Below, piece after piece: positions 1-64,000 of a stretch of DNA of 64,000 bases. This stretch comes from Microbacterium sp. cx-55 (GTDB taxonomy: Bacteria > Actinomycetota > Actinomycetes > Actinomycetales > Microbacteriaceae), in the NCBI RefSeq assembly GCF_021117345.1, contig NZ_CP088261.1, positions 2,294,001-2,358,000 of the forward strand, in the 5' to 3' direction. The position numbers and the translations under genes were made by a program. Within the stretch, counting starts at the first letter, position 1, and each line of letters begins with the position of its first letter. The notes beneath the pieces were generated by a model. The model was not told where the DNA came from. It ran no database searches and saw only the letters and a list, made by a program, of their open reading frames with translations.

Positions 1-706
1 TCGCGCCACGGTCGACGTCGGCGCGATCATCGACTACGCCGCCTCCTTCGGAACCCTCGTGCTCACCCGGGCGTACGCCGACTGGTCATCGCCGGTGAAC
101 GCCGAGTACCGCTCGCAGCTCGTCGCGCGCGCGGTCGACCTCGTGCAGCTGTTCCCGGCCGCCGCCTACGCCAAGAACGGCGCCGACATCCGGCTCGCGG
201 TCGACACGGTGGAAGACATGTTCCGCCTGCCCGACCTCACGCACGTCGTGATCGTCGCCGGCGACTCGGACTATGTGCCGCTCGCCCAGCGCTGCAAGCG
301 GCTCGGGCGCTTCGTGGTCGGCGTGGGGGTGGCGGGGTCGACGGCCAAGTCGCTCGCCGCTGCCTGCGACCGTTTCGACTCGTACGACTCGCTTCCCGGG
401 GTCGGTTCTCCCGAGCCGACGAAGAAGGAGGAATCGGCCTCTCGGGCGCGGGCGCGCAAGCGGTCCGTCGACCCGGCGACCGATCTGCTCGAGCGAGCAC
501 TGCGGCTGGAGAACGACAAGGACCCCGCGCAGTGGCAGCACGCGTCCGCGGTGAAGAGCCTCATCACGCGGCTGGATCCCTCGTTCACCGAGAAGGCGCT
601 CGGGCACCGCAGCTTCACCGAGTTCATCTCCGCGCATCCCGACATCGCCGAGATGGACGACACCGACAACATCGTCCGCATCCGGCTCGTCGCCGATAAG
701 CGCTGA
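1..706 (+). CDS. NYN-domain ribonuclease-like protein with LOTUS/OST-HTH domain, 5' end missing
   Basis: The reading frame is open from base 2, so the gene starts before the window; a GTG at 59 is only an internal codon. The visible part carries the second half of a NYN (PIN-like) domain: the acidic motif NGADIRLAVDTVED and the core strand VIVAGDSDYVPL, both typical of the metal-binding Asp residues of this fold. A polar linker rich in K/E/R follows, then a C-terminal winged-helix OST-HTH/LOTUS domain (DPATDLLERAL to the end). The family is linked to RNA binding and cleavage or RNA-protein scaffolding; the substrate is unknown. A strong hairpin follows the stop codon. Family assignment is confident, function in the cell is not. 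Confidence 0.85.
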   Translation, partial: RATVDVGAIIDYAASFGTLVLTRAYADWSSPVNAEYRSQLVARAVDLVQLFPAAAYAKNGADIRLAVDTVEDMFRLPDLTHVVIVAGDSDYVPLAQRCKRLGRFVVGVGVAGSTAKSLAAACDRFDSYDSLPGVGSPEPTKKEESASRARARKRSVDPATDLLERALRLENDKDPAQWQHASAVKSLITRLDPSFTEKALGHRSFTEFISAHPDIAEMDDTDNIVRIRLVADKR

Positions 707-721
707 CGGCTGGAACGACCG

Positions 722-761
722 GAACGGGGTCGACGGGGCACTCGCCCGGTCGACCCCGTTC
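722..761. terminator. Bidirectional intrinsic terminator hairpin
   Basis: Perfect 13-base arms GAACGGGGTCGAC (722-734) and GTCGACCCCGTTC (749-761) with a 14-base loop lie between two convergent genes. There is no clear U tract on either side, as is common in high-GC actinobacteria. Confidence 0.75.
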
Positions 762-768
762 TGCGTCG

Positions 769-2292
769 TCAGGTGAGGAAAGGGATGACGCCGGTCAGCA
801 CGCCGACCGCGAGCATCACGAGCGACACGATCGTCGCGCGCCACAGCACCTTCTTGTGGTGGTCGCCGAGATTGACGCCGGCGAGCGAGACGAGCAGCAG
901 GATCGCCGGCACGAGCGGGCTCTGCAGGTGCACCGGCTGGCCGGTGATCGATGCCCGTGCCATCTCGACCGGGTCGATGCCGTAGGCCGAGGCGCTCTCG
1001 GCGAGCACGGGGAGGATGCCGAAGTAGAACGCGTCGTTCGACATGAAGAACGTGAACGGGATCGAGAGCACACCGGTGATCACCGCGAGGTAGGGCCCGA
1101 GGGAGTCCGGAATGACCTGGGTGATCCAGTTCGCCATCGCCGTGACCATGCCGGTGCCGTTCAGCACGCCCACGAGCACGCCCGCCGCCAGCACCATCGA
1201 CACGACGCCCACGATGCTCGGGGCGTGCGCCACGATCTCGTCGGCCTGCGTCTTCAGCTTCGGGAAGTTGATGATGAGGGCCACCGCAGCGCCGACCATG
1301 AACACGAAGGCCAGCGGGAAGACATCCATGACGAGCAGCACCATGACCGCGAGGGTCAGCGCGAGGTTGAACCAGATGAGCTTCGGCCGGAGCGTCGCCC
1401 GGTTCGGGTCGAGCATCGTGTCGGCCATCGCGGTGTCGGCCGTATCGACGAGCTCGGATGCGGCCACTCCCCGCCGCCCGCCGGCGACGGTCACGATGTT
1501 GCCGGTGCGCAGCAGCGCCCGCGCACCCACCGTGCGGTCGGCCCCGCGGAACACCCGCGGCGCCCGGAGCGGGCCGTCGCCGGAGGACACGAGGCGCGAC
1601 GTGTCGACGCTGCCCGCGAGGCGGCGGCGCTCGGAGAGACCGAGGAACCAGGCGAAACCGAGCGAGACGATGATTCCGGCGATGAGGGCCGGCACCATGG
1701 GCACGAAGATGTCGGTCGGCTGCAGCCCGAGCGCGGCGGCCGCGCGGACGGTCGGACCGCCCCACGGCACGATGTTCAGCGTGCCGTTCATGAGTCCCGC
1801 GACGCAGGTGAGTACCACGGGGCTCATCCCGAGCCGCAGGTAGATCGGCAGCATCGCCGAGGTCGTGATGATGAAGGTCGTCGACCCGTCGCCGTCCAGC
1901 GACACGGCGCCGGCGAGGATCGCCGTGCCCAGCACGACCTTCGCCGGGTCATCGCCGAGCAGCCGGGTGATCGCGCGGATGAGCGGGTCGAAGAGGCCGA
2001 CATCGATCATGATGCCGAAGTACATGATGGCGAACATCAGCAGCGCGGCCGTCGGCGCCATCGAACTGATCGCGTCGATGACCATGTCGCCGAGTCCGAG
2101 ACCGGCGCCCGCGAACAGACCGAAGATCGTCGGGACGACGATGAGCGCGACCATCGGCGTCAACCGTCGCGTCATGATCAGCGCCATGAACGTGAGGATC
2201 ATCGCGAATCCGAGGATCACGAGAATGGTGTCGGACGGAACGAACGCGACCGCGTAGTCGGCGGCCTCCGTCCGGGGGACGATCGTGTGCAT
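769..2292 (-). CDS. CitMHS-family citrate/carboxylate:cation symporter
   Basis: A 507-residue polytopic membrane protein with about 11-12 hydrophobic segments split by a charged central loop (about residues 220-300). The N-terminal half carries the conserved stretches ILAGAVSLDGDGSTTFIITT and NIVPWGGPTVRAAAAL seen in CitMHS transporters, which import metal-citrate or related carboxylates with protons. The ATG at 2292 is preceded by GAAGGAG at good spacing. It is divergent from a CitA/CitB-like two-component system, the usual regulator of such transporters, and the 150-base gap contains two inverted repeats. Citrate specificity is inferred from the family; other di- or tricarboxylates are possible. 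Confidence 0.88.
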   Translation of the reverse strand: MHTIVPRTEAADYAVAFVPSDTILVILGFAMILTFMALIMTRRLTPMVALIVVPTIFGLFAGAGLGLGDMVIDAISSMAPTAALLMFAIMYFGIMIDVGLFDPLIRAITRLLGDDPAKVVLGTAILAGAVSLDGDGSTTFIITTSAMLPIYLRLGMSPVVLTCVAGLMNGTLNIVPWGGPTVRAAAALGLQPTDIFVPMVPALIAGIIVSLGFAWFLGLSERRRLAGSVDTSRLVSSGDGPLRAPRVFRGADRTVGARALLRTGNIVTVAGGRRGVAASELVDTADTAMADTMLDPNRATLRPKLIWFNLALTLAVMVLLVMDVFPLAFVFMVGAAVALIINFPKLKTQADEIVAHAPSIVGVVSMVLAAGVLVGVLNGTGMVTAMANWITQVIPDSLGPYLAVITGVLSIPFTFFMSNDAFYFGILPVLAESASAYGIDPVEMARASITGQPVHLQSPLVPAILLLVSLAGVNLGDHHKKVLWRATIVSLVMLAVGVLTGVIPFLT

Positions 2293-2392
2293 CGCGACTC
2301 CTTCGTCGTGGTGAGGCGCGGGTCCGGGCGCCGTAGGGGGTTCGGCCGATGCTAGGCCGCGGCGTCATCCGCCGCCCGCTTGCTCGCATTCC

Positions 2393-2435
2393 CGCACGTT
2401 GTGCGCGTAGCGTGTGTTCTGCGCATTGTGCGCAG
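2393..2435. promoter_or_regulatory. Two inverted repeats between the transporter and its two-component system
   Basis: CGCAC-GTT-GTGCG (2393-2405) and CTGCGCA-TTG-TGCGCAG (2419-2435) share a TTG-TGCGC half-site and are centred 28 bases apart. They lie just upstream of the sensor kinase start. They could bind the CitB-like response regulator, or the second could act in the mRNA leader. Binding is inference. Confidence 0.45.
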
Positions 2436-2446
2436 AGGAGGCGATG

Positions 2447-4123
2447 ATGCGCTTCGCGACGCGGATGCTGATCGTGCAGGTGGCGACCCAGGTCGCCGTC
2501 GTGGCGGTCTGCGCGGCCGTGTTCCTCGCCATCGGCGTCCAGCAGCTGCGCGAGGAGGCGGAGTCGTCGGCGTTGAACATCGCGCGCACGGTCGCGGAGG
2601 ACGCGCAGGTACGGCAACTCGTGGCCGCCGCATCCGCCGCGGATGCTCCTCCTCCCGCGTCCGAGCTGCGCGCCGGACCGCTGCAGGCGTACGCGCTCGC
2701 GGTCACCGACCGCGCAGATGGCCTGTTCGTCGTCATCTCCGACGTGCGCGGCATCCGCCTCGCGCACCCGAACCCCGACCGGATCGGCGAGCAGGTCAGC
2801 ACGAGCTTCGCCGAGACGCTCGCCGGCCGCGAGGTCGTGACGTGGGAGACGGGCACGCTCGGCGAGTCCGCGCGCGCGAAGGTCCCGATCCTCCCGCCGG
2901 GCGGAGGCGCTCCGGTCGGCCAGGTCAGCGTCGGGTTCGAGCCGGCCAGCGTCTTCGACGATCTGCCCGCGCTCCTCGGCGGAATCGCGCTCGCCGTCGG
3001 CGCGGCCGTCGCGGCCGGGCTCGTCGTCGGCCTCTTCATGCGGCGACGGCTCGAGTCCGTCACTCTCGGTGTGCAGCCCGAAGAGCTCGTGGCGCTCGTG
3101 CAGACGCAGGCCGCGGTTCTGGCGAGTTCCGGTGACGGGATCGTCGCGCTCGACACCGCGGGAGTGGTGCGCGTGTGCAATCCGGCCGCGGCGCGGATGC
3201 TGGGCCTCGCCGAGGCCGCCTCGGGCAGCTCGTTGTCTGCTCTTCCCCTCGACGACGACGTGCGGCGCGCGCTCGGCGGCGAGGGCGCACCGGGCGGGAT
3301 GGTGATCGGCGATCGGGTGATCTACATCGATGTGCTCCCCGTCCTGCGCGCGGAGCGGACGCTCGGGACCGCCGCTGTGCTCCGCGATCGCACCGACCTG
3401 ATCGCCCTCAGCGAGCGCCTCGAGAGTGTGCGCACGATGAGCGACGCGCTGCGGGTGCAGCGCCACGAGTTCGCCAACCGCCTGCACGCGGCGACGGGCT
3501 TGATCGACGCCGGGCGCGCGCACGAGGCCAGAGACTTTCTGCGCGACCTCGCCGGGGATGGCGGCACGGGGGCGCCGGAACACGGGTGGACGTCGGGCGA
3601 GCGGATCTCAGACCCGCTTCTCCGCTCGTTCCTCGGAGCGAAGGCCATCGCAGCGGCCGAACGTGGCGCGACGCTCACGATCGGTGAGGACACCCTCCTC
3701 TGGGGGCAGGTCGCGGAGGCCGAAGACGTCGCCGCGGTGCTCGGCAACCTGATCGACAACGCCGTCACCGCCGCGGTCGGCGGCGACCGCACGCCCACCG
3801 TCGAGGTCACCCTGCTCGACGACGGCGACACCCTGGTCGTCACCGTGGCCGACTCGGGCCCGGGCGTCGCCGATCCATCGGTCGTGTTCGCCCCGCGGAA
3901 TCCGGATGCCGCCACCGCGGACGCCCACCCCGAACCACCCATCGACCGGGTGCACGGCCTCGGCATCGGCCTGCCGCTCTCGCGCGATCTGGCGCGTCGG
4001 CGCGGCGGAGACGTCTGGCTCGTGGACGCCGGAGGGCCGGCGTCCGGCGCCGTCTTCGGTGCGCGGTTGCCGGGCGTCATGACCGGTCGCGCGGCGACGG
4101 CGTCTCAGGAGGAGAAGCAATGA
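2447..4123 (+). CDS. CitA/DcuS-type sensor histidine kinase
   Basis: A 558-residue membrane kinase. TM1 covers about residues 7-28, then an extracytoplasmic PAS-like sensor domain containing ISDVRGIRLAHPNPDRIG (typical of CitA/DcuS), TM2 near 180-205, a cytoplasmic PAS domain, a short Spo0B-like dimerisation helix with phospho-acceptor His340 in RHEFANRLH, and a HATPase domain (NLIDNAVTAA, GPGVADP, GLGIGLPLS). It should sense external carboxylates and phosphorylate the downstream regulator. ATG 2447 was chosen over ATG 2444 or GTG 2414 because AGAGGAG (2434-2440) sits 6 bases before it. The stop overlaps the next start (ATGA). Confidence 0.92.
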   Translation: MRFATRMLIVQVATQVAVVAVCAAVFLAIGVQQLREEAESSALNIARTVAEDAQVRQLVAAASAADAPPPASELRAGPLQAYALAVTDRADGLFVVISDVRGIRLAHPNPDRIGEQVSTSFAETLAGREVVTWETGTLGESARAKVPILPPGGGAPVGQVSVGFEPASVFDDLPALLGGIALAVGAAVAAGLVVGLFMRRRLESVTLGVQPEELVALVQTQAAVLASSGDGIVALDTAGVVRVCNPAAARMLGLAEAASGSSLSALPLDDDVRRALGGEGAPGGMVIGDRVIYIDVLPVLRAERTLGTAAVLRDRTDLIALSERLESVRTMSDALRVQRHEFANRLHAATGLIDAGRAHEARDFLRDLAGDGGTGAPEHGWTSGERISDPLLRSFLGAKAIAAAERGATLTIGEDTLLWGQVAEAEDVAAVLGNLIDNAVTAAVGGDRTPTVEVTLLDDGDTLVVTVADSGPGVADPSVVFAPRNPDAATADAHPEPPIDRVHGLGIGLPLSRDLARRRGGDVWLVDAGGPASGAVFGARLPGVMTGRAATASQEEKQ

Positions 4124-4773
4124 CCGACATCCGGGTTCTGATCGTCGACGACGACTTCCGCGTCGGCGGCATCCACCGCGACATCGTGGCGGACCGCGCG
4201 GGCTTCACCGCGCTCGATCCGGTGCGGAGCATCGACGCGGCGCGCGCCGCCCTGCGCGCCGACACCCCCGACCTCCTGCTCGTCGACGTCTATCTTCCGG
4301 ATGGCGACGGCATCGACCTGATGCGCACCTCGGGCATCGACGCGCTCGTGCTCTCGGCGGCATCGGATGCCGCCACGGTGCGCCGGGCGCTCCGGTCCGG
4401 CGCGCTCGGCTATCTCGTGAAGCCGTTCGACACCCGGGTACTCGGCGAGCGGCTCGATCGGTACGCGCGCTACCGCAACCTCATCGACGCCGATCGCGCG
4501 CTGTCGCAGGAGGAGATCGACCGCGCTGCGGCGATCGTGCACGGGGCCGGCGACGCCGCATCCGTGTCGCGGTCGGCGACCGAGCAGCTCATTCTGGGCA
4601 CGCTCGGCGTCGAGGAGGCGTCGGCCGCCGAGATCGCCGAACGCGCCGGGATCTCCCGGGCGACGGCGCAGAGACACCTGTCGACGCTCGCGACCCGCGG
4701 GCTCGTCGAGGTGGGGCTCCGTTACGGTGCGACCGGGCGACCCGAGCACCGCTACCGGGCACGGGTCTCCTGA
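4120..4773 (+). CDS. CitB/DcuR-type response regulator
   Basis: 217 residues. The receiver domain (1-120) has the acidic pocket D10-D12, phospho-acceptor Asp56 in LLLVDVYLP, and Lys101 in YLVKPFD. The C-terminal domain (about 155-217) is a winged helix-turn-helix (AAEIAERAGISRATAQRHLS), the CitB/DcuR layout rather than OmpR or NarL. It overlaps the kinase by 4 bases and is thus translationally coupled. Expected role: activation of the divergent CitMHS transporter gene when substrate is sensed. Confidence 0.93.
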   Translation: MTDIRVLIVDDDFRVGGIHRDIVADRAGFTALDPVRSIDAARAALRADTPDLLLVDVYLPDGDGIDLMRTSGIDALVLSAASDAATVRRALRSGALGYLVKPFDTRVLGERLDRYARYRNLIDADRALSQEEIDRAAAIVHGAGDAASVSRSATEQLILGTLGVEEASAAEIAERAGISRATAQRHLSTLATRGLVEVGLRYGATGRPEHRYRARVS

Positions 4774-4785
4774 GCCGCTCGGGTG

Positions 4786-5175
4786 TCAGGCGCGCGGGGT
4801 GCGCGTGCTCCAGAGCGCCCACGCGATGAGCACCGGCTGGAAGAAGAGCCGCACGAGACGCTTCACGTCGGTGTCCAGACCGAAGCCGTCGCGGCGGTAC
4901 GTGAACTGCGCGATGTTGCCCGGGAAAACGGCCGCGAAGAAGAGGGCCAGAACCGTGCCGGCGCTGCGACGGTGTCGAGGCAGGGCGACCAGCGAGGCGC
5001 CGAGGGCGATCTCGGCGACGCCCGACGCGAGCACGACGGCGTCCTTGTCGAGCGGCACCACTTCGGTCGTCCAGTCCGGCACTTGCGCCTGGAATTCCTT
5101 CCGGGCCCAGAACAGGTGGCTGACGCCGGCGAACACCATGGCGGCTGCGAGCAGCCAACGCGCGAAATTCCTCAT
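4786..5175 (-). CDS. DoxX-like integral membrane protein
   Basis: 129 residues with four predicted hydrophobic helices and the DoxX-type motifs FAGVSHLFW, VVLASGVAEIALGASL, and FPGNIAQFTYR. No catalytic function is established for these small DoxX-like proteins; some act with thiol or quinone redox systems. ATG 5175 is preceded by GAGGA. A paralogue follows at 5302-5736 on the same strand, so this looks like a local duplication. It is convergent with the response regulator and only 12 bases from its stop. Confidence 0.75.
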   Translation of the reverse strand: MRNFARWLLAAAMVFAGVSHLFWARKEFQAQVPDWTTEVVPLDKDAVVLASGVAEIALGASLVALPRHRRSAGTVLALFFAAVFPGNIAQFTYRRDGFGLDTDVKRLVRLFFQPVLIAWALWSTRTPRA

Positions 5176-5301
5176 GTCCTCAGTCCACTCCCGAACGCGG
5201 CTCGTGTCGAGCCCGAATGTCTCGCGACGCGCTGTGCTGACCGGCGGACGCCCGTCAGCGCGACATCGATGCCGATGCCGGTGTCGATGCCGATGCGCTG
5301 G

Positions 5302-5736
5302 TCAGGCGCGGCGACCGGACCCGCCCGTGGCCCACAGTGCCCAGACGACCAGCACCGGTTGCAGGAACAACCGTCCGAAACGCGCCCGATCGGTTCGCAT
5401 CAACGGCGCGGGCCGGCCCGTTCGCCACTGGTGGACGTTGCCCGGGAACACCGCCACGAAGAACGCGGCGATCGCGTAGCCCGCGATCGCTCGCCGCGGC
5501 GGGGGCAGGAGCGCCGCGGCGCCGAGAGCGATCTCCGCCACGCCGGAGCCGACGACGATCGCATCCGTGCTCGTGTGGAGCATCCGCGTCGCCCACTCCG
5601 GCACGACGATGCGGTAACCGCGGCGCCCCCACGTGAGGTGCGACACACCCGCGGCCGTCAGCAGCGCGGCGAGCGCGAGGCGTGCGATGGTTCGCAACAC
5701 GGAACGGATGCGGTGCCCACCGCGTCCGCGCCTCAC
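5302..5736 (-). CDS. DoxX-like integral membrane protein, paralogue of the neighbouring gene
   Basis: 144 residues sharing the motif order of the 4786-5175 product: AAGVSHLTWG, IVVGSGVAEIALGAAAL, FPGNVHQWRTGR, PVLVVWALW. The start at 5736 overlaps the stop of the upstream luciferase-like gene by 4 bases, which supports translational coupling, although a GTG 12 codons later would give a protein closer in length to its paralogue. The 126 bases between the two copies include a direct repeat, TCGATGCCGATGC at 5266 and 5284. Function unknown. Confidence 0.72.
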   Translation of the reverse strand: MRRGRGGHRIRSVLRTIARLALAALLTAAGVSHLTWGRRGYRIVVPEWATRMLHTSTDAIVVGSGVAEIALGAAALLPPPRRAIAGYAIAAFFVAVFPGNVHQWRTGRPAPLMRTDRARFGRLFLQPVLVVWALWATGGSGRRA

Positions 5737-6593
5737 GCGCCGGCCTGTTCTGCGGCGTCGCGTGCTGCGGCGTCACGTGCTGCGGCGTCCTGTTCTGCGG
5801 TGTCGCGTGCTGCGGTGATGGCGGCGGCAGCCGCGTCGATGAAACGTGCGTAGGCGTCGGGGCTGTCGTCGGCGGGAATGGCCCGCAGCACGACCTCGTC
5901 GACGGCGCCGAGATACGGCACCAGACCCGCCGCGATGCCGTCGTCGCCCGGCGCGGGAAGGACCGTGGACTCGACGCCGACGCCCAGCCGGGCGAAGTTC
6001 GCGGCGTAGTTCGGGTAGGTGGCATATCGCGCGGCCTCTTCCCGCATCCGCTCGATCCCCGCGGCGTCGACCGCCGCGCGAACATACAGGCACACCCGTG
6101 CGGCGGGCGCGAGATCGTGCGCGTCACGGCTCTGCTCGGCGGCAACCGCGGGCGGAAGCCACGACAGCAGCGGACCGTCGGCCTCGCGGGCGGCGAGTGC
6201 ACGCATCCGCGGCCCGAGGGCCCCGACCACGAGGCCGACCGCCTGTCGATCGCGGATGCGGCGGACGCCGTCGCGCACGAGCGCGAGCTGGCCGGTCCGG
6301 GCGGCGCCCGAACCGAGCCCGATCCGGATGCGGGAATCCGGCGCGTCGATGCGCGAGACGGCGTCGGAGATCTCGCTCGGGGCGCGGCGGTCGAGCGGCA
6401 CGACCCCGGTGGCGAGGACCAGACGCTCGGTCACGGCGGCGGCCGCCGCGAGTGCGGCGAGGGCATCGCCGTCCGGGGTGTCGTTGACCCAGAGCGCGTG
6501 GAAGCCGGCTCGCTCGGCGGAACCGGCGATCCGGGCGATGAGGGCGGGGCCGAGCGACCCGGCGACGCCGAGCGAAATGGTGGCGGATGTCAT
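5733..6593 (-). CDS. LLM-class flavin-dependent oxidoreductase-like protein with repetitive Ala-rich tail
   Basis: 286 residues with the bacterial-luciferase-like TIM-barrel pattern: ISLGVAGSLGP at the N-terminus, AGFHALWVNDT, LVLATGVVPLDRRAP, and RIRIGLGSG. Proteins of this class use F420 or FMN for hydride transfer or oxygenation; which cofactor is used here cannot be told. It is somewhat short for the family. The last 25 residues are a repetitive DAAARDAAARDAAEQ tail encoded by five 15-base tandem units, probably a recent in-frame expansion. It is followed by a coupled DoxX-like gene. Confidence 0.75.
   Translation of the reverse strand: MTSATISLGVAGSLGPALIARIAGSAERAGFHALWVNDTPDGDALAALAAAAAVTERLVLATGVVPLDRRAPSEISDAVSRIDAPDSRIRIGLGSGAARTGQLALVRDGVRRIRDRQAVGLVVGALGPRMRALAAREADGPLLSWLPPAVAAEQSRDAHDLAPAARVCLYVRAAVDAAGIERMREEAARYATYPNYAANFARLGVGVESTVLPAPGDDGIAAGLVPYLGAVDEVVLRAIPADDSPDAYARFIDAAAAAITAARDTAEQDAAARDAAARDAAEQAGA
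5746..5820. repeat. Five tandem copies of a 15-base unit inside a coding region
   Basis: Units begin at 5746, 5761, 5776, 5791 and 5806 and vary around (C/T)GT(G/T)CTGCGGCGTC. Because 15 is a multiple of 3, copy-number change only lengthens or shortens the Ala/Asp/Arg tail of the overlapping protein. Confidence 0.85.
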
Positions 6594-6698
6594 GTACCGA
6601 GCTTGCGCCCGGAGGCCGCATCCGGCGCACAGGACTCGCCCTCCGCCGTCCGACGCGCCGCCCCGCAGACCCGCAGGCGCGCAGCCCGGCAGATGACG

Positions 6699-6729
6699 AA
6701 GAGCCCGGGGCGGTGGGCCCCGGGCTCTT
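6699..6729 (-). terminator. Intrinsic terminator of the clp gene
   Basis: 13-base arms AAGAGCCCGGGGC and GCCCCGGGCTCTT with a 5-base loop lie 12 bases past the stop of the Clp ATPase gene on the minus strand. Confidence 0.8.
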
Positions 6730-6741
6730 CATCCGTGATCG

Positions 6742-9285
6742 TCAGGCCGCGTCGGCGAGCACGCTCACCGACGCCACGACCAGCTGACCGCCGACCGCAT
6801 CCACCCGCACCGCGCCCCCGTCGCCGAGTTCGCCGCTCACGAGCAGGTCGGCGATGCGGTCATCGATCTGACGCTGGATGAGGCGGCGGAGCGGGCGCGC
6901 GCCGTACTCGGGCTCGTACCCGCGGTCGGCGAGCCAATCCACCGCCGACTCCGACACCTCGAACCCGATCTCGCGGGCTCCCAGTCGACCCTCGGTCGTG
7001 GTCAGCATGAGCGACACGATCTCGCGGAGCTGCGGGCGATCGAGCTTCCGGAACAGCACGATGTCGTCGATGCGGTTGAGGAACTCGGGCCGCATGGCCT
7101 CCCGCACCTTCGCCATGACGCGATCACGCAGGTCGCCCTCGGAACCGAACCCGGTGGCGCCGCCGCCGTCGGCGATGAAGCCGATGGCCCCCGACCGCGA
7201 CGCGAGGAATTCGGCACCGATGTTCGAGGTCATCACGATGACCGTGTTGCGGAAGTCCACCGTGCGCCCCTGGCCGTCGGTCAGGCGCCCGTCGTCCAAG
7301 ACCTGCAGCAGCAGGTTGAACACATCCGGGTGCGCCTTTTCGATCTCATCGAAGAGCACGACGGCGTAGGGATTCCGACGCACGCGTTCGGTCAGCTGTC
7401 CGGCCTCGTCGTATCCGACGTATCCGGGAGGAGCACCGACGAGCCGCGATACCGTGTGGCGCTCGCCGAACTCGCTCATGTCGAAGCGGATCACCGCGTT
7501 CTCATCGTCGAACAGCGACTGCGCGAGGGTCTTGGCGAGCTCGGTCTTCCCCACGCCGGTGGGGCCGAGGAACAGGAACGACCCGATCGGGCGGTGCGGA
7601 TCGCCCATCCCGGTGCGATTGCGCCGCACCGATGTCGCGACGGCCGTGACGGCCGCATCCTGGCCGATGACGCGGTTGTGCAGCTCCTGCTCGAGAGTCG
7701 CGAGACGCTCGCGCTCGGACTCGGTGATCCGGTTCACGGGGATGCCGGTCGCCCGGCTGATGACCGCCGCGATCTGCGGTTCGTCGACGACCGCATCCGG
7801 GCGCTCGGACTGAACGCTCGTGGCCTCGTCGATCCGGCTGCGAACGCGCGTCATCTCATCTCGCAGGCGCGACGCCTCCTCGTACCGTTCGGCGGCGACG
7901 GCAGAGTTCTTCTCCGCCTCGAGCACCGCGAACTCCGCCATCAGCGCGGCCGTGTCGACCCCCGCGCCGAGGCGCAGGCGCAGACGCGCGCCGGCCTGGT
8001 CGATCAGGTCGATGGCCTTGTCGGGCAGCACGCGATCGGTGACGTAGCGGTCGCTGAGTTCGACGGCCGCGGCGAGCGCGGCATCCGTGTACGTGACACG
8101 GTGGTGCTCTTCGTACGCCGGCCGCAGGCCCTTCAGGATCTCCACGGCGTCCACGATCGACGGCTCACCGACCCGCACCGGCTGGAAGCGGCGTTCGAGC
8201 GCCGAGTCCTTCTCGATGACGCGGTACTCCTTGAGCGTCGTGGCGCCGATCAGGTGCAGGTCGCCGCGCGCGAGGCGCGGCTTGAGGATGTTGCCCGCGT
8301 CCATCGCGCCGTCGCCACCGGCGCCCGCACCGACGACGGTGTGCACCTCGTCGATGAACACGATGACGTCGCCGCGGAGGTCCGCGATCTCGTCCATCGT
8401 CTTGGTCAGGCGCTCTTCGAAGTCGCCGCGGTACCGCGCGCCGGAGAGCATGGCCGCGAGGTCGAGCGAGATGACCCGCTTTCCGCGCAGTTGCTCGGGC
8501 ACGTCGTCGGCGACGATCGCGCGGGCGAGGCCCTCGACGATCGCGGTCTTGCCGACGCCCGCTTCACCGATCAGCACGGGGTTGTTCTTCGTGCGACGGC
8601 TGAGGATTTCCACGGTCTGCTCGATCTCGTCGGCCCGGCCGATCACCGGGTCGAGCTCCCCCGCGGCGGCGCGCGCCGTCAGGTCGTCGCCGTACGTGTC
8701 GAGCATCGTGGCGGCGCCGTCACGTGCCTCGGTCGCGTCCGTTCCCGGCGCGACGGGCTCCCGGAGTCCCTCGGTGAGGGCTTCGGCCGTCACGCCGGCG
8801 TCGGCGAGCACCCGGCCGGCCGGGCTGTCCTGCGCGAGCACGAGCGCGAAGAAGAGGTGCTCGGGATCGATGTAGGTCGACCCCGAGGAGCGTGCGACCT
8901 GGAAGGCGTGGAACAGCGCGCGTTGCACGGATGTGGTCAGCACGGCCGTGTCGACATCGGCCGCCGGCCCCTCCTGCGGGAGGCGCTCTTCGATCGAACG
9001 CTCGATCGCGTCCGGGTCGGAACCGACGCGAGCGACGGCCTCGCGGGCAGACGCGTGCTGGACGATGGCGTACAGAACATGCAGCACGTCGAGTTCGTGC
9101 TGACCGCGCGCGAGCGCGAAGCGTCCGGCGTCCTGAAGGATCTGCTGCGTACCCATGCTGAGGAACCGACTGAGGTCGATCGACCGCGCCGCGCGAGCCT
9201 GCTCGCCGCGCAGGTAGCGGCTGAGGAACTCGTCGAATGCGCTCTGGCCGTCGGTGTCGGACGGGCCCGTGACGTCTTCGGGCAT
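6742..9285 (-). CDS. ClpC-like AAA+ unfoldase (Clp protease ATP-binding subunit)
   Basis: 847 residues: N-terminal Clp repeat domain (about 25-165), first AAA+ module with Walker A GEAGVGKT and Walker [11 protein letters not shown], a short middle region with UVR-like [15 protein letters not shown], second AAA+ module with [12 protein letters not shown] and [13 protein letters not shown], and a D2-small domain. The short middle domain is ClpC-like rather than ClpB-like, and an IGF tripeptide (SGAIGFIAD) in D2 matches the loop that docks ClpP in ClpX/ClpC relatives. The start is set by a perfect AGGAGG before ATG 9285; the frame stays open to 10062 but that part is not coding. No clpP or adaptor is adjacent. 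A HspR-type operator lies upstream, so heat-shock control is likely. Confidence 0.9.
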
Positions 9286-9317
9286 GTATGCCTCCTGGGG
9301 GCAAGTGAGTGGGGGTG

Positions 9318-9344
9318 GCTCAACTATATTTTGCGTAGTTGAGC
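9318..9344. promoter_or_regulatory. Perfect 9-base inverted repeat upstream of clp
   Basis: GCTCAACTA (9318-9326) and TAGTTGAGC (9336-9344) around a 9-base AT-rich spacer. It overlaps the HAIR-like site and the likely clp promoter, so it may be a second operator or a 5' leader hairpin. AT content is far above the surroundings. Confidence 0.55.
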
Positions 9345-9358
9345 ACGGTTCTATCAAG
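9338..9358 (-). promoter_or_regulatory. HAIR-like HspR operator for the clp gene
   Basis: On the minus strand CTTGATA-N7-GCTCAAC matches the HspR inverted repeat CTTGAGT-N7-ACTCAAG at 5 of 7 bases in each arm with exact spacing. HspR represses chaperone and clp genes in actinobacteria. Binding is inferred from the match and the position. Confidence 0.6.
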
Positions 9359-9426
9359 TTAAACGGTCCCGCGCTCGCGCTATTCCCAGATACTCTCGAA
9401 TCCATCCCGCAGCCGGAGGACTCCCG

Positions 9427-10227
9427 ATGACGCACGTCGAACATCCCCGCCGCGATGGCGTCGTGTCGGAGTTCTTCGCGGGAGTGCGCACCCTGCTCGG
9501 CGGCTTCGGATGGTGGCGCGTGCGACCGGGGCTCATGCTCCTCGGCCTCGTCCCCGCCGCCGTCGTGAGCCTGGTGCTCGCGGCGGCCCTCGTCACCCTG
9601 GGATTCTGGATCGCCCCGCTCGCCGAGACCCTCACCCCGTTCGCGAACGGGTGGGACGCGCCGTGGCCGTTCGTGGTCCGGATCGCCGCCGGCACCGCCG
9701 TGTTCGGCGCGGCGCTCCTGCTCTCCGCGACCCTGTTCACCGCGTTGACGCTCCTGATCGGCGAACCGTTCTACGACCGCATCTGGCGCGGCGTGGAAGC
9801 CGCGGAGGCGCCGGGCGAACCGCTCGACACGGACGGCGGCTTCTGGGCCGGGATCGCGGACGCCGCATCCCTCATCCTCCGCGGCATCCTGGCCGCGATC
9901 ATCGCCTTCGCCGTCGGGCTGATCCCGTTCGTCGGCGGCGCGCTCGGTGCAATCACGGGCATCCTGCTGTCGGGCTGGATCCTCGCCGACGAACTGTCCG
10001 GACGAGCGCTCACCGCGCGCGGTATCGACCACCGCGCACGACGACGGATGCTGCGCGCACACCGTGCGCGCGCGTTCGGCTTCGGCGTCGCGACGCAGCT
10101 GTGCTTCCTCATCCCGCTGGGCGCCGTTCTGACCATGCCGGCGGCCGTGGTGGGAGCGACCCGGCTCGCGCGGGACGTGCGGCCGCCCGCATCCGCGATC
10201 CCCGGCGCCCCGCCGTCGTCGTCCTAG
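9427..10227 (+). CDS. EI24-domain (CysZ-like) integral membrane protein
   Basis: 266 residues with about five hydrophobic segments (35-65, 78-105, 140-178 as a pair, 215-240) and the EI24/CysZ-type motif LLIGEPFYDRIW. Some relatives transport sulfate (CysZ); the actinobacterial members are uncharacterised, and no sulfate genes are nearby. ATG 9427 is preceded by GGAGGA, and a TACTCT -10-like box lies at 9391-9396. Divergent from clp. Confidence 0.78.
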   Translation: MTHVEHPRRDGVVSEFFAGVRTLLGGFGWWRVRPGLMLLGLVPAAVVSLVLAAALVTLGFWIAPLAETLTPFANGWDAPWPFVVRIAAGTAVFGAALLLSATLFTALTLLIGEPFYDRIWRGVEAAEAPGEPLDTDGGFWAGIADAASLILRGILAAIIAFAVGLIPFVGGALGAITGILLSGWILADELSGRALTARGIDHRARRRMLRAHRARAFGFGVATQLCFLIPLGAVLTMPAAVVGATRLARDVRPPASAIPGAPPSSS

Positions 10228-10292
10228 CGGTCACGAGACACGGAAGTGCGTCGAAGCGGATACGCTGGGGGCAGTCTTTGCGAAGGAGTTCC

Positions 10293-10448
10293 ATGTTCAT
10301 CGTGTCCCTGCTGCTGTTCCTGCTCGGGATGTTCGCGTTCGGCATCTCCTTCTCGCTCGAGGGATTCCAGGCGATCGTCTTCGTCTCCGGCATCCTGCTC
10401 ATCTCGCTGGCGATGGCACTGCCGATCCACGTCCGCCGCGCTCGATAA
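10293..10448 (+). CDS. Small membrane protein, 51 residues
   Basis: ATG 10293 follows a clear GAAGGAG. The 51-residue product is mostly hydrophobic, with two segments (MFIVSLLLFLLGMFAFGI and QAIVFVSGILLISLAMAL) and a short basic end. Good RBS, codon use and hydrophobic pattern support a real gene. Function unknown. The stop codon lies in the first unit of a 16-base tandem repeat. Confidence 0.75.
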   Translation: MFIVSLLLFLLGMFAFGISFSLEGFQAIVFVSGILLISLAMALPIHVRRAR

Positions 10449-10490
10449 GGACCGCGCGCGATAAGCGCCGCGCTCGATAAGAGCCGCGCC
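10443..10490. repeat. Three tandem copies of a 16-base unit
   Basis: CGATAAGGACCGCGCG, CGATAAGCGCCGCGCT and CGATAAGAGCCGCGCC start at 10443, 10459 and 10475. The first unit contains the stop codon of the 51-residue gene and the third ends 2 bases before the stop of the convergent gene. Confidence 0.9.
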
Positions 10491-10492
10491 CG

Positions 10493-10963
10493 TCAGCTGC
10501 GTCCGCCGGGAGGGCCCGCGTTCAGCAGCACGACGTACGCGAGCACGACCAGCACGAACATCGCGATTCCGAACGCCCACGGGTGGTTCAGCAGCATCCG
10601 CAGAAGCCGGTCATGCCACCGCGCGTCGCGCGGGTCGGCGGTCTCCGTGCGGCGCCATTCGCCGCTCAGGCGTGATGTGCGGTGCAGCCAGAGCTCGGTA
10701 GGGATCGTCGCGTAAGGAATCACGGCGCTGCCGATGGCGAGGATCGCGGCACCCGCCGACCAGCGCTGATTCTTCGCGACGATGATCGCGGTCGCGCCGT
10801 AGGAGAGGAACACGAAGCCGTGGATCGCGCCGCCGATCGTGACCGCGATCGGCGCATCGGCCGTCGCACGGATGATCAGCCCCGCGATCAGAAGCGTCCA
10901 GGAGACGGCTTCGGCGATCGCGAGAGTACGGAACAGCGCCAGGGGCGTGCGGAACACGGGCAT
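10493..10963 (-). CDS. DUF3817 integral membrane protein
   Basis: 156 residues with four hydrophobic helices and the DUF3817 signatures AEAVSWTLLIAGL and GGAIHGFVFLSYGATA. The family is small, actinobacterial-rich and of unknown function. Start is uncertain: GGAGG abuts ATG 10963, whereas GTG 10957 has a normal 6-base spacing. A TAGCGT box upstream (near 11008) suggests a promoter with a leader of about 35 bases. Neighbours a divergent small gene cluster and a MarR gene in the same direction but separated by about 60 bases. Confidence 0.8.
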   Translation of the reverse strand: MPVFRTPLALFRTLAIAEAVSWTLLIAGLIIRATADAPIAVTIGGAIHGFVFLSYGATAIIVAKNQRWSAGAAILAIGSAVIPYATIPTELWLHRTSRLSGEWRRTETADPRDARWHDRLLRMLLNHPWAFGIAMFVLVVLAYVVLLNAGPPGGRS

Positions 10964-11022
10964 CCTCCACGGCGTCCGCGGGTCGGGTGCGATCGCCGCT
11001 CCCCACGCTAGCGGAGATAGCT

Positions 11023-11478
11023 TCAGTGTTCCTGAAGGTTCTCTCCGAACGGCGCTTCGTGCAGTCCCCGGAGTGCGGTCGTGAGTTCGGGCACACCCCC
11101 ACCGAAGACCCGGTCGAGGGCCGCGAGCTGCTCATCGGCCGCCGCGAGAGCCTCGGTTCCCTTCTCGGTCACCCGGAGGTCGGAAGCAGAGCCGGCGTGC
11201 GCCATGACGTCCTCGACGAATCCCTCGGCGGCGAGCGCTTTGACCGCGGTGTGGGCGGTCTGCACCGTGATCTGCGAACGGCGCGCGAGCTCCGAGAACG
11301 AGATACCGGGCGTCGCCTGAACGTGGGCGAGCAGCCCGTACTTCCGGGTCGTGAGACCGAGGGGCTTGAGTGCGGCGTTGAGACGGCCGTCCCAGACAGA
11401 GGCGACCGTCAACAGCGAGATCACGGGACTGAAGGGAGGTCGCCGACCGGCGGCTTGCGCCTGCGGCGAGTCTGGCAT
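11023..11478 (-). CDS. MarR-family transcriptional regulator
   Basis: 151 residues with a MarR winged helix: LTTRKYGLLAHVQATPGIS, FSELARRSQITVQTAHTAVK recognition region, and wing residues before VTEKGTEAL. MarR dimers usually repress their own and adjacent genes and respond to small ligands. The second of two ATGs (11478) was chosen because TAGCAT lies exactly 6 bases upstream, the leaderless pattern of this genome. The start region is divergent from the broken methyltransferase 53 bases away, so the two may share control. Confidence 0.85.
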   Translation of the reverse strand: MPDSPQAQAAGRRPPFSPVISLLTVASVWDGRLNAALKPLGLTTRKYGLLAHVQATPGISFSELARRSQITVQTAHTAVKALAAEGFVEDVMAHAGSASDLRVTEKGTEALAAADEQLAALDRVFGGGVPELTTALRGLHEAPFGENLQEH

Positions 11479-11484
11479 CATCCC

Positions 11485-11490
11485 ATGCTA
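11485..11490 (-). promoter_or_regulatory. Leaderless -10 box of the MarR gene
   Basis: TAGCAT on the minus strand, 6 bases before ATG 11478. Confidence 0.6.
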
Positions 11491-11518
11491 CCGGCGCGCC
11501 CGACCGCGGGCCGGGCAG

Positions 11519-11524
11519 TAGCGT
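11519..11524 (+). promoter_or_regulatory. Leaderless -10 box of the methyltransferase gene
   Basis: TAGCGT, 6 bases before GTG 11531. Confidence 0.6.
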
Positions 11525-11530
11525 GGACGG

Positions 11531-12642
11531 GTGACATTCTCCTTCGATGCCCTGCGACGCTGGCCCGACATCGAAGGGCCGGATCAGCTCGCGGTGGATG
11601 CGGCGGACCGCCTGATTCTCGACGAATCCGCCGCCGCCCGCGCTGATCTCCCCCGCACCGACATCGCTGTCATCGGCGACGGATACGGAGCGATGACCCT
11701 CGGAGCGGCCGACGCGGGCACGGACGGCGTCGTGCGCGTGCACCAGGACTCCCTGCTCGGCGAACGTGCGCTCGCAGCGAACGGGGAACGCACCGGACTC
11801 ACGGATGCGGTCGCATCCGTTCCCCTCTCCCCGAGCTGCTGCGCGGCGCGCGCGTCGTCCTGCTCCGGCTGCCGAAGTCGCTCGATGAGCTGCGCGACAT
11901 CGCGGGAGCCATCGCCGCACACGCGGCACCCGATGTCGTGGTCTTCGCCGGCGGCCGCCTGAAGCATATGTCGGTCGGCATGAACGCCGTCCTCGGTGAG
12001 AACTTCTCCCGCGTCGACGTGACCCACGCCCGACAGAAGTCGCGGGTGCTCATCGCTCAGGGCCCCCGGAACGGCCGCGACCCGGAACCCCGTCGCGCGA
12101 CCCACGACGGGCTGGTCGTCTGCGGCTTCGGCGGCGTCTTCGCCGGCACGTCCATCGACATCGGCACGCGATTCCTGCTCGAGCATCTGCCCGAGACGAT
12201 CCCCGCCGAGGGCCGAGTCGTCGACCTCGCTTGCGGGTCGGGTGTCGTCGCCGCGTGGCTGGCCCGGCGGCATCCGGAACTCTCCGTCTACGCGTCCGAC
12301 CCGTCGGCGGTGGCCGTCGCCTCCGCCCGCGCAACGGCCGCCGCGAACGAGGCCGGCGATCGGATCACGGTCGTACGCGACGACGCGCTCTCCGCGCTCC
12401 CCGACTCGAGCGCGTCGTTCGTCGCCCTGAATCCGCCATTCCACTCCGGCACCGGGGTCGACACCAGGCTGGCCGCGCACCTGTTCGCGGATGCCGCACG
12501 GGCACTCCGGCCGGGCCGCGAGCTGTGGACCGTGTGGAACTCGGCGCTCCGCTACCGCGGTGAGCTCGAGCGGATCGTCGGCCCGACCCGGCAGATCGCG
12601 CGCAACGGCAAGTTCACCGTCACCGCATCCGTCGCCCGCTGA
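11531..12642 (+). pseudogene. RsmC-like class I methyltransferase, split by a -1 frameshift
   Basis: Two overlapping frames make one protein. The first (GTG 11531) encodes the N-terminal half up to ERTGLTDAVASVPLS; the second, which continues to 12642, encodes LLRGARVVLLRLPKSLDE and then the SAM-binding fold with VVDLACGSGVVAAWLARR and the NPPFHSG motif of rRNA (guanine-N2)-methyltransferases of the RsmC/RlmG type. One missing C in the run at 11829-11832 (TCCCCG, needing TCCCCCG) restores a continuous frame of about 370 residues. The rest of the sequence is undamaged, so a recent mutation, sequencing error or slippage is more likely than long decay. Confidence 0.8.
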
Positions 12643-12717
12643 TCCCGGCGCCCCTCGCCCCTCACCCAGCCGGCAGTCTCCCCTCCGCCTCTCTCCGCTG
12701 CGCCGCCTCCCTCCCCT

Positions 12718-12761
12718 CGCCGCTCCCCCCTCGCCGCTCCCCCCTCCGCCGCTCCCCCCCT
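12718..12761. repeat. Polypyrimidine tandem repeat
   Basis: Units CGCCGCTCCCCCCT at 12718 and 12732, then a 16-base variant to 12761, inside a longer C/T-only-rich stretch (about 12660-12780). One strand is almost all pyrimidine, with potential for triplex DNA, and the complementary strand is G-run rich. Confidence 0.85.
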
Positions 12762-12818
12762 CCGCGTCTCTCCCCCCTCGCTGCCTACCCGGCACCCAGC
12801 GCCCTTCACCCTCCACCC

Positions 12819-12894
12819 CATGTCCCACTTTTTGCCGCAATAGCGGTGCCAGAGCGGCAAAAGTTGGGACATGCTGCGCGAATAGTGGGACATG
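12819..12894. repeat. Long imperfect palindrome plus extra word copy (element A)
   Basis: CATGTCCCACTTTTTGCCGC (12819-12838) pairs with GCGGCAAAAGTTGGGACATG (12854-12873), 18 or more of 20 positions, around a 15-base loop; a further TAGTGGGACATG copy lies at 12883-12894. It sits between convergent genes and could terminate transcription from both sides. Layout matches four other intergenic elements in the window. Confidence 0.85.
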
Positions 12895-12933
12895 CCGACG
12901 CAGCAGTTCGGCAGGAGGTGGGTCAGCAGCCGG

Positions 12934-13035
12934 GGCCGGTGCCGGGCCAGGGGCCGGCGCCGGACCAGGGGCGGCGCCGGACCAGGGCCGGTGCCGGACC
13001 AGAGGCGGCGCCGGACCGGGGCGGGGCCGGACCGG
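12934..13035. repeat. G/C minisatellite, six 16-18 base units
   Basis: Units begin at 12934, 12952, 12970, 12986, 13004 and 13020 and follow GGC(C)GG(T/C)GCCGGACCAGG. The array ends just before the stop of the acetyl-CoA synthetase gene. Repeated G runs allow quadruplex formation. Confidence 0.9.
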
Positions 13036-13048
13036 CGCGCCGCCGGGA

Positions 13049-15034
13049 TCAGCGGCCGAGGTGGATGCGGACGATCTCGGCGATCCTCGGCGGAACGGTC
13101 TCGTCCTGCAACGAAGTCGTGTCACCCAGCGGTCGGCCGTCGACGAGGTCGACGAGGAGTCGGCGCATGATCTTGCCGCTGCGGGTCTTCGGCAGGTCGG
13201 GCACCGTGAACACGAACTTCGGCTGCGCAACCGGGCCGATGGAGGTGCGGACGTGCCCGCGCAGCTCGGCGGCCTCACCATCGCCCGTCACGAACGCGGC
13301 GATCGCCTGGCCCGTGAGGTCGTCGGCCACCCCGACGACCGCCGCCTCGCCGACCTTCGGGTGCGCGACCAGAGCGGATTCGATCTCGATCGTCGACAGC
13401 CGGTGCCCCGAGACGTTGATGACGTCGTCGATGCGGCCGAGCACCCAGAGGTCACCGTCGTCGTCGAGCTTCGCCCCGTCTCCGGCGAGGAAGAATCCCT
13501 GATCCGCGAACCGCTTCCAGTACGAGTCGCGGTACCGCTCCGGGTTTCCCCAGACCGTGCGGGACATGCCCGGCCAGGTGCCGTCGATGACGAGCAGTCC
13601 CCCACCTCCCGGCCCGACGTCGCGTCCGTCCGCGTCGACCACGCGTACGGTCAGTCCGGGCAGCGCGGTGAGTGCCGATCCGGGCTTGAGCGTCGAGACT
13701 CCGGGCAGCGGCGCAGCGATCGCCCCGCCGGTCTCGGACTGCCACCAGGTATCGACGATCGGGGTTTCGCCACGACCGAGATACCGGTGGAACCACACCC
13801 AGGCCTCCGGGTTGATGGCTTCGCCGACCGTGCCGAGCAGGCGGATGTGCGACAGGTCGTATGACGCGGGCGGCCCACCGGGGTACCGGCTCATGAGCGA
13901 GCGGATGAGGGTCGGCGCCGTGTAGTACGTCGTGACGCCGTAGCGCTCGAGGATCTGGAAGTGCCGCTCCCACGACGGGGTGTCGGGAGTGCCCTCGTAG
14001 AGCACGCTCGTCATCCCGTTCAGCAGCGGCCCGTAGGTCTCGTAGCTGTGCGCCGTGACCCACGCGAGGTCGGCCGTGCACCAGTACACGTCGGTCTCGG
14101 GTTTTGCGTCGAATACGGCCCAGAACGTCCACGCGACGTGCGTCAGCCATCCGCCCGTCGTGTGCACGAGACCCTTGGGCTTTCCCGTCGTGCCGCTCGT
14201 ATAGATGATGAAGAGCGGCGTCTCGGCGTCGAAGAACTCCGGTTCATGCACGTCGGATGCGCCGTCCACCACGTCGTGCCACCACACGTCGCGGCCCTCG
14301 GTCCACGGCACATCGTCGCCGGTGCGACGGATGACGAGCACGTGCTCGATCGACTCGACGCCCGCAACGGCCGCATCCGCCTGGTGCTTGACCGGCACGG
14401 CCTGGCCGCGGCGGAACTGTCCGTCGGTCGTGACGAGGAGCTTCGCGCCGGTGTCGTCCACTCGGAACCGCACGGCCTCCGCCGAGAATCCGCCGAAGAC
14501 GAGCGAGTGGATGGCGCCGATGCGCGCGGTCGCGAGCTGGATGATGACCGTCTCGATGAGCACGGGCAGGTACACGACCACCCGGTCGCCCACGCCGACC
14601 CCGAGTGCCGTGAGCGCATTCGCCGTTTTGGCGACCTCGCTCTGCAGCTCGGCGTAGGTGATCGTGCGGCGGTCACCGCGCTCGCCCTCGAAGTGGAAGG
14701 CGACCCGGTCGCCGTGGCCCGCGGAAACGTGTCGATCGACGGCGTTGACGGATGCGTTCAGCTTTCCGCCGGCGAACCATTCCGCGGCCGGCACGCTGTC
14801 GCCATCCGTCGGCGTCCAGGAGTGCGCGGTGTGCCAGGGCTCCGCCCACTCGAGCGCGTCGGCCCGGTGGGTCCAGAACGTCTCCGCATCCTCGCCCGCG
14901 CGCTCGACCCATTCCCGGGTGATCCATTCCGGCGTGACGTTCGCCTGCGCGGTGAACGCGGCCGGCGGCGGGAACGTGCGTCGCTCCTCGAGGAGGCTGC
15001 GGATCGTGTCGTCGTGCGGGGCGTGCGCGGTCAT
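13049..15034 (-). CDS. acsA: Acetyl-CoA synthetase (AMP-forming)
   Basis: 661 residues, the usual length for AMP-forming acetate-CoA ligase. Motifs: IIYTSGTTGKPKGLVHTTGG (adenylate P-loop), VYWCTADLAWVTAHSY, VDTWWQSETGG (acetate-type substrate pocket Trp region), GRIDDVINVSGHR (hinge), and PKTRSGKIMRR with the lysine normally acetylated by Pat-type enzymes. It activates acetate to acetyl-CoA in the cytoplasm. The frame is open to 15367, but ATG 15034 gives the family N-terminus; its RBS is weak. The 3' end abuts a minisatellite and the 5' region carries a large palindromic element. Pairs functionally with the symporter at 42575 and pyruvate oxidase at 60867. Confidence 0.95.
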   Translation of the reverse strand: MTAHAPHDDTIRSLLEERRTFPPPAAFTAQANVTPEWITREWVERAGEDAETFWTHRADALEWAEPWHTAHSWTPTDGDSVPAAEWFAGGKLNASVNAVDRHVSAGHGDRVAFHFEGERGDRRTITYAELQSEVAKTANALTALGVGVGDRVVVYLPVLIETVIIQLATARIGAIHSLVFGGFSAEAVRFRVDDTGAKLLVTTDGQFRRGQAVPVKHQADAAVAGVESIEHVLVIRRTGDDVPWTEGRDVWWHDVVDGASDVHEPEFFDAETPLFIIYTSGTTGKPKGLVHTTGGWLTHVAWTFWAVFDAKPETDVYWCTADLAWVTAHSYETYGPLLNGMTSVLYEGTPDTPSWERHFQILERYGVTTYYTAPTLIRSLMSRYPGGPPASYDLSHIRLLGTVGEAINPEAWVWFHRYLGRGETPIVDTWWQSETGGAIAAPLPGVSTLKPGSALTALPGLTVRVVDADGRDVGPGGGGLLVIDGTWPGMSRTVWGNPERYRDSYWKRFADQGFFLAGDGAKLDDDGDLWVLGRIDDVINVSGHRLSTIEIESALVAHPKVGEAAVVGVADDLTGQAIAAFVTGDGEAAELRGHVRTSIGPVAQPKFVFTVPDLPKTRSGKIMRRLLVDLVDGRPLGDTTSLQDETVPPRIAEIVRIHLGR

Positions 15035-15210
15035 GCTCGGCTTCCGGGTCGGGGGCGGTTCCGGTGGTGGTGCGTCCGGCCCGGACGCTGCGACGCGACG
15101 CGGGTCCGGGCTGTGCTTCCAGCATCCGGGGTCGTCCCGCAGGACCCAAAACGGGTGACGACGTGTGACGCCCACCCCGCCCCGCCCGCATCCACTCGCC
15201 CCGCACTCGC

Positions 15211-15297
15211 GCGTCGCGAGATTCGGAGATGCGACGAGATTCGGAGGGTTTTCGCGCGAAGCCTCCGAATCCGGTGACATCTCCGAATCCCGTGACG
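15211..15297. repeat. Four-copy palindromic element upstream of acsA (element E)
   Basis: Word ATTCGGAG occurs forward at 15221 and 15239 and inverted (CTCCGAAT) at 15263 and 15281; pitch is 18 bases on both sides. Outer copies share ATTCGGAGATG and inner copies share ATTCGGAGG, and all four are preceded by a GTC(A/G)C-like block in their own orientation. The core is GTTTTCGCGCGAAGC. It lies between divergent genes. Confidence 0.9.
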
Positions 15298-15380
15298 GCG
15301 ACGGCGCCGCAGACACAGCCCCAGACACAGACGCGTGCACGTGCACGAAGGACGCCGCAGACGACACACGGATGCTGCTC

Positions 15381-15386
15381 TAGCCT
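15381..15386 (+). promoter_or_regulatory. Leaderless -10 box of the DUF4287 gene
   Basis: TAGCCT, 6 bases before ATG 15393. Confidence 0.65.
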
Positions 15387-15392
15387 GGGCGC

Positions 15393-15647
15393 ATGAGCAC
15401 GCACAGAGTGGTGGCCCCCGACCTCACCGGCGCGGAGAAGCCCAAGGGCCCGGCGTCGTACTTTCCGAGCATCGAGAAGACCTACGGTCGGCCGGTGCAG
15501 GAGTGGCTGGATGTGGTGGTCGAACAACTCGATGCGGGCAAGACCCACATGGCCGTCGTCACGTCACTGAAGGACGATCACGGTCTCGGCCACGGGCACG
15601 CGAACGCGATCGTCGCCTACGCGAAGGCTGCGCTCGCGAAGAGCTGA
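15393..15647 (+). CDS. DUF4287 domain protein, 84 residues
   Basis: A soluble 84-residue protein matching DUF4287: GPASYFPSIEKTYGRPVQEW, a Lys-rich turn (DAGKTHMAVV) and the helix HGLGHGHANAIVAYAKAAL. The family often occurs alone or fused to DUF5655 and has no proven role. ATG 15393 has no RBS but a -10 box exactly 6 bases upstream, so translation is probably leaderless. It is divergent from acsA across element E. Confidence 0.85.
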   Translation: MSTHRVVAPDLTGAEKPKGPASYFPSIEKTYGRPVQEWLDVVVEQLDAGKTHMAVVTSLKDDHGLGHGHANAIVAYAKAALAKS

Positions 15648-15684
15648 GGCCGCGGTGGCCTGTCGGCGCGACGGCGCGGGCCGC

Positions 15685-15690
15685 TAGGCT
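15685..15690 (+). promoter_or_regulatory. Leaderless -10 box of a 51-residue gene
   Basis: TAGGCT, 6 bases before ATG 15697. Confidence 0.55.
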
Positions 15691-15696
15691 CCGGGC

Positions 15697-15852
15697 ATGA
15701 TGGCAAGTCTCGGTGGATGGCACATTCTGATCCTGCTCGGCTACGTTCTGGTGATCGCACTCATCGTCGTGGTGGCGGCACTCGCCGTCCGCTGGGCCGT
15801 CCTGTCGGCGCTGAAGGCGCACACGAGATGGGTCGACGCGGGGAAACCGTGA
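15697..15852 (+). CDS. Small membrane protein, 51 residues
   Basis: ATG 15697 opens a 51-codon frame whose product has one long hydrophobic segment (HILILLGYVLVIALIVVVAA) followed by a basic, soluble tail (KAHTRWVDAGKP). No RBS, but TAGGCT is placed as in other leaderless genes here. Function unknown; a single-pass membrane peptide is the best description. Confidence 0.65.
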   Translation: MMASLGGWHILILLGYVLVIALIVVVAALAVRWAVLSALKAHTRWVDAGKP

Positions 15853-15880
15853 TCGTCGCGGCGCGTGGTTCGAACGCCGG

Positions 15881-15985
15881 TCAGCGTCGCCGGATCGCGG
15901 CCGCGATGCCCACCGCGCACGTGAAGACGAACAGGCCGATGAGGCCGGCGAGGAAGTACACGACTTCGAGGGTTTCCCTGTCCAC
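15881..15985 (-). CDS. Tiny membrane protein, 34 residues
   Basis: A GTG at 15985 begins a 34-codon frame: a short acidic start (MDRETLEVVYFLAG), one hydrophobic helix (LIGLFVFTCAVGIAAAI) and a terminal RRR. The minus-strand TACTCT box lies exactly 6 bases upstream of the GTG. The combination of a leaderless promoter and a positive-inside single helix argues for a real gene. Convergent with the previous small gene; function unknown. Confidence 0.6.
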   Translation of the reverse strand: MDRETLEVVYFLAGLIGLFVFTCAVGIAAAIRRR

Positions 15986-15991
15986 AGGGCC

Positions 15992-15997
15992 AGAGTA
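15992..15997 (-). promoter_or_regulatory. Leaderless -10 box of the 34-residue gene
   Basis: TACTCT on the minus strand, 6 bases before GTG 15985. Confidence 0.55.
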
Positions 15998-16020
15998 GAA
16001 GTCCCGCAGACAACACAGAT

Positions 16021-16045
16021 GGGGCGGATGATGAACATCCGCCCC
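16021..16045 (-). terminator. Terminator of the nrd operon
   Basis: 10-base arms GGGGCGGATG and CATCCGCCCC with a 5-base loop, 16 bases beyond the nrdF stop on the minus strand. Confidence 0.75.
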
Positions 16046-16061
16046 TTCTGTGTTGCTCGAC

Positions 16062-19202
<3,141 letters not shown>

Positions 19203-19221
<19 letters not shown>

Positions 19222-19682
19222 CGTTCTAATCCTTCGCTGATGCGTTCGACGTCTTCTGGCGTGCCGAAAAGTTCGAGCCGGTACAAGTGCGGCACACGGC
19301 ACTTGCGGCTGATGATGTCTCCGGCGAGGCAGTAGGCCGCGCCGAAGTTCGTGTTGCCTGCGGAGATGACTCCCCGGATGAGGTTCCGGTTCTGCTCTCC
19401 GTTGAGGAACCGGATCACCTGTTTCGGTACCGCACCCTTCTCCTCACCGCGTCCTTGGCCGCCCCCGTAGGTGGGGGTGACCAGAACGAACGGCTCGTCG
19501 ATGACGGGCACGGGGTCGGTGGGACGGAGCGGGATCCGCACCGCCCGCTTCCCGAGCTTCTCGATGAAACGCGCCGTGTTACCCGACACGCTCGAGAAGT
19601 AGACCAGGAGCGGGGTGGTGGAGCGGTCGCCCGTCCCCTCGGAGGCAACCGCGCCGACGTGGTCTGCGACAGCGGTTGCCAT
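19203..19682 (-). CDS. nrdI: NrdI flavodoxin-like activator
   Basis: 159 residues with the FMN-binding loop [17 protein letters not shown] and the NrdI motifs [18 protein letters not shown] and [18 protein letters not shown]. NrdI supplies superoxide to build the Mn(III)2-tyrosyl cofactor of NrdF. An extra N-terminal stretch of about 25 residues precedes the core, so the real start may be slightly downstream. Overlaps nrdE; begins 3 bases after nrdH. Confidence 0.95.
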
Positions 19683-19685
19683 TAC

Positions 19686-19919
19686 TCAGACCAGCCGGGA
19701 TGCCAGCTCGTCGATCTTGTCGGGACGGAAGCCCGACCAGTGGTCCTCGTCCGTGATGACGACGGGGGCCTGCAGGTAGCCGAGGGCCTTGACCTGCTCG
19801 AGGGCCGCGGGGTCCTCGGAAAGGTCCAGAACGTTGTACTCGATGCCCTTGGAGTCCAGTGCGCGGTAGGTCGCGGTGCACTGCACGCAGGAAGGCTTGG
19901 TGTAGACGGTGATAGCCAT
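19686..19919 (-). CDS. nrdH: NrdH glutaredoxin-like electron donor
   Basis: 77 residues, thioredoxin fold with redox motif CVQC (residues 11-14) in MAITVYTKPSCVQCTATYRA and a C-terminal WSGFRPDKI typical of NrdH. It reduces NrdE using thioredoxin reductase. ATG 19919 has AGGGAG upstream. First gene of nrdHIEF; the upstream 400 bases hold candidate NrdR boxes and DnaA-box-like sites. Confidence 0.96.
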   Translation of the reverse strand: MAITVYTKPSCVQCTATYRALDSKGIEYNVLDLSEDPAALEQVKALGYLQAPVVITDEDHWSGFRPDKIDELASRLV

Positions 19920-19983
19920 GTGAACCGGTCTTCTCCCTTCGGTGATGAAGATGTTCCGGCTGTGGTGCTGCCGGGACCTCAAT

Positions 19984-20027
19984 ACTACATATGGGTACGG
20001 GTGCCCGGAAGCACCACAAGGGGTAGT
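19984..20027. promoter_or_regulatory. Candidate tandem NrdR boxes upstream of nrdH
   Basis: Two imperfect palindromes, ACTACATATGGGT (19984-19996) and ACCACAAGGGGTAGT (20013-20027), with centres about 30 bases apart, close to the three-turn spacing of paired NrdR sites. The consensus match is only partial. Confidence 0.4.
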
Positions 20028-20043
20028 AGTTACATCGGTGTCA

Positions 20044-20172
20044 TTTTCCACCGTTGTCCCCATCTACAACACAGGTTTTCCACCGTTTCATCCACAGGCG
20101 ACGGCGTGTCGCGGACCCTGTGAAATCGCAGATCCAGGGCCCGATCGCTCCTTTTTCGAGAAGTAATCCACA
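20044..20172. promoter_or_regulatory. Direct repeats and DnaA-box-like cluster upstream of the nrd operon
   Basis: TTTTCCACCGTT occurs at 20044 and 20076, 32 bases apart. TTGTCCCCA (20054), TCATCCACA (20088) and TAATCCACA (20164) each differ by one base from a DnaA box (TTGTCCACA or TTATCCACA). DnaA controls nrd genes in some bacteria; here it is inference. Confidence 0.4.
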
Positions 20173-20229
20173 GGTCCGACGCTACGCCGGGCCACCGACA
20201 TCCGAATTCTGACCCCGCCCACGTCTCGG

Positions 20230-20273
20230 CGTGTCGCAGCGGTGTCCGCGGGGTGTCCTCGTGGTGTCCGCCC
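20230..20273. repeat. 11-base tandem repeat upstream of the MFS gene
   Basis: GGTGTCCGCGG, GGTGTCCTCGT and GGTGTCCGCCC at 20241, 20252 and 20263, with a weaker first copy at 20230. The period equals about one helical turn and the array ends 31 bases before the -10 box. Confidence 0.75.
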
Positions 20274-20304
20274 GTGCCGCTCGGCGGCGGGCACGGCGGC
20301 GCGA

Positions 20305-20310
20305 TACCGT
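20305..20310 (+). promoter_or_regulatory. Leaderless -10 box of the MFS gene
   Basis: TACCGT, 6 bases before GTG 20317. Confidence 0.6.
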
Positions 20311-20316
20311 TGTGCA

Positions 20317-21522
20317 GTGGCGGGCTATCGGGATCTCTTACGTACTCCGGGCGTCGGGCGAATCATCGCCGCCCAGCTGACGGCCCGGTTCCCCAACGGC
20401 ATGACCAGCCTCGGCATCCTGCTCCACATCGAGTTCGTCACCGGCTCGTACGGTGCGGCCGGACTCGTGCTCGCGGCGACCTCGGTCGGACAGGCCATCG
20501 CCGGGCCCGTCACGAGCCGTTGGATGGGCCTCTGGGGCATGCGGAAGGTCATCACGCTCACGATGTTCGTGTGCGCGGCGGCGATCGCCGCGATCGCGCT
20601 CATCACGATGGAACTGCCGGGGTACATGGCGCTCGGGTTCATCGCCGGACTGTCCACTCCCCCGATCCAGTCCGCCGCGCGGACGATCTACCCGAAGCTC
20701 GTGAACTCCCGCCAGCTCACCCCTCTCTACTCGCTCGACGCGTCGCTGCAGGAGATCATCTGGATCCTGGCGCCCGTCGTCATCACCCTCGTGGCCACCC
20801 AGGTCGGCACCTGGGAGTCCCTCATCCTCATCGTGGTGATCCTGATCGGGGGCGGCGCCTGGTTCGTGCTCTCCCCCGAGGTCGGCCGCGTCCGCATCCC
20901 GCGCAGCAAGCGCCGATTCGGCAAGGTGCTGGCGCGCCCCACCGTCCTGCTCGCCACCGTCATCGGGCTCCTCCTCATCGGCGCCTGCTCGGCGGTCGAG
21001 GCCGGCGTCGTCGCGACCTTCGGCCACGGGGGCCTCGAAGCCGGTCTCGTGCTGGCGATCTTCTCCGTCGGCAGCCTCGCCGGCGGCCTCTCCTTCGGAC
21101 ACATCCCGATGGGGCCGTGGGCGATGGCGCGGCGGATGACGATCGTCGCGGTCGGACTCGCCCTCACCATGATCTCGCTCGATGTCTGGTGGCTGAGCGG
21201 CACGCTCTTCCTCGCCGGCATCGGAATCGCTCCGGCCCTCGCCGTGCTGTTCGCGATCACGTCCGCGAGCGTCAAGTTCAGCGACACCGCCGAGGCGTAC
21301 GGCTGGGTGGGCACCGGGCAGCTGATCGGCGCGGCCGCGGGCTCCGCCGTCGCCGGGTTCCTCATCGACGGGGTCGGCCCCCAGGGCGCCTACATCGCCG
21401 CCGCGGTCTTCGGCGTCGCGGGCGTCATCGTCTCGGTCGTCTTCGTCCGCGGCTTCCCCGATCTCCGCCACCGGGATCCGAGCCCCATCCCCGACACCGA
21501 GCCGACTCACATCATCACCTGA
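20317..21522 (+). CDS. Major facilitator superfamily transporter
   Basis: 401 residues with about 12 hydrophobic segments and a basic central loop (VGRVRIPRSKRRFGKVLARP) between the two six-helix halves. The second segment region shows an MFS-type motif (SRWMGLWGMRKV). Substrate is unknown; the family includes many drug exporters. GTG 20317 was chosen over upstream ATG 20242 because of the leaderless -10 box and because the product then starts immediately before helix 1. Tandem 11-base repeats upstream suggest specific regulation. Confidence 0.85.
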   Translation: MAGYRDLLRTPGVGRIIAAQLTARFPNGMTSLGILLHIEFVTGSYGAAGLVLAATSVGQAIAGPVTSRWMGLWGMRKVITLTMFVCAAAIAAIALITMELPGYMALGFIAGLSTPPIQSAARTIYPKLVNSRQLTPLYSLDASLQEIIWILAPVVITLVATQVGTWESLILIVVILIGGGAWFVLSPEVGRVRIPRSKRRFGKVLARPTVLLATVIGLLLIGACSAVEAGVVATFGHGGLEAGLVLAIFSVGSLAGGLSFGHIPMGPWAMARRMTIVAVGLALTMISLDVWWLSGTLFLAGIGIAPALAVLFAITSASVKFSDTAEAYGWVGTGQLIGAAAGSAVAGFLIDGVGPQGAYIAAAVFGVAGVIVSVVFVRGFPDLRHRDPSPIPDTEPTHIIT

Positions 21523-21629
21523 CCGCCTTTCGTCGATCGCACTTTCCGGAAGGAACGGAGGGGAGCGAGGATGCGGCGGGGCCCGTCACAGCGCGCAACA
21601 CGCACGGCGCAGCCCATCGGGTTCGGCTC

Positions 21630-21635
21630 TACGCT
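21630..21635 (+). promoter_or_regulatory. Leaderless -10 box of the hydrolase operon
   Basis: TACGCT, 6 bases before ATG 21642. Confidence 0.6.
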
Positions 21636-21641
21636 CGAGGT

Positions 21642-22400
21642 ATGCCCGCTTCCGTCGTCCTGCCCCGTCTCGCCTGGGGAAGTCCTGCCGCCGACCGTCA
21701 TGCGCTGCTGATCCACGGCCTCGGCTCGTCCGCCGCCCTGATGTGGCGCTACGGCACGGCTCTGGCTGAAGACGGCTGGTACGCCGTCGCCGTCGATCTG
21801 CGCGGTCACGCGCAGGCGCCGCGCGCGCTCGATTACTCGATCGCGGCGTACGCCGCCGACGTTGCCGCCACGACCTCCGAGCGCGCAAACCCGTGGGATC
21901 TCGTCATCGGGCACTCTCTGGGAGGCGCCGCCGCCGTTCGCGCGTCGGCCGATCACCCGGACTGGACCGCGCGGCTCATCCTCGTCGACCCCGCACTCCA
22001 TCTCCTGCCCGCCGACCGCGAGATCGTGCGCAACAGCCAGGAGGCCGCGTTCGCCGATCCGACGCCCGAAGCGGTGCGCGCCCAGCATCCGCGCTGGCAC
22101 CCGCAAGACATCGAACTCAAGGCGACCGCGGCGCAGCAGGCCAGCGTGTGGGCGGTCGAGCAGACCAACGAGCAGAACCCGCAGTGGGACGAGCGCGACG
22201 CCGCTGCGCGCCTCGCGGTGCCGACCCACGTGCTCGGATCCGACCCGGCCGTCTACAGCATCTTCACCGGCGGCACCGCCGCGGAGGTGCTCGCCTCGAA
22301 CGACCGCATCACGATGTCGATCGTGGAAAAGGCGGGCCACTCGCCGCACCGGGATCGCCCGGCCGCCACCGTCGCCGCGCTCCGGAAGGCGCTCGCATGA
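21642..22400 (+). CDS. Alpha/beta-hydrolase
   Basis: 252 residues. Oxyanion region LLIHGLGSSAALMW, nucleophile elbow IGHSLGGAAA with the catalytic Ser, and a late EKAGHSPHRD supplying the His; the acid is probably in the HVLGSDPAVYS region. Substrate unknown. ATG 21642 has a -10 box 6 bases upstream. First gene of a coupled trio: its stop overlaps the start of the acyl-CoA dehydrogenase-like gene. Confidence 0.85.
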   Translation: MPASVVLPRLAWGSPAADRHALLIHGLGSSAALMWRYGTALAEDGWYAVAVDLRGHAQAPRALDYSIAAYAADVAATTSERANPWDLVIGHSLGGAAAVRASADHPDWTARLILVDPALHLLPADREIVRNSQEAAFADPTPEAVRAQHPRWHPQDIELKATAAQQASVWAVEQTNEQNPQWDERDAAARLAVPTHVLGSDPAVYSIFTGGTAAEVLASNDRITMSIVEKAGHSPHRDRPAATVAALRKALA

Positions 22401-23566
22401 CGTTCGACGCGGCCCGGTATCTTCCCGACGATCTGCTCGAACGCATCCGCTCGCGCGCGGCCGGCGTCGATCGCGACAACGTCTTCCCGGAGGACGACCT
22501 GCGCGAACTCCGCGACGCCGGTTACCTCTCCATCCTCGTGCCCGCCGACCGCGGAGGTGCGGGGCTAAGTCTGGCCGAAGCATCCGTTCTCCAGCAGCGC
22601 CTCGCGACGGCGGCGCCCGCCACGGCGCTCGCGATCAACATGCACCTCGTCTGGACCGGGGTCGCGAAGGTTCTGCGCGATCGCGGCATCGACGACCTCG
22701 CGTTCGTGCAGACCGGGTCGGTCGCCGGCGAAGTCTTCGCCTTCGGCATCAGCGAGGCCGGCAACGACCTGGTGCTGTTCGGCAGCGGAACGGATGCGGT
22801 CCCCCGCGCCGACGGCTCGTACGCCTTCACGGGCACGAAGATCTTCACGTCTCTCTCCCCCGTCTGGACGCAGCTCGGCCTGCACGGGTTGGATACGACA
22901 TCGCCGGATGGCCCCCAGCTCGTGTACGCCTTCGTGCCGCGGAGCGACGCCGTCGTGACGCGCGATGACTGGGACACGGTCGGAATGCGCGGCACCCAGT
23001 CTCGGACGACGGAGCTCCACGGCGCCGTCGCGCCCGCCGAGCGCGTGGTGCGCCGGATCACCCCCGGGCCGAACCCCGATCCGATCGTCTTCGGAATCTA
23101 CAGCGTCTTCGAGATCCTCGTGGCGTCGGTCTACACGGGGATCGCGCGACGCGCCCTCGACCTCGCCGTCGATGCCGCACGCACCCGCCGGTCGAAGAAG
23201 ACCGGGCGGGCGTACAGCCAGGACGGCGACATTCGCTGGCGGGTGGCGGAGATGGCCCTCGCCTACGACGCCCTCGGCCCGCAGCTCGACGCCCTCGCCC
23301 ACGACGTGGATGCGGCGACCGATCACGGTCCGCGCTGGTTCTCGCTGCTCGCCGGCCTGAAGCACCGCGCTACCGCCACGGCCAAGCAGGTCGTCGACGA
23401 AGCCATCCTCGTCGCCGGGGGGTCGTCGTACTTCTCTTCGAATGAGCTCGGGCGCCTCTACCGAGACGTGCTCGCCGGCGCTTTCCACCCCTCCGACCCC
23501 GAGTCGGCGCACGCGACCGTCGCGTCCGCCTGGCTCGGTCCGCTCGACGAACAGGAGTCGCGATGA
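22397..23566 (+). CDS. Acyl-CoA dehydrogenase-family flavoprotein
   Basis: 389 residues. The N-terminal helical domain ([19 protein letters not shown]), the beta domain ([27 protein letters not shown]) and the C-terminal four-helix domain ([41 protein letters not shown]) fit the acyl-CoA dehydrogenase fold with FAD. Some relatives are flavin monooxygenases rather than dehydrogenases, so the reaction is unsure. Overlaps both neighbours by 4 bases and should be co-translated with the hydrolase and the aldo-keto reductase. Confidence 0.85.
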
Positions 23567-24567
23567 CCGCGATCGACAGCATCCGACTCGGCGACGATCT
23601 CGTCGTCAGCGCCCTCGGTTACGGCGCCATGAGCCTCAGCGATGTCTACGGCCCGGTGGACGACGAGACGGCTCTCGCGACGCTGACGCACGCCGTGGAC
23701 CGGGGGCTCACGTTCGTCGACACCGCCAACATCTACGGGGCCGGCCGAAGTGAGCGGACCATCTCGCGCCTGATCGCCACCCGTCGCGACGACATCGTCC
23801 TCGCCACGAAGTTCGGCATCGACGGCGGACGGATCGGACGACGCGGGATCCGCGGCGACGCCGCCTACGTGCACGAGCAGATCGATGCGAGCCTGCAACG
23901 GCTCGGAACCGACCACGTCGACCTCTACTACCAGCACCGCGTCGACCCGAACGTACCGATCGAGGAGACGGTCGGCGCGATGGCCGAGCTCGTCGCAGCG
24001 GGCAAGGTCCGCCATCTCGGGTTGTCCGAAGCGACGGCCGACGAGATCCGGCGGGCCCACGCCGTGCATCCGATCGCTGCCGTGCAGACCGAGTGGAGTG
24101 TCGTCAGTCGCGACGTCGAGCTCTCGGTCGTGCCGACCGTGGCAGAGCTGGGTATCGGTTTCGTGCCGTATTCGCCGCTCAGCCGCGCGTGGCTGACCGA
24201 CGGCTTCGCCCCAGAACAGATCGGCGACGGCGACGGCCGGCCGAAGTTCCCGCGGTTCCTCCCCGAGAATCTGGCCGCCAACGCTCCGCTTCGCGCCGAC
24301 TATCTCTCGATCGCCGCACGGCACGACCTCACCGGCGCCCAGCTCGCGCTCGCCTGGCTCTACACGCGCGCAGACGCGATCGGGGTCTCGATCGCACCGA
24401 TTCCCGGATCCCGGTTCGCCTCGCACGTGGACGAGTGGATCCCGGCGGTCGCGGTGAGACTGGATGCGGCCGCCATGCAGGAGCTCGACGGTGTCGCCGG
24501 CCGGATCGCGGGCAACCGCAGTTTCGACCCGAACTGGACGAGTCAGCGCGGCGACCTGGTCGGCTGA
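23563..24567 (+). CDS. Aldo/keto reductase
   Basis: 334 residues with the TIM-barrel AKR signatures: [20 protein letters not shown] (Asp and Tyr of the catalytic tetrad), VLATKFGI (Lys), [17 protein letters not shown] (His), and the NADPH site [13 protein letters not shown]. Likely a NADPH-dependent carbonyl reductase of the AKR13-like group. Last of the coupled three-gene operon and convergent with a CsoR-like gene. Confidence 0.93.
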
Positions 24568-24577
24568 CGTCGAGCGG

Positions 24578-24850
24578 TTACTTGCCGGAGAAGTCGAACG
24601 CTTTCAGTAGCTCCGCGACCGCTTGGTCGCGGTCCTCTCCACCCGCGTCGAACATCTCGGTCACGTGGGTGCGGAGGTGGTTCTCGAGCAGCAGCTTGTT
24701 CAGCGACTCGAGCGAACGTTGGATGGCGCGGGACTGCGTGATGACATCCATGCAGTAGTCCTCGGCCTCGATCATCTTCGAGAGGCCCCGCAACTGCCCC
24801 TCGAGGATACTGGTGCGGTGGAGCGCGCGCTTCTTGATGTCGTCGATCAC
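24578..24850 (-). CDS. CsoR/FrmR-family repressor with C-H-H ligand set
   Basis: 90 residues, all-helical DUF156 fold. The metal-site positions of CsoR (Cys-His-Cys) are Cys33, His58 and His62 here (DYCMDVITQS and ENHLRTHV), so the last Cys is His. Members respond to Cu(I), Ni/Co, formaldehyde or sulfane sulfur; the changed ligand set makes Cu(I) less certain. GTG 24850 has a TACTCT box exactly 6 bases upstream. No transporter or metal chaperone is adjacent, so the target is unknown. Confidence 0.87.
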   Translation of the reverse strand: MIDDIKKRALHRTSILEGQLRGLSKMIEAEDYCMDVITQSRAIQRSLESLNKLLLENHLRTHVTEMFDAGGEDRDQAVAELLKAFDFSGK

Positions 24851-24856
24851 GCGTTC

Positions 24857-24862
24857 AGAGTA
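24857..24862 (-). promoter_or_regulatory. Leaderless -10 box of the CsoR-like gene
   Basis: TACTCT on the minus strand, 6 bases before GTG 24850. Only 32 bases separate this start from the divergent DUF445 start. Confidence 0.6.
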
Positions 24863-24882
24863 CGCCGTGCGAGGATGGCCGA

Positions 24883-26157
24883 ATGGCCCGCACACCGATG
24901 GCTCTGCTGAGCGCCGCAGACCAGGAACGCGCACGCGGACTGCGTCTGATGAAGGGCATCGCTCTCGGCGCGCTGATCGCCCTCGCGGTCGTCTTCGTGA
25001 TCGCCTTCTCCCTGCAGGGGCGCTTTCCCTGGCTCGCGTACGTCCGTGCGGCGGCCGAGGGCGGAATGGTCGGTGCGCTCGCGGACTGGTTCGCCGTCAC
25101 GGCGCTCTTCCGACGCCCCCTCGGACTGCCGATCCCGCACACCGCGATCATCCCGACCCGCAAGAACGAGATCGGCCGCACGCTCGGGGAGTTCGTCGAG
25201 ACGAATTTCCTTTCCGGCGACGTCATCCGCGCCCGGCTCTCCGCGACCCCGATCGCCGCGCGTCTCGGCGAGTGGCTGCGCACCCCCGAGCACGCCGAAC
25301 GCGTCGCCTCGGAGGCCGCGACCATCATCGCGAACGTCCTCGAGGCACTCAGCGACGAAGACGTGCAGGACGTCATCACCGACCTCGCCCGCGAACACCT
25401 GATCGTCCCCGAATGGGGCCCGCCCCTCGGGGGCTGGCTCGAGCGGCTCGTCGCGACCGGCGCGCATCACCAGGCCGTCGACCTCGCCGCCGACAGCATC
25501 GGCACGTGGCTCGAGTCGAACCGCGACGCGTTCGCCGGGCTCCTGTCGCGCCGGCTGCCGTCGTGGGTACCGTCGATGGTGCACAACCTGATCGACGAAG
25601 CCGCCTATCACGAGGCCGTGAAGTTCACCGCGGCGGTGCGCGCCGACCCGGAGCACCGCGCGCGTCTCGCGATCGACACGTACCTCGAGCGCCTCGCCGA
25701 TAACCTTCAGCACGACCCCGAGACGATCGGACGCTTCGAGGACGCCAAGACGACGGTCTTCGATTCGCCGCGCGTGCGGGAGCTCGCCGCAGACGCGTGG
25801 ACGACCGCGAAGAACGGTCTCGTCACGGCTCTCCACGACGAAGACAGCGGCCTGCGCCGCCGGGGCGCCGCGGCGCTCGCGGAGATCGGCGATCGCCTGG
25901 TCACCGATGAGACCGTGCAGCGCCGGGTCGATGGCTGGGTGACGGATGCGGCGGTCTTCCTCGTCGAGCGCTACCGCCACGACATCGCGTCGGTCATCAC
26001 CGACACGGTCGAGCGCTGGGACGCGGCGGAGACCAGCGAGAAGATCGAGCTCATGGTCGGGCGGGATCTCCAGTACATCCGCCTGAACGGCACGATCGTC
26101 GGATCTCTCGCCGGACTTCTGATCTTCACGGTCGCGCACGCGATCTTCGGCGCGTAA
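24883..26157 (+). CDS. DUF445 membrane-anchored protein
   Basis: 424 residues. One or two N-terminal hydrophobic segments (ALGALIALAVVFVIAFSLQG), then the DUF445 core WLAYVRAAAEGGMVGALADWFAVTALFRRPLGLPIPHTAIIP and a long helical region, ending in another hydrophobic helix (IVGSLAGLLIFTVAHAIFG). The family is widespread and of unknown function. The start is divergent from the CsoR-like gene, so both may be controlled together. An earlier ATG at 24875 is out of frame. Confidence 0.88.
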   Translation: MARTPMALLSAADQERARGLRLMKGIALGALIALAVVFVIAFSLQGRFPWLAYVRAAAEGGMVGALADWFAVTALFRRPLGLPIPHTAIIPTRKNEIGRTLGEFVETNFLSGDVIRARLSATPIAARLGEWLRTPEHAERVASEAATIIANVLEALSDEDVQDVITDLAREHLIVPEWGPPLGGWLERLVATGAHHQAVDLAADSIGTWLESNRDAFAGLLSRRLPSWVPSMVHNLIDEAAYHEAVKFTAAVRADPEHRARLAIDTYLERLADNLQHDPETIGRFEDAKTTVFDSPRVRELAADAWTTAKNGLVTALHDEDSGLRRRGAAALAEIGDRLVTDETVQRRVDGWVTDAAVFLVERYRHDIASVITDTVERWDAAETSEKIELMVGRDLQYIRLNGTIVGSLAGLLIFTVAHAIFGA

Positions 26158-26162
26158 GGCGA

Positions 26163-26168
26163 TAGCGT
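26163..26168 (+). promoter_or_regulatory. Leaderless -10 box
   Basis: TAGCGT, 6 bases before GTG 26175. Confidence 0.6.
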
Positions 26169-26174
26169 GAGCGC

Positions 26175-26537
26175 GTGCCCGGCTCCGCAGACCAGCTGCT
26201 CTTCGCATACGGCACGCTTCTGCGCCCGACCACGCAGCTCGATGTCTTCGGGCGGCTGGTTCACGCCGACGACGACATCCTCCCCGGGTACGCGCTGCGC
26301 TACTGCGACGGCGAAGATCCCCGGGCCGCGGACCCTGCGGCGCACACGGTTCTCCCCCTCCTCCGTCCGACCGGCAGTGAGCTCGACAAGGTGCCCGGAC
26401 AGCTGTTACATCTGAGTCCGGACGAGCTCGATGCGGCCGACGAGTTCCAGGTGCCGTTGTACCGGCGCGCACGCGTGACGGTGGCCAGCGGGCGTCGGGC
26501 CTGGCTCTATCTCCGCAGACCGGAGGCGACCGCATGA
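26175..26537 (+). CDS. Gamma-glutamylcyclotransferase-like (AIG2-type) protein
   Basis: 120 residues with the fold's entry motif LLFAYGTLLRP and the acidic segment LDAADEFQVPLYRRARV, where the Glu is the usual general base. Family members cyclise gamma-glutamyl amines or act on related amides; the substrate is unknown. GTG 26175 is leaderless-type. The stop overlaps the next start, so the two genes are coupled. Confidence 0.82.
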   Translation: MPGSADQLLFAYGTLLRPTTQLDVFGRLVHADDDILPGYALRYCDGEDPRAADPAAHTVLPLLRPTGSELDKVPGQLLHLSPDELDAADEFQVPLYRRARVTVASGRRAWLYLRRPEATA

Positions 26538-27004
26538 TCGAACTGACGATCGCCCGGCACGCGGATGCGGCCTGGGGATCCGCCACGCAGACCGATCACG
26601 ACCGGCCGCTGAGCGCGAAAGGACGACGTGACGCCGCCCGGATGGCGACCGTCCTGCAAGAGCAGTCGCCGCACGCGTGTCGAGTCATCTGCAGCACCGC
26701 CGTCCGCGCCCGCGACACGGCGGCGGTCTATGCGCACGCGCTGGGGGTTGCCCTCGAGGAGGACGAGCGACTCTACGGCGCCGAACCGGACGCCCTCCTG
26801 GCGGTCGCGGGAGGAAGCGGCACCGACCGCATCCTGCTCGTGGCACACGATCCGGGGCTCAGCTCTCTGGCCTTCGCTCTGACCGGTACGGTCACGGGGA
26901 TGCCGACCGCGGCGATCCTCCACCTCCAGTGGGCGTCGGCCACCTGGGCCGAGGCGCTCGGACGCTCACCGGATTCCTGGTCGTTCGACCACCCGTCACG
27001 CTGA
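26534..27004 (+). CDS. SixA-like histidine phosphatase
   Basis: 156 residues of the histidine phosphatase superfamily: catalytic ARHADAAWG (RHA in place of RHG), RPLSAKGRRDA, STAVRARDTA, and VAHDPGLSSL with the second His. SixA proteins remove phosphate from phosphohistidine. Starts within the stop of the preceding gene (ATGA) and is convergent with the methyltransferase. Confidence 0.88.
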   Translation: MIELTIARHADAAWGSATQTDHDRPLSAKGRRDAARMATVLQEQSPHACRVICSTAVRARDTAAVYAHALGVALEEDERLYGAEPDALLAVAGGSGTDRILLVAHDPGLSSLAFALTGTVTGMPTAAILHLQWASATWAEALGRSPDSWSFDHPSR

Positions 27005-27009
27005 GGGCG

Positions 27010-27807
27010 TCAGCCGGCGGCGATGATCTCTCCGTGGGGCATGAGGAACCATCCGTCGGGCGCTTCGGCCCACGCTCGCCATCCCGCGGCGATGCGTTCC
27101 AGCCCGGCCCGATCGGTGACCCCGAGTTCGACGGCGTGCTGAGCGAAAGACGACTCCAGGGCACGCTCCGCCCAGAGACCGCCCCACCACGCGCGGTCCT
27201 CGTCGTTCTCGAACAACCAGAGCGATGCGGATGCGGTGATCTCGGAGAAGCCGGCCTCGCGCGCCCAGGACTTCAGCTTGCGCCCCGCGGACGGGTCGCC
27301 CGCGACGAGCCGGTGTACGCGCAGGTAGACGTCGTGCCACTCGGCGAGGGCCGGCAGGAGCGGGTACCAGATCACTCCCTCGTAGTCGACGTCGCGCGCG
27401 GCGACGACACCGTCACCGACGACCCGTCGGAACTCGCGCAGAGCGTCGACGGGCCGGGCGAGGTGCTGCAGGACCTGGTGGGCGTGCACGATGTCGAACG
27501 ATGCATCGGCGTGCGACAGCGCGTAGGCGTCGTCGGTGTCGAAGGTCACGTTGCCGACGTGCTCGGATGCGGCGTACGCGCGTGCGCGTGCCACAACATC
27601 GGCTGCGGCGTCGATACCGATGACCTCTGCCGGCGCCACGCGCCGAGCGATGTCGACCGTGATCGTGCCGGGGCCGGCGCCCACGTCGAGCACTCGCGCG
27701 CCGGGAACGAATCGGCTCTCCACATACGCAGCGGAGTTGTCGACGGTGCGCCACTCGTGTGCGCGAAGCACGCTGGCGTGGTGTCCGTGGGTGTAGCTAT
27801 CGGCCAT
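27010..27807 (-). CDS. SAM-dependent methyltransferase, class I
   Basis: 265 residues. SAM site VLDVGAGPGTITVDIARR, acidic strand VIGIDAAADVV, and HAHQVLQHLARPVDALREFRRV in the UbiE/MenG-like style. The C-terminal half (GLWAERALESSF to the end) resembles small-molecule methyltransferases, but the acceptor is unknown. ATG 27807 has TAGTCT 6 bases upstream. Lies between the SixA-like gene and the end of the rRNA operon. Confidence 0.88.
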   Translation of the reverse strand: MADSYTHGHHASVLRAHEWRTVDNSAAYVESRFVPGARVLDVGAGPGTITVDIARRVAPAEVIGIDAAADVVARARAYAASEHVGNVTFDTDDAYALSHADASFDIVHAHQVLQHLARPVDALREFRRVVGDGVVAARDVDYEGVIWYPLLPALAEWHDVYLRVHRLVAGDPSAGRKLKSWAREAGFSEITASASLWLFENDEDRAWWGGLWAERALESSFAQHAVELGVTDRAGLERIAAGWRAWAEAPDGWFLMPHGEIIAAG

Positions 27808-27813
27808 GAACCG

Positions 27814-27819
27814 AGACTA
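27814..27819 (-). promoter_or_regulatory. Leaderless -10 box of the methyltransferase
   Basis: TAGTCT on the minus strand, 6 bases before ATG 27807. Confidence 0.6.
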
Positions 27820-27863
27820 AGCGAGCGGGGGATGCCGCTCGCTCATGTGACGAAAACGCAAAA

Positions 27864-27902
27864 ACGGGCATTGTCGCGCGATGATCGCGTAACAATGCCC
27901 GT
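27864..27902 (-). terminator. Second rRNA operon terminator
   Basis: Perfect 11-base arms ACGGGCATTGT and ACAATGCCCGT; on the minus strand the hairpin is followed by a U-rich run (TTTTTGCGTTTTCG). Canonical intrinsic terminator. Confidence 0.9.
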
Positions 27903-27942
27903 CGGCAGGAACACTCCTTCTGGAGGGTGTCCGTAACGCAGG

Positions 27943-27970
27943 AAAGGCCACCCGTCACTGGGTGGCCTTT
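27943..27970 (-). terminator. First rRNA operon terminator
   Basis: 11-base arms AAAGGCCACCC and GGGTGGCCTTT with a 6-base loop, about 20 bases after the 5S gene. Two terminators in series are usual for rRNA operons. Confidence 0.85.
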
Positions 27971-27988
27971 ACTGTTTTGTGAAAAGAA

Positions 27989-28106
27989 GTCCGGCGGTGT
28001 CCTACTCTCCCACAGGGTCCCCCCTGCAGTACCATCGGCGCTGAGAGGCTTAGCTTCCGGGTTCGGAATGTGACCGGGCGTTTCCCTCTCGCTATGGCCG
28101 CCGAAA
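27989..28106 (-). rRNA. rrf: 5S ribosomal RNA
   Basis: About 118 bases beginning on the minus strand at TTTCGGCGGCCATAGCG and ending at GGACACCGCCGGAC, with the conserved CCGAACCCGGAAGCTAAG segment. Last gene of a 16S-23S-5S operon. Ends are estimated within a few bases. Confidence 0.95.
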
Positions 28107-28205
28107 CACTATTGATGTTTCAGTCTGCATAACAACAGTATTGTGTTGTTCTGCGGTTCTCGACCGTACATCGAGAACCACTCAGTGGACGCGTAGCACC
28201 ATAAA

Positions 28206-33242
<5,037 letters not shown>

Positions 33243-33486
33243 AAGAAAAATACTGACCAACCGGAATAAGGTCGGACAGCGAGTTTGAACTGACCAAAAG
33301 GATGCCATTACTGACAATCCATAACGCCAACCCCCAAAAAGGAGATTGGACTTGATCCAAAGGAATCTCCCTAGCCAAAGCTAGACGAGGTTATTTGGCA
33401 TTTGACAAGTGCACGCTGTTGAGTTCTCAAGGATCGGACGCTCCCACCAGCTGACCTCACGGCCAACCCCGCAGGGCAACTTCACA

Positions 33487-33515
33487 ATCGTATGGTCCGT
33501 TTCAGTCTCTGTCAA
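33487..33515 (-). promoter_or_regulatory. rRNA promoter, proximal
   Basis: Minus strand TTGACA (33515-33510), 17-base spacer, TACGAT (33492-33487): near-consensus housekeeping promoter about 245 bases before the 16S gene. The leader contains the conserved TTGAGAACTCAACAGCGTGC antitermination element at about 33411-33430. Confidence 0.8.
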
Positions 33516-33686
33516 CTCGGCGTTTCCGCCGGTTTGCGGTCACGTACCGGAGTACTCGACCGACTGAATCGGGCCTCCCTTCACCGACACACACCAGGAG
33601 GCGTGATGTTTAGAAGGGGGTTGTCGCTACTTGAGGGGAACGGGGCTTCAGCCTCTCCGTTCTTCCCTGTGGGGCGAACAAGTAAG

Positions 33687-33715
33687 AATTTACGTGGATC
33701 CCGGGGAGCGGGCAA
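33687..33715 (-). promoter_or_regulatory. rRNA promoter, distal candidate
   Basis: Minus strand TTGCCC (33715-33710), 17-base spacer, TAAATT (33692-33687), 200 bases upstream of the proximal promoter. Tandem promoters are common for rRNA operons. No gene is seen between 33243 and 33850. Confidence 0.5.
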
Positions 33716-33851
33716 ATCCCGCCATCCCCCCGGGCGTGTCGCCCGTCTTTCCGCGGATCCGGGCCGCTCGTGCCGGATCCGCGCCCCGTGACGGCTCGGG
33801 ACTCGACGATGGCGGTCACTCCCCGTGGCCGGTCGCACCGCCCGATAACGC

Positions 33852-33882
33852 AAGAAGACCCCCGACAAGCGGGGGTCTTCTT
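33852..33882 (-). terminator. Terminator of tRNA-Ala
   Basis: 12-base arms AAGAAGACCCCC and GGGGGTCTTCTT with a 7-base loop, 5 bases past the tRNA CCA end. Confidence 0.85.
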
Positions 33883-33887
33883 TTCGT

Positions 33888-33963
33888 TGGTGGACCTGAG
33901 GGGATTCGAACCCCTGACCTCCTCGATGCGAACGAGGCGCGCTACCAACTGCGCCACAGGCCC
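33888..33963 (-). tRNA. tRNA-Ala(CGC)
   Basis: 76 bases including an encoded CCA. Acceptor GGGCCTG pairs with CAGGTCC; anticodon loop TTCGCAT gives anticodon CGC (Ala, codon GCG); T-loop GGTTCGAATCC. It lies upstream of, and in the same direction as, the rRNA operon but has its own terminator. Confidence 0.95.
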
Positions 33964-34013
33964 AAGAACCTCAACTACGTTAGCACGCACGAAACGGGCG
34001 TTCGTGCCACCGA

Positions 34014-34901
34014 TCAGCCGGCCGCGCGGTGCTGCAGCATCCGGCGCACGTGCTCTTCGATCTCCGCGTCATCGACGTATCCCATCCGGGAGAACGCGGA
34101 TGCGGCGGGCGCTGCTTCGACCGGACGCGCGGTCTCGATCGGGGTCGGCGCGGCCTTATCCGCCTGCACGCGCTTCGCCTCTTCGAGAGCTGCTCGTCGG
34201 AGTCGCTCTCGCGCGTCGGCGGCATCGCGCATGACCGCCGCAGCGGAACCCGCGGAAGAACTCAAGGGGCGCGGCAGCGTCCGCGGCTGCCAGGTCGGGC
34301 GATGCTCCACGGGCAGCGCCACATCCTGCACCTCGGCCACTCGGACCGCGGGCGCGACGACGGTCGCCCGCACCGCGGCACGGACGGCTACTCTCGCCAT
34401 CCGGTGGAGGGTGTACGCGCTCAGCAGCACGCCCACTCCCCCGACCCACGCGAGTGTCGTCGCCCCCGCGGATATCCAGAGCCACACTCCGACGCCGGTC
34501 GCGAGCAGGGAGAGCCCACCCACTGTCGTCGCCGTCAAGCGGGCTGCTCGACGCGCTCGCACGATTCGCGCGGCCGGCGCCGCACGAACGGCTCTCGCCT
34601 CGGCCTTCGCCAGCTCGAGTTCGACGCGCGCACGTTCGAGTTCCGCTCGCTCCTTCTCGGCCTGCGTGCGACGGGCAAGCTTCTGCTGGGCGAGCGCGGT
34701 CCGTGCGTTCAGCTCCAGCCGCACTTCCTGCGGGGTCTCACTGGTCTCCGCGAGAACGCGGAGCGCCTGATTGAGTCGCACGGCATTGCGCTCGGACGCG
34801 TTGAAGAGGTGCCGACTGTGCCAGCTCGGCAGCAGATAGAGCATCCAGAGCGCGACCGCGACGAGGAAGATCACCCCGCCGCCCCACACCTGTCCGCCCA
34901 T
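34014..34901 (-). CDS. Membrane protein with coiled-coil, unknown function
   Basis: 295 residues. N-terminal helix (GGVIFLVAVALWMLYLLPSW), a charged coiled-coil (about 55-115, AQQKLARRTQAEKERAELER), two more hydrophobic segments (TVGGLSLLATGVGVWLWI, LAWVGGVGVLLSAYTL), then a basic disordered tail. ATG 34901 was chosen over 34934: TAGCGT lies 7 bases upstream and the protein then starts right at helix 1. It follows galU and rimJ in the same direction. Not recognised as a named family; similar proteins are conserved in Microbacteriaceae from memory only. Confidence 0.75.
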   Translation of the reverse strand: MGGQVWGGGVIFLVAVALWMLYLLPSWHSRHLFNASERNAVRLNQALRVLAETSETPQEVRLELNARTALAQQKLARRTQAEKERAELERARVELELAKAEARAVRAAPAARIVRARRAARLTATTVGGLSLLATGVGVWLWISAGATTLAWVGGVGVLLSAYTLHRMARVAVRAAVRATVVAPAVRVAEVQDVALPVEHRPTWQPRTLPRPLSSSAGSAAAVMRDAADARERLRRAALEEAKRVQADKAAPTPIETARPVEAAPAASAFSRMGYVDDAEIEEHVRRMLQHRAAG

Positions 34902-34908
34902 GCGGTCA

Positions 34909-34914
34909 ACGCTA
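34909..34914 (-). promoter_or_regulatory. Leaderless -10 box
   Basis: TAGCGT on the minus strand, 7 bases before ATG 34901. Confidence 0.5.
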
Positions 34915-34961
34915 GGCGACGAGGCCGCGCACATCGCGCAGGGCGGGGCGTGTCGCGACGC

Positions 34962-35597
34962 TCATTCTCCGGCGGCCGCGCGGTCTTCTGGCGGAATGTC
35001 GGCCCAGTCCTTGGGCACCCGGTTCTCCGCCCAGCGCGCCAAGACCCCCTGCGGGACGTCTTCGCGCACCAGGGCGAACGCGTAATGGTCTCGCCAGTCG
35101 CCATCGATGTGGATGTACCGCCGACGAAGCCCCTCGTACCGGAACCCCAGCTTCTGCACGATGCGGAGGCTCGCGTGGTTCTCCGGACGGATGCAGATCT
35201 CCATCCGGTGCAGACGCATCTCCTCGAAGCACATGTCGGTCGCCATCGCCACTGAGATCGGCGTGATGTCGCGGCCGGCGTACTCCCGTGAGATCCAGTA
35301 GCCGATCGTCGCGGACGCGAGCGAACCGCGCGCGATGCCCCACACGTTGAGCTGACCGGTGACCTGCCCGTCGTACTCCATGACGAACGGCACCCCGGCG
35401 CCGTCGCGATGCTGCTGCAGAAGGCGCCGGATACCGATCTTCATGTCGAGCGAGACCGCACCATCCGGGCTCGTCGCCTCCCAGGGGCTCAACCAGGACC
35501 TATTGGTCATCAGGTGGTCCTGAAGAACGCGCGCATCGCGATTGCGGATGAGCCGGATCGACACCGGCCCGTACGTCCGCGATGCCGTCAATTCCAC
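34962..35597 (-). CDS. GNAT acetyltransferase, RimJ/RimL-like
   Basis: 211 residues with the GNAT fold: strand pair VPFVMEYDGQVTGQLNVWGI, acetyl-CoA loop region TIGYWISREYAGRDITPISVAM, RMEICIRPENHASLRIVQKLGFRYEG near the C-terminal half. Closest in style to RimJ/RimL N-alpha-acetyltransferases; target unproven. It starts 19 bases after galU, an arrangement (folate cyclo-ligase, galU, rimJ) often seen in actinobacteria. Confidence 0.88.
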   Translation of the reverse strand: MELTASRTYGPVSIRLIRNRDARVLQDHLMTNRSWLSPWEATSPDGAVSLDMKIGIRRLLQQHRDGAGVPFVMEYDGQVTGQLNVWGIARGSLASATIGYWISREYAGRDITPISVAMATDMCFEEMRLHRMEICIRPENHASLRIVQKLGFRYEGLRRRYIHIDGDWRDHYAFALVREDVPQGVLARWAENRVPKDWADIPPEDRAAAGE

Positions 35598-35616
35598 GGT
35601 GGGGTGTCCTGACTGG

Positions 35617-36501
35617 TCAGAGACCGGCCGCGAAGTCCTTCAGCCACGGGCGCAGCTCCGGGCCGAGGTCGTCGCGATCGGAGGCGAGCTGCACGATCGC
35701 CTTGATGTAGTCGAGCTTGTCGCCCGTGTCGTAGCGACGGCCACCGAAGATGACGCCGTACACACCCTTCTCCGGGTCGATCGCCAGTTCCTGCAGAGCA
35801 TCGGTGAGCTGGATCTCGCCGCCCTTGCCGGGTTCCGTGTGCTCGAGCACCTCGAAGACGTCGGGCCCGAGGACGTACCGGCCGATGATCGCGAGGTTGG
35901 ACGGAGCGTCTTCCTTCTTCGGTTTCTCCACCAGACCGGTGACCTTCACGATGCCGTCGTCATCGGTCGCCTCGACCGCGGCGACACCGTAGAGGTGCAC
36001 GCTGTCGGGGTCGACCTCCATGAGGGCGATGATGCTAGCGCCGCGCTTGTCGTACTCCGAGAGCATTGTGGTGAGCAGCGGATCGCGCTCGTCGATCAGG
36101 TCGTCGCCGAGCAACACCGCGAAGGGATGGTCGCCGACGTGGGCCTGCGCGCGCAGCACGGCGTGCCCGAGTCCCTTGGGCTCGCCCTGACGCACCATGT
36201 GCACGTCGGCGAGGTCGGAGGAGTGCTCCACCTTGGCGAGCTTGTCTTCGTCGCCCTTCTCACGCAGTTTCGCCTCGAGCTCGGGCATCGAATCGAAGTG
36301 GTTCGCAATGTTGTTCTTGTTGCGACCGATGATGATGAGCACGTCGCTGATGCCGGCATTCGCCGCTTCTTCGACGACGTACTGGATGGCGGGCTTGTCG
36401 ACCACCGGCAGCATCTCTTTCGGCATGGCCTTCGTGGCCGGCAGGAAACGAGTGCCGAGACCGGCAGCGGGGATCACGGCTTTAAAGGGCTTATGCGACA
36501 T
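35617..36501 (-). CDS. galU: UTP-glucose-1-phosphate uridylyltransferase
   Basis: 294 residues, normal GalU length. Nucleotidyltransferase signature IPAAGLGTRFLPATKAMPKE, then DKPAIQYVVEEAANAGI, LLGDDLIDE and LVEKPKKEDAPS. It makes UDP-glucose for envelope polysaccharides, glycolipids and trehalose. ATG 36501 is 6 bases from a TAGGAT box, leaderless-type. Divergent from the folate cyclo-ligase gene with only 40 bases between starts. Confidence 0.96.
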   Translation of the reverse strand: MSHKPFKAVIPAAGLGTRFLPATKAMPKEMLPVVDKPAIQYVVEEAANAGISDVLIIIGRNKNNIANHFDSMPELEAKLREKGDEDKLAKVEHSSDLADVHMVRQGEPKGLGHAVLRAQAHVGDHPFAVLLGDDLIDERDPLLTTMLSEYDKRGASIIALMEVDPDSVHLYGVAAVEATDDDGIVKVTGLVEKPKKEDAPSNLAIIGRYVLGPDVFEVLEHTEPGKGGEIQLTDALQELAIDPEKGVYGVIFGGRRYDTGDKLDYIKAIVQLASDRDDLGPELRPWLKDFAAGL

Positions 36502-36507
36502 GGGCCG

Positions 36508-36513
36508 ATCCTA
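36508..36513 (-). promoter_or_regulatory. Leaderless -10 box of galU
   Basis: TAGGAT on the minus strand, 6 bases before ATG 36501. Confidence 0.6.
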
Positions 36514-36528
36514 TCGGGCGGGGGAACT

Positions 36529-36534
36529 TAGACT
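36529..36534 (+). promoter_or_regulatory. Leaderless -10 box of the cyclo-ligase operon
   Basis: TAGACT, 7 bases before ATG 36542. Confidence 0.55.
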
Positions 36535-36541
36535 CGTCTGC

Positions 36542-37135
36542 ATGTCGGACGTGATAGATCAGGCCAAGCGGGCGCTGCGAGCGGACCTGAGGGAACGTCG
36601 TCAGAACCTCACGGATGCTGCCCGGGAGGCCGCCGCCGGGGGTATCGCCGAGCAGCTCGACGCGCTCGTGGCCGCCACCGGTGCGACGAGCGTCTCGTGC
36701 TTCCTGTCGATGACGACCGAGCCCGACACCCGTCGTTTCGTCCGCGGGGCCGTCGGACGCGGCATCCGCGTGCTCCTCCCCGTCACCCGCGTCGACGGAT
36801 TGCTCGATTGGGCCGTCGCGACCGCCGACGGCGAGATCGCCGAGGGCCTGTTCGGACTGCCCGAGCCCGTCGGCGAACTGCTCGGGCCGATCGCGGTCAA
36901 CGACGTCGACCTCATGATCATCCCCGCCGCCGCAGTCGACCGGCACGGGATGCGGCTCGGCTGGGGACGCGGTTACTTCGACAAGACGATCGGCTCGATG
37001 GAGGGCTGCCCGCCGGTGTACGCGGTCATCTTCGACTCCGAGCTCGTCGACGACGTGCCCCGCGACAAGCACGACCAACCTGTTTCCGGCGTCGTGACGC
37101 CGACCCGTACCGTTGACCTGCGTCGCGCAGGCTGA
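36542..37135 (+). CDS. 5-formyltetrahydrofolate cyclo-ligase
   Basis: 197 residues. N-terminal basic helix (KRALRADLRERRQNL), FLSMTTEPDTRRFV, and the ATP/folate motif MIIPAAAVDRHGMRLGWGRGYFDKTIG followed by VYAVIFDSELVDDVPRDKHDQP. It converts 5-formyl-THF to 5,10-methenyl-THF using ATP. Likely first gene of a plus-strand unit with fmdB-like and mscL genes. ATG 36542 has a -10 box 7 bases upstream. Confidence 0.95.
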   Translation: MSDVIDQAKRALRADLRERRQNLTDAAREAAAGGIAEQLDALVAATGATSVSCFLSMTTEPDTRRFVRGAVGRGIRVLLPVTRVDGLLDWAVATADGEIAEGLFGLPEPVGELLGPIAVNDVDLMIIPAAAVDRHGMRLGWGRGYFDKTIGSMEGCPPVYAVIFDSELVDDVPRDKHDQPVSGVVTPTRTVDLRRAG

Positions 37136-37155
37136 TTACCCGTTCCAGGAGCACG

Positions 37156-37479
37156 ATGCCCACCTACGCCTACGCCTGCAAGTCCTGCGGCCACCGTTTC
37201 GACGCCGTTCAGGCGTTCTCCGACTCGGCGCTGACCGAGTGCCCCGTCTGCGGGGGTGAGCTGCGCAAGCAATACGGTTCGATCGGTGTCACCTTCAACG
37301 GATCCGGTTTCTACCGCACCGACTCCCGGGCAGCGGCCGGCGGCTCGTCGAGCTCGAACGGCTCGTCGAACAGCGAGAAGAAGTCCGACTCCAGCAGCTC
37401 CACGGGTGGTGGGTCGGGCGCGAGTTCGGCATCATCGACGTCAGGGACGACGTCGTCTTCCGCACCCGCGGCATCCTGA
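37156..37479 (+). CDS. FmdB-family zinc-ribbon protein
   Basis: 107 residues. The N-terminal 50 residues form a zinc ribbon with two CxxC pairs (YACKSCGHRF and TECPVCGGELRK) and the FmdB end motif YGSIGVTFNGSGFYRTD. The remaining half is a low-complexity Ser/Gly tail, probably disordered. The family is linked to regulation but its role is unproven. AGGAG precedes ATG 37156. Confidence 0.9.
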   Translation: MPTYAYACKSCGHRFDAVQAFSDSALTECPVCGGELRKQYGSIGVTFNGSGFYRTDSRAAAGGSSSSNGSSNSEKKSDSSSSTGGGSGASSASSTSGTTSSSAPAAS

Positions 37480-37510
37480 CCGTCTCGCCCGACATCGATA
37501 GGAGCATCTG

Positions 37511-37930
37511 ATGATCAAGGGTTTCAAAGAGTTCATCATGCGCGGTAACGTCATCGACCTCGCGGTCGCTGTCGTCATCGGCGCGGCGTTCACCGCGATC
37601 ATCAACGCGATCGTCACGGGGCTCATCAACCCGCTGATCGGCGTGATCTTCCAGCTCGGCGACATGTCGACCTGGGTGTGGGCCGTGCCGACGCTCTCGG
37701 GTAGCACGTCGAACTTCCTCATCGGACCGATCCTGACCGCGCTGATCAACTTCGTGGCCGTTGCGGCGATCGTGTACTTCGTGTTCGTCTTCCCGATGAA
37801 CAAGTGGAAGGAACGCCAGGCGGCCCGCGCGGGCGTGACCGAGCCCGAGGAGTCGAAGCTGCCCACCGAGCAGGAGCTCCTCATCCAGATCCGCGACCTG
37901 CTCGAGAAGCAGAACAAGCCCTCGCTCTGA
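37511..37930 (+). CDS. mscL: Large-conductance mechanosensitive channel
   Basis: 139 residues. MIKGFKEFIMRGNVIDLAVA is the conserved N-terminal amphipathic helix and start of TM1; TM2 is LTALINFVAVAAIVYFVFVFPMNKW. The C-terminal helical bundle is PTEQELLIQIRDLLEKQ. It opens under membrane tension to release solutes during osmotic downshock. AGGAG upstream of ATG 37511; 31 bases after the fmdB-like gene. Confidence 0.97.
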   Translation: MIKGFKEFIMRGNVIDLAVAVVIGAAFTAIINAIVTGLINPLIGVIFQLGDMSTWVWAVPTLSGSTSNFLIGPILTALINFVAVAAIVYFVFVFPMNKWKERQAARAGVTEPEESKLPTEQELLIQIRDLLEKQNKPSL

Positions 37931-37967
37931 GACCACTCAGCGCCGCGCGATTCGCCCCGCGAGCGCC

Positions 37968-38153
37968 TTAGTAATGCGGGGGAACGTCACGCCGCATCCG
38001 CTCATCGTTCGGACCTCCGTCCGACGGGGCGGATGCGGCGTCGTCGCGTTCGGGAAGGTCCGGGGCGTCGACGGCCCCGGGCGCCGGGGTCAGCTTGGCC
38101 CGTCGCGATCCGCGTACCCGTTCGACGCGCTGACGCGGCTCACTCGATGACAT
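37968..38153 (-). CDS. Small conserved-looking protein after the helicase-like gene
   Basis: 61 residues, highly charged and probably disordered, ending MRRDVPPHY. The start overlaps the stop of the helicase-like gene (14-base overlap), so it should be co-translated with it. Function unknown; the conserved-looking C-terminal PPH motif and coupling are the main support. Confidence 0.6.
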   Translation of the reverse strand: MSSSEPRQRVERVRGSRRAKLTPAPGAVDAPDLPERDDAASAPSDGGPNDERMRRDVPPHY

Positions 38154-41100
38154 CGATCGGCTGGGTCGAGGCGTGCTCTCCGCCGCCGATCCCGAGCAGA
38201 CCCGCGACGCGTGCCGCGACGGAGGCGGGATCGCTGTACAGGTCGAAGGCGTGCACGCGCACGTAGTGCCAGCCGAGGCGGCGCAGGATCTGGGGGCGCA
38301 GGCGCAGCGATTCGCGGAGCGACTCGTCCCGGGTCTCCGGATCGCACTCCACCACGACGGCCTTGCCCTCGTGATGGGCGACCAGCGGCAGGAGGCCGCG
38401 GTAGTCGATGTCGACGTCGACGCCCAGGGCCCGGAGCTCGCGGGCGAGGACGCGCGTGGTCGCGTCGGCGAGATCTTCGAGTCGGTGCTCGCGATCGCGC
38501 GCGGCCACTCCCCCGAGGATACTCATGAGTGTGGCGGCGCCGTGCTCGAGCCGGCCGTCTTCGAAGGCGGTCGGTCGGATCGACGAGACCACGACCATCG
38601 AGCGACGGGCACGGGTCATGCCGACGGTCAGCAGTCGCTCACCGTCGGGGGTGGAGAGGTCGCCGAAGTCGCTGAGGACGCGGCCGTGCTTGGTGAGACC
38701 GAACCCGAGCGACAGAATCACGCGGTCGCGGCTCTCTGCGACGGATTCCTCGAGGGTGAGCACGGCGAACGGCTCGGCGGTGTCGCGCGAGACGAACTCC
38801 GCGACGTCGGAGCGTCCCGCGAACGCCGCGTCGACGGCCGCACGGATGCGTTCCGCGTGCCGGCGGCTGGGAGTGACGACCATGAGCGACTCGGCGCCGC
38901 GCTGCACTGCGTGCTCGATGACGAGCGTCACGATGCGGCGGACCTCCGCATCCGGACTCTCGACCGCACCGGAGATGGGATCGGGGGTTCCGGTGCCGCC
39001 CTCGACGTAGTCGATGCTGAGGCTGCCGCGTCCGAGATAGGACCCGGCCCACGGGAGGGAGACGATCTCGCCGCCGTAGAACGCGTCGTTCACGAGCCGG
39101 GCGAGGTCTTCGCCGCCGGCCCGGTACGAGCGCGTGAGGGTGGCGACGTCGACGAGTCCGGCGAGGCGCTCGAAGACCGAGGTCTCATCGAACGGCTCAT
39201 CGAATTCGTCGGACTCGGTGCGAACCCCGGCCCCCACCGCGAACGGGGTGGGCTTCTGCGTCACCGGGTCACCGAACACGACGACCTGGCGGGCGCGGCG
39301 AAGCGCAGGGGCGGCCTCAGCGAGGCAGAGGGCAGCCGCATCCGCGATGATCACGACATCGAAGGCCGGGGCCTCGGGAATGTCGGGCACTTCGTACGGC
39401 GACGCGAGCCACACCGGCGCGAGGACTTTGAGGAGTGTCGGCGCCGTGCGGACGAGCTGGTCCGGATCGGAGACACCGTTCTTCAGCGCCTGCTTGAGCG
39501 CGGCCGCTTCACCGGCGTAGTCGACGATGCCGATCTTCCATTGCGTGGCGAGCTGGGCAGCCAGGAGCGGACCGGATGCGGCCGCGTGCGCTTCGTCGAC
39601 GAGCCGGAAGTCCCGTTCGAGCCGGTCGAGCACCGCAGTGTTCGCGCCGAGCAGCGCGCGGTCGGTGCGCAGCAGGTGCTCGAGGGCCGACTGCCACCAC
39701 GCGAACTCGAGCTCGGCGGAGACGTGCTCTTCCGGTACGTGCCGCACCGAGAGCTCGGTGAGCAGCGGGGCGAGGCCGGCGCGATCGAGCTCGCTGCGGA
39801 GCGTCGCGCGCTCGACCAGGTTCTCGAAGTACTCGGACTCGGCGCCAAGGCCGGCCAGCGTGCGCATGAGGTGGGCGACGGGCAGTGAGGCGAGGCGCGC
39901 AGACTCCCGGCGACGCAGGATCTCATCGAGTTCGCCGAGCTGCGCGTGCACGCGCTGCCAGGCGACGTGCACGTCCGCCAGACCGGTAGGCACCTCGGGC
40001 ATGACGCCCGCCTCGACCAGCCGCTGCCAGTCGGCGCGCTGCTGCTGGATGCGGACGAGGGCCTCGTACATGTCGCCGACGTGGACGCCCGCACGCACGT
40101 ACTCGCGCGACAGCCGCTTGAGCCGGCGACGGTTGGCACTGCTCATCGACGCGGCGTCGCGCTTGGGCGAGTGCGCCTGGATGAGCTCGATCAGGGGGCG
40201 CTCGAACACCGACGGCGAGAACTTGTCGAGCGTCTCGCGGATGCCCTGCAGCAGGCGTAGGTACTCGCCGAGTTCGTCGACCGTGCGGAACGGCCGCATC
40301 CGGGTCTGCGCGATGAGCTCGTAGCCGCGCTCGAGCAGGTTCGGCACGTCCTGTCCGCTGAGTCGACCGGCGACCGCGTGCGCGGCGCGGGCCGCAACGG
40401 TCGTTTCGAACGAGACGCCGTACCAGGGCGAATCGTCGGGGCCGAAACGGAACTCGCCGAGTTTCGCCGCGGCCACGAGCTTCGCGGCTGCGATGTGACG
40501 GTTGTCGCGCAGGCGCTGCAGCGTCGCGATGTCGAAGCGCGCGGTGGTCGAGGGCGCCGTGTCGAGAGTGGTGAGCTCGGTGAGCCGGCGCACGACATCG
40601 AGCGCGGACGCGCCGAGGCTCGGATGCTGCACGGTCAGGGCACCGCGGTAGTCCCGGAGCACCGTGCGCAAACGCACGAGCGCGTCGTCGATGTCGGACA
40701 CCTTCGGCTGCGTGGCCTTCTCGTTGCGGCCGATCGCGCGGATGAGGTCGCGGTGCAGCTGGCGCGGGGTGACCGCGAGGCCGTCGAGACCGATGCCAGC
40801 GAGCCGGTGGCGCACGCCGTCGAGCGTCGAGCGGCGAGCGCTGACGACCAGCACCCGCTTTCCGCTCTGCACGAGGGCGCCGACGGCGTTGATGACGGTC
40901 TGCGTGCCGCCCGTTCCGGGCAGCGTGTGCACGGCGAGCGAGTGCCCGGCGGCGATGCGCGCCAGCACGGCTTCCTGCTCGGCATCCGCGTCCAGAAGAA
41001 GCGTGTCGGCGGCCGGAGTGCGGTCGTCGGGGCTCGTCACCGTGGGCAGTGCCGGACGCAACGAGAGTCGCTCGCGATCCGCGATGTGTCCGCCGAGGGC

Positions 41101-41856
41101 GTTCAGCACCGGGTGGTCGAGGTCGGCCGTATCGCGCGCCATCCCCGAGCCGACGTCGGCGAAGGTCGAGACGACGAGCCGCGGCGTGACGGTGAAGGTG
41201 GGCACGTGCGTCGTCAGCGCGCGCAGGTGGTCGATGACCGGCTGCGGGCGGAAAACGTTGCCGTCGTGCGCGAGGGACGCGAGGGCCACCGGGTCGAGGT
41301 GGATGCCGAAGTGCGTGCCGAGCGCGCGAACCAGCTCCGGGTTCACGGTGAACGCGCCGCGGAGCTTCAGCTCGAAATCGGTGTGATGGCGGCGGATGGC
41401 CAGCGGACGGAGCAGCACCGGCGCCGTGCAGACGATCCCGCCGATGCGCCAGGACGCCATCCCGACGGCGAGCGCCACCGTCTCGAGGCCGCGGGCCGTA
41501 CGCAGTTCGACGTTCTTCGCCGTGATGCGCTCGGCCGCCAACCGTGCGGTGCGAAGCGCCACCTCGTCGCGGTACAGGTTCGACAGAAGAGTGGAGCGGC
41601 CGGTCAGGAACTGCGGCAGGCTCCCCGGGTGGGCCTTGTTGATGTCGATGCCGTGCTCGGACGTGTCCTCGTAGAAGAGGAGTGTCGACTTGCCACCCAG
41701 TAGCGCCGCCTGCGCGCGCACGCGGGCGCGCTCGGGCTCCGCCGCATTCGCCACGCTGACCCCGGGCTCGGCGACGCCAAGATCGCCGGGGCGAACGGGA
41801 TGCGTCGCCTCGACGTCGTCCTTGCCGGCTGTCGCCGTACCTTCTCCACGCCACAC
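38140..41856 (-). CDS. SF1 helicase-like protein with mutated ATPase motifs and C-terminal nuclease-like domain
   Basis: 1238 residues from GTG 41856 (or 1241 from 41865; 41856 fits a TAAGGT box 7 bases upstream). The order is that of COG1112-type SF1 helicases: N-terminal DUF4011-like region, motif I, long helical insertion, motifs II-VI, then a Vsr/MTES_1575-like domain. Motif I reads LPGTGGTQT, so the Walker A Lys is Gly317. Motif II reads VIIADAAAL in place of VIVDEASQL, so both acidic positions change (Ala838 for Asp). Motif V lacks the QG..E pattern, while motif III (GDPVTQKP), IV (RSYRAGG) and VI (VGMTRARRS) look normal. The nuclease-like end (AVVVECDPETRD, RRLGWHYVRV) also looks reduced. 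The long frame is intact, so selection has kept a protein that probably does not hydrolyse ATP. Confidence 0.82.
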   Translation of the reverse strand: MWRGEGTATAGKDDVEATHPVRPGDLGVAEPGVSVANAAEPERARVRAQAALLGGKSTLLFYEDTSEHGIDINKAHPGSLPQFLTGRSTLLSNLYRDEVALRTARLAAERITAKNVELRTARGLETVALAVGMASWRIGGIVCTAPVLLRPLAIRRHHTDFELKLRGAFTVNPELVRALGTHFGIHLDPVALASLAHDGNVFRPQPVIDHLRALTTHVPTFTVTPRLVVSTFADVGSGMARDTADLDHPVLNALGGHIADRERLSLRPALPTVTSPDDRTPAADTLLLDADAEQEAVLARIAAGHSLAVHTLPGTGGTQTVINAVGALVQSGKRVLVVSARRSTLDGVRHRLAGIGLDGLAVTPRQLHRDLIRAIGRNEKATQPKVSDIDDALVRLRTVLRDYRGALTVQHPSLGASALDVVRRLTELTTLDTAPSTTARFDIATLQRLRDNRHIAAAKLVAAAKLGEFRFGPDDSPWYGVSFETTVAARAAHAVAGRLSGQDVPNLLERGYELIAQTRMRPFRTVDELGEYLRLLQGIRETLDKFSPSVFERPLIELIQAHSPKRDAASMSSANRRRLKRLSREYVRAGVHVGDMYEALVRIQQQRADWQRLVEAGVMPEVPTGLADVHVAWQRVHAQLGELDEILRRRESARLASLPVAHLMRTLAGLGAESEYFENLVERATLRSELDRAGLAPLLTELSVRHVPEEHVSAELEFAWWQSALEHLLRTDRALLGANTAVLDRLERDFRLVDEAHAAASGPLLAAQLATQWKIGIVDYAGEAAALKQALKNGVSDPDQLVRTAPTLLKVLAPVWLASPYEVPDIPEAPAFDVVIIADAAALCLAEAAPALRRARQVVVFGDPVTQKPTPFAVGAGVRTESDEFDEPFDETSVFERLAGLVDVATLTRSYRAGGEDLARLVNDAFYGGEIVSLPWAGSYLGRGSLSIDYVEGGTGTPDPISGAVESPDAEVRRIVTLVIEHAVQRGAESLMVVTPSRRHAERIRAAVDAAFAGRSDVAEFVSRDTAEPFAVLTLEESVAESRDRVILSLGFGLTKHGRVLSDFGDLSTPDGERLLTVGMTRARRSMVVVSSIRPTAFEDGRLEHGAATLMSILGGVAARDREHRLEDLADATTRVLARELRALGVDVDIDYRGLLPLVAHHEGKAVVVECDPETRDESLRESLRLRPQILRRLGWHYVRVHAFDLYSDPASVAARVAGLLGIGGGEHASTQPIDVIE

Positions 41857-41863
41857 ACGAGTC

Positions 41864-41869
41864 ACCTTA
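41864..41869 (-). promoter_or_regulatory. Leaderless -10 box of the helicase-like gene
   Basis: TAAGGT on the minus strand, 7 bases before GTG 41856. Confidence 0.5.
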
Positions 41870-42033
41870 GGCGTGAGAACGCCGCCTACCGCTCATTCCC
41901 GCCCGGGTTTCGCGCTATTGGGCGACTCGCCGGTCTGATCGGCTGTTCCTCCCCAGGCGACGAATCGTCCCGATCCATCCCCCACTCGCCGCTTCGCCGA
42001 TCGGATGCGAGTGTCCGCCGCAATGATGGGGAT

Positions 42034-42552
42034 ATGACGACCGCGACCTTCCGCATCCACCCGACTCCGGTGGGCGATGCACTCCTTCTCCATTCGGCTG
42101 CGGGCCTGATCGGGCTCGAGATCCTCGACGCACCCCTCGGTGCCGCGCTCGAACCGTGGGTCGGCGCGCTCCGCTCCGTCCCCGTGCACGACGAGGCCGC
42201 GGGAGATGAGACCGCCCGGCAGCTCGATGAGTACTTCGACGGCGATCGGTCGGACTTCGATCTGCCGGTCGATCTGTCGGCGGTGAACGGGTTCCATCGG
42301 CTCGCGCTCGAGGCCGTGCGCCGCATCCCGTACGGCGAAACCGCCAGCTACGGCGAAGTCGCCATCTCCGCCGGCACCGCAGGCGCCGCGCGCGCCGTCG
42401 GCACCGCCTGCCGGCTGACCCCGATCTCGCTCGTCGTTCCCGTCCATCGCGTCGTCCGCGCCGACGGGTCGATCGGCGAGTACGGCGGGCGACCTGAGAT
42501 CAAGCGCTACCTGCTCGATCTCGAGGGCACGCATCGTCCGGCGGGCGTGTAG
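42034..42552 (+). CDS. Ogt/MGMT-family protein lacking the active-site cysteine
   Basis: 172 residues with both domains of O6-alkylguanine-DNA alkyltransferase: an N-terminal alpha/beta domain (1-85) and a C-terminal domain with FHRLALEAVRRIPYGETASYGEVA and AVGTACRLTPISLVVPVHRV. The invariant PCHR active site reads PVHR, with Val137 (codon GTC at 42442) in place of the alkyl-accepting Cys. It therefore cannot act as a suicide methyltransferase; alkyltransferase-like proteins with Trp or Ala at this site bind lesions and signal repair. ATG 42034 is preceded 6 bases upstream by AATGAT. Divergent from the helicase-like gene. Confidence 0.9.
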   Translation: MTTATFRIHPTPVGDALLLHSAAGLIGLEILDAPLGAALEPWVGALRSVPVHDEAAGDETARQLDEYFDGDRSDFDLPVDLSAVNGFHRLALEAVRRIPYGETASYGEVAISAGTAGAARAVGTACRLTPISLVVPVHRVVRADGSIGEYGGRPEIKRYLLDLEGTHRPAGV

Positions 42553-42574
42553 GCCGCCCGCCGGACGATGTCGC

Positions 42575-44191
42575 TCAGTGGTCGGTCGCCTTCTCGGCGC
42601 CGAATCCCGTCAGCGATCGCACGTCCATCTCCGCAGCCTTGCGGGGGTCTTCGACCCGGCGAGACGTCACCGACCCGAGCCAGCCGAGGAAGAAGCCGAG
42701 CGGGATCGACACGATGCCGGGGTTGTTCAACGGCCAGATCGCCACGCCGACGTTCTTGAACACGCTCGTCTCCGTCCCCCAGAACACGGGCGACAGCACG
42801 ATGAGGATGATCGCCGCAGCGAGGCCGCCGTACATGCTCCACACCGCACCGCGGGTCGAGAACCGACGCCAGAACAGCGAGAACAAAATCGTCGGCAGGT
42901 TGGCCGATGCCGCCACCGCGAACGCGAGTGCCACGAGGAACGCGACGTTCTGACCCTGCACCCCGATCCCACCGATGATGGCGAGGATGCCGATGACGAT
43001 CACGGTCCGTCGCGCGACCTTCACCTCACCATCCGGCGGCACGTTGCCCTTCTTCACGACGCTCGCGTAGATGTCGTGAGCGAAGGATGCCGCGGCCGTG
43101 ATCGTGAGACCCGCCACCACCGCGAGGATCGTCGCGAAGGCGACCGCGGAGATGAAGCCGAGTAGCACCGGGCCTCCGAGGTAGAGCGCGAGGAGCGGCG
43201 CCGCGGAATTGACCCCGCCCGGGGCAGCCGCGATGGTCTCCGGCCCGACGAGCGCACCGGCGCCGTATCCGAGCACGAGGGTCAGCAGGTAGAAGAGGCC
43301 GATGAGCCAGATGGCCCAGACGACGGATCGCCGCGCCTCTTTCGCGGTGGGCACCGTATAGAAGCGCATCAGCACGTGCGGGAGTCCGGCCGTACCGAGC
43401 ACGAGAGCGATCGCCAGCGAGATGAAGTCCCACGGGTTCTTGCCGTACTGGAGTCCGGGGCCGAGCACCTTGTCACCCTGCGGCGACGCGGCGACCGCGC
43501 TCTCGAGGAGAGTGTTGAGGTTGAACCCGTTGATCGCCAGCACCCACACCGTCATCACGACCGCGCCGCCGATGAGCAGGAACGCCTTGACGATCTGCAC
43601 CCAGGTGGTTCCCTTCATTCCGCCGATCAACACGTAGACGATCATGAGGAGCCCCACCACGGCCACGACGATCGACTGACCGATCTTGTCGTTGATCCCG
43701 AGCAGCAGCGACACGAGGCCACCGGCGCCGGCCATCTGCGCGAGCAGATAGAAGAAGCACACGGCGAGTGTCGTGATGGCCGCCGCCATCCGGACCGGGC
43801 GCTCTTTGAGGCGGAAGGAAAGCACGTCGGCCATCGTGAATCGGCCGGTGTTGCGCATGAGTTCGGCGACGAGCAGCAGCGCGACCAGCCACGCCACGAG
43901 GAAGCCGATCGAATAGAGGAATCCGTCGTAGCCGTTGATGGCGATCGCGCCGCAGATACCGAGGAAGGATGCCGCCGACAGATAGTCGCCGGCGATGGCG
44001 AACCCGTTCTGCGGTCCGGTGAAAGAGCGGCCCGCGGCGTAGTAATCGGCTGCGGTCTTGTTGTTGCGTGATGCGCGAATGACGATGAACAACGTCACCG
44101 CCACGAACGCCGCGAAGATGGAGATATTCAGGACGGGGTCGTTCTCCACGGTCTGCACGGCCGTGTGGATGGCGCCGAATACGTCGTTCAT
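42575..44191 (-). CDS. Sodium:solute symporter, ActP/MctC-like (acetate/monocarboxylate)
   Basis: 538 residues, about 13 hydrophobic helices. SSS-family motifs AGRSFTGPQNGFAIAGDYLSAASFLG and the GLPHVLMRFYTVPTAKEARRS segment are characteristic of acetate permease ActP and corynebacterial MctC. The start overlaps the DUF485 gene stop by 4 bases. The DUF485-ActP pair is the standard arrangement, so acetate or similar short acids are the likely substrates, feeding acetyl-CoA synthetase. Confidence 0.92.
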   Translation of the reverse strand: MNDVFGAIHTAVQTVENDPVLNISIFAAFVAVTLFIVIRASRNNKTAADYYAAGRSFTGPQNGFAIAGDYLSAASFLGICGAIAINGYDGFLYSIGFLVAWLVALLLVAELMRNTGRFTMADVLSFRLKERPVRMAAAITTLAVCFFYLLAQMAGAGGLVSLLLGINDKIGQSIVVAVVGLLMIVYVLIGGMKGTTWVQIVKAFLLIGGAVVMTVWVLAINGFNLNTLLESAVAASPQGDKVLGPGLQYGKNPWDFISLAIALVLGTAGLPHVLMRFYTVPTAKEARRSVVWAIWLIGLFYLLTLVLGYGAGALVGPETIAAAPGGVNSAAPLLALYLGGPVLLGFISAVAFATILAVVAGLTITAAASFAHDIYASVVKKGNVPPDGEVKVARRTVIVIGILAIIGGIGVQGQNVAFLVALAFAVAASANLPTILFSLFWRRFSTRGAVWSMYGGLAAAIILIVLSPVFWGTETSVFKNVGVAIWPLNNPGIVSIPLGFFLGWLGSVTSRRVEDPRKAAEMDVRSLTGFGAEKATDH

Positions 44192-44541
44192 GCGTTGCCT
44201 CCGGTGCGACGCTCGAGGTCTTCACGGATTGCGCGTGACTGCGGGTCGAGTTTCTTGTTCGCGTATGCGACGTAGCCCATCGTGATGGCGAAGGTCGTCA
44301 CGAACTGCCCGAGTCCGAGCAGAAGCCCCACGGTGATGTCTCCCGATACGCGCTGCGACATGAATTCCCCCGCGAAGGAGGAGAGCAGCACGTAGGCGAA
44401 ATACCAGACGAGGAAGGCGATGGCGAGCGGGAACACGAAGCTCCGCTGACTCTTCTTCAACCTCTGGAACTGTTCGGACTCTTCGACCGCGATGTAGTCG
44501 ACACCGTCGTGCGATGCCGATCGATCATGCTCGTCAGTCAT
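44188..44541 (-). CDS. DUF485 membrane protein, partner of the symporter
   Basis: 117 residues. Two hydrophobic helices (FVFPLAIAFLVWYFAYVLLSSFA and VGLLLGLGQFVTTFAITMGYVAY) with the DUF485 motif FQRLKKSQRSFVFP. The frame is open further upstream, but ATG 44541 follows AGGAGG at 5 bases. Usually encoded directly before ActP-like symporters and thought to aid their assembly or activity. Confidence 0.92.
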   Translation of the reverse strand: MTDEHDRSASHDGVDYIAVEESEQFQRLKKSQRSFVFPLAIAFLVWYFAYVLLSSFAGEFMSQRVSGDITVGLLLGLGQFVTTFAITMGYVAYANKKLDPQSRAIREDLERRTGGNA

Positions 44542-44673
44542 GTGGCCTCCTTGCCTCATGGCGGTGGCGCATCGTTGCGCCGTCACCCCCGCGGCAGGTT
44601 CTTGCCCGGTGGTATGGTCGACGCTACGAAGACCGGCGACGATGCCGACACCTCCGGAAGTAGGTAGCGCAGC

Positions 44674-45531
44674 GTGGTGCACCTCGGCTCCATCAGCGGT
44701 CAGCAGCTCCTTTCTCGTGCCGTCCACGACCTCGTGCGACGCACGCGCTTTCCCGTGGCCTTCGGCGGACTCGTCGAAGATCACGCCGTCCGCGTGACGT
44801 CGATCGTCGGCGCGCGGGGGCGCAGTATCGAAGGCCTGATCGTCGAGAAAGCCCGCGGACTCGGGGGGCGCGCGCTGATCGAGGGGCGACCACGGCTGAC
44901 GCTCGACTACCGCACTGCGCGCGGCATCACCCACGACTACGACCGGGCGATCCTCGGCGAAGGGATCGCAACGCTGTTCGCGGTGCCGGTGGTCGCGGCC
45001 GGACGCGCGCGGGCGATGGTCTACTGCGGATCGTGGTCGGAATCGGCGGTCGACGAGGGCGCCGCTCGACCCGCGCTCCGGATCGCCGACGAGTTCGCCA
45101 CCGAACTCCGCATCCGGGATGAAGTGTCTCGCCGCCTCGACCAGGCGTCGTCGGGAACGGCCCCCGACGCGGACGGGCTCGACGGTGCCGCACGGGAAGA
45201 GGTGCGCGAGAGCTTCGCCGAACTGCGCAGCATCGCGGCGACCGTGACGGATGCGGAATTGCGCGCGCGCCTGACACATGTCGAGCAGCGCCTCGCCGCT
45301 GTCGCCCGCGGCGACGCCGCACCATCGGACCCGGCAGTGCAGCTGTCACCGCGCGAAGTGGATGTGCTCGCCTGCGCCGCGCTCGGCGCGACGAACTCGG
45401 AGATCGCCGCGGAGCTCGCGCTACGAGAAACGACGGTGAAGTCCTACCTCGGCGCCGCGATGTCGAAACTCGACGCGTCGACGCGGCACGCAGCGGTTGC
45501 AAAAGCGCGCCGCGCGGGCCTCCTCCCCTGA
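44674..45531 (+). CDS. LuxR-type regulator with GAF-like sensor domain
   Basis: 285 residues (284 if the second GTG at 44677 is used). The N-terminal two-thirds is GAF-like (FGGLVEDHAVRVTSIVGARG, LGGRALIEGRPRLTLDYRTA, GIATLFAVPVVAAGRARAM); a helical linker precedes the C-terminal LuxR HTH (QLSPREVDVLACAALGATNSEIAAELALRETTVKSYLGAAMSKL). Such regulators sit beside acetate/monocarboxylate uptake genes in several actinobacteria. Divergent from the DUF485-symporter pair, so control of that operon is likely. Confidence 0.87.
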   Translation: MVHLGSISGQQLLSRAVHDLVRRTRFPVAFGGLVEDHAVRVTSIVGARGRSIEGLIVEKARGLGGRALIEGRPRLTLDYRTARGITHDYDRAILGEGIATLFAVPVVAAGRARAMVYCGSWSESAVDEGAARPALRIADEFATELRIRDEVSRRLDQASSGTAPDADGLDGAAREEVRESFAELRSIAATVTDAELRARLTHVEQRLAAVARGDAAPSDPAVQLSPREVDVLACAALGATNSEIAAELALRETTVKSYLGAAMSKLDASTRHAAVAKARRAGLLP

Positions 45532-45689
45532 CCCACTCCCTTCACGCGCCACAGCTGCACGCTTTCCACGTCGTATTCCGCGCATTCACGACACAGGAAC
45601 CGGGGAATGCCGGGTGCGGAGAATGCGAAAAGCCATACCGCACAGGAAACGATGTTGTGCAATTCGGCAAGCGCTCATAATTTGCGCAC

Positions 45690-45695
45690 TAAGGT
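45690..45695 (+). promoter_or_regulatory. Leaderless -10 box of lsr2
   Basis: TAAGGT, 6 bases before ATG 45702; CATAAT 8 bases further upstream is an alternative. The 170-base region before lsr2 is AT-richer than average, suiting autoregulation. Confidence 0.45.
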
Positions 45696-45701
45696 GGCGA
45701 C

Positions 45702-46052
45702 ATGGCACGCAGAATTGTTCATCAGCTTGTAGACGACTTCGACGGATCGGTTCTCGAGGTGGGTGAGGGCGAGACCGTCCTTTTCTCCCTCGACGGCACC
45801 GCATATGAGATCGACCTGTCCAGCGAGAATGCGACCGCTCTTCGTGAGGCGTTCGCCCCGTACCTCTCCGCCGCACGCAGCGTCTCATCGTCGCGTTCTA
45901 GCGGGTCGAGCAGCGCGGGTCGCCCGCGTCGCCGCGCGGAGCAGCGCGACTACACCGAGATCCGCGCGTGGGCGAAGGCCAACGGGCACCAGGTCTCGGA
46001 GCGCGGTCGGGTTCCTTCCGCGGTGCTCGAGGCATACGACGCCGCGCACTGA
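45702..46052 (+). CDS. lsr2: Lsr2 nucleoid-associated protein
   Basis: 116 residues. The N-terminal dimerisation domain is MARRIVHQLVDDFDGS to AYEIDLSSENATALREAFAPY; after a Ser/Arg linker the DNA-binding domain has YTEIRAWAKANGHQVSERGRVPSAVLEAY, with the RGR AT-hook-like motif that enters the minor groove. Lsr2 is the actinobacterial H-NS analogue silencing AT-rich acquired DNA. Possible clients nearby are the AT-richer island at 56767-57962 and its own promoter. Confidence 0.96.
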   Translation: MARRIVHQLVDDFDGSVLEVGEGETVLFSLDGTAYEIDLSSENATALREAFAPYLSAARSVSSSRSSGSSSAGRPRRRAEQRDYTEIRAWAKANGHQVSERGRVPSAVLEAYDAAH

Positions 46053-46055
46053 CCG

Positions 46056-46099
46056 CAGTGTTCGCGCGCAGCCCGTTTGCGGTTGACGCGCGAGCACTG
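46056..46099. terminator. Hairpin between convergent lsr2 and membrane-protein gene
   Basis: 13-base arms CAGTGTTCGCGCG and CGCGCGAGCACTG, one mismatch, 18-base loop, just after the lsr2 stop. Confidence 0.6.
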
Positions 46100-46139
46100 A
46101 TCTGTTCGGAACGGGCACCCGGGTGTCGTGCGGGGGACC

Positions 46140-46922
46140 TCAGCGGCGGGCGCGCAGCGCATCCTCGACGCGGCGCACGGCCGCGACGCCACCCTCGGCG
46201 AGCGCGACGCGCTCCGCGGGGCGTTCGAGGTAGAACCGCACGATAGCCGCGACCTCGTTCGGATCAGAACCCAGCGCGAGCATCGGCGCGAGAACCGGGC
46301 GCCCTGCTCCCCCGCGCGGCACGAGCGACAGCTTCGCCACGGGGCCGGCGGCGACGCTCACGTCGGCGAGATCTTCCCAGCGCCAGTCCACGCCCGCGGA
46401 GCCCCGGATGCCGCGCAGCCGCTCGGTCGTCAACTCCAACCCGGCGGGCACCCGCACCCGCCACAGCTGCACCGCGAGAGTCACGAGCCCCAGGATCCCA
46501 AGCGCGTAAGGGGCGCGGGAGACGATGCCGCCCGACATCGTCGGAAGGCCCTGGGTGTCGACGACAAGCTGCGCGATCCCGGGAAGAAGAAGCGCGACCG
46601 CGACGGCGAACATCGGGAGGGTCGCTGCGGCGGGAGGAGCGAATCGCAGGCCGGCCGCATCCTCGTCCACGCGCACGACCCGGGGTTCGATCGCACCGAA
46701 CATGCGGTGGAGCGAGATGCCGATTGTCAGGATCGTGACCGCCAACGCGCCCATCACCAACCGGAATCCCCCTCGGCCATCGGCGACGGCGAGGAACGCC
46801 GGCAGCAGGGCGACCGCCGTCACCAGCCACGCCAATGCCCGCGGGTTCCGACCGTTCGGGTACACCGGCGCCCGCTGCCCGTCGGCGGGCAGCACCCGGG
46901 GACTCATCCGCTGCAGGCTCAT
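46140..46922 (-). CDS. Membrane protein with PH-like domain, last gene of the WXG operon
   Basis: 260 residues. Two N-terminal hydrophobic segments (LAWLVTAVALLPAFLAVADG, FRLVMGALAVTILTIGISL), two more (LPMFAVAVALLLPGIAQLVV, APYALGILGLVTLAVQLW), then a soluble bacterial-PH-like region (LELTTERLRGIRGSAGVDWRWEDLADVSVA). ATG 46922 is 8 bases after the stop of the WXG-like gene. Role unknown; a membrane partner or protector of the WXG-like protein is possible from context only. Confidence 0.7.
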   Translation of the reverse strand: MSLQRMSPRVLPADGQRAPVYPNGRNPRALAWLVTAVALLPAFLAVADGRGGFRLVMGALAVTILTIGISLHRMFGAIEPRVVRVDEDAAGLRFAPPAAATLPMFAVAVALLLPGIAQLVVDTQGLPTMSGGIVSRAPYALGILGLVTLAVQLWRVRVPAGLELTTERLRGIRGSAGVDWRWEDLADVSVAAGPVAKLSLVPRGGAGRPVLAPMLALGSDPNEVAAIVRFYLERPAERVALAEGGVAAVRRVEDALRARR

Positions 46923-46929
46923 TCGCTCA

Positions 46930-48096
46930 TCATCCCCCGGGCACCGGGCGAGAACGGGGCGAGGGAGGGGTGTATCCCTCGAGACGTGGCGGTCCGCCGG
47001 TGAAGAAGTCGTCGATCGTCTCACGGGAGTCCAGAGGCACCGCCGCTTCCCACAACCAGCGCGCGCCCGATCCGACGGCGATGCCGCCGACCACGACACC
47101 GCCGATGACCCAGCCGACCGGGTTGCTGCCGAGCGCGACCGCGATGCCGCCGGCAGCGGCGCCGCCGGCGAGCCCTCCCGCCGCCCCGCCCGCTGCCTCG
47201 GCGACACCGGAGCTGAGCGAACCGCCATCCGCCACATCCGAGGCGATCGAGACGACCTCGAGAACCGTGCCCGCGACGGGGATGACCTTCGCGAACCGCG
47301 AGACGCGACCGATCTGCTCGGCGATCTCTTCGGCACCCGCGGCCATCGCTCTCGGGTCGGCCGCCTCGGCTGCCGCACGAACCGCAGGGTTACCCGACCG
47401 CAGCTGGTTCCGGAAGGTCTCGGCCGAATCCTGCAGCGTGTCGTGCTGCGTGCGCCACTCGCCGAGGGTGTCGCTGTTGAACCGGTCGTAGCCGTCCAGC
47501 ACCGCACCGGCCAGATCGTCGTTGCCGGGCGCAGACAACGCGTCGACGGTTCCGGAGAGTTCTCGCAGCTCCTCGACCCGCTCGACGAGCGGAACGATGT
47601 TCTCACCGATCCAGACGTCCAGCTGACCCATGGTCGTTCCGACCTGGGTGCCGAGGTCGTTGTAGCTGGCGACCTTGTCGGTGTAGTCCTCGTACTCCTC
47701 GAGATCCTCGGCGGGAGCGCCGGGCGCCGGGCAGTACTGCAGATTCGTCGTCGGCGGGAAGACCGTGTCGCCCACGACCTGGAGGCCCACCTCCCCCGCC
47801 TGGAACAGAAGCGTCTCGAAGTCCTCCTGTGCGCGTTCGAGACGGTTCGCGTAGGCACGGAAGACCTCGGTCGCGTCGCCGAGGAACCCGGGAACGCCCA
47901 TCGCGCGGCTCCGAACCGTCCCGACCGTGTCACGCCAGGAACTGCCCGATTCTCCGGTCCAGTAGTAGTTCGAGTCGCTCCAGACGGCGGTCAGCTCGAC
48001 GTCCGTGTCGGTCATGCTCGATTTCACGGAGTCGAGCCAGTCCGCGACGGCACGCACGCTCTCCGGCGAGCCCGGCATCTTCACCTGGATCGACAT
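46930..48096 (-). CDS. WXG100-like secreted protein with glycine-zipper segment
   Basis: 388 residues. The N-terminal helical domain has a central W-T-G (46-48, SNYYWTGESGSSW), as in WXG100/LXG proteins exported by type VII systems. Residues 75-285 are helical and acidic. A glycine/alanine zipper (301-344, GGAAGGLAGGAAAGG and VGWVIGGVVVGGIAVGSG) is followed by only about 40 residues. Polymorphic toxins often place a toxin domain after such a segment; none is recognisable here. The start overlaps the stop of the preceding gene (TGATG). Confidence 0.72.
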   Translation of the reverse strand: MSIQVKMPGSPESVRAVADWLDSVKSSMTDTDVELTAVWSDSNYYWTGESGSSWRDTVGTVRSRAMGVPGFLGDATEVFRAYANRLERAQEDFETLLFQAGEVGLQVVGDTVFPPTTNLQYCPAPGAPAEDLEEYEDYTDKVASYNDLGTQVGTTMGQLDVWIGENIVPLVERVEELRELSGTVDALSAPGNDDLAGAVLDGYDRFNSDTLGEWRTQHDTLQDSAETFRNQLRSGNPAVRAAAEAADPRAMAAGAEEIAEQIGRVSRFAKVIPVAGTVLEVVSIASDVADGGSLSSGVAEAAGGAAGGLAGGAAAGGIAVALGSNPVGWVIGGVVVGGIAVGSGARWLWEAAVPLDSRETIDDFFTGGPPRLEGYTPPSPRSRPVPGG

Positions 48097-48392
48097 CAGC
48101 CCTCCAGCTCCGCCTCGAGGCCGGACAGGTCGTCGGCGATTTCCGCGTCCGCGGCCAAGGAATCCGCCAGTACCTCGTTTGTGATCGCGGCGATCAACCG
48201 CACCGCGCCGGCGTACTCGTTCGCCGCTTCCGCGCCGGCAGACGAGATGAAGCCGATCATGGCGGATGCGGCGCCTGCATCCGCCGGTCCCGGAATGTCG
48301 GCGAGAGCCGCGTCGAGGTCGTCGACGTAGGTCACGACGTCGCCCATCCGCCGTTCCATGTTGTCGCGGTCGATGTAGATCGGATCGCTCAT
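48096..48392 (-). CDS. Small helical partner protein of the WXG operon
   Basis: 98 residues, acidic, alpha-helical, about the size of an Esx/WXG100 protein but without a WXG motif: MSDPIYIDRDNMERRMGDVV, then Ala-rich helices. The size and the 1-base stop/start overlap with the next gene suggest a partner or chaperone for the WXG-like protein. Overlaps the upstream gene by 4 bases. Confidence 0.7.
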   Translation of the reverse strand: MSDPIYIDRDNMERRMGDVVTYVDDLDAALADIPGPADAGAASAMIGFISSAGAEAANEYAGAVRLIAAITNEVLADSLAADAEIADDLSGLEAELEG

Positions 48393-48706
48393 GCGAGACG
48401 CCCGTCGACGATCTGGGTGAACGGGATGTCGAGATCGAACGCGACAACGTCGAATGGCTGACCCTCACGGATGGTGCCGAGTTCGGAGGTCATCAGCAGC
48501 ATCCACGGCTGGTTCTTGCCGCACTTGTCAGCGAGGCGATCGAGCGCCGTGTACGCGAGGAGTCCGCGGCGACCGTCGGCGAGCTTTCGCACGACGGCCA
48601 TCTGCCCCTCGCTCTCGGGGTTGTCGATCAGCGGCAGATAGAGCGCCGGCGGCACGATGACCTCCGGCTGCTCGATATGTGCGTCTTCTCGGATCCAGCG
48701 CGCCAT
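48389..48706 (-). CDS. SAV_915/SseB-like family protein, first gene of the WXG operon
   Basis: 105 residues: PEVIVPPALYLPLIDNPESEGQ and GLLAYTALDRLADKCGKNQPWMLL match the SAV_915 family, related to SseB-like domains, which are frequent next to WXG-type genes in actinobacteria. Function unknown. ATG 48706 has a purine-rich AGGTGGGGGG upstream, and a TAGACT -10 box about 34 bases upstream. Confidence 0.8.
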   Translation of the reverse strand: MARWIREDAHIEQPEVIVPPALYLPLIDNPESEGQMAVVRKLADGRRGLLAYTALDRLADKCGKNQPWMLLMTSELGTIREGQPFDVVAFDLDIPFTQIVDGRLA

Positions 48707-48723
48707 CCGGTTCCCCCCACCTC

Positions 48724-48745
48724 GACTCGTGTGCCGACGAGTCTA
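48724..48745 (-). promoter_or_regulatory. Promoter -10 and candidate operator of the WXG operon
   Basis: TAGACT on the minus strand (48745-48740) overlaps the perfect inverted repeat GACTCGT-GTGCCG-ACGAGTC (48724-48743). A regulator bound there would block transcription start. Binding is inferred. Confidence 0.5.
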
Positions 48746-48866
48746 ACCAGGGCGTGCGGCCCGGAAGACCCCCTGTGCACGAAGCGTGCACCGTCGGCAA
48801 GTCCGCGCGCGCAGGTGCGCGGACCGCCTAGCGTTGCAGTACCACCTCCTCTTCCGAAGGGATCTG

Positions 48867-51134
48867 ATGAGCGACTCCGAGGACCAGCTGCCGGACGAGA
48901 TCAGCTACGACGAACAGCGGTATCCCGCTCGTCCGCGTCGGCTCCGTCCCCGCGATCAGCTGAAGCGGAGTGCGGTCAAACGCTTCACGGCCGACCCGCG
49001 CACCGCGAACGGCACGAACCCGGCGTACGTCGAGTGGCTGGTGCGTCAGTCGATGCTGAAGGATGCGGACGTGCTCGGCCGTCAGCTCTCCGGTCAGCCG
49101 TCGATGTGGCGAAACCCCTATGCGCGCCCGGATGCGCGCCGCGCGATCGAGACCACGAACGTCTGGTTCACGGCCTACCCGATCTCGCTCATCACCCGCC
49201 CCGGTGAATCGTTCCTGCAGTCGCTCGGCGACGAGGCCCTGTGGGAGGCGTTCGAGGCGATCGGCATCACCGGCATCCACACCGGTCCGGTCAAGCGCGC
49301 CGGCGGCATCTCCGGATGGCAGGAAACGCCGAGCGTCGACGGTCACTTCGACCGCATCAGCACGCAGATCGACCCCGAGTTCGGCGATGAGAACGCCTTC
49401 CGCCGCCTCGCGGACGTGGCCGATGCGCACGGCGGCAGCGTCATCGACGACATCGTTCCCGGCCACACGGGCAAGGGCGCGGACTTCCGTCTCGCCGAGA
49501 TGGCGTACAAGGACTACCCCGGGATCTACCACATGGTGGAGATCCCGCCGGAGGACTGGAGCCTTTTGCCGGATGTGCCGGAGGGGCACGATTCGGTCAA
49601 CCTCGATCGCGACCGGGAGCGCGAGCTGAGCGAGCGCGGCTACATCATCGGCGAGCTGCAGCGCGTCATCTTCTATACGCCCGGTGTGAAAGAGACGAAC
49701 TGGAGCGCGACCTCCCCCGTCATCGGTCCGGATGGTGTCGAGCGCCGCTGGGTGTACCTGCACTACTTCAAGGAGGGCCAGCCGTCGATCAACTGGCTCG
49801 ACCCCACTTTCTCGGGCATGAAGCTGGTCATCGGCGATGCCCTGCACTCGCTCGGCGACCTCGGCACGAGTGCGCTGCGCCTGGACGCGAACGGCTTCCT
49901 CGGTGTGGAGAAGAGCGCGGAGGGTCTGCCGGCCTGGTCGGAGGGGCACCCGCTGTCGCAGGCCGCGAACCACATCATCGCCGGCATGGTGCGAAAGGTC
50001 GGCGGCTTCACCTTCCAAGAGCTCAACCTGACGATGGAAGACATCCGCGACACGGCGGCCGTCGGCGCAGACCTCTCTTATGACTTCGTGACGCGTCCCG
50101 GCTACCACCACGCGCTCGCGACCGGCGACACCGAGTTCTTGCGCCTCGCGCTCACCACATCGCTCGCGACCGGAGTCGAGCCGGCCCAGCTCGTGCACGG
50201 GATGCAGAACCACGACGAACTGACCTACGAGCTCGTGCACTGGGCGACCACGCACCACGAGGACGTGTTCCCGTTCCGACACGGCGAGATCACCGGCGGC
50301 GAGCTCGCGCGGCTCGTGCGCGCGGAGCTGACCGAGGTCCTCACCGTCCGCGCCGACTACAACCTGGTTTTCACGCAGAACGGCATCGCGTGCACGACGG
50401 CGTCGCTGATCGCGGCGACGCAGGGCTTCGAGCGGCTCGGAGACATCACCCCGGATGCGGTCTCCGGCATTCGGGCCGCGCACCTGCTGCTCGCGAAGTA
50501 CAACGCCTGGCAGCCCGGTGTGTTCGCGCTCTCCGGCTGGGACCTCACCGGGTCGCTGACGCTGCCGGCCGGTGAGGTCGCAGGACTCATCGCCTCGGGC
50601 GACACCCGCTGGATCGAGCGCGGCGCGCACGACCTGCTCGACGTCGCTCCCGAGGCGACGCGCTCGCTCGCCGGCGTACCGCGCGCGCAGGCGCTCTACG
50701 GACCGCTTCCCGACCAGCTCGGCGACCCGGACTCGTTCGCCTCGCGACTTGGCGGGCTTCTCCGCATCCGCGAAGAGTCGGACATCGCGATCGCGTCGCA
50801 GATCGACATCCCGCAGGTGGCGCACCCGAGCATGCTCGTGATGGTGCATCGCCTCGACGGCGGGGATGCGGCGAAGCGCGACGCGGCGATCCAGATCACC
50901 GTGCTCAACTTCTCGGCCGAGGCCATCGATGGCACGGTGCGCTCGGAGAGCCTCGTGCCGCGCTCCCCCGTCACCGATGCCGAGAGCGGCGAGAACGTCG
51001 GGCGCGTGGACGATCTGCAGAGCTTCCCGCTGCACCTCGGCCCGTACGAGGGACGGTTCCTCGTGCTCGGCGAACCCGAGGTGGAGGAATTCCACCCGAT
51101 CACCCGGGCGATGCCGATCATTACGGGCGTCTGA
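48867..51134 (+). CDS. GH13 alpha-amylase-family enzyme (trehalose synthase/alpha-glucosidase-like)
   Basis: 755 residues. Four GH13 regions are intact: [21 protein letters not shown] (nucleophile Asp340), [11 protein letters not shown] (acid/base Glu385) and GMQNHDELT (Asp450). It has an N-terminal extension of about 90 residues and a C-terminal all-beta domain. Similar large proteins are annotated as maltose alpha-D-glucosyltransferase or alpha-amylase; the exact reaction is unsure. ATG 48867 follows GAAGGGAT. It is a cytoplasmic protein with no signal peptide. Confidence 0.85.
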
Positions 51135-51196
51135 GCGCCGGGCGCCGCCCGGACTTAAGCACGGCGCGGGCCCTTTTGCCGAACGGGGTCGGCGGG

Positions 51197-51202
51197 TACC
51201 GT
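51197..51202 (+). promoter_or_regulatory. Leaderless -10 box
   Basis: TACCGT, 7 bases before ATG 51210. Confidence 0.5.
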
Positions 51203-51209
51203 ATCTGCC

Positions 51210-51416
51210 ATGCAACGTGAGACCGATGAGGCTTCGCAGATCGACGCCGTCGTCCACCGTCTGGGCGAACGTTTTCCCGATATCGATCCCCCGGTCATCG
51301 AGGCCGCGGTGTCGTCGAGTCTGAGAGATCTCGCCGCCGCACGCGTGCGTGATTTCGTGCCGGTACTCGCGGAGCGTTCGGCGAAGCAGAAGCTTCGGCT
51401 CCAGGCGTCGGCGTAA
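51210..51416 (+). CDS. Three-helix bundle (DUF3562-like) protein, 68 residues
   Basis: A 68-residue helical protein resembling the three-helix-bundle dimerisation family: VVHRLGERFPDIDPPVIEAAVSS then a second helix (LRDLAAARVRDFVPVLAERSAKQ). Family function is unknown. Leaderless-type start; 15 bases before the GH76 gene, so possibly co-transcribed with it. Confidence 0.78.
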   Translation: MQRETDEASQIDAVVHRLGERFPDIDPPVIEAAVSSSLRDLAAARVRDFVPVLAERSAKQKLRLQASA

Positions 51417-51431
51417 CGCGGCGGTAGCAGC

Positions 51432-52484
51432 GTGAGTGTCTGGGACGCTCGCGCTGACGTCGCGCAACTGAGCATCGACCGTTTCTTCGGGGCCGGCGAG
51501 CGCCGGATGGTGCACACGACCTACCCGCCGCGGCTTCGCGAGCCGTTCCACTACTGGTGGCTCGCACACCTCGTCGACGTGCGCCTCGACGCCTTCGCGC
51601 GCACGGGGGCGAGCGCCTGGGCGGGTAATGCGCGTCGGGTGGCGCGCAGCATCCGGAACCGCAACCACGGATCGCTGTTCAACGACTACTTCGACGACAT
51701 GCTCTGGTACGCGCTCGCGCTCGACCGGATGCACACGCTCACGGGCGATGAGCGCGCGGGTGAGAACGCTCGGGCGCTCTGGGAGCACTGCGTGCAGCAC
51801 GGCTGGAACGACACGCACGGCGCGAGCATGGCGTGGCGGAAGCAGCAGCTCGACTACAAGAACACGCCGGCGAACGGTCCGTTCGTGATTCTGTCGGCGC
51901 GGCTCGGGGCACGCGGCGACGCGCGGGCGCTCGAGTACGCGGGCCGGGGATTCGAGTGGCTGACCACGCGGATGCGGGGTGCCGACGGCATGGTGCTCGA
52001 CGGTGTGAACCGCGCGGGCGACGGCCGCGTCGATGGGTGGCGGTTCACCTACAACCAGGGTGTGTACGTCGGTGCGGCCACCGCCGTGTTCGAGGCGACG
52101 GGTGACCGTGCGCCCCTCGGGCGGGCCTTGGAGACCGCATCGGCTGCCATCGCGCAGTTGACGGCGGGCGGGGTGTTCGTCGGCGAGGACGACGGCGGAG
52201 ACGCCGGGCTGTTCCGCGGGATCTTCTACCGCTACCTGGGTGGGTTATTGCCTCACATGGGGGCGGATGCGGCGGCCCCGCTCGCCGACTTCGTTCGCGG
52301 GAGCACGGATCAGCTCTGGGCGCACGGGCTGCGCGACGGGCGACTGCTCGCGGGCGATGACTGGCGCGAGCCGGCGACGGGGCGCATCGCGCTCTCGACG
52401 CAGTTGAGCGCGGTGATGGCGCTGGAGGTGCGGGCAGCTCTGGAGCGATCCGAGCTCACGCCGCGCGAGTCGGCCGCACGATGA
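51432..52484 (+). CDS. GH76-family glycoside hydrolase (alpha-1,6-mannanase-like)
   Basis: 350 residues with an (alpha/alpha)6 pattern. FNDYFDDMLWYALALDR holds the Asp-Asp catalytic pair of GH76, and AMAWRKQQLDYKNTPANGPF, RFTYNQGVYVGAAT and the GLFRGIFYRYLGGL repeat match family segments. GH76 enzymes cut alpha-1,6-mannans of fungi or actinobacterial lipoglycans. No signal peptide is evident, so the protein may be cytoplasmic. The 3' end overlaps the convergent TetR gene by 29 bases. Confidence 0.86.
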   Translation: MSVWDARADVAQLSIDRFFGAGERRMVHTTYPPRLREPFHYWWLAHLVDVRLDAFARTGASAWAGNARRVARSIRNRNHGSLFNDYFDDMLWYALALDRMHTLTGDERAGENARALWEHCVQHGWNDTHGASMAWRKQQLDYKNTPANGPFVILSARLGARGDARALEYAGRGFEWLTTRMRGADGMVLDGVNRAGDGRVDGWRFTYNQGVYVGAATAVFEATGDRAPLGRALETASAAIAQLTAGGVFVGEDDGGDAGLFRGIFYRYLGGLLPHMGADAAAPLADFVRGSTDQLWAHGLRDGRLLAGDDWREPATGRIALSTQLSAVMALEVRAALERSELTPRESAAR

Positions 52485-53076
52485 CGCTGATCTGCCGTCG
52501 AATCTGATCCAGGATTTCGGGCGGGGTGCGCGGGAGGTACACGCTCGCGGTCGTGGTGACGTGGATGATCGACGTGATCACGCGGGCGAGGGTTGCCGCA
52601 TCCGACGTGGTGATGCCGACGTCACCGGCGAGGACACCCGCGATTCCTTCTTCGAGCTGCACAGCGATGGCGAGGCCGGTGCGGCGATGGGTCTCGGTGG
52701 GGTCGCCGAAGACGAGTTCGTTGAGGTAAGTGCGGCCGTTTTCGGGGTGCTCGCGGATGCATCCGACGACCGGCTCCAAAAGCGCGAGCACGGTACCGAC
52801 CGTGTCATCACCCTGGCAGCGACGCGCCGCCGCGAGGCCGTCGTCGATGGCGTTCTCGAACTTCTGGTTCTGCACCAGGATCAGCAGCTCCGCCTTTGTT
52901 ACGGCGTAGAGGTACAGGGTACCGATGGCGACATCGGCGCGGTCGGCGATCTGCTGGGTCGTGACTCGCCCGACGCCGCGTTCGGCGAACAGCGCTCGCG
53001 CCGCATCCATGATCCGTCGTTGTTTGTCTGCCTTTGCTCGTTCTCGGCGGCTCGGCCGATTCGGATTCTCGGTCAT
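52456..53076 (-). CDS. TetR-family regulator
   Basis: 206 residues. N-terminal HTH: RIMDAARALFAERGVGRVTTQQIADRADVAIGTLYLY, then a ligand-binding helical domain with a hydrophobic pocket. It should repress the divergent hydrolase gene. The ATG at 53076 follows GGGGAGGA. Its C-terminal codons overlap the GH76 gene. Confidence 0.93.
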   Translation of the reverse strand: MTENPNRPSRRERAKADKQRRIMDAARALFAERGVGRVTTQQIADRADVAIGTLYLYAVTKAELLILVQNQKFENAIDDGLAAARRCQGDDTVGTVLALLEPVVGCIREHPENGRTYLNELVFGDPTETHRRTGLAIAVQLEEGIAGVLAGDVGITTSDAATLARVITSIIHVTTTASVYLPRTPPEILDQIRRQISVIVRPTRAA

Positions 53077-53088
53077 GACGTCCTCCCC

Positions 53089-53117
53089 TTGACAACTTTA
53101 CTGAGTCGCCTCATAAT
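53089..53117 (+). promoter_or_regulatory. Promoter of the hydrolase gene with candidate TetR operator
   Basis: TTGACA (53089-53094), 17-base spacer, CATAAT (53112-53117), a near-consensus promoter. CTCATAATTGAG (53110-53121) is a short palindrome covering the -10, a plausible operator for the divergent TetR protein. The transcript would carry a leader of about 98 bases. Confidence 0.65.
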
Positions 53118-53221
53118 TGAGCTTACTCGGCTCGCGGCGCGAAGGCCACCGCAGATTGAGGTCTGGTGCTGGTCACAGCGGCAGAGCGTCTCACCATCCG
53201 GCCCGATCAAGGAGATTTCTC

Positions 53222-54076
53222 ATGAGCACCACCCCCGCCATCACCTCTTATGCATTGGCACCGGCCAAGACCGTTGCGGTCGGCGGTCAGACCTTCGCCT
53301 ACCGCGAATACGGGCCGGAAGAAGAGGTTCCCGTCGTCTTCTTCGTGCACCTCGCCGCGACGCTCGACAACTGGGACCCGCGGATCGTCGACGCCATCGC
53401 GAAGACCCGCCACGTGATCACCTTCGACCAGCTCGGCGTGGGCGCCTCGAGCGGCACCTTCCCCGACACTCTCGAGAAAGCGGCCGAAGACGCGTACTCC
53501 TTCATCACGAAGGGGCTCGGCTACACGAAGATCGACCTGTTCTCGTTCTCGATGGGCGGCATGATCGCCCAGGACCTGGTCGTGAAGCACCCGACGCTCG
53601 TCCGCAAGCTCGTGCTCACCGGCACCGGCCCGCGCGGCGGCAAAGACATGGACAAGGTCGTCGGCACGACCTACTGGGACATCCTCCGCGCCACGCTCAC
53701 CCGTTCCGACCCGAAGGAATTCCTCTTCTTCAACCGCGACAACGCCGGCAAGAAAGCCGCCAAGGCGTTCGTCGAGCGCCTCAAGGAGCGCACCGTCGAT
53801 CGCGACAAGGCGATCAGCACCAAGGCATTCCAGACCCAGTTGAAGGCCATTCAGCGCTACGGTCGGTCCGCCCCGTCAGACCTCTCTGTCATCACGCAGC
53901 CGACCCTCATCGCCAACGGCGACAACGACCGGATGGTGCCCTCCGTGCTCTCCGAAGATCTGCACGCGCGGATCAAGGGGTCCGAGCTGATCATCTACCC
54001 GGACTCCGGCCACGGCGCCATCTTCCAGTACTGGGAGAAGTTCGCCCCGGTCGCCGCGAAGTTCCTGAGCAAGTAA
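53222..54076 (+). CDS. Alpha/beta-hydrolase under TetR control
   Basis: 284 residues. VVFFVHLAATLDNWDPR (oxyanion region), ITFDQLGVGASSG, nucleophile elbow FSFSMGGMIAQ, acid near ANGDNDRMVPS, and YPDSGHGAIFQY for the His. The fold resembles haloperoxidase/haloalkane-type hydrolases; substrate unknown. AAGGAG precedes ATG 53222. Its regulator is the divergent TetR gene; such pairs often respond to an organic hydroperoxide, drug or quinone-like stress, which is inference. Confidence 0.87.
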   Translation: MSTTPAITSYALAPAKTVAVGGQTFAYREYGPEEEVPVVFFVHLAATLDNWDPRIVDAIAKTRHVITFDQLGVGASSGTFPDTLEKAAEDAYSFITKGLGYTKIDLFSFSMGGMIAQDLVVKHPTLVRKLVLTGTGPRGGKDMDKVVGTTYWDILRATLTRSDPKEFLFFNRDNAGKKAAKAFVERLKERTVDRDKAISTKAFQTQLKAIQRYGRSAPSDLSVITQPTLIANGDNDRMVPSVLSEDLHARIKGSELIIYPDSGHGAIFQYWEKFAPVAAKFLSK

Positions 54077-54084
54077 GTCCGGTG

Positions 54085-54136
54085 CCCGCCGACGGCGCCC
54101 GCACGACGGTCACGACCGGCGTTGGGCGTCGGCGGG
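54085..54136. terminator. Hairpin between convergent genes
   Basis: 10-base arms CCCGCCGACG and CGTCGGCGGG separated by 32 bases, after the hydrolase stop. A weak terminator candidate. Confidence 0.4.
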
Positions 54137-54201
54137 GCGGGCAGCGGGCGGCGACCGTCGATGTCTTGAAGCGGGTGGGCGAAAACTGCCGACGTGCGCT
54201 C

Positions 54202-54801
54202 TCAGCGAGTACGGTGCGCTGCGGCCGATTCAGCCGCGCGAGCGCGTCGACGTCCGCGCCGCGTAGTGAGGTCCGGATTTGCGGCCGAACGGACGAACGG
54301 CTCCGGAAGGAGCTTGAACAACCAGTTCAGATCACCCCAGCCCGTCGCTTTATACATCGAGTAGATCGCCCACCACAGCAGGAGACCTCCCGTGAGCCAC
54401 GGAAGGATGCCTGTGAAGGCGGTCGTGTGAACGACGTTGTTGGACATGATTCCGGTCGGCCGGTAGCTCGCAGGGGCCGTGCCATCGACGCCTACCGCCC
54501 CGTCCAAGTAGATGTCGTGCTTGACGATCGTCCCGTCATGACTCGTCCATGTTCCGACGGGCCGGCATCCCCGGCGGGGCGAATCCTCGCAGTACTCCTC
54601 CGTGAACGTCCCCCAGATGATGGGCTCGCCTGCGTCAACGACTGATGCAACGAAAAGCGCTGCTAATACGCCCGTCAGGGCGACGGCGAACAGATGAAAA
54701 GCGATCTGGCCCACGCGCCGCAGTCGACTCTCGAGCTGACGCCGGCTCGTGACGTACCGGTCATACGCGGCGTGGGGAGAGGCCGCAGTCGGCTCCGGCA
54801 T
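54202..54801 (-). CDS. Membrane protein of unknown function, 199 residues
   Basis: Start at ATG 54801 (frame open to 55050) because TAATGT sits 7 bases upstream. A soluble N-terminus, TM1 (IAFHLFAVALTGVLAALFVA), an extracytoplasmic loop with a Cys pair (TFTEEYCEDSPRRGCRPVGTW), TM2 (AFTGILPWLTGGLLLWWAIY) and a basic C-terminus. Not recognised. The two loop cysteines could form a disulfide. Confidence 0.68.
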   Translation of the reverse strand: MPEPTAASPHAAYDRYVTSRRQLESRLRRVGQIAFHLFAVALTGVLAALFVASVVDAGEPIIWGTFTEEYCEDSPRRGCRPVGTWTSHDGTIVKHDIYLDGAVGVDGTAPASYRPTGIMSNNVVHTTAFTGILPWLTGGLLLWWAIYSMYKATGWGDLNWLFKLLPEPFVRSAANPDLTTRRGRRRARAAESAAAHRTR

Positions 54802-54808
54802 GATTGCG

Positions 54809-54814
54809 ACATTA
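54809..54814 (-). promoter_or_regulatory. Leaderless -10 box
   Basis: TAATGT on the minus strand, 7 bases before ATG 54801. Confidence 0.5.
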
Positions 54815-55143
54815 GTGGAAGCTGCGACTCCGGCCTGTCTTCCGGCCCGCGCCGCGCTGCTCGTGGATGGCTGCGACCCGTCGCGTTCCTCCGGCAGGCC
54901 GTCGCCGCGCCCGTTCAGCGTGTTGCGCTGCGCTCCGTCCACGCACTCTTCCGTGTGGACTCCGCGGCGGCGAAGCTCCCTCCCCTGAAATCTGCGATCT
55001 CCTCGAAAGTGCCGGACTGAAGGCGCAGGCAGCCGTGAGGCCGTCCGCATCCGTAGGCGACTGCGTTGTCATTTGCCCCGGGAAGAACTCGTCAGTGGAC
55101 ACGTGGGTTCCGGCACGATCATCGCAGCAATAGGACCGCGGAC
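54815..55143. other. Intergenic stretch with nothing recognised
   Basis: About 330 bases between divergent starts. Open frames here are overlapping, Arg/Ser-rich and lack an RBS or a -10 box; no RNA or strong hairpin was seen. Confidence 0.5.
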
Positions 55144-55149
55144 TACAGT
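55144..55149 (+). promoter_or_regulatory. Leaderless -10 box of the molybdoenzyme gene
   Basis: TACAGT, 6 bases before ATG 55156. Confidence 0.6.
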
Positions 55150-55155
55150 TCACGC

Positions 55156-56703
55156 ATGAGCATCCCCCGCGGCTGGTCCGCGCTCGTCGGCATCGTTTCG
55201 GCCGCGGTGACGTTGGCCGTCGCTGAACTGGTGTCGGTGGTGGTCGGCCCCGGCGGGAGCCCGATGGTCGCGGTGGGCGCGTGGGTCATCGATCTCGTGC
55301 CGCCGTTCGTGAAGGACACCGTGATCGCGCTGTTCGGCACGGCCGACAAGATCGTGCTCATCGGCGTGCTGGGGCTCCTCGTTGCGGGGCTCGCTGCCCT
55401 CGCGGGGATCGCGCAGTACCGACGGCCGCCGCTCGGTGTCGTGCTGCTGGCCGTGGTCGCGGGAATCGGCGCACTCGCGACGGTCACCCGACCGGACTCC
55501 TCGGGAATCGACGCTCTGCCCAGTGTGATCGGGATGCTCGCCGGGGCGGCCGTGCTCATGCTCGCGACCGCGCGACTGAAGGCGTGGCGCGACGTCGCCG
55601 CGCCCACGGAACCGGGCGCGGTGAGCGCCGCGCCATCCCGGCGTGCTTTCCTCCGCATGGTCGGCGTCGCCGGCGTGGCGACCGTGGTCGTTGGACTCGG
55701 GTCGCGGGCCTTCACCGCTGCGACGGCCGCGGTGACCGCCGTGCGCGCGTCTCTGACGCTGCCGTCGCCCGCCGTCGCCGCGCCCCCGGTGCCGGCATCC
55801 GCATCTCTTGATGTGCCTGGCCTCAGCCCGGTGATCACGCCGAACGCCGATTTCTACCGCATCGACACCGCTCTTCAGGTGCCGTCGGTCGATCCCGCCG
55901 AGTGGTCGCTCCGCATCCACGGCATGGTCGAGGAAGAGGTCGTGATCACCTGGGCGCAGCTCATCGCGCTCCCGCTGGAGGAGCATGCGGTCACTCTCTC
56001 GTGCGTCTCGAACGAGGTCGGCGGCGACCTCATCGGCACCGCGATGTGGCTGGGATATCCCCTCCGCGAACTCCTCAAGCGCGCAAGGCCACAGGCGGGG
56101 GCCGACATGGTGCTCTCGCGCAGCATCGACGGGTTCACCGCCTCAAGCCCGCTCGAAGTGCTGCAAGAGGAGGACCGCGCGTGCCTGCTCGCCGTCGGGA
56201 TGAACGGCGAGCTGCTGCCGCTCGATCACGGCTTCCCGGTGCGGATGGTGGTGCCCGGTCTCTACGGCTACGTGTCGGCGACCAAGTGGGTCACCGAGCT
56301 CGAGGTCACGACGTTCGACGCCGAGAAGGCCTACTGGTCCACGCGCGGATGGAGCGAGCGTGGCCCGATCAAGACGGAGTCGCGCATCGACGTGCCCCGT
56401 TCCGGGCAGAGCGTCACCGCAGGAACAGTGACCGTCGCGGGAGTCGCGTGGGCACCACACACGGGCGTTGCGAAGGTCGAGGTGCAGATCGACGGCGGCG
56501 AGTGGCAGGAGGCGCGACTCGCGCAGGCGGTCAGCGCGGACACCTGGGTGCAGTGGGTCTTCGAGTGGGAAGCGGCAGCCGGCTCGCACGACATCGCGGT
56601 GCGGGCAACCGACGCGACCGGGTACACGCAGACTGAGGACGAAGCGGCGCCCGCGCCCGACGGGGCGACGGGATGGCATCGGCGGACTGTGTCGGTCGGC
56701 TGA
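55156..56703 (+). CDS. Membrane-anchored sulfite-oxidase-family molybdopterin oxidoreductase
   Basis: 515 residues. Four N-terminal hydrophobic segments, then a twin-arginine-like SRRAFLRMVGVAG at about residue 158, suggesting Tat-dependent export of the catalytic part. The sulfite-oxidase fold carries the Mo-ligand Cys in TLSCVSNEVGGDLIG and FPVRMVVPGLYGYVSATKWV; the C-terminal Ig-like domain is Mo-co dimerisation type (GTVTVAGVAWAPHTGVAKVE). Natural substrate unknown (sulfite or methionine sulfoxide-type). ATG 55156 has a -10 box 6 bases upstream. Confidence 0.9.
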   Translation: MSIPRGWSALVGIVSAAVTLAVAELVSVVVGPGGSPMVAVGAWVIDLVPPFVKDTVIALFGTADKIVLIGVLGLLVAGLAALAGIAQYRRPPLGVVLLAVVAGIGALATVTRPDSSGIDALPSVIGMLAGAAVLMLATARLKAWRDVAAPTEPGAVSAAPSRRAFLRMVGVAGVATVVVGLGSRAFTAATAAVTAVRASLTLPSPAVAAPPVPASASLDVPGLSPVITPNADFYRIDTALQVPSVDPAEWSLRIHGMVEEEVVITWAQLIALPLEEHAVTLSCVSNEVGGDLIGTAMWLGYPLRELLKRARPQAGADMVLSRSIDGFTASSPLEVLQEEDRACLLAVGMNGELLPLDHGFPVRMVVPGLYGYVSATKWVTELEVTTFDAEKAYWSTRGWSERGPIKTESRIDVPRSGQSVTAGTVTVAGVAWAPHTGVAKVEVQIDGGEWQEARLAQAVSADTWVQWVFEWEAAAGSHDIAVRATDATGYTQTEDEAAPAPDGATGWHRRTVSVG

Positions 56704-56766
56704 GCAGGGATCGGACTCCCGGTAAGCCGCAGCGCTCGGGATCGACTCCCCACGGCGATCTGAGAC

Positions 56767-56788
56767 GCCTCTGGAGGGACTCGAATCC
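56767..56788. repeat. Outer att-like copy of the tRNA-Arg 3' end
   Basis: GCC(T)CTGGAGGGACTCGAATCC matches the tRNA-Arg(CCT) T-arm and acceptor 3' part at 57941-57962 in 20 of 22 bases. No other part of the tRNA is present. Confidence 0.75.
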
Positions 56789-57090
56789 AAATCGCCGCGT
56801 ATCCAGTACATCCAGCAGCGACTTCTCGGAACTACGCGGGTTCTTCAGAGTCCGGCGACATCAGGGGCTAGCTCGGGCATCGTCCAGAGTCATTTCGCGA
56901 GGGCCGCGCCAACATCATCGATACCGACAGCTAGACACAACGCGGACATCGCGCGCCTCGAGCGCCTCCCGCATGCAGGGTTGCAAAGCCCTGGGCTTAT
57001 CACGGGATTCGCCCCGCCGAGAAATACCAGCCATGTAGCATCCGGCGCGGCCTCGCTCTCGCGAAGAGAGATGACCGCGCATGGCACCGA

Positions 57091-57096
57091 TAGTGT
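57091..57096 (+). promoter_or_regulatory. Leaderless -10 box of the island gene
   Basis: TAGTGT, 6 bases before ATG 57103. Confidence 0.55.
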
Positions 57097-57102
57097 TCTC
57101 GC

Positions 57103-57801
57103 ATGTCTCAGACGTGGTTGGACTATGTGGGGCCGCTCGCCACCGCGGCGTCTGCCGCAGTCATCGCCTGGCAAGCCTGGTTGACGCGAAGCGCCTTGAA
57201 AACATCGCAAATTGCGCTCCGGGAGAGCCAGATCTCACGCGTTGAAGCGCAAGCGCCCCGTCTGTCGGTCTACGCCGCTGGGGTAGACCCGGAGCCAATG
57301 TGGCTTGTTCACGCACCAGGAGCGATGCACCTTGACGCAGTTTCGATTCCCAATTCGCACGTGTTCAAACTGCCGCGAGACGCCGATCAGGAAGTCATTC
57401 TGGGAGCGAGTTTCATGTTCTCAAATGATGGACCCGGAAATGCGATCCTTACCGTCGAAGACGACAGCGGAGACGTCTTCTCCGAGATGCTGGCTATTGT
57501 GGGTGAGGGTCAACGCTATGAGTACTGGGTCAAGAAAACGGTCGCGGAGTGGGTTCGCTTGCTTCGACTCGGTGGGCAGCAGCGGATCAGTCGCCTCACC
57601 GTTCGATACGAAGGATCGCGCGACTCCGACGTCTCCGAAGCTCACGTGATTGAAGTCCACGGGAACGCCCTCCGCCCCGTCGTGGACGCGGAAGGCGACT
57701 GGCGCGTGATCGATTACTCAGACGCAGAGCGCGTGGTTGGCTCAGTACTTCCTACAACGCGTACCTACTGGAAGTCACGAACTCGAAACGAGACCTTTTA
57801 G
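57103..57801 (+). CDS. Island cargo protein of unknown function
   Basis: 232 residues. A hydrophobic N-terminal helix (YVGPLATAASAAVIAWQAWL), a short coiled coil (ALKTSQIALRESQISRVEAQ) and a beta-rich C-terminal region. Codon use is clearly less GC-rich than neighbours (TTG, GAA, ATT frequent), consistent with transfer. N-anchored proteins of this shape occur in phage-defence islands, but no specific family is recognised. Confidence 0.75.
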   Translation: MSQTWLDYVGPLATAASAAVIAWQAWLTRSALKTSQIALRESQISRVEAQAPRLSVYAAGVDPEPMWLVHAPGAMHLDAVSIPNSHVFKLPRDADQEVILGASFMFSNDGPGNAILTVEDDSGDVFSEMLAIVGEGQRYEYWVKKTVAEWVRLLRLGGQQRISRLTVRYEGSRDSDVSEAHVIEVHGNALRPVVDAEGDWRVIDYSDAERVVGSVLPTTRTYWKSRTRNETF

Positions 57802-57939
57802 TCGAAGCAGTACGTCAAGGACAATCGCATCAGCGGCATGCGATGGCGACTCACGCGGACGTATAGCGGCTCCGGCTGACAGATATTGCTCAGAGCGGGC
57901 AAGAACGCCTCACATTCCATAAGGAACGAATCGAGGCTG

Positions 57940-58011
57940 TGCCCCTGGAGGGACTCGAACCCCCAACCGTTTCCTTAGGACGGAACTGCTCTTCCATTGA
58001 GCTACAGAGGC
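57940..58011 (-). tRNA. tRNA-Arg(CCT)
   Basis: Acceptor GCCTCTG pairs with CAGGGGC, anticodon loop GTCCTAA gives CCT (Arg, codon AGG), T-loop GGTTCGAGTCC. No CCA is encoded. Pair 27-43 is G-A. Its 3' end is one of the two att-like copies bounding the island. Confidence 0.92.
57941..57962. repeat. Inner att-like site within tRNA-Arg
   Basis: GCCCCTGGAGGGACTCGAACCC, the T-arm and acceptor end of the tRNA, repeated at 56767-56788. Confidence 0.75.
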
Positions 58012-58057
58012 TGGCGATCCAAGTCTAGCCGCCGGCGGGCGTCCGCATCCGCCTGCC

Positions 58058-58125
58058 GTTCGGGGCGTAATCGTACGTTCGGGGCGCGAAAATCGAGCCC
58101 CAAACGCGGGAACGTGCCCCAAACC
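58058..58125. repeat. Paired-word palindromic element (element B)
   Basis: CGTTCGGGGC at 58058 and 58076, then inverted GCCCCAAACG at 58097 and GCCCCAAACC at 58116; pitch 18 and 19. The core between inner copies is GCGAAAATCGA. It fills the gap between tRNA-Arg and the monooxygenase stop. Confidence 0.85.
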
Positions 58126-58164
58126 CAAGAAACACAGCAGCCCGAGCAACGAACAACAAAGACC

Positions 58165-59547
58165 TCACCCCGAAACGGCCTGCCCGACCTTGAACCGCGC
58201 GCCGTGGTGCTCGGCAGGGAGCCGGTCGCCGCGACCGTGCAGCTTGTGGCGGAGCGTGCCCTTGGCGTACTCCTCGGGGTAGGCGCCGCGGCGGCGGAGC
58301 TCCGGGATGATGAACTCCACGATGTCCTCGAATGTGCCGGGAGTGATGGCGTAGGCGAGGTTGAAGCCGTCCACATCCGCCTCCTCCGCCCAGGCCTGCA
58401 GCTCGTCGGCGATCTCTTCCGGGGAGCCGACGATGAGCGGGCCGAGGCCGCCGATGGCGCCGAGCCGCGCGATGTCGCGGACCTTCCACTCGGTGCCGTC
58501 TTCGTTCGCGGTCTGGAAGTTCGCGACCGCCGACTGGATCGCGTTGCTCTTCACATTGCCGATCGGCTCGTCGAGGTCGTACTGCGACAGGTCGATGCCC
58601 ATCCAGCCCGACATGAACACGAGCGCACCCTCTTCACTCGCGTAGTTCAGGTAGTCGGCATACTTCGCCTGCGCTTTCTCGGCCGTCTCGTCGGTGATGA
58701 TCGTCAGCAGCGTGTAGATCTTCGCCGAGTCGCGGCTGCGACCCGCGGCCTCGAGGGCGTCGCGGATCTTCTTCACCGTGCCGGCGAGCGCGGTCTTCGT
58801 CGGCGCGGCCACGAAGATCGCCTCGGCGTTGCCTGCGGCGAACGCGATCCCCCGCGGCGACGCCCCGGCCTGGTAGATCACCGGCGTCCGTTGCGGCGAC
58901 GGCTCACTCAGGTGAATCCCCGGCACCGTGTAGTGCGTGCCGTAGTGGCCGATCTCGTGCACCTTCGCCGGGTCGGTGAAGACGCCCGTCTCGCGATCGC
59001 GCACGACGGCGTCGTCTTCCCACGATCCCTCCCACAGCTTGTAGAGCACCTCGAGATACTCGTCGGCCACGTCGTAGCGCTGGTCGTGCTCGAGCTGATC
59101 GTCGTGCCCCATGTTGCGCGCGGCACTCGGCAGATAACCGGTGACGACGTTCCAGCCGACGCGACCCTTCGTCAGGTGATCGAGCGTCGAGAGCCTGCGG
59201 GCGAACGGATACGGATGCTCGTACGCCGTGCCCGCGGTGATCCCGAAGCCCAGATGCTCGGTGACCGCCGCCATCGCCGACACCAGCAGAATCGGATCGT
59301 TCACCGGCACCTGCGCGCCGTGCCGGATGGCGGCCTCGTTCGAGTCTCCGTACACGTCGTACGTGCCCAGCACATCCGCGATGAAGATGCCGTCGAAGCT
59401 CCCCCGCTCAAGCAATTTCGCGAGCTCGGTCCAGTACGACAGGTCTTTGTAGCGCGACGACTGGTCGTCGGGGTGCCGCCACATTCCCGAGGACTGGTGG
59501 GCGACACAGTTCATGTCGAAGGCGTTGAAGCGGATCTGCTTGGTCAT
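58165..59547 (-). CDS. LLM-class flavin monooxygenase, NtaA/SnaA/DszA family
   Basis: 460 residues. KQIRFNAFDMNCVAHQSSGMW is the family N-terminus, then ERGSFDGIFIADVLGTYDVY, YPFARRLSTLDHLTKGRVGWNVVTGYLPSAARN, and VIYQAGASPRGIAFAAGNAEA. These FMNH2-dependent monooxygenases act on nitrilotriacetate, sulfones or alkane sulfonates; a separate flavin reductase is required and none is nearby. ATG 59547 gives the family start. Substrate cannot be told. Confidence 0.92.
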   Translation of the reverse strand: MTKQIRFNAFDMNCVAHQSSGMWRHPDDQSSRYKDLSYWTELAKLLERGSFDGIFIADVLGTYDVYGDSNEAAIRHGAQVPVNDPILLVSAMAAVTEHLGFGITAGTAYEHPYPFARRLSTLDHLTKGRVGWNVVTGYLPSAARNMGHDDQLEHDQRYDVADEYLEVLYKLWEGSWEDDAVVRDRETGVFTDPAKVHEIGHYGTHYTVPGIHLSEPSPQRTPVIYQAGASPRGIAFAAGNAEAIFVAAPTKTALAGTVKKIRDALEAAGRSRDSAKIYTLLTIITDETAEKAQAKYADYLNYASEEGALVFMSGWMGIDLSQYDLDEPIGNVKSNAIQSAVANFQTANEDGTEWKVRDIARLGAIGGLGPLIVGSPEEIADELQAWAEEADVDGFNLAYAITPGTFEDIVEFIIPELRRRGAYPEEYAKGTLRHKLHGRGDRLPAEHHGARFKVGQAVSG

Positions 59548-59762
59548 GCCAGCATCGTGCGACGGCACCGTCCGTCGCGTCGAGCCGAGGGACACGGGGC
59601 GTCACATCCCGCGCCGCGAAAGCGCGCTCCACCGCGCGAAATCGCGGAATTCGGGCAGCCCAAGCCGCCCCCACCACCAGCATCCCGTGCCGCACCGAAC
59701 CCATGGCCGCCCCACAGGTTTCCCTTTAGCTCTTCCCAGGATCGGTCACCACGGTGAGACCT

Positions 59763-60737
59763 ATGAGCACCCACAGATCCCCCCGATCCCTGTTCACCGG
59801 CGCCACCATGATCCTCGCAACCGTCGCCGTCCTCACCGGCTGCGCGGCCGCCGCCCCCGCCCCGTCAACCGGCGACGCATCGCCCGGCGCGACGACCGCA
59901 TCCACGATCCAGGATGGCGGCACTACCGCCGACCGCACCGACACCGCGACGGAGAGTGCGAACCTCGAGATCGTCACCCGCCTGATCACCGATGCGTTCG
60001 CCGACCCCTCCTCGACCACCGCGACGGGCACGGCCGAAGAACTCGTCGCCGCCGATGCCCTCGCGCACGGCGACGGCCTCGCCCCCGGCCCCGACGGACT
60101 CCTCGCCCAGTTCACCGCCGCACACACCCGCATCCCCGGCGCGCAGGCCGTCATCAAGCACACCGCGGCCGATGGCGACCTCGTCGCCGTGCATTACCAG
60201 ATCACGGCCACTCCCGACGATGAGCGCACGGGCGAGGCGGCGGTCGACCTCTTCCGGGTGACCGACGGCACGGTCGTCGAACGCTGGTCGTTCGATCAGA
60301 CGGTGCCCACCGGAACCCCGGCCAGCGGCAACACCAACACGATGTTCAGCGACCTCTACGAGCCCGCCGACGACACCTTCGTTCCCACGGAAGAGCAGGA
60401 AGAAGCGAACCGCGAGCTCGCCGTCGGCGCTTACAACACGCTGTTCCGCGACCAGGACCCGAGCATCCTCGACACCGCGTTCGACCCGGCCTACCTGCAG
60501 CACAACTCGGTCGCACCGAACGGCACTGAAGCGCTGAAGTCGTTCTTCTCCGGAGGCGCGGCGTTCCCGCCGAACGAGTCGGTCATCTCGCTCTCCGACG
60601 GCGACCTGGTGTGGACGTTCTCACAGCCGGTCGGCGCCGCATCCGGAGACGCGTTCGTCGCGGCCGACATCTTCCGCGTCGACGAGAACCTCATCCGCGA
60701 GCACTGGGACGTGGTCCCGACGACCCCGGCGAGCTGA
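59763..60737 (+). CDS. Secreted lipoprotein with two SnoaL/NTF2-like domains
   Basis: 324 residues. Signal peptide with lipobox: ATMILATVAVLTGCAAA, Cys near residue 24, so a lipoprotein. After a Thr/Ser/Ala linker two SnoaL-like domains follow (ANLEIVTRLITDAFADP..AVHYQITATPDDERTGEAAVDLFRV and NRELAVGAYNTLFRDQDPSILDTAFDPAYLQHNSVAPNG..VAADIFRVDENLIREHWDVV). Such predicted SnoaL folds may be enzymes or binding proteins. ATG 59763 chosen over GTG 59754 because the leader peptide fits better. Confidence 0.8.
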   Translation: MSTHRSPRSLFTGATMILATVAVLTGCAAAAPAPSTGDASPGATTASTIQDGGTTADRTDTATESANLEIVTRLITDAFADPSSTTATGTAEELVAADALAHGDGLAPGPDGLLAQFTAAHTRIPGAQAVIKHTAADGDLVAVHYQITATPDDERTGEAAVDLFRVTDGTVVERWSFDQTVPTGTPASGNTNTMFSDLYEPADDTFVPTEEQEEANRELAVGAYNTLFRDQDPSILDTAFDPAYLQHNSVAPNGTEALKSFFSGGAAFPPNESVISLSDGDLVWTFSQPVGAASGDAFVAADIFRVDENLIREHWDVVPTTPAS

Positions 60738-60752
60738 CTCCTTCTCCCGGTC

Positions 60753-60844
60753 GTTCGGGGCCGGGCTACGGGCCCGTTCGGGGCACGAACCTGCGGTTGG
60801 GGCATGAAAATTGCGCCCCGACCGCAGTTTTGTGCCCCAAACCC
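60753..60844. repeat. Paired-word palindromic element (element C)
   Basis: Forward words GTTCGGGGC at 60753 and 60776 and GGTTGGGGC at 60795; core ATGAAAATTGC; inverted GCCCCGACC at 60815 and GTGCCCCAAACCC at 60832. The inner pair forms 13-base arms (60791-60803 and 60815-60827) with one mismatch. Lies between convergent gene ends and may terminate both. Confidence 0.9.
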
Positions 60845-60866
60845 GTTGAACGAGCGCGGGCGAGGG

Positions 60867-62600
60867 TCAGTGGAACAGGCGTCGCCAGAGGTTCGTGTCA
60901 GCGAGGTCGAGCAGCTCGTTCCCGCGACCCGACAGCACCGTGCGCAGCGCCCACAGCGAGAATCCCTTCGCCTGCGCGAGCGTGATGGTCGGCGGCACCG
61001 ACAGTTCTTCGCGGGCGACCACGACGTCGACGAGCACAGACCCCGGGGCGGCGAGAGCCCGACGGAGCGCCCCCTCGAGATCGGCGGCCTTCTCGACCCG
61101 GATGCCGGTGATCCCGACCGCCTCGGCGACCGACGCGAAGTTCGGATTCTGAAGATCGGTGGCGTAGTTCACGATGCCCGCGGCCTTCATCTCGACCTCG
61201 ACGAAGCCGAGCGACGAGTTGTTGAACACGACGATCTTGATCGGCAACGCGTTCTGCGTGATCGAGAGCAGATCGCCCATCAGCATCGCGAGCCCGCCAT
61301 CACCCGCGAGCGCGATGACCTGACGATCGCGGTCGACGGCCTGCGCACCGAGCGCGTGCGGCAGCGCATTCGCCATCGACCCGTGCGTGAACGAACCGAT
61401 CAGACGGCGCTCCTTCGTCATCCGCAGGTACCGCGCCGCCCAGATGACGGGCGTGCCGACGTCGGCGGTGAAGACCGCATCCGGATTCGCGAGCTCGTCG
61501 AGCAGCCGCGCGACATACTGCGGGTGGATGGGCTCCTTGCCGTCATCGTTCGCGAGGCCGTCGAGCTCGCGCCGCGTCTTGGCATAGTGCTCCACGCTGT
61601 CTTTCAGGTGCGCGCCGTCTCGACCGGTGCGAAGCAGCGGATGCAGCGCCGCCGCCGTCGCTCCCACATCGCCCACGAGGCCCGCATCGATCGGCGTGCG
61701 CCGGCCGAGCTGCTCGCCGCGGATGTCGACCTGCACGATCTTCGCCTTGTCGGGATAGAACTGCCGGTACGGGAAGTCCGATCCGAGGATGAGCAGCGCG
61801 TCGCACTTCTCGATGGCCCGGTAGCCCGACGTGAACCCCAGCAGACCCGTCATTCCGACGTCGTAAGGGTTGTCGTACTCGATGTGCTCTTTGCCGCGGA
61901 ACGCGTGCACGATCGGGGCCTGCAGTCGTTCAGCGAGCGCGAGGACCTCCGCGTGCGCACCGGCGACCCCGGCACCGGCGAGGATCGTGACCTTCTCGGC
62001 ACCGTCGAGCAGCGCGACCGTGTGCGCGAGCTCAGCCTCCGACGGCACGATCACGGGCTTCGCCGCACGGATGGGGGCGCTGTCGCGCCGCGCGGGAGCG
62101 TCGGAGAAGAACACGTCGCCCGGCACCACGACGACAGCAACCCCGCGCTTCTCGATCGCCGTCCGCATTGCGATCTCGAGCACCCACGGCAGCTGCGACG
62201 GATCGCCGACCATTTCGCTGTAGACGCTGCACTCGCGGAAGAGTTCCTGCGGATGCGTCTCTTGGAAGTAGCCGCTGCCGATCTCGGCCGAGGGGATGTG
62301 CGAGGCGATCGCCAGCACGGGCACCCGCGAGCGCTGCGCGTCGAAGAGACCGTTGATGAAGTGCAGGTTGCCCGGTCCGCAACTGCCCGCGACGACCGCG
62401 AGCTCGCCCGTGATCTCGGCCTCCCCCGCCGCGGCGAACGCGGCGGCTTCTTCGTGCCGCATGTGCAGCCACTCGATGCCGTCCTCCCGCCGAAGGGCGT
62501 CGGTGAAGGCGTTCAGCGAGTCGCCGGGCAGACCCCAGACCCGTGTGACACCGGCGGAGCGAAGCGTGCGGACGAACAGTTCTGCGACGTTTTCGGCCAT
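60867..62600 (-). CDS. poxB: Pyruvate oxidase / pyruvate:quinone oxidoreductase
   Basis: 577 residues, three-domain thiamine enzyme. N-terminal Pyr domain (RVWGLPGDSLNAF, MRHEEAAAFAAAGEAEI with the catalytic Glu), central FAD-type domain, C-terminal PP domain (GDGGLAMLMGDLLSI..NNSSLGFVEVE). The C-terminal tail (GFSLWALRTVLSG) resembles the membrane-binding end of PoxB. It decarboxylates pyruvate to acetate and passes electrons to the quinone pool. ATG 62600 is 6 bases from TAGCGT. Acetate produced can be recycled by acsA. Confidence 0.9.
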   Translation of the reverse strand: MAENVAELFVRTLRSAGVTRVWGLPGDSLNAFTDALRREDGIEWLHMRHEEAAAFAAAGEAEITGELAVVAGSCGPGNLHFINGLFDAQRSRVPVLAIASHIPSAEIGSGYFQETHPQELFRECSVYSEMVGDPSQLPWVLEIAMRTAIEKRGVAVVVVPGDVFFSDAPARRDSAPIRAAKPVIVPSEAELAHTVALLDGAEKVTILAGAGVAGAHAEVLALAERLQAPIVHAFRGKEHIEYDNPYDVGMTGLLGFTSGYRAIEKCDALLILGSDFPYRQFYPDKAKIVQVDIRGEQLGRRTPIDAGLVGDVGATAAALHPLLRTGRDGAHLKDSVEHYAKTRRELDGLANDDGKEPIHPQYVARLLDELANPDAVFTADVGTPVIWAARYLRMTKERRLIGSFTHGSMANALPHALGAQAVDRDRQVIALAGDGGLAMLMGDLLSITQNALPIKIVVFNNSSLGFVEVEMKAAGIVNYATDLQNPNFASVAEAVGITGIRVEKAADLEGALRRALAAPGSVLVDVVVAREELSVPPTITLAQAKGFSLWALRTVLSGRGNELLDLADTNLWRRLFH

Positions 62601-62606
62601 ACCCTC

Positions 62607-62612
62607 ACGCTA
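62607..62612 (-). promoter_or_regulatory. Leaderless -10 box of poxB
   Basis: TAGCGT on the minus strand, 6 bases before ATG 62600. Confidence 0.65.
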
Positions 62613-62699
62613 ACCGCGGGCGCCCGGTCATGGGAGGGATGGTGAGGACCGGGCGGGGCGACTATCGTCGCCGCCCGCATCCGGGCCGCGCCCGCCGAT

Positions 62700-62792
62700 G
62701 GCGCCCGTTTCCTGTCGTGGCGCCAGATTCCTGTCGCGGCGCCCGTTTCCTGTCGTGGCGCCAGAAAATCGTGGCGCCGGAACAGGGAACTG
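62700..62792. repeat. Tandem 19-base array with inverted end (element D)
   Basis: GGCGCC starts at 62700, 62719, 62738, 62757 and 62773. The first three units are 19 bases and follow GGCGCC(C/A)G(T/A)TTCCTGTCG; the fourth has the core AGAAAATCG; the last, with GGAACAGG, is the inverted complement of the unit. Located upstream of poxB in a gap of 477 bases. Confidence 0.9.
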
Positions 62793-63077
62793 TAGCCATC
62801 GCGGTCGGGGCGAGAGAGCCGGTGTCTGCATCCGGGCCGTTCCCGGCTCGTTTCGCGGACGCGCTTGTTTTCGGCTGCCGCGCCACAGATCTGGCGCGCG
62901 TCAGCAGGAAACAGGCGCGCGGTCCAATCGGGGCCCCGTGGATCGCTCCGCGCCGACGATGCGCGGAATCACGCGGATCCTCCGGACGGACGGGTCCACT
63001 CCCGCCCGGGTGGACCGGCGAGCAGCGCGATCCGCACTGATGAGATCGGATCACCGACCCGACCCGGAGGTGGTTCC
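62793..63077. other. Intergenic stretch with nothing recognised
   Basis: About 285 bases between element D and the 44-residue gene. Overlapping Arg-rich frames lack start signals. Fragments such as GTCCGGAGG hint at weak repeats but nothing firm. Confidence 0.4.
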
Positions 63078-63212
63078 ATGTTCGTCTTCGTCACGCTCAG
63101 CATCTTGATCGCCCTCGCCGCCGCCGCGGGCTCGGTGCACGCGGTCATCACCGACCGGCCGGCCGCACGGCGACACGTGGGCGACTACGACTCGCGCCGA
63201 CCGTCGCCGTGA
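63078..63212 (+). CDS. Small membrane protein, 44 residues
   Basis: ATG 63078 follows CGGAGGTGG. Product: one hydrophobic helix (MFVFVTLSILIALAAAAGSV) then a polar basic tail. Good RBS and codon use; function unknown. Separated by 107 bases from the HesB-like gene, so a separate transcript is likely. Confidence 0.6.
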   Translation: MFVFVTLSILIALAAAAGSVHAVITDRPAARRHVGDYDSRRPSP

Positions 63213-63319
63213 GCCGGACGCACGTGTGAATAACCTCCACATCGCCGTCTGAGGTTGATCCGGCCGCGGATTCTCGGAATCGTGGCCGGTCCGCAGTCAT
63301 CGATCGAAGGGAGAGCACC

Positions 63320-63598
63320 ATGCTCACACTTACCGACAACGCGGCCACGGCGGTCAAGACGATCTCGTCGCAGATCCCCACGGAAGGCGGCGGTCTGCGC
63401 ATTCGCGACACCGGCCCCGACACAGGCTTCGAACTCGCCCTCGCGACAACCCCCGAAACCGGCGACGCCGTCGTCGAAACCGACGGAGCCCGCGTCTTCG
63501 TCGACTCCTCGGCCAGCGACGCCCTCGGCGACCGTGTGCTCGACGCCGACATCAGCGAAGACGGCTCGGTGCGCTTCGCCCTCGGCGTGCGCGACTGA
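63320..63598 (+). CDS. HesB/IscA-like protein without cysteines
   Basis: 92 residues in the HesB/IscA fold: MLTLTDNAATAVKTISSQIP at the N-terminus, GLRIRDTG, GARVFVDSSASDALGDRVLDADI (family core). A-type carriers bind Fe-S with three Cys; here there is no Cys at all, so it cannot do that chemistry in the usual way. GAAGGGAG precedes the ATG. Seen as a Cys-less branch of the family in actinobacteria. Confidence 0.82.
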   Translation: MLTLTDNAATAVKTISSQIPTEGGGLRIRDTGPDTGFELALATTPETGDAVVETDGARVFVDSSASDALGDRVLDADISEDGSVRFALGVRD

Positions 63599-63606
63599 GA
63601 CCCCGC

Positions 63607-63643
63607 GCGAAGGGCCCGGAGACTCGTTCTTCGGGCCCTTCGC
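63607..63643. terminator. Bidirectional terminator hairpin
   Basis: 12-base arms GCGAAGGGCCCG (63607-63618) and CGGGCCCTTCGC (63632-63643), just after the HesB-like stop and upstream of the convergent dnaE2 end. Confidence 0.8.
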
Positions 63644-63705
63644 CATGTGCGGATGCGGGCGTCGCGCGGGCGCGGGCGCGGACGTCGTGAGGGTCGGATG
63701 CGGAC

Positions 63706-63755
63706 GCGGGCGTCGTGCGGGCGTCGTCGGGATGCGGGCGTCGTGCGGGCGTCGT
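63706..63755. repeat. Two pairs of 11-base tandem repeats
   Basis: GCGGGCGTCGT at 63706, 63717, 63734 and 63745, with a related partial copy near 63655. They lie between the terminator and the dnaE2 stop. Confidence 0.8.
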
Positions 63756-63782
63756 GGCGCCGCGCGCTCCCGCATCCGCTGC

Positions 63783-64000
63783 TCATCGGAAATCGCGGGA
63801 CTGGTGCTGCACCCCCACCCGCAGGTCTTCGAACCCGTCGGCGACGAGGTTCGTCACCCCCTCGACGGATCGCTCCAGCATCCCTCGCACGATCAACGCC
63901 GGGGCATCCCGCACGAGTCGCCGGTGCCGGTTCCACACCCCGACCGAGCAGATGACGTTCACGAGGCCGTGCTCGTCTTCCAGGTTGATGAACGTGATCC
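63783..64000 (-). CDS. dnaE2: Error-prone DNA polymerase DnaE2, C-terminal end (partial)
   Basis: The minus strand is open from the window edge to TGA at 63783. The 72 codons encode the OB-fold end of DnaE2: ITFINLEDEHGLVNVICSVG, WNRHRRLVRDAPALIVRGML, and VTNLVADGFEDLRVG. DnaE2 works with ImuA/ImuB in SOS-linked mutagenic repair. The rest lies beyond the window. Confidence 0.88.
   Translation of the reverse strand, partial: ITFINLEDEHGLVNVICSVGVWNRHRRLVRDAPALIVRGMLERSVEGVTNLVADGFEDLRVGVQHQSRDFR

Follow-up and report, generated by a model that had tools for sequence, protein, structure and literature searches.

The closest described analogy to the repeats considered here is the REP/RAYT system (TnpA-REP, REPtrons). 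In the available portions of two accounts (PMC3733652; PMC8266576), its small intergenic palindromes prefer convergent and tandem gaps, the enzyme gene is flanked by the same palindromes, and enzyme and palindrome diverge together. The spread of REPs in bacteria is tied to HUH transposases only, and some REP classes have no known enzyme, at least in the part of PMC3733652 that was available. On the protein side, the sites bound by AbiEi and Rv2827c are sets of 23-bp inverted repeats, for which separate binding events were seen (excerpts of PMC7319586), and the homing endonuclease I-Bth0305I forms a dimer on a target that is almost 60 bp long (excerpts of PMC3943268).

A preliminary description of 64,000 nucleotides from Microbacterium sp. 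cx-55 (the window; 2294001-2358000 of a 3.27 Mb single-contig genome, G000:C1) had reported five intergenic elements, each with a repeated word, an A/T core and the word inverted, and had called them unlike classic REP families. That was correct for their sequences, but it overlooked the REP/RAYT analogy, since none of the enzyme genes falls inside the window. The explanation favoured here, and held to be rather probable, is that each array is the binding site of a nuclease and is dispersed in trans, as in REP/RAYT but with an unrelated enzyme. We infer binding, cutting and dispersal from dispersed families, arrays at the sides of the gene, a word specificity that extends across species, fixed gene loci, conserved candidate active sites and genome-specific variants, which were observed directly.

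Dispersed array families in the window and the genome

Direct reading of the sequence at all five positions agreed with what had been described (Table 1). The elements are real, though not one shared family, as A, B/C and E are separate dispersed families and D occurs at two places. That the words differ while the architecture is kept was right and a useful clue, each word marking a separate family. B and C, said to use nearly the same word, belong to one family, C being its second window copy. The arms of element E are 39 nt long and 82% complementary. Tandem GGCGCCGGACCAGGG-type units adjoin element A at 12955-13038 of the window.

Table 1. Array elements (window positions) and nuclease genes (G000:C1 positions)
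Feature	Position	Strand	Length	Description
Element A	12819..12894	-		TGTCCCA/TGGGACA family, 13 genome places; 1 inverted and 2 direct units; convergent gap
Element E	15211..15297	+		GATTCGGA(G) family, 12 places; 2 direct and 2 inverted units; divergent gap
Element B	58058..58125	.		T(T/C)GGGGC family, 2+2 units; between tRNA-Arg and luciferase-like gene
Element C	60753..60844	.		B-family copy; extra unit 60753-60778, regular array from 60779; convergent gap
Element D	62700..62792	+		GGCGCC...TTTCCTGTC array, 19-base units; single further, partial copy G000:C1:856149-856211
pA	G000:C1:1083083-1084009		308 residues	Between A pair 1082896/1084046; A word on both sides
pB	G000:C1:865828-866838		337 residues	Between B pair 865712/866924; B word on both sides
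pE	G000:C1:1802802-1803719		305 residues	E copy about 35 bases from gene 3' end

Exact words were scanned for as an 8-mer present twice at a pitch of 16-24 with its inverse within 60 bases. This gave four clusters in the window, two of them elements A and E, against three in total over ten dinucleotide shuffles. Elements C and D were detected at 7-mers, where the shuffles yield 1-5 clusters each. The preliminary description had asked whether shuffled sequence gives equal numbers; under the strict scan, A and E stand above the shuffles. Element B, whose inverse copies are one base off, escaped detection for that reason, and was recognised as a dispersed family by BLAST, with matches that start at 58058 and stop at about 58124-58127. 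Across 464 kb of the own genome (the window and 20 sampled stretches) the scan returned 22 clusters, some in coding sequence, against six when each stretch was shuffled once. The possibility that no further copies exist genome-wide had also been raised; BLAST placed A at 13, E at 12, D at 2 and B/C at at least 10 places in the genome, the last count being nine from BLAST plus element C, with ten candidate places scored per genome, so that the B numbers are lower bounds.

The A4/T4 core, put forward as common to all five elements, was present in 12 of the 13 A copies (there within the arms), one of 12 E copies and three of 10 B copies, and was rejected as a unifying trait, being frequent in A only. 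A set of 18-21 base units in inverted orientation fits the element better than a word with an A/T core does; copies compared side by side span about 68-92 bases with 3-5 units.

D, A and B arrays and the pB gene fall inside 11 kb at L122:1150-11993 (G000:C1:856149-866992), and two E arrays with two word pairs of the family of the L272 nuclease lie inside 1.4 kb at L014:10305-11694. A further array of the own genome, at L026:11636-11732, has CGAACGGCCGGCGTGACATGA repeated and an inverted copy around CCCTTTTCGGG. No nuclease was found for its family, nor was a partner nuclease found for element D.

Nuclease genes and their array words

Some array copies are paired about 1.1 kb apart, and A, B and E each have a gene, flanked by or next to copies of the respective array, whose product is AbiEi-type and includes a DUF559/Vsr-like nuclease part. 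The E pair brackets a GNAT gene, and one copy of that pair is the one near the end of pE. Pfam and PADLOC identify pB as AbiEi-type, pE as AbiEi-type (weak in Pfam) plus DUF559, and pA as weakly AbiEi plus DUF559/MTES_1575; an MTES_1575 match recurs in 27 of 28 pA homologues and an AbiEi_4 match in 15 of 27 pB homologues, and an NCBIfam search found nothing. Protein models predict a Vsr-like nuclease fold with conserved acidic residues, and the candidate active sites are conserved. For pA, Foldseek returned nothing at E up to 0.001 (1zel came closest, at 3.9e-3), the support coming from the probability (0.99 to 3r3p) and not from the E-value. The gene fills the space between its arrays, with phosphofructokinase and prolyl oligopeptidase as neighbours; those of pB are a PRD/EIIA regulator and a GNAT acetyltransferase. 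The window itself contains no tblastn match of pA, pB or pE and no DUF559 place.

The own genome has nine DUF559 matches, at loci extending 1.5 kb from the domain match and hence less from the gene start. Clear arrays lie within this distance at four (pA, pE and two genes that each have a new word, AGCGAGGAGAT... and AGATGAGGG..., both of which recur away from their genes at L029 and L014), and none was found at another four. A doubtful GC-rich repeat with direct and inverted units (L268:260-339), about 430 bases upstream of another DUF559/MTES_1575 gene of this genome, may represent one more array family. Two other candidates were rejected. DUF222/HNH genes, presumably of the 13E12 type, have 12 matches in the genome and arrays within 300 bases at none of them. 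A Y1/RAYT transposase was dismissed for this genome, which gave no PF01797 match at E up to 0.001; the positive control was found in 5 of 14 genomes.

Among 198 congeneric genomes, pB was matched in 154 and pA in 179 at E up to 1e-20. The loci compared were not a random draw but the 30 top-ranking ones from each search, of which 29 were non-own. The REP/RAYT arrangement of an enzyme gene flanked by a dispersed palindrome recurs at them: arrays of exact B words stand on one or both sides of the gene at 22 of 29 pB loci (both sides at 18) and at none of 29 pA loci, whereas arrays of exact A words do so at 20 of 29 pA loci (both sides at 7) and at none of 29 pB loci. An exact-word array is absent at 9 of 29 pA and 7 of 29 pB homologues. 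With one mismatch allowed, A arrays were found at 24 of 30 pA loci, own included, and at 0 of 30 pB loci; 18 of the pA loci had them on both sides, mirrored in 11. The one-mismatch B word was dropped as unspecific in GC-rich DNA, where it gave "arrays" at 20 of 30 pA loci.

A scan free of any given word was applied around the same genes. Within 300 bases, 8-mer arrays were present at 24/29 pB, 16/29 pA and 4/9 pE genes, against 0/12 DUF222 genes and 0/24 tRNA/luciferase loci (a control that omits L055, L058 and L061, fetched for their B array, and the short L040 and L052); with 7-mers the counts were 28, 17, 8, 0 and 2. The nine pE-type loci (seven Microbacterium, one Leucobacter MAG and one Actinomycetota MAG) thus have arrays at eight with 7-mers, and their words are unlike the own-genome E word. 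The array word, then, follows the nuclease subfamily in other species. Arm sequence also tracks the protein at 25 pA loci (rho 0.31, p 0.0005); for pE-type words, a Mantel test against protein divergence over 11 loci was not significant (rho 0.24, p 0.09).

These observations suggest that each array family may be the recognition site of its own nuclease, a predicted fusion of an AbiEi-type fold (winged helix and nucleotidyltransferase-like domain) to a Vsr/EDxHD-type nuclease domain, and that one 18-21 base unit would be one binding site. By analogy with the repeat sets of AbiEi and Rv2827c and the long target of I-Bth0305I, 3-5 units over 68-92 bases would be the expected target of such a protein.

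The same observations make it quite improbable that the arrays are non-autonomous, MITE-like elements of an unseen transposable element, with the nuclease gene by chance in or beside old copies. Across many species a given nuclease subfamily, at its single fixed locus, is flanked by one and the same word, and different words go with different subfamilies, a pattern not expected of a passenger. The palindromic copies are sharply bounded, the pA arrays are often mirrored, like terminal inverted repeats, and array sites are not shared with congeners, all of which such an origin would explain, but no target-site duplication was seen by eye in array copies set side by side.

Fixed genes, varying arrays and gap placement

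The nuclease genes occupy fixed loci, and no gene movement was seen. Of the pA homologues, pfkA adjoins 29/29 and ptrB 27/29; mtlR, our short name for the PRD/EIIA regulator gene, adjoins 25/29 pB homologues, with PMM or GNAT at three more and one locus matching none. Sequence identity is about 92% and 84% for these two neighbours, against about 57% for pA itself, and dN/dS in four pairs was 0.12, 0.12, 0.15 and 0.20, so the nuclease evolves fast yet is under purifying selection. Carriage by phages or plasmids was rejected: pB was not found in phages, neither the pA nor the pB alignment had a match in viral contigs, and the plasmid matches, in Tsukamurella and Arthrobacter, are distant (30-36% identical) and carry names such as DUF559 or AbiEi-family antitoxin.

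The solo arrays vary. In counts that cover both strands, so that one array may count twice, 31 of 198 genomes contained the A pattern, with at most 28 matches in any of them (none anywhere for the reversed control), and the B pattern reached 124 matches (reversed control at most 3), the latter being built on GGGGCG and undercounting the own genome (3). A arrays were present in 24 of 41 genomes with a close pA (E up to 1e-85) against 7 of 157 others, and at least five B matches in 29 of 39 genomes with a close pB (E up to 2e-80) against 15 of 159 others, by hand counts and Fisher tests that ignore genome kinship and use cut-offs set after seeing the data. Gene loss would be needed in the genomes with arrays and no close nuclease (7 for A, 15 for B); G167, for one, has B arrays and no pB match at E up to 1e-20. 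Together with G126, G206 and others, it has at least ten B-pattern matches and no close pB, possible relics of gene loss.

Among 72 A arrays of nine genomes, hand-picked so as to omit neighbours in tandem, certain single copies and any genome in which copies were few, the nearest neighbour came from the same genome for 64%, against 11% expected and a maximum of 28% in 2000 shuffles; arrays of one genome therefore evolve in concert. G192, G199 and G008 contain tandem clusters whose arrays are nearly identical. The B array is absent at the 8 best congeneric luciferase-like loci (L034-L041) matching one side of element B and at 10 tRNA-Arg loci (L042, L043, L045-L050, L053, L054) matching its other side. 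One orthologous gap has an array in G087 and G084 and none in G028 (91% identical flanks), G072, G075 and G123. No clean empty site was found, G028, G072 and G075 holding another repeat there: GTTGAGCG...CGCTCAACGACC with GCGTTTCGTCTCG takes the place of the B array of G087 (L290 at about 8790-9032 in G028; L293 in G072; L292 in G075). A further short repeat, at L284:10157-10263, recurs with 84-97% identity at several sites of G123, G084 and G028.

Flanking arrays, dispersal and concerted change together suggest copying and homogenisation driven by cuts or nicks. The nuclease gene would be sedentary, kept by selection at a single chromosomal place and typically bracketed by two arrays, while further arrays would spread in trans through intergenic DNA. 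In the simplest route, the nuclease would cut or nick at or near the arrays and copying repair would follow, giving rise to copies elsewhere and to homogenisation, with the array set tracking lineage-specific changes in the target of the enzyme.

Placement in gaps was assessed for 36 classified copies (13 A, 12 E, 10 B and 1 D), among them those flanking pA and pB, with one gap holding two E copies. Among the 33 clear of predicted genes, convergent gaps hold 16 copies, tandem gaps 13 and divergent gaps 4, compared with 30, 75 and 56 of 161 background gaps of at least 100 bases, as classed by a rough gene finder that missed pA. Convergent gaps are thus preferred (p 0.0006) and divergent ones under-used (p 0.012). 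The four divergent copies uphold the suggestion that the elements are not only terminators.

The convergent preference and the long complementary arms are what would be expected if the arrays worked mainly as RNA hairpins or terminators and had multiplied through ordinary duplication together with gene conversion, but we consider this highly unlikely: it leaves the word specificity to nuclease subfamilies unexplained, divergent placements occur, and A arms pair equally well within an element (0.729) and between elements of the same genome (0.728). The last result leaves the proposal of structured RNAs without direct support. Selection for hairpins at the level of the element was rejected, as the within-genome shuffle of A equals the real pairs, despite a difference in B spacers (0.58 within an element, 0.447 between loci); pairing would seem to be set at the level of the genome. 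The two other readings proposed at the outset, protein arrays and small mobile hairpins, are both compatible with the evidence presented here.

The binding step of the favoured explanation is shared by a rival that we regard as unlikely, though less so than those above, in which the proteins are AbiEi-type repressors and the arrays operators, the flanking ones autoregulatory and the solo ones a regulon, with the nuclease domain doing another job. According to the excerpts of PMC7319586, AbiEi binds a set of two inverted repeats of 23 bp, and Rv2827c binds two pairs within the promoter of its own gene; protein models match the folds of both, and unit size and inverted arrangement resemble their sites. 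As the whole story, however, it is spoken against by arrays on the 3' side of the gene as well (both sides at 18 of 29 pB loci by exact word), by solo copies that favour convergent gaps and are under-represented in divergent ones, by copy numbers from none to tens among congeners, and by the near-identical tandem clusters.

Comparison with known systems

A literature search, mostly outside subscription journals, returned no report tying DUF559/AbiEi-nuclease genes to dispersed palindromes. The nuclease-bound, trans-dispersed arrays proposed here appear to be a second means, independent of the first, of populating a bacterial genome with small palindromes. Chances seem evenly balanced for the broader proposition that Actinobacteria carry a REP-like AbiEi-Vsr system, in which a sedentary, word-specific nuclease keeps its own arrays and spreads them along the chromosome, and several independent enzyme-word pairs per genome co-evolve. 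If true, an unrelated second class of enzyme would show these systems to have had more than one origin, one kind of intergenic repeat would be explained along with proteins annotated only as DUF559 or AbiEi-family antitoxin, and natural matched protein-DNA pairs would be at hand for learning how AbiEi-type domains read DNA.

The enzyme of REP/RAYT is an HUH Y1 transposase, whereas here it is an AbiEi-Vsr-type fusion; REP palindromes measure 20-40 bases, the present arrays about 68-92 with 3-5 units; and several families with separate enzymes coexist in one genome, unlike REP/RAYT. By eye, the array ends have no GTAG foot, and many E copies start with CGTC and end with GACG. The CGTC-tagged REPs resemble the arrays as dispersed palindromes without a RAYT, but the phyla named for them in the available part of PMC3733652 differ and do not include Actinobacteria; the likeness is one of description.

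Compared with AbiEi and Rv2827c, antitoxins of type IV toxin-antitoxin systems, the present proteins have an extra nuclease domain, no space for a toxin gene exists beside pA, and the arrays are on both sides and dispersed. The EDxHD homing endonuclease I-Bth0305I and the Vsr endonucleases share with the modelled proteins a probable Vsr-like nuclease fold with conserved acidic residues. Here, in contrast, the gene is sedentary between two target-like arrays; the supposed target is multicopy in the host, and the DNA-binding part is AbiEi-like.
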